NCBI RefSeq assembly: GCF_000003605.2
Contig: NW_003137897.1
Span: 1-22,179, forward strand
Length of the DNA stretch: 22,179 nt
DNA from: Saccoglossus kowalevskii
Taxonomy: Eukaryota > Hemichordata > Enteropneusta > Harrimaniidae
Direction of reading: 5' to 3'
How positions within the stretch are numbered: the first letter of the stretch is position 1; each line of letters begins with the position of its first letter. The translations under genes were made by a program, and so were the position numbers. Positions 1-22,179 of the stretch are shown here, piece after piece. Below the pieces are notes generated by a model that was not told where the DNA came from, did not search any database, and saw nothing but the letters and a program-made list of their open reading frames with translations.

Positions 1-36
1 ATAATTTCAACACTTCATCTGTTTCCTCCTTTGTAG
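1..36 (+). promoter_or_regulatory. Putative intron 3' end with splice acceptor
   Basis: The stretch 18-36 is pyrimidine-rich (tct, tttcctccttt) and ends in TTGTAG, the layout of a polypyrimidine tract plus 3' splice-site AG at 35-36. The TAG at 34-36 is an in-frame stop for the frame that is open from 37 onward, so the frame opens exactly at the predicted splice junction. Nothing else is recognisable in 1-36, and a branch point cannot be placed with confidence. The splice role is inferred from sequence only. Confidence 0.5.
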
Positions 37-230
37 TCAACACCAATAAATGTCATAGCAACTACTTCTACTGATGTTGCTACAGACAATGCCCAAACTT
101 CCATGCTACGTGATGCTATGGGAACCATCTTGGACAAGACAGATGGGGAGGATGCCAGTAAAGATGAAGATGAAAGGCTTACTCTAAAATCCCCACTAGT
201 GGATATTGTCAAAGCTATGAAAGACCCCAG
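37..230 (+). CDS. Putative internal exon of an unidentified protein-coding gene (partial)
   Basis: I do not recognise this protein. After the acceptor-like AG at 36, the frame starting at 37 is open for 64 full codons and ends on the split codon AG|G at the donor-like CAG|GTATGG. The exon would be 194 nt, entering at an unknown phase read here as codon-aligned and leaving with two bases of the last codon. The peptide starts Ser-Thr-Pro and has a Thr/Ser/Ala-rich first third. It continues through MLRDAMGTILDKTDG and a strongly acidic stretch around 139-174 (GEDASKDEDER), then ends in a basic-hydrophobic segment, KSPLVDIVKAMKDPR, encoded by the first repeat monomer. No signal peptide, membrane segment or catalytic motif is visible. 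Reading through the donor gives a frame from the ATG at 103 to a TAG at 283-285, only 60 codons. Alternative: a chance open frame in non-coding DNA. Confidence 0.45.
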
Positions 231-235
231 GTATG
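181..235 (+). repeat. First (probably founder) monomer spanning the exon-intron junction
   Basis: Similarity to the array begins at 181: the bases just upstream (ggctt) do not match the end of a monomer (gtatg). The monomer consists of 50 nt of putative exon (181-230) plus GTATG of the putative intron (231-235), after which the next copy starts at 236. Position 1 is A here, as in the many copies reading GTATGACTCT, so that form may be ancestral and the GTATGGCTCT form derived. The first copy is the only one whose reading frame is continuous with unique upstream coding-like sequence. Confidence 0.7.
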
Positions 236-236
236 G
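228..236 (+). promoter_or_regulatory. Putative 5' splice donor of the founder copy
   Basis: CAG|GTATGG at 228-236 matches the eukaryotic donor consensus MAG|GTRAGT at the three exon bases and at GT, A(+3) and G(+5). It closes the open frame from 37. Because it lies inside the first repeat monomer, the same site recurs every 55 bp, as CAG|GTATG or TAG|GTATG. Use as a real donor is inferred. Confidence 0.5.
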
Positions 237-995
237 CTCTAAAATCCCCACTAGTGGATATTGTCAAAGCTATGAAAGACCCTAGGTATGGCTCTAAAAT
301 CCCCACTAGTGGATATTGTCAAAGCTATGAAAGACCCTAGGTATGGCTCTAATATCCCCACTAGTGGATATTGTCAAAGCTATGAAAGACCCCAGGTATG
401 GCTCTAAAATCCCCACTAGTGGATATTGTCAAAGCTATGAAAGACCCTAGGTATGGCTCTAAAATCCCCACTAGTGGATATTGTCAAAGCTATGAAAGAC
501 CCTAGGTATGGCTCTAAAATCCCCACTAGTGGATATTGTCAAAGCTATGAAAGACTCCAGGTATGGCTCTAAAATCCCCACTAGTGGATATTGTCAAAGC
601 TATGAAAGACTCCAGGTATGGCTCTAAAATCCCCACTAGTGGATATTGTCAAAGCTATGAAAGACCCTAGGTATGGCACTAAAATCCCCACTAGTGGATA
701 TTGTCAAAGCTATGAAAGACTCCAGGTATGACTCTAAAATCCCCACTAGTGGATATTGTCAAAGCTATGAAAGACCCTAGGTATGGCTCTAAAATCCCCA
801 CTAGTGGATATTGTCAAAGCTATGAAAGACCCTAGGTATGGCTCTAAAATCCCCACTAGTGGATATTGTCAAAGCTATGAAAGACCCTAGGTATGACTCT
901 ATAATCCCCACTAGTGGATATTGTCAAAGCTATGAAAGACCCTAGGTATGACTCTAAAATCCCCACTAGTGGATATTGTCAAAGCTATGAAAGAC

Positions 996-1340
996 CCCAG
1001 GTATGGCTCTAATATCCCCACTAGTGGATATTGTCAAAGCTATGAAAGACCCCAGGTATGACTCTAAAATCCCCACTAGTGGATATTGTCAAAGCTATGA
1101 AAGACCCCAGGTATGGCTCTAAAATCACCACTAGTGGATATTGTCAAAGCTATGAAAGACCCCAGGTATGACTCTAAAATCCCCACTAGTGGATATTGTC
1201 AAAGCTATGAAAGACTCCAGCTATGGCTCTAAAATCCCCACTAGTGGATATTGTCAAAGCTATGAAAGACTCCAGGTATGGCTCTAAAATCCCCACTAGT
1301 GGATATTGTCAAAGCTATGAAAGACTCCTGGTATGGCTCT
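996..1340 (+). repeat. Variant block, copy 1 (partner at 20518-20862)
   Basis: A run of about six monomers with the ordered variants AATAT, GTATGAC, CACCAC, GTATGAC, the rare CCAGCTATGG (1218-1227) and the rare CTCCTGG (1326-1331). The same order occurs about 19.5 kb away, at a spacing of 19,522 bp, which is 355 units minus 3 bp, as expected from the indels between them. This indicates block copying rather than independent mutation. Confidence 0.75.
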
Positions 1341-2270
1341 AAAATCCCCACTAGTGGATATTGTCAAAGCTATGAAAGACCCCAGGTATGGCTCTAAAAT
1401 CCCCACTAGTGGATATTGTCAAAGCTATGAAAGACCCCAGGTATGGCTCTAAAATCCCCACTAGTGGATATTGTCAAAGCTATGAAAGACCCCAGGTATG
1501 GCTCTAAAATCACCACTAGTGGATATTGTCAAAGCTATGAAAGACTCCAGGTATGGCTCTAAAATCCCCACTAGTGGATATTGTCAAAGCTATGAAAGAC
1601 CCTAGGTATGGCTCTAAAATCCCCACTAGTGGATATTGTCAAAGCTATGAAAGACCCCAGGTATGACTCTAAAATCCCCACTAGTGGATATTGTCAAAGC
1701 TATGAAAGACTCCAGGTATGGCTCTAAAATCCCCACTAGTGGATATTGTCAAAGCTATGAAAGACCCCAGGTATGACTCTAATATCCCCACTAGTGGATA
1801 TTGTCAAAGCTATGAAAGACCCCAGGTATGACTCAAAAATCCCCACTAGTGGATATTGTCAAAGCTATGAAAGACCCTAGGTATGGCTCTAAAATCCCCA
1901 CTAGTGGATATTGTCAAAGCTATGAAAGACTCTAGGTATGACTCTAAAATCCCCACTAGTGGATATTGTCAAAGCTATGAAAGACCCCAGGTATGACTCT
2001 AAAATCCCCACTAGTGGATATTGTCAAAGCTATGAAAGACCCTAGGTATGGCTCTAAAATCCCCACTAGTGGATATTGTCAAAGCTATGAAAGACCCTAG
2101 GTATGGCACTAAAATCACCACTAGTGGATATTGTCAAAGCTATGAAAGACCCCAGGTATGGCTCTAAAATCACCACTAGTGGATATTGTCAAAGCTATGA
2201 AAGACTCCAGGTATGACTCTAAAATCACCACTAGTGGATATTGTCAAAGCTATGAAAGACCCCAGGTATG

Positions 2271-2380
2271 ACTCTAAAATCCCCACTAGTGGATATTGTC
2301 AAGCTATGAAAGACTCCAGCTATGGCTCTAAATCCCCACTAGTGGATATTGTCAAAGCTATGAAAGACCCCAGGTATGGC
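2271..2380 (+). other. Two adjacent monomers each with a 1-bp deletion
   Basis: CAAGC replaces CAAAGC at 2300-2304, and CTAAAT replaces CTAAAAT at 2328-2333. The two deletions reset the frame and create a 71-codon open frame (2213-2428) made wholly of repeat sequence, which I do not consider a gene. The second affected monomer also follows a CCAGCTATGG variant. Confidence 0.85.
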
Positions 2381-3059
2381 TCTAAAATCCCCACTAGTGG
2401 ATATTGTCAAAGCTATGAAAGACCCTAGGTATGGCTCTAAAATCCCCACTAGTGGATATTGTCAAAGCTATGAAAGACTCCAGGTATGGCTCTAAAATCC
2501 CCACTAGTGGATATTATCAAAGCTATGAAAGACCCTAGGTATGGCTCTAAAATCCCCACTAGTGGATATTGTCAAAGCTATGAAAGACCCTAGGTATGGC
2601 ACTAAAATCCCCACTAGTGGATATTGTCAAAGCTATGAAAGACCCCAGGTATGGCTCTAAAATCCCCACTAGTGGATATTGTCAAAGCTATGAAAGACCC
2701 TAGGTATGGCACTAAAATCCCCACTAGTGGATATTGTCAAAGCTATGAAAGACCCTAGGTATGGCTCTAAAATCCCCACTAGTGGATATTGTCAAAGCTA
2801 TGAAAGACCCTAGGTATGGCTCTAAAATCCCCACTAGTGGATATTGTCAAAGCTAAGAAAGACCCCAGGTATGGCTCTAAAATCCCCACTAGTGGATATT
2901 GTCAAAGCTATGAAAGACCCTAGGTATGGCTCTAAAATCCCCACTAGTGGATATTGTCAAAGCTATGAAAGACCCCAGGTATGGCTCTAAAATCCCCACT
3001 AGTGGATATTGTCAAAGCTATGAAAGACCCTAGGTATGGCTCTAAAATCCCCACTAGTG

Positions 3060-3460
3060 GATATTGTCAAAGCTATGAAAGACCCTAGGTATGGCACTAA
3101 AATCCCCACTAGTGGATATTGTCAAAGCTATGAAAGACCCCAGGTATGGCACTAAAATCCCCACTAGTGGATATTGTCAAAGCTATGAAAGACTCCAGGT
3201 ATGGCTCTAAAATCCCCACTAGTGGATATTGTCAAAGCTATGAAAGACCCTAGGTATGACTCTAAAATCCCCACTGGTGGATATTGTCAAAGCTATGAAA
3301 GACCCCAGGTATGGCTCTAAAATCCCCACTAGTGGATATTGTCAAAGCTATGAAAGACCCCAGGTATGGCTCTAAAATCCCCACTAGTGGATATTGTCAA
3401 AGGTATGAAAGACCCCAGGTATGGCTCTAAAATCCTCACTAGTGGATATTGTCAAAGCTA
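3060..3460 (+). repeat. Variant block with CACTGGTGG, partner at about 19450-19850
   Basis: Series GGCACT, GGCACT, CTCCAG, TAG-GAC with CACTGGTGG (3272-3280), CAG, CAG and then CCTCAC (about 3435). The same series, one monomer shorter, occurs at 19450-19850 with CACTGGTGG at 19661-19669. The spacing at CACTGGTGG is 16,389 bp, 298 units minus 1 bp. Confidence 0.65.
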
Positions 3461-5335
3461 TGAAAGACCCCAGGTATGGCTCTAAAATCCCCACTAGTGG
3501 ATATTGTCAAAGCTATGAAAGACCCTAGGTATGGCTCCAGAATCCCCACTAGTGGATATTGTCAAAGCTATGAAAGACCCTAGGTATGGCTCTAAAATCC
3601 CCACTAGTGGATATTGTCAAAGCTATGAAAGACCCCAGGTATGGCTCTAAAATCCCCACTAGTGGATATTGTCAAAGCTATGAAAGACTCCAGGTATGGC
3701 TCTAAAATCCCCACTAGTGGATATTGTCAAAGCTATGAAAGACTCCAGGTATGGCACTAAAATCCCCACTAGTGGATATTGTCAAAGCTATGAAAGACTC
3801 CAGGTATGGTTCTAAAATCCCCACTAGTGGATATTGTCAAAGCTGTGAAAGACCCCAGGTATGGCTCTAAAATCCCCACTAGTGGATATTGTCAAAGCTA
3901 TGAAAGACCCTAGGTATGACTCTAAAATCCCCACTAGTGGATATTGTCAAAGCTATGAAAGACCCCAGGTATGGCTCTAAAATCCCCACTAGTGGATATT
4001 GTCAAAGCTATGAAAGACCCCAGGTATGGCTCTAAAATCCCCACTAGTGGATATTGTCAAAGCTATGAAAGACCCCAGGTATGACTCTAAAATCCCCACT
4101 AGTGGATATTGTCAAAGCTATGAAAGACCCCAGGTATGGCTCTAAAATCCCCACTAGTGGATATTGTCAAAGCTATGAAAGACCCTAGGTATGGCTCTAA
4201 AATCCCCACTAGTGGATATTGTCAAAGCTATGAAAGACCCTAGGTATGGCTCTAAAATCCCCACTAGTGGATATTGTCAAAGCTATGAAAGACTCCAGGT
4301 ATGGCTCTAAAATCCCCACTAGTGGATATTGTCAAAGCTATGAAAGACTCCAGGTATGGCTCTAAAATCCCCACTAGTGGATATTGTCAAAGCTATGAAA
4401 GACCCTAGGTATGGCACTAAAATCCCCACTAGTGGATATTGTCAAAGCTATGAAAGACTCCAGGTATGGCTCTAAAATCCCCACTAGTGGATATTGTCAA
4501 AGCTATGAAAGACCCCAGGTATGGCTCTAAAATCCCCACTAGTGGATATTGTCAAAGCTATGAAAGACCCTAGGTATGGCTCTAATATCCCCACTAGTGG
4601 ATATTGTCAAAGCTATGAAAGACCACAGGTATGGCTCTAAAATCCCCACTAGTGGATATTGTCAAAGCTATGAAAGACCCCAGGTATGGCTCTAAAATCC
4701 CCACTAGTGGATATTGTCAAAGCTATGAAAGACCCCAGGTATGGCTCTAAAATCCCCACTAGTGGATATTGTCAAAGCTATGAAAGACCCTAGGTATGGC
4801 TCTAAAATCCCCACTAGTGGATATTGTCAAAGCTATGAAAGACCCCAGGTATGGCTCTAAAATCCCCACTAGTGGATATTGTCAAAGCTATGAAAGACCC
4901 TAGGTATGCCTCTAAAATCCCCACTAGTGGATATTGTCAAAGCTATGAAAGACCCCAGGTATGGCTCTAAAATCCCCACTAGTGGATATTGTCAAAGCTA
5001 TGAAAGACCCTAGGTATGGCTCTAAAATCCCCACTAGTGGATATTGTCAAAGCTATGAAAGACCCTAGTTATGGCTCTAATATCCCCACTAGTGGATATT
5101 GTCAAAGCTATGAAAGACCCTAGGTATGGCACTAAAATCCCCACTAGTGGATATTGTCAAAGCTATGAAAGACCCTAGGTATGGCACTAAAATCCCCACT
5201 AGTGGATATTGTCAAAGCTATGAAAGACCCCAGGTATGGCACTAAAATCCCCACTAGTGGATATTGTCAAAGCTATGAAAGACCCCAGGTATGGCTCTAA
5301 AATCCCCACTAGTGGATATTGTCAAAGCTATGAAA

Positions 5336-5350
5336 GACCCTAGTATGGCA
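5336..5350 (+). other. Monomer lacking one donor G
   Basis: CCCTAGTATGG replaces CCCTAGGTATGG, a 1-bp deletion at the donor-like junction. Confidence 0.85.
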
Positions 5351-5880
5351 CTAAAATCCCCACTAGTGGATATTGTCAAAGCTATGAAAGACTCCAGGTA
5401 TGGCTCTAAAATCCCCACTAGTGGATATTGTCAAAGCTATGAAAGACCCCAGGTATGGCTCTAAAATCCCCACTAGTGGATATTGTCAAAGCTATGAAAG
5501 ACCCTAGGTATGGCTCTAATATCCCCACTAGTGGATATTGTCAAAGCTATGAAAGACCCTAGGTATGGCTCTAAAATCCCCACTAGTGGATATTGTCAAA
5601 GCTATGAAAGACCCCAGGTATGGCACTAAAATCCTCACTAGTGGATATTGTCAAAGCTATGAAAGACCCTAGGTATGGCTCTAATATCCCCACTAGTGGA
5701 TATTGTCAAAGCTATGAAAGACCCCAGGTATGGCACTAAAATCCTCACTAGTGGATATTGTCAAAGCTATGAAAGACCCCAGGTATGGCTCTAAAATCCC
5801 CACTAGTGGATATTGTCAAAGCTATGAAAGACCCTAGGTATGGCTCTAAAATCCCCACTAGTGGATATTGTCAAAGCTAT

Positions 5881-6420
5881 GAAAGACCCTAGGTATGGCT
5901 CTAATATCCCCACTAGTGGATATTGTCAAAGCTATGAAAGACCCTAGGTATGGCTCTAATATCCCCACTAGTGGATATTGTCAAAGCTATGAAAGACCCT
6001 AGGTATGGCTCTAATATCCCCACTAGTGGATATTGTCAAAGCTATGAAAGACCCTAGGTATGGCTCTAAAATCCCCACTAGTGGATATTGTCAAAGCTAT
6101 GAAAGACCCTAGGTATGGCTCTAATATCCCCACTAGTGGATATTGTCAAAGCTATGAAAGACCCTAGGTATGGCTCTAATATCCCCACTAGTGGATATTG
6201 TCAAAGCTATGAAAGACCCTAGGTATGGCTCTAATATCCCCACTAGTGGATATTGTCAAAGCTATGAAAGACCCTAGGTATGGCTCTAAAATCCCCACTA
6301 GTGGATATTGTCAAAGCTATGAAAGACCCTAGGTATGGCTCTAAAATCCCCACTAGTGGATATTGTCAAAGCTATGAAAGACCCTAGGTATGGCTCTAAT
6401 ATCCCCACTAGTGGATATTG
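5881..6420 (+). repeat. Patch rich in the AATAT variant with local 4-monomer order
   Basis: Nearly all monomers here are the TAG form. AATAT (unit position 8 = T) occurs at about 5902, 5957, 6012, 6122, 6177, 6232 and 6397, with AAAAT monomers at about 6067, 6287 and 6342. The pattern of three AATAT then one AAAAT occurs twice in succession, suggesting a recent 220-bp duplication and local homogenisation. Confidence 0.65.
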
Positions 6421-6640
6421 TCAAAGCTATGAAAGACCCTAGGTATGGCTCTAAAATCCCCACTAGTGGATATTGTCAAAGCTATGAAAGACCCTAGGTA
6501 TGGCTCTAAAATCCCCACTAGTGGATATTGTCAAAGCTATGAAAGACCCCAGGTATGACTCTAATATCCCCACTAGTGGATATTGTCAAAGCTATGAAAG
6601 ACTCCAGGTATGGCTCTAAAATCCCCACTAGTGGATATTG

Positions 6641-7100
6641 TCAAACCTATGAAAGACCCTAGGTATGGCTCTAAAATCCCCACTAGTGGATATTGTCAAA
6701 GCTGTGAAAGACCCTAGGTATGGCTCTAAAATCCCCACTGGTGGATATTGTCAAAGCTATGAAAGACCCTTGGTATGGCACTAAAATTCCCACTAGTGGA
6801 TATTGTCAAAGCTATGAAAGACTCCAGGTATGGCTCTAAAATCCCCACTAGTGGATATTGTCAAAGCTATGAAAGACCCTAGGTATGACTCTAAAATCCC
6901 CACTAGTGGATATTGTCAAAGCTATGAAAGACCCTAGGTATGGCTTGAAAATACCCACTAGTGGATATTGTCAAAGCTATGAAAGACCCTAGGTATGACT
7001 CTAAAATCCCCACTAGTGGATATTGTCAAAGCTATGAAAGACCCTAGGTATGGCTCTAAAATCCCCACTAGTGGATATTGTCAAAGCTATGAAAGACCCT
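6641..7100 (+). repeat. Distinctive 8-9 monomer block, copy 1 (partner 11372-11831)
   Basis: Contains a run of rare variants in consecutive monomers: CAAACCTATG, AGCTGTGAAAG, CACTGGTGG, CCCTTGG with AAAATTCCC, and GGCTTGAAAAT. The same run occurs 4,731 bp to the right. The two copies differ at one noticed base: TACCCAC near 6953 against TCCCCAC. A GGCTT...ATACCC monomer is echoed three units on, at 7108-7120. Confidence 0.8.
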
Positions 7101-8400
7101 AGGTATGGCTTCAAAATACCCACTAGTGGATATTGTCAAAGCTATGAAAGACCCTAGGTATGACTCTAAAATCCCCACTAGTGGATATTGTCAAAGCTAT
7201 GAAAGACCCCAGGTATGGCTCTAAAATCCCCACTAGTGGATATTGTCAAAGCTATGAAAGACCCCAGGTATGGCTCTAAAATCCCCACTAGTGGATATTG
7301 TCAAAGCTATGAAAGACCCCAGGTATGGCTCTAAAATCCCCACTAGTGGATATTGTCAAAGCTATGAAAGACCCTAGGTAAGGCTCTAAAATCCCCACTA
7401 GTGGATATTGTCAAAGCTATGAAAGACCCTAGGTATGGCTCTAAAATCCCCACTAGTGGATATTGTCAAAGCTATGAAAGACCCTAGGTATGGCTCTAAA
7501 ATCCCCACTAGTGGATATTGTCAAAGCTATGAAAGACCCTAGGTATGGCTCTAAAATCCCCACTAGTGGATATTGTCAAAGCTATGAAAGACCCTAGGTA
7601 TGGCTCTAATATCCCCACTAGTGGATATTGTCAAAGCTATGAAAGACCCCAGGTATGACTCTAAAATCCCCACTAGTGGATATTGTCAAAGCTATGAAAG
7701 ACCCTAGGTATGACTCTAAAATCCCCACTAGTGGATATTGTCAAAGCTATGAAAGACCCCAGGTATGGCTCTAAAATCCCCACTAGTGGATATTGTCAAA
7801 GCTATGAAAGACCCTAGGTATGGCTCTAAAATCCCCACTAGTGGATATTGTCAAAGCTATGAAAGACCCTAGGTATGGCTCTAATATCCCCACTAGTGGA
7901 TATTGTCAAAGCTATGAAAGACCCCAGGTATGGCTCTAAAATCCCCACTAGTGGATATTGTCAAAGCTATGAAAGACCCTAGGTATGGCTCTAAAATCCC
8001 CACTAGTGGATATTGTCAAAGCTATGAAAGACCCCAGGTATGACTCTAAAATCCCCACTAGTGGATATTGTCAAAGCTATGAAAGACCCTAGGTATGACT
8101 CTAAAATCCCCACTAGTGGATATTGTCAAAGCTATGAAAGACCCTAGGTATGGCTCTAAAATCCCCACTAGTGGATATTGTCAAAGCTATGAAAGACCCC
8201 AGGTATGACTCTAAAATCCCCACTGGTGGATATTGTCAAAGCTATGAAAGACCCCAGGTATGGCTCTAAAATCCCCACTAGTGGATATTGTGAAAGCTAT
8301 GAAAGACCCCAGGTATGGCTCTAAAATCCCCACTAGTGGATATTGTCAAAGCTATGAAAGACCCCAGGTATGACTCTAAAATCCCCACTGGTGGATATTG

Positions 8401-8420
8401 TCAAAGCTAAGGTATGAAAG
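8401..8420 (+). other. Monomer with a 5-bp insertion resembling the donor core
   Basis: AGCTAAGGTATGAAAG stands where other monomers read AGCTATGAAAG. The extra AGGTA equals the core of the splice-donor-like MAGGTATG found elsewhere in the unit, and it creates an extra AAG|GTATGA inside this monomer. Confidence 0.85.
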
Positions 8421-9249
8421 ACCCCAGGTATGGCTCTAAAATCCCCACTGGTGGATATTGTCAAAGCTATGAAAGACCCCAGGTATGGCTCTAAAATCCC
8501 CACTAGTGGATATTGTCAAAGCTATGAAAGACCCTAGGTATGGCACTAAAATCCCCACTAGTGGATATTGTCAAAGCTATGAAAGACCCCAGGTATGGCT
8601 CTAAAATCCCCACTAGTGGATATTGTCAAAGCTATGAAAGACCCTAGGTATGGCTCTAAAATCCCCACTAGTGGATATTGTCAAAGCTATGAAAGACCCT
8701 AGGTATGGCTCTAAAATCCCCACTAGTGGATATTGTCAAAGCTATGAAAGACCCTAGGTATGGCTCTAAAATCCCCACTAGTGGATATTGTGAAAGCTAT
8801 GAAAGACCCCAGGTATGACTCTAAAATCACCACTAGTGGATATTGTCAAAGCTATGAAAGACCCTAGGTATGGCACTAAAATCACCACTAGTGGATATTG
8901 TCAAAGCTATGAAAGACCCTAGGTATGGCTCTAAAATCACCACTAGTGGATATTGTCAAAGCTATGAAAGACTCCAGGTATGGCTCTAAAATCCCCACTA
9001 GTGGATATTGTCAAAGCTATGAAAGACCCCAGGTATGACTCTAAAATCCCCACTAGTGGATATTGTCAAAGCTATGAAAGACCCCAGGTATGACTCTAAA
9101 ATCCCCACTAGTGGATATTGTCAAAGCTATGAAAGACCCTAGGTATGGCTCTAAAATCCCCACTAGTGGATATTGTCAAAGCTATGAAAGACCCCAGGTA
9201 TGACTCTAAAATCCCCACTAGTGGATATTGTCAAAGTTATGAAAGACCC

Positions 9250-9268
9250 CAGGTATGACTAAAATCAC
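9250..9268 (+). other. Monomer with a 2-bp deletion
   Basis: GTATGACTAAAAT replaces GTATGACTCTAAAAT, losing one CT. It is followed by a CACCAC variant. Confidence 0.85.
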
Positions 9269-10235
9269 CACTAGTGGATATTGTCAAAGCTATGAAAGAC
9301 CCCAGGTATGACTCTAAAATCCCCACTAGTGGATATTGTCAAAGCTATGAAAGACCCCAGGTATGACTCTAAAATCCCCACTAGTGGATATTGTCAAAGC
9401 TATGAAAGACCCTAGGTATGGCTCTAAAATCCCCACTAGTGGATATTGTCAAAGCTATGAAAGACCCTAGGTATGGCTCTAAAATCACCACTAGTGGATA
9501 TTGTCAAAGCTATGAAAGACCCTAGGTATGACTCTAAAATCCCCACTAGTGGATATTGTCAAAGCTATGAAAGACTCCAGGTATGACTCTAAAATCCCCA
9601 CTAGTGGATATTGTCAAAGCTATGAAAGACCCCAGGTATGACTCTAAAATCCCCACTAGTGGATATTGTCAAAGCTATGAAAGACCCTAGGTATGGCTCT
9701 AAAATCCCCACTAGTGGATATTGTCAAAGCTATGAAAGACCCCAGGTATGACTCTAAAATCCCCACTAGTGGATATTGTCAAAGCTATGAAAGACCCCAG
9801 GTATGACTCTAAAATCCCCACTAGTGGATATTGTCAAAGCTATGAAAGACCCTAGGTATGGCTCTAAAATCCCCACTAGTGGATATTGTCAAAGCTATGA
9901 AAGACCCCAGGTATGACTCTAAAATCCCCACTAGTGGATATTGTCAAAGCTATGAAAGACCCCAGGTATGACTCTAAAATCCCCACTAGTGGATATTGTC
10001 AAAGCTATGAAAGACCCCAGGTATGACTCAAAAATCACCACTAGTGGATATTGTCAAAGCTATGAAAGACCCCAGGTATGGCTCTAAAATCCCCACTAGT
10101 GGATATTGTCAAAGCTATGAAAGACCCCAGGTATGGCTCTAAAATCCCCACTAGTGAATATTGTCAAAGCTATGAAAGACCCTAGGTATGGCTCTAAAAT
10201 CCCCACTAGTGGATATTGTCAAAGCTATGAAAGAC

Positions 10236-10515
10236 CCTAGGTATGACTCTAATATCCCCACTAGTGGATATTGTCAAAGCTATGAAACACCCTAGGTATG
10301 ACTCTAAAATCCCCACTAGTGGATATTGTCAAAGCTATGAAAGACCCTAGGTATGGCTCTAAAATCCCCACTAGTGGATATTGTCAAAGCTATGAAAGAC
10401 CCTAGGTATGACTCTAATATCCCCACTAGTGGATATTGTCAAAGCTATGAAACACCCTAGGTATGACTCTAAAATCCCCACTAGTGGATATTGTCAAAGC
10501 TATGAAAGACCCTAG
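10236..10515 (+). repeat. Local 3-monomer (165 bp) duplication
   Basis: The pair AATAT followed by the rare GAAACACC appears twice: GAAACACC is at 10284-10291 and again at 10449-10456, exactly 165 bp apart, with the same flanking GTATGAC and GTATGGC order. Confidence 0.75.
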
Positions 10516-10850
10516 GTATGGCTCTAAAATCCCCACTAGTGGATATTGTCAAAGCTATGAAAGACCCTAGGTATGGCCCTTAAATCCCCACTAGTGGATA
10601 TTGTCAAAGCTATGAAAGACTCCAGGTATGGCTCTAAAATCCCCACTAGTGGATATTGTCAAAGCTATGAAAGACTCCAGGTATGACTCTAATATCCCCA
10701 CTAGTGGATATTGTCAAAGCTAAGAAAGACTCCAGGTATGGCTCTAAAATCCCCACTAGTGGATATTGTCAAAGCTATGAAAGACCCTAGGTATGACTCT
10801 AAAATCCCCACTAGTGGATATTGTCAAAGCTATGAAAGACCCTAGGTATG

Positions 10851-11350
10851 GCACTAAAATCCCCACTAGTGGATATTGTCAAAGCTATGAAAGACCCCAG
10901 GTATGGCTCTAAAATCCCCACTAGTGGATATTGTCAAAGCTATGAAAGACCCCAGGTATGGCTCTAAAATCCCCACTAGTGGATATTGTCAAAGCTATGA
11001 AAGACCCCAGGTATGGCACTAAAATCCCCACTAGTGGATATTGTCAAAGCTATGAAAGATTCCAGGTATGGCCCTAAAATCCCCACTAGTGGATATTGTC
11101 AAAGCTATGAAAGACCCTAGGTATGGCTCTAAAATCCCCACTAGTGGATATTGTCAAAGCTATGAAAGACCCTAGGTATGACTCTAAAATCCCCACTAGT
11201 GGATATTGTCAAAGCTATGAAAGACCCCAGGTATGACTCTAAAATCCCCACTAGTGGATATTGTCAAAGCTATGAAAGACCCTAGGTATGGCTCTAAAAT
11301 CCCTACTAGTGGATATTGTCAAAGCTATGAAAGACCCTAGGTATGGCTCT
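10851..11350 (+). repeat. 9-monomer block, copy 1 (partner 12169-12668)
   Basis: Ordered variants: CAG, CAG, CAG-GGCACT, the rare GATTCCAG with GGCCCT (about 11058-11075), TAG, TAG-GAC, CAG-GAC, and TAG with CCCTACTAG (about 11300). They recur in the same order 1,318 bp to the right, 24 units minus 2 bp. Confidence 0.8.
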
Positions 11351-11371
11351 AAATCCCACTAGTGGATATTG

Positions 11372-11831
11372 TCAAACCTATGAAAGACCCTAGGTATGGC
11401 TCTAAAATCCCCACTAGTGGATATTGTCAAAGCTGTGAAAGACCCTAGGTATGGCTCTAAAATCCCCACTGGTGGATATTGTCAAAGCTATGAAAGACCC
11501 TTGGTATGGCACTAAAATTCCCACTAGTGGATATTGTCAAAGCTATGAAAGACTCCAGGTATGGCTCTAAAATCCCCACTAGTGGATATTGTCAAAGCTA
11601 TGAAAGACCCTAGGTATGACTCTAAAATCCCCACTAGTGGATATTGTCAAAGCTATGAAAGACCCTAGGTATGGCTTGAAAATCCCCACTAGTGGATATT
11701 GTCAAAGCTATGAAAGACCCTAGGTATGACTCTAAAATCCCCACTAGTGGATATTGTCAAAGCTATGAAAGACCCTAGGTATGGCTCTAAAATCCCCACT
11801 AGTGGATATTGTCAAAGCTATGAAAGACCCT
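11372..11831 (+). repeat. Distinctive 8-9 monomer block, copy 2 (partner 6641-7100)
   Basis: Same ordered rare variants as 6641-7100. It starts right after a monomer with two 1-bp deletions (11341-11358). It is followed at about 11825-12120 by a series matching about 7801-8110. Both pieces sit between the two copies of another duplication (10851-11350 and 12169-12668). Confidence 0.8.
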
Positions 11832-12133
11832 AGGTATGGCTCTAAAATCCCCACTAGTGGATATTGTCAAAGCTATGAAAGACCCTAGGTATGGCTCTAA
11901 TATCCCCACTAGTGGATATTGTCAAAGCTATGAAAGACCCCAGGTATGGCTCTAAAATCCCCACTAGTGGATATTGTCAAAGCTATGAAAGACCCTAGGT
12001 ATGGCTCTAAAATCCCCACTAGTGGATATTGTCAAAGCTATGAAAGACCCCAGGTATGACTCTAAAATCCCCACTAGTGGATATTGTCAAAGCTATGAAA
12101 GACCCTAGGTATGACTCTAAAATCCCCACTAGT

Positions 12134-12180
12134 GGATATGTCAAAGCTATGAAAGACCCTAGGTAATGCACTAAAAATCC
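12134..12180 (+). other. Disturbed junction monomers
   Basis: GGATATGTC (1-bp deletion), GGTAATGCAC (rearranged GGTATGGCAC) and CTAAAAATCC (1-bp insertion) cluster within 47 bp. This is the densest set of irregularities in the array, and it lies at the left edge of the repeated block 12169-12668. Confidence 0.85.
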
Positions 12181-12668
12181 CCACTAGTGGATATTGTCAA
12201 AGCTATGAAAGACCCCAGGTATGGCTCTAAAATCCCCACTAGTGGATATTGTCAAAGCTATGAAAGACCCCAGGTATGGCTCTAAAATCCCCACTAGTGG
12301 ATATTGTCAAAGCTATGAAAGACCCCAGGTATGGCACTAAAATCCCCACTAGTGGATATTGTCAAAGCTATGAAAGATTCCAGGTATGGCCCTAAAATCC
12401 CCACTAGTGGATATTGTCAAAGCTATGAAAGACCCTAGGTATGGCTCTAAAATCCCCACTAGTGGATATTGTCAAAGCTATGAAAGACCCTAGGTATGAC
12501 TCTAAAATCCCCACTAGTGGATATTGTCAAAGCTATGAAAGACCCCAGGTATGACTCTAAAATCCCCACTAGTGGATATTGTCAAAGCTATGAAAGACCC
12601 TAGGTATGGCTCTAAAATCCCTACTAGTGGATATTGTCAAAGCTATGAAAGACCCTAGGTATGGCTCT
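12169..12668 (+). repeat. 9-monomer block, copy 2 (partner 10851-11350)
   Basis: Carries GATTCCAG with GGCCCT at about 12376-12392 and CCCTACTAG at about 12618, in the same context as copy 1. Its left edge coincides with the most disturbed junction in the window: GGATATGTC (12134-12142), GGTAATGCAC and CTAAAAATCC (12162-12180). Confidence 0.8.
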
Positions 12669-13365
12669 AAAATCCCCACTAGTGGATATTGTCAAAGCTA
12701 TGAAAGACCCTAGGTATGGCACTAAAATCCCCACTAGTGGATATTGTCAAAGCTATGAAAGACCCTAGGTATGGCACTAAAATCCCCACTAGTGGATATT
12801 GTCAAAGCTATGAAAGACCCTAGGTATGACTCTAAAATCCCCACTAGTGGATATTGTCAAAGCTATGAAAGACTCCAGGTATGGCACTAAAATCCCCACT
12901 AGTGGATATTGTCAAAGCTATGAAAGACCCTAGGTATGACTCTAAAATCCCCACTAGTGGATATTGTCAAAGCTATGAAAGACCCCAGGTATGGCACTAA
13001 AATCCCCACTAGTGGATATTGTCAAAGCTATGAAAGACCCTAGGTATGGCACTAAAATCCCCACTAGTGGATATTGTCAAAGCTATGAAAGACCCCAGGT
13101 ATGGCTCTAAAATCCCCACTAGTGGATATTGTCAAAGCTATGAAAGACCCCAGGTATGGCACTAAAATCCCCACTAGTGGATATTGTCAAAGCTATGAAA
13201 GACCCCAGGTATGACTCTAAAATCCCCACTAGTGGATATTGTCAAAGCTATGAAAGACCCTAGGTATGGCTCTAAAATCCCCACTAGTGGATATTGTCAA
13301 AGCTATGAAAGACCCTAGGTATGGCTCTAAAATCCCCACTAGTGGATATTGTCAAAGCTATGAAA

Positions 13366-13955
13366 GACTCCAGGTATGACTCTAAAATCCCCACTAGTGG
13401 ATATTGTCAAAGCTATGAAAGACCCTAGGTATGGCTCTAAAATCCCCACTAGTGGATATTGTCAAAGCTAAGAAAGACTCCAGGTATGGCTCTAAAATCC
13501 CCACTAGTGGATATTGTCAAAGCTATGAAAGACCCTAGGTATGACTCTAAAATCCCCACTAGTGGATATTGTCAAAGCTATGAAAGACCCTAGGTATGGC
13601 TCTAAAATCCCCACTAGTGGATATTGTCAAAGCTATGAAAGACCCTAGGTATGGCTCTAAAATCCCCACTAGTGGATATTGTCAAAGCTATGAAAGACCC
13701 TAGGTATGACTCTAAAATCCCCACTAGTGGATATTGTCAAAGCTATGAAAGACCCTAGGTATGACTCTAAAATTCCCACTAGTGGATATTGTCAAAGCTA
13801 TGAAAGACCCTAGGTATGGCTCTAAAATCCCCACTAGTGGATATTGTCAAAGCTATGAAAGACCCTAGGTATGACTCTAAAATCCCCACTAGTGGATATT
13901 GTCAAAGCTATGAAAGACCCTAGGTATGGCTCTAAAATCCCCACTAGTGGATATT
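13366..13955 (+). repeat. 11-monomer block, copy 1 (partner 14796-15385)
   Basis: Ordered variants CTCCAG-GAC, TAG, CTAAGAAAG with CTCCAG, TAG-GAC, TAG, TAG, TAG-GAC, TAG-GAC with AAAATTCCC (about 13769-13777), TAG, TAG-GAC and TAG. They recur 1,430 bp (26 units) to the right. Confidence 0.75.
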
Positions 13956-14795
13956 GTCAAAGCTATGAAAGACCCTAGGTATGGCTCTAAAATCCCCACT
14001 AGTGGATATTGTCAAAGCTATGAAAGACCCCAGGTATGACTCTAAAATCCCCACTAGTGGATATTGTCAAAGCTATGAAAGACTCCAGGTATGACTCTAA
14101 AATCCCCACTAGTGGATATTGTCAAAGCTATGAAAGACCCTAGGTATGGCTCTAAAATCCCCACTAGTGGATATTGTCAAAGCTAAGAAAGACTCCAGGT
14201 ATGGCTCTAAAATCCCCACTAGTGGATATTGTCAAAGCTATGAAAGACCCTAGGTATGGCTCTAAAATCCCCACTAGTGGATATTGTCAAAGCTAAGAAA
14301 GACTCCAGGTATGGCTCTAAAATCCCCACTAGTGGATATTGTCAAAGCTATGAAAGACCCTAGGTATGACTCTAAAATCCCCACTAGTGGATATTGTCAA
14401 AGCTATGAAAGACCCTAGGTATGGCTCTAAAATCCCCACTAGTGGATATTGTCAAAGCTATGAAAGACCCTAGGTATGGCTCTAATATCCCCACTAGTGG
14501 ATATTGTCAAAGCTATGAAAGACCCTAGGTATGGCTCTAATATCCCCACTAGTGGATATTGTCAAAGCTATGAAAGACCCTAGGTATGGCTCTAAAATCC
14601 CCACTAGTGGATATTGTCAAAGCTATGAAAGACCCCAGGTATGGCTCTAAAATCCCCACTAGTGGATATTGTCAAAGCTATGAAAGACCCTAGGTATGGC
14701 TCTAAAATCCCCACTAGTGGATATTGTCAAAGCTATGAAAGACCCCAGGTATGACTCTAAAATCCCCACTAGTGGATATTGTCAAAGCTATGAAA

Positions 14796-15385
14796 GACTC
14801 CAGGTATGACTCTAAAATCCCCACTAGTGGATATTGTCAAAGCTATGAAAGACCCTAGGTATGGCTCTAAAATCCCCACTAGTGGATATTGTCAAAGCTA
14901 AGAAAGACTCCAGGTATGGCTCTAAAATCCCCACTAGTGGATATTGTCAAAGCTATGAAAGACCCTAGGTATGACTCTAAAATCCCCACTAGTGGATATT
15001 GTCAAAGCTATGAAAGACCCTAGGTATGGCTCTAAAATCCCCACTAGTGGATATTGTCAAAGCTATGAAAGACCCTAGGTATGGCTCTAAAATCCCCACT
15101 AGTGGATATTGTCAAAGCTATGAAAGACCCTAGGTATGACTCTAAAATCCCCACTAGTGGATATTGTCAAAGCTATGAAAGACCCTATGTATGACTCTAA
15201 AATTCCCACTAGTGGATATTGTCAAAGCTATGAAAGACCCTAGGTATGGCTCTAAAATCCCCACTAGTGGATATTGTCAAAGCTATGAAAGACCCTAGGT
15301 ATGACTCTAAAATCCCCACTAGTGGATATTGTCAAAGCTATGAAAGACCCTAGGTATGGCTCTAAAATCCCCACTAGTGGATATT
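14796..15385 (+). repeat. 11-monomer block, copy 2 (partner 13366-13955)
   Basis: Same series as 13366-13955. The one difference noticed is CCCTATGTATG (about 15184-15194) in place of CCCTAGGTATG, which removes the donor-like G. A shorter, 13-unit (715 bp) relation links 14031-14200 to 14746-14915. Confidence 0.75.
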
Positions 15386-15730
15386 GTCAAAGCTATGAAA
15401 GACCCCAGGTATGGCTCTAAAATCCCCACTAGTGGATATTGTCAAAGCTATGAAAGACCCTAGGTATGGCTCTAAAATCCCCACTAGTGGATATTGTCAA
15501 AGCTATGAAAGACCCCAGGTATGACTCTAAAATCCCCACTAGTGGATATTGTCAAAGCTATGAAAGACCCTAGGTATGGCTCTAAAATCCCCACTAGTGG
15601 ATATTGTCAAAGCTATGAAAGACCCCAGGTATGGCACTAAAATCCCCACTAGTGGATATTGTCAAAGCTATGAAAGACCCCAGGTATGGCTCTAATATCC
15701 CCACTAGTGGATATTGTCAAAGCTATGAAA

Positions 15731-16690
15731 GACCCCAGGTATGACTCTAAAATCCCCACTAGTGGATATTGTCAAAGCTATGAAAGACCCCAGGTATGGC
15801 TCTAAAATCACCACTAGTGGATATTGTCAAAGCTATGAAAGACCCCAGGTATCACTCTAAAATCCCCACTAGTGGATATTGTCAAAGCTATGAAAGACTC
15901 CTGGTATGGCTCTAAAATCCCCACTAGTGGATATTGTCAAAGCTATGAAAGACCCCAGGTATGGCTCTAAAATCCCCACTAGTGGATATTGTCAAAGCTA
16001 TGAAAGACCCCAGGTATGGCTCTAAAATCCCCACTAGTGGATATTGTCAAAGCTATGAAAGACCCCAGGTATGGCTCTAAAATCACCACTAGTGGATATT
16101 GTCAAAGCTATGAAAGACTCCAGGTATGGCTCTAAAATCCCCACTAGTGGATATTGTCAAAGCTATGAAAGACCCTAGGTATGGCTCTAAAATCCCCACT
16201 AGTGGATATTGTCAAAGCTATGAAAGACCCCAGGTATGACTCTAAAATCCCCACTAGTGGATATTGTCAAAGCTATGAAAGACTCCAGGTATGGCTCTAA
16301 AATCCCCACTAGTGGATATTGTCAAAGCTATGAAAGACCCCAGGTATGACTCTAATATCCCCACTAGTGGATATTGTCAAAGCTATGAAAGACCCCAGGT
16401 ATGACTCTAAAATCCCCACTAGTGGATATTGTCAAAGCTATGAAAGACCCTAGGTATGGCTCTAAAATCCCCACTAGTGGATATTGTCAAAGCTATGAAA
16501 GACTCTAGGTATGACTCTAAAATCCCCACTAGTGGATATTGTCAAAGCTATGAAAGACCCCAGGTATGACTCTAAAATCCCCACTAGTGGATATTGTCAA
16601 AGCTATGAAAGACCCTAGGTATGGCTCTAAAATCCCCACTAGTGGATATTGTCAAAGCTATGAAAGACCCTAGGTATGGCACTAAAATCA
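15731..16690 (+). repeat. Block of about 16 monomers related to 1046-2117
   Basis: From the rare CTCCTGG at 15898-15904 onward, the order of variants (CAG, CAG, CAG with CACCAC, CTCCAG, TAG, CAG-GAC, CTCCAG, CAG-GAC with AATAT, and so on to GGCACT with CACCAC) follows the order starting at 1326, at a spacing of 14,573 bp (265 units minus 2 bp). Only isolated differences are seen. To the left of CTCCTGG, this copy lacks two monomers present at 1200-1310. Confidence 0.7.
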
Positions 16691-16786
16691 CCACTAGTGG
16701 ATATTGTCAAAGCTATGAAAGACCCCAGGTATGGCTCTAAAATCCCCACTAGTGGATATTGTCAAAGCTATGAAAGACCCCAGGTA

Positions 16787-17230
16787 TGGCTCTAAAATCA
16801 CCACTAGTGGATATTGTCAAAGCTATGAAAGACTCCAGGTATGGCTCTAAAATCCCCACTAGTGGATATTGTCAAAGCTATGAAAGACCCTAGGTATGGC
16901 TCTAAAATCCCCACTAGTGGATATTGTCAAAGCTATGAAAGACCCCAGGTATGACTCTAAAATCCCCACTAGTGGATATTGTCAAAGCTATGAAAGACTC
17001 CAGGTATGGCTCTAAAATCCCCACTAGTGGATATTGTCAAAGCTATGAAAGACCCCAGGTATGACTCTAATATCCCCACTAGTGGATATTGTCAAAGCTA
17101 TGAAAGACCCCAGGTATGACTCAAAAATCCCCACTAGTGGATATTGTCAAAGCTATGAAAGACCCTAGGTATGGCTCTAAAATCCCCACTAGTGGATATT
17201 GTCAAAGCTATGAAAGACTCTAGGTATGAC
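16787..17230 (+). repeat. 13-monomer-offset duplicate of 16072-16515
   Basis: The series CACCAC, CTCCAG, TAG, CAG-GAC, CTCCAG, CAG-GAC with AATAT, CAG-GAC, TAG, CTCTAG-GAC repeats 715 bp (13 units) to the right of the same series at about 16072-16515. It shares the rarer ACTCAAAAAT (17119-17128) with 1831-1840, so it may be closer to the left-hand ancestor than its near neighbour is. Confidence 0.65.
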
Positions 17231-17268
17231 TCTGAAATCCCCACTAGTGGATATTGTCAAAGCTATGA

Positions 17269-18312
17269 AAGACTCCAGGTATGGCTCTAAAATCCCCACT
17301 AGTGGATATTATCAAAGCTATGAAAGACCCTAGGTATGGCTCTAAAATCCCCACTAGTGGATATTGTCAAAGCTATGAAAGACCCTAGGTATGGCTCTAA
17401 AATCCCCACTAGTGGATATTGTCAAAGCTATGAAAGACTCCAGGTATGGCTCTAAAATCCCCACTAGTGGATATTGTCAAAGCTATGAAAGACCCTAGGT
17501 ATGACTCTAAAATCCCCACTAGTGGATATTGTCAAAGCTATGAAAGACCCTAGGTATGGCTCTAAAATCCCCACTAGTGGATATTGTCAAAGCTATGAAA
17601 GACCCTAGGTATGGCACTAAAATCCCCACTAGTGGATATTGTCAAAGCTATGAAAGACCCCAGGTATGGCTCTAAAATCCCCACTAGTGGATATTGTCAA
17701 AGCTATGAAAGACCCTAGGTATGGCACTAAAATCCCCACTAGTGGATATTGTCAAAGCTATGAAAGACCCTAGGTATGGCTCTAAAATCCCCACTAGTGG
17801 ATATTGTCAAAGCTATGAAAGACCCTAGATATGGCTCTAAAATCCCCACTAGTGGATATTGTCAAAGCTAAGAAAGACCCCAGGTATGGCTCTAAAATCC
17901 CCACTAGTGGATATTGTCAAAGCTATGAAAGACCCTAGGTATGGCTCTAAAATCCCCACTAGTGGATATTGTCAAAGCTATGAAAGACCCCAGGTATGGC
18001 TCTAAAATCCCCACTAGTGGATATTGTCAAAGCTATGAAAGACTCCAGGTATGGCTCTAAAATCCCCACTAGTGGATATTGTCAAAGCTATGAAAGACCC
18101 TATGTATGACTCTAAAATCCCCACTAGTGGATATTGTCAAAGCTATGAAAGACCCTAGGTATGGCTCTAAAATCCCCACTAGTGGATATGTCAAAGCTAT
18201 GAAAGACCCCAGGTATGGCTCTAAAATCCCCACTAGTGGATATTGTCAAAGCTATGAAAGACCCCAGGTATGGCTCTAAAATCCCCACTAGTGGATATTG
18301 TCAAAGCTATGA
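17269..18312 (+). repeat. 19-monomer higher-order repeat, copy 1
   Basis: Starts with a CTCCAG monomer followed by the rare ATTATC variant (17309-17314). It continues through TAG, TAG, CTCCAG, TAG-GAC, TAG, GGCACT, CAG, GGCACT and later the rare CTAAGAAAG (17868-17876). The same series follows directly in 18313-19356. Private changes here include TAGATATGG at about 17826, TATGTATG at about 18091 and a 1-bp deletion in GGATATGTC at 18184-18192. Confidence 0.75.
18184..18192 (+). other. Monomer with a 1-bp deletion
   Basis: GGATATGTC replaces GGATATTGTC. The same lesion occurs at 12134-12142 in a different context. A further 1-bp deletion, CTAAAT, is at 21247-21252. Confidence 0.85.
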
Positions 18313-19356
18313 AAGACTCCAGGTATGGCTCTAAAATCCCCACTAGTGGATATTATCAAAGCTATGAAAGACCCTAGGTATGGCTCTAAAATCCCCACTA
18401 GTGGATATTGTCAAAGCTATGAAAGACCCTAGGTATGGCTCTAAAATCCCCACTAGTGGATATTGTCAAAGCTATGAAAGACTCCAGGTATGGCTCTAAA
18501 ATCCCCACTAGTGGATATTGTCAAAGCTATGAAAGACCCTAGGTATGACTCTAAAATCCCCACTAGTGGATATTGTCAAAGCTATGAAAGACCCTAGGTA
18601 TGGCTCTAAAATCCCCACTAGTGGATATTGTCAAAGCTATGAAAGACCCTAGGTATGGCACTAAAATCCCCACTAGTGGATATTGTCAAAGCTATGAAAG
18701 ACCCCAGGTATGGCTCTAAAATCCCCACTAGTGGATATTGTCAAAGCTATGAAAGACCCTAGGTATGGCACTAAAATCCCCACTAGTGGATATTGTCAAA
18801 GCTATGAAAGACCCTAGGTATGGCTCTAAAATCCCCACTAGTGGATATTGTCAAAGCTATGAAAGACCCTAGGTATGGCTCTAAAATCCCCACTAGTGGA
18901 TATTGTCAAAGCTAAGAAAGACCCCAGGTATGGCTCTAAAATCCCCACTAGTGGATATTGTCAAAGCTATGAAAGACCCTAGGTATGGCTCTAAAATCCC
19001 CACTAGTGGATATTGTCAAAGCTATGAAAGACCCCAGGTATGGCTCTAAAATCCCCACTAGTGGATATTGTCAAAGCTATGAAAGACTCCAGGTATGGCT
19101 CTAAAATCCCCACTAGTGGATATTGTCAAAGCTATGAAAGACCCTAGGTATGACTCTAAAATCCCCACTAGTGGATATTGTCAAAGCTATGAAAGACCCT
19201 AGGTATGGCACTAAAATCCCCACTAGTGGATATTGTCAAAGCTATGAAAGACCCCAGGTATGGCTCTAAAATCCCCACTAGTGGATATTGTCAAAGCTAT
19301 GAAAGACCCCAGGTATGACTCTAAAATCCCCACTAGTGGATATTGTCAAAGCTATG
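18313..19356 (+). repeat. 19-monomer higher-order repeat, copy 2
   Basis: Adjacent tandem duplicate of 17269-18312. The ATTATC variant recurs after 1,044 bp, and so does CTAAGAAAG (18912-18920); the 1-bp shortfall from 19 x 55 equals the deletion in copy 1. The order of variants agrees almost monomer by monomer. A shorter related series, including CTAAGAAAG at 2853-2861, lies at about 2590-2980. Confidence 0.75.
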
Positions 19357-20517
19357 AAAGACCCTAGGTATGGCTCTAAAATCCCCACTAGTGGATATTG
19401 TCAAAGCTATGAAAGACCCCAGGTATGGCACTAAAATCCCCACTAGTGGATATTGTCAAAGCTATGAAAGACCCTAGGTATGGCACTAAAATCCCCACTA
19501 GTGGATATTGTCAAAGCTATGAAAGACCCCAGGTATGGCACTAAAATCCCCACTAGTGGATATTGTCAAAGCTATGAAAGACTCCAGGTATGGCTCTAAA
19601 ATCCCCACTAGTGGATATTGTCAAAGCTATGAAAGACCCTAGGTATGACTCTAAAATCCCCACTGGTGGATATTGTCAAAGCTATGAAAGACCCCAGGTA
19701 TGGCTCTAAAATCCCCACTAGTGGATATTGTCAAAGCTATGAAAGACCCCAGGTATGGCTCTAAAATCCTCACTAGTGGATATTGTCAAAGCTATGAAAG
19801 ACCCCAGGTATGGCTCTAAAATCCCCACTAGTGGATATTGTCAAAGCTATGAAAGACCCTAGGTATGGCTCTAAAATCCCCACTAGTGGATATTGTCAAA
19901 GCTATGAAAGACTCCAGGTATGACTCTAAAATCCCCACTAGTGGATATTGTCAAAGCTATGAAAGACCCTAGGTATGGCTCTAAAATCCCCACTAGTGGA
20001 TATTGTCAAAGCTAAGAAAGACTCCAGGTATGGCTCTAAAATCCCCACTAGTGGATATTGTCAAAGCTATGAAAGACCCTAGGTATGACTCTAAAATCCC
20101 CACTAGTGGATATTGTCAAAGCTAAGAAAGACTCCAGGTATGGCTCTAAAATCCCCACTAGTGGATATTGTCAAAGCTATGAAAGACCCTAGGTATGACT
20201 CTAAAATCCCCACTAGTGGATATTGTCAAAGCTATGAAAGACTCCAGGTATGACTCTAAAATCCCCACTAGTGGATATTGTCAAAGCTATGAAAGACCCT
20301 AGGTATGGCTCTAAAATCCCCACTAGTGGATATTGTCAAAGCTATGAAAGACCCTAGGTATGGCTCTAAAATCCCCACTAGTGGATATTGTCAAAGCTAT
20401 GAAAGACCCTAGGTATGACTCTAAAATCCCCACTAGTGGATATTGTCAAAGCTATGAAAGACCCTAGGTATGACTCTAAAATCCCCACTAGTGGATATTG
20501 TCAAAGCTATGAAAGAC

Positions 20518-20862
20518 CCCAGGTATGGCTCTAATATCCCCACTAGTGGATATTGTCAAAGCTATGAAAGACCCCAGGTATGACTCTAAAATCCCCACTA
20601 GTGGATATTGTCAAAGCTATGAAAGACCCCAGGTATGGCTCTAAAATCACCACTAGTGGATATTGTCAAAGCTATGAAAGACCCCAGGTATGACTCTAAA
20701 ATCCCCACTAGTGGATATTGTCAAAGCTATGAAAGACTCCAGCTATGGCTCTAAAATCCCCACTAGTGGATATTGTCAAAGCTATGAAAGACTCCAGGTA
20801 TGGCTCTAAAATCCCCACTAGTGGATATTGTCAAAGCTATGAAAGACTCCTGGTATGGCTCT
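20518..20862 (+). repeat. Variant block, copy 2 (partner at 996-1340)
   Basis: Carries the same ordered rare variants as 996-1340, including CCAGCTATGG at about 20740 and CTCCTGG at about 20848. Immediately to the right, the order jumps to that seen from about 2090 (GGCACT with CACCAC, then CACCAC). Relative to the left copy, 13 monomers are missing, and the junction monomer has one extra A (20896-20901). Confidence 0.75.
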
Positions 20863-20895
20863 AAAATCCCCACTAGTGGATATTGTCAAAGCTAT

Positions 20896-20901
20896 GAAAA
20901 G
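20896..20901 (+). other. Monomer with one extra A at a block junction
   Basis: GAAAAG replaces GAAAG. The insertion lies where the variant order jumps by 13 monomers relative to the left-hand copy. It also resets the frame and produces a 74-codon open frame (20800-21024) made only of repeat sequence. Confidence 0.8.
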
Positions 20902-22179
20902 ACCCTAGGTATGGCACTAAAATCACCACTAGTGGATATTGTCAAAGCTATGAAAGACCCCAGGTATGGCTCTAAAATCACCACTAGTGGATATTGTCAA
21001 AGCTATGAAAGACTCCAGGTATGACTCTAAAATCCCCACTAGTGGATATTGTCAAAGCTATGAAAGACCCCAGGTATGGCTCTAAAATCCCCACTAGTGG
21101 ATATTGTCAAAGCTATGAAAGACTCCAGGTATGGCACTAAAATCCCCACTAGTGGATATTGTCAAAGCTATGAAAGACTCCAGGTATGACTCTAAAATCC
21201 CCACTAGTGGATATTGTCAAAGCTATGAAAGACCCTAGGTATGACTCTAAATCCCCACTAGTGGATATTATCAAAGCTATGAAAGACCCCAGGTATGGCT
21301 CTAAAATCCCCACTAGTGGATATTGTCAAAGCTATGAAAGACCCTAGGTATGGCTCTAAAATCCCCACTAGTGGATATTGTCAAAGCTATGAAAGACCCT
21401 AGGTATGGCTCTAAAATCCCCACTAGTGGATATTGTCAAAGCTATGAAAGACCCCAGGTATGGCTCTAAAATCCCCACTAGTGGATATTGTCAAAGCTAT
21501 GAAAGACCCTAGGTATGGCTCTAAAATCCCCACTAGTGGATATTGTCAAAGCTATGAAAGACTCCAGGTATGGCTCTAAAATCCCCACTAGTGGATATTA
21601 TCAAAGCTATGAAAGACCCTAGGTATGGCTCTAAAATCCCCACTAGTGGATATTGTCAAAGCTATGAAAGACCCTAGGTATGGCTCTAAAATCCCCACTA
21701 GTGGATATTGTCAAAGCTATGAAAGACTCCAGGTATGGCTCTAAAATCCCCACTAGTGGATATTGTCAAAGCTATGAAAGACCCTAGGTATGACTCTAAA
21801 ATCCCCACTAGTGGATATTGTCAAAGCTATGAAAGACCCTAGGTATGGCTCTAAAATCCCCACTAGTGGATATTGTCAAAGCTATGAAAGACCCTAGGTA
21901 TGGCTCTAAAATCCCCACTAGTGGATATTGTCAAAGCTATGAAAGACCCCAGGTATGGCTCTAAAATCCCCACTAGTGGATATTGTCAAAGCTATGAAAG
22001 ACCCTAGGTATGGCTCTAAAATCCCCACTAGTGGATATTGTCAAAGCTATGAAAGACCCCAGGTATGGCTCTAAAATCCCCACTAGTGGATATTGTCAAA
22101 GCTATGAAAGACCCTAGGTATGGCTCTAAAATCCCCACTAGTGGATATTGTCAAAGCTATGAAAGACCCTAGGTATGGC

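Follow-up and report, generated by a model that had tools for sequence, protein, structure and literature searches.

The window, by which we mean the whole stretch of DNA analysed here, comprises 22,179 nt and corresponds to an entire contig (C2937) of a 572-Mb assembly. It opens with the end of an intron and a single exon, and is then occupied up to the contig end by a tandem repeat that starts inside this exon. Each 55-nt repeat unit combines the 3' end of a DEPDC5 coding exon with the first bases of the following intron, and about 400 such units follow one another head to tail. DEPDC5 is a subunit of GATOR1 and a regulator of mTORC1. Exons further upstream in the gene lie on a second sequence of the assembly, scaffold C4224, so that the locus reads as follows:

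C4224 132447-132241, minus strand: upstream exon, 207 nt, ending ATG/GTGAGA, phase 0.
C4224 132031-131903, minus strand: preceding exon, 129 nt, ending AAG/GTAAAA, phase 0.
Window 1-36, plus strand: 3' end of the upstream intron, with a pyrimidine-rich tract and the acceptor ...TTTCCTCCTTTGTAG/, joined in phase 0 from the preceding exon.
Window 37-230, plus strand (C4224 131357-131164, minus strand): window exon of 194 nt, entered in phase 0 and left in phase 2, assigned by the DEPDC5 exon chain.
Window 181-230, plus strand: amplified part of the exon, 49 or 50 nt, from TRF and segmentation.
Window 231-236, plus strand: presumed true donor, CCCAG/GTATGG, the first six intron bases; skipping it would close the frame at 283.
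Window 283-285, plus strand: first in-frame stop if splicing at 230/231 does not occur, inside any exon ending at a later donor.
Window 181-22179, plus strand: 55-nt array, 400 full units plus 2 nt, from TRF and segmentation.

On C4224, the minus-strand segment 131053-131393 matches window positions 1-341 at 100% identity and is followed by a gap of 36,356 N at 94697-131052, with only the first three repeats visible before it. Two peptides encoded further upstream on the same strand matched the PDB DEPDC5 chain 9xzy_H, one at ~135.6 kb (residues 759-843, E 1.6e-34) and one at ~132.4 kb (residues 958-1022, E 1.6e-28), and both follow the order of human DEPDC5. As a positive control, a human DEPDC5 piece matched the assembly only at C4224:135497-135709 (E 2.5e-14), and this search returned no second DEPDC5 copy anywhere in the assembly. 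Since the upstream exons match DEPDC5 and the nearest of them joins window positions 37-230 in phase 0, this segment is, as judged from sequence, a real DEPDC5 exon and the source of the array. The same exon chain rules out a chance open frame at 37-230. The assignment rests on the chain because the exon alone finds nothing in PDB or Pfam: a PDB search with it gave no match, and a Pfam scan produced only a chance-level ZNRF_3_ecto hit below the cut-off (E 0.13). A family search with PF19418 yielded no match here or in the controls and is therefore uninformative. The exon end, SPLVDIVKAMKDP, is identical to human DEPDC5, STLTEILEAMKHP, at 7 of 13 positions and adjoins the DEP domain on its N-terminal side, a resemblance that is weak on its own, its score being equalled by 5 of 1000 shuffled exons.

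TRF reported a single array in the window (182-22179, period 55, 400 copies, 96% matches), and an indel-aware segmentation divided 181-22177 into 400 full 55-nt units followed by 2 nt. The original prediction of at least 400 copies thus holds for this contig, as does its placement of the second copy at 236, which agrees with the segmentation. Its onset of homology at 181 can be narrowed only to 181 or 182: base 181 is an A, and the same unit position reads G in 298 units, A in 101 and C in 1. This base could be original exon sequence or could belong to the unit. A first monomer of 50 nt plus GTATG had been proposed; that the unit spans the boundary stands, while its exact composition is either 50 exon and 5 intron bases or 49 and 6 (GTATGG), with base 181 ambiguous.

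The units are highly homogeneous. Their mean pairwise identity is 96.4%, an indel is present in 15 of the 400, and the gap-free ones (n = 388) fall into 62 types with a mean identity of 97.7% to the consensus. Exact copies of unit 1 number 22 of 400, unit 1 included. Variation is largest at unit position 48 (C in 191, T in 209 of 400), together with A/G at position 1 and C/T at position 46. Runs of identical consecutive units, up to 9 units long, recur at lags of 19, 24, 265 and 278, as compared to at most 6 units in shuffled orders (n = 20). Because these runs recur at those lags and are longer than in the shuffles, blocks of several units have been copied, and the block duplications in the unit order hint at past turnover; some of the recurrence could be an assembly error.

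More generally, the contig might misrepresent unit order or copy number and the real array be far shorter. C2937 is an unplaced contig made up almost entirely of repeat, and a precedent exists among mirages, a class that two reports (PMC3087553, PMC3902484) present in their accessible text as tandemly duplicated boundaries between exon and intron in amphioxus genes: a globin mirage was mis-assembled in a draft genome (PMC3087553). However, C4224 independently contains the same start of the array followed by a gap that is large enough to hold it, the gap length being an estimate, and 62 unit types are not expected from simple collapse or stutter. We regard an artefact of this kind as very unlikely.

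A 34-nt core of the unit, compared to the whole assembly, gave 396 forward matches, all in the window, and 3 reverse matches at the corresponding place in C4224. Confinement of the pattern to these two sequences dismisses a dispersed satellite, and because all core matches fall at DEPDC5, the array must have grown at this locus. Its origin runs from exon to array, and not the other way round, because the exon end resembles human DEPDC5 and the array is absent elsewhere in the assembly. This bears out the earlier proposal that the repeat had captured the 3' end of an exon: the flank is a DEPDC5 exon to which upstream DEPDC5 exons join in phase 0. An RNA gene was also rejected, as the Rfam matches (MIR475, ZNRD1-AS1_2) all scored under the gathering thresholds and recurred with the array; a tRNA search returned none.

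The reading frame open from position 37 runs through 230, as had been foreseen for an upstream frame continuous with unit 1, then reads RYGSKIPTSGYCQSYERP and meets a stop at 283-285. A stop interrupts each exon that would end at a donor of units 2-7. An open exon results from the first donor only, because any exon ending later includes 283-285, and the first donor (230/231) is presumably the one in use. When donors are duplicated, earlier work found the intron-proximal copy to be favoured, which would predict the use of later units here. The donor letters themselves are well preserved across the array: GT is found in 395 of the 400 units, AG/GT in 387 and CAG/GT in 188, with TAG/GTATGG (152) and CAG/GTATGG (132) as the most frequent contexts. 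A coding array is excluded by a mean open run of ~14 codons in every forward frame.

The abundance of AG/GT also invites a different history, in which GTATGG was once coding and an exonic AGGT segment was duplicated, creating a new intron by the route proposed by Rogers; the intron would now begin at the GT of the first unit and end with the AG of the final one. With AG/GT in 387 of 400 units, the last unit could provide that AG, and the accessible parts of PMC4974935 and PMC3629103 offer precedents. The in-frame boundary, KDP-RYG, can moreover be set beside KHP-STG of human DEPDC5 with equal glycine spacing, but this hint is weak because a G at +5 and +6, common among donors, is enough to give the glycine. 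Against this route, the length of 194 nt and the strong donor fit an ordinary exon next to neighbours of 207 and 129 nt, and the stretch before the unit AG, AAAGCTATGAAAGACCCCAG, is purine-rich and would make a poor acceptor. We consider an intron newly made from the array rather unlikely.

Downstream of the array, the gene is lost from sight. Compared to the whole assembly, neither the human DEP-domain piece (best E 0.0995) nor the human C-terminal DEPDC5 piece (best E 0.673) returned a convincing exon, and the same was true of both pieces in the examined part of C4224. The best DEP-domain match, C3458:463669, is the DEP domain of a different protein, which we take to be RAPGEF-like. A candidate exon at C4224:63129-63076 (E 0.011) was discarded as a low-complexity match arising from a T run. 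Further weak matches to the downstream human pieces fell at C4224:158657 (E 0.33), on C645 (E 0.73) and on C1938 (E 0.67). We infer, rather than observe, that the array sits inside a single intron, because the next exon is absent from the assembly.

The missing exons could mean that the array broke the gene, leaving DEPDC5 truncated or turned into a pseudogene, either in the genome as a whole or on the haplotype seen here, and an unspliced array would indeed lead to a stop 18 codons further on. Yet the upstream exons that were examined keep an open frame and resemble human DEPDC5, no second copy of the gene was found, and the C4224 gap exceeds the 22-kb array by ~14 kb, which would leave room for the missing exons; from the size of the gap, they probably sit in it. 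We judge the loss of the gene to be quite unlikely.

We favour, at a probability of roughly three in four, a donor-side mirage, in which tandem duplication of 55 nt over the 3' boundary of the DEPDC5 exon gave rise to a minisatellite that was subsequently enlarged. A duplication across the donor would leave one copy as the exon end and place the other in the intron, and unequal exchange together with the duplication of multi-unit blocks would then have expanded the array to about 400 units. Unit 1 would be the still-working exon end, and units 2-400 and beyond would be intron, adding length only. The gene would keep its function if the spliceosome, reading exons by both ends, skips the half-exons. 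Such an array may be tolerated because its units carry a donor with no good acceptor, as assessed by eye, so that none of them is definable as an exon. Most likely, the array has no function of its own but is a side product of duplication, tolerable under selection.

The neighbourhood of the array holds further repeats at exon edges. TRF, applied to the examined part of C4224 (155,418 non-N bases), reported 18 arrays with a period of at least 18 and at least 2.5 copies; the edges of 9 of these 18 were inspected for exons, and 3 arrays span an exon edge. One lies on the acceptor side of another exon of the DEPDC5 gene (C4224:143552-141839, minus strand), where a unit of ~103 nt is visible in 7 copies, from 143527 to 141839, around a 1,023-N gap. 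This unit joins the end of an intron (...TTACTCTATTACAG) to the initial 54 nt of the exon behind it, and the last copy continues into the true exon, with the coding sequence ...VLENGRKVLTDIDYDAYDAQVF. The match of this exon to DEPDC5 is weak (E 0.14 against single chains, 5.4e-06 against the double-length chain 9xzy_H). The other acceptor-side array (C4224:92133-92410, plus strand) has a 51-nt unit in 5 copies over the acceptor of the exon (S)IANVMREAGCPVPDYMLELPKPSK. This exon gave no match in its own searches, Pfam included; a nearby exon on the plus strand matched Pfam DEAD (E 6.8e-06), and the gene is presumably a DDX52-like helicase. Both acceptor-side arrays lie within 40 kb of the 55-nt array; taken together, the three suggest that minisatellites in this genome have started from exon edges more than once.

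Two further tandem repeats were noted on the scaffold. A 35-nt repeat beyond the 36-kb gap (C4224:94516-94696) is unlike the 55-nt unit, and the gap may contain two arrays. A 36-nt repeat of 45 copies lies between DEPDC5 exons (C4224:137571-139188) and ends with no visible exon edge.

On a broader and tentative view, to which we give clearly less than even odds, the ~400 near-identical donors in one intron of a single-copy gene would be the extreme of a genome-wide growth of minisatellites at exon edges, on the donor and the acceptor side alike. If true, the tolerance of half-exons would have almost no limit; and should the animal, in addition, not be a lancelet, mirages would be no lancelet peculiarity. 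Local G+C content is 34.7% (105,852 bases); that of amphioxus is about 41%. The assembly contains the miR-124 pattern once, as an exact match, and the bantam pattern was not found in it at up to one mismatch, which, given miRNA phylogeny, suggests a deuterostome. A PF01353 (GFP) family search gave no match, nor did its control, so that it carries no weight here. Donor choice among identical donors is usually studied in constructs that contain two or three of them. At this locus, a conserved gene seems to carry hundreds of serial donors, only the first of which keeps the frame open. The case also documents a route from coding sequence to an array of satellite size.

In the literature searched, which left aside most subscription journals, we found no report of this array in DEPDC5, nor of one so large at any exon edge. 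A minisatellite in human IFI6 (6-16) reportedly has a 12-bp unit. According to papers that cite Turri et al. (1995), this minisatellite has several splice donors. It resembles the DEPDC5 array in providing repeated donors where an exon ends; in IFI6, however, downstream donors are used and yield protein variants, whereas in the DEPDC5 array a stop is in frame for every later donor. Intron gain by tandem duplication, following the Rogers model, is described in the available portions of reports on potato RdRp (PMC4974935), fission yeasts (PMC3629103) and the Cryptococcus gene CNN00420 (PMC2395259). These cases likewise involve tandem copies of a segment with splice signals, inside an exon or at its margin, but the arrays are short and are argued to create an intron, while here the intron is most likely older than the array. 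Human internal tandem repeats, linked in the excerpts of PMC2812944 to segmental duplications, also occur at exon-intron boundaries and change gene structure; they differ from the DEPDC5 array in having an average unit of 30 bp repeated four times and in being able to enter or leave the mRNA.

The closest parallel is provided by the amphioxus mirages, known from Adh3, the globins BflGb6 and BflGb9, troponin C and PGBD5 (PMC3087553; PGBD5 from PMC3902484). According to the accessible text of these reports, they exist in donor-side (BflGb9) and acceptor-side (BflGb6) forms, have units of 10-160 bp that are homogenised within a cluster, and are spliced normally, as judged by RT-PCR; the DEPDC5 array is described here from genomic sequence. 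In both, minisatellite-like units lie over an exon-intron boundary with the authentic boundary beside the exon. The unit described here spans such a boundary (49-50 nt of DEPDC5 exon plus GTATG(G)), and the head-to-tail, minisatellite-like array starts within an authentic exon. The unit numbers differ: 3 and 6 in BflGb6; in PGBD5, 2 or 7 for the 60-bp unit and 3 or 6 for the 108-bp one; and 400 here. The DEPDC5 array thus appears to fit the definition of a mirage, at about two orders of magnitude above the 2-7 units given in the available parts of those reports.
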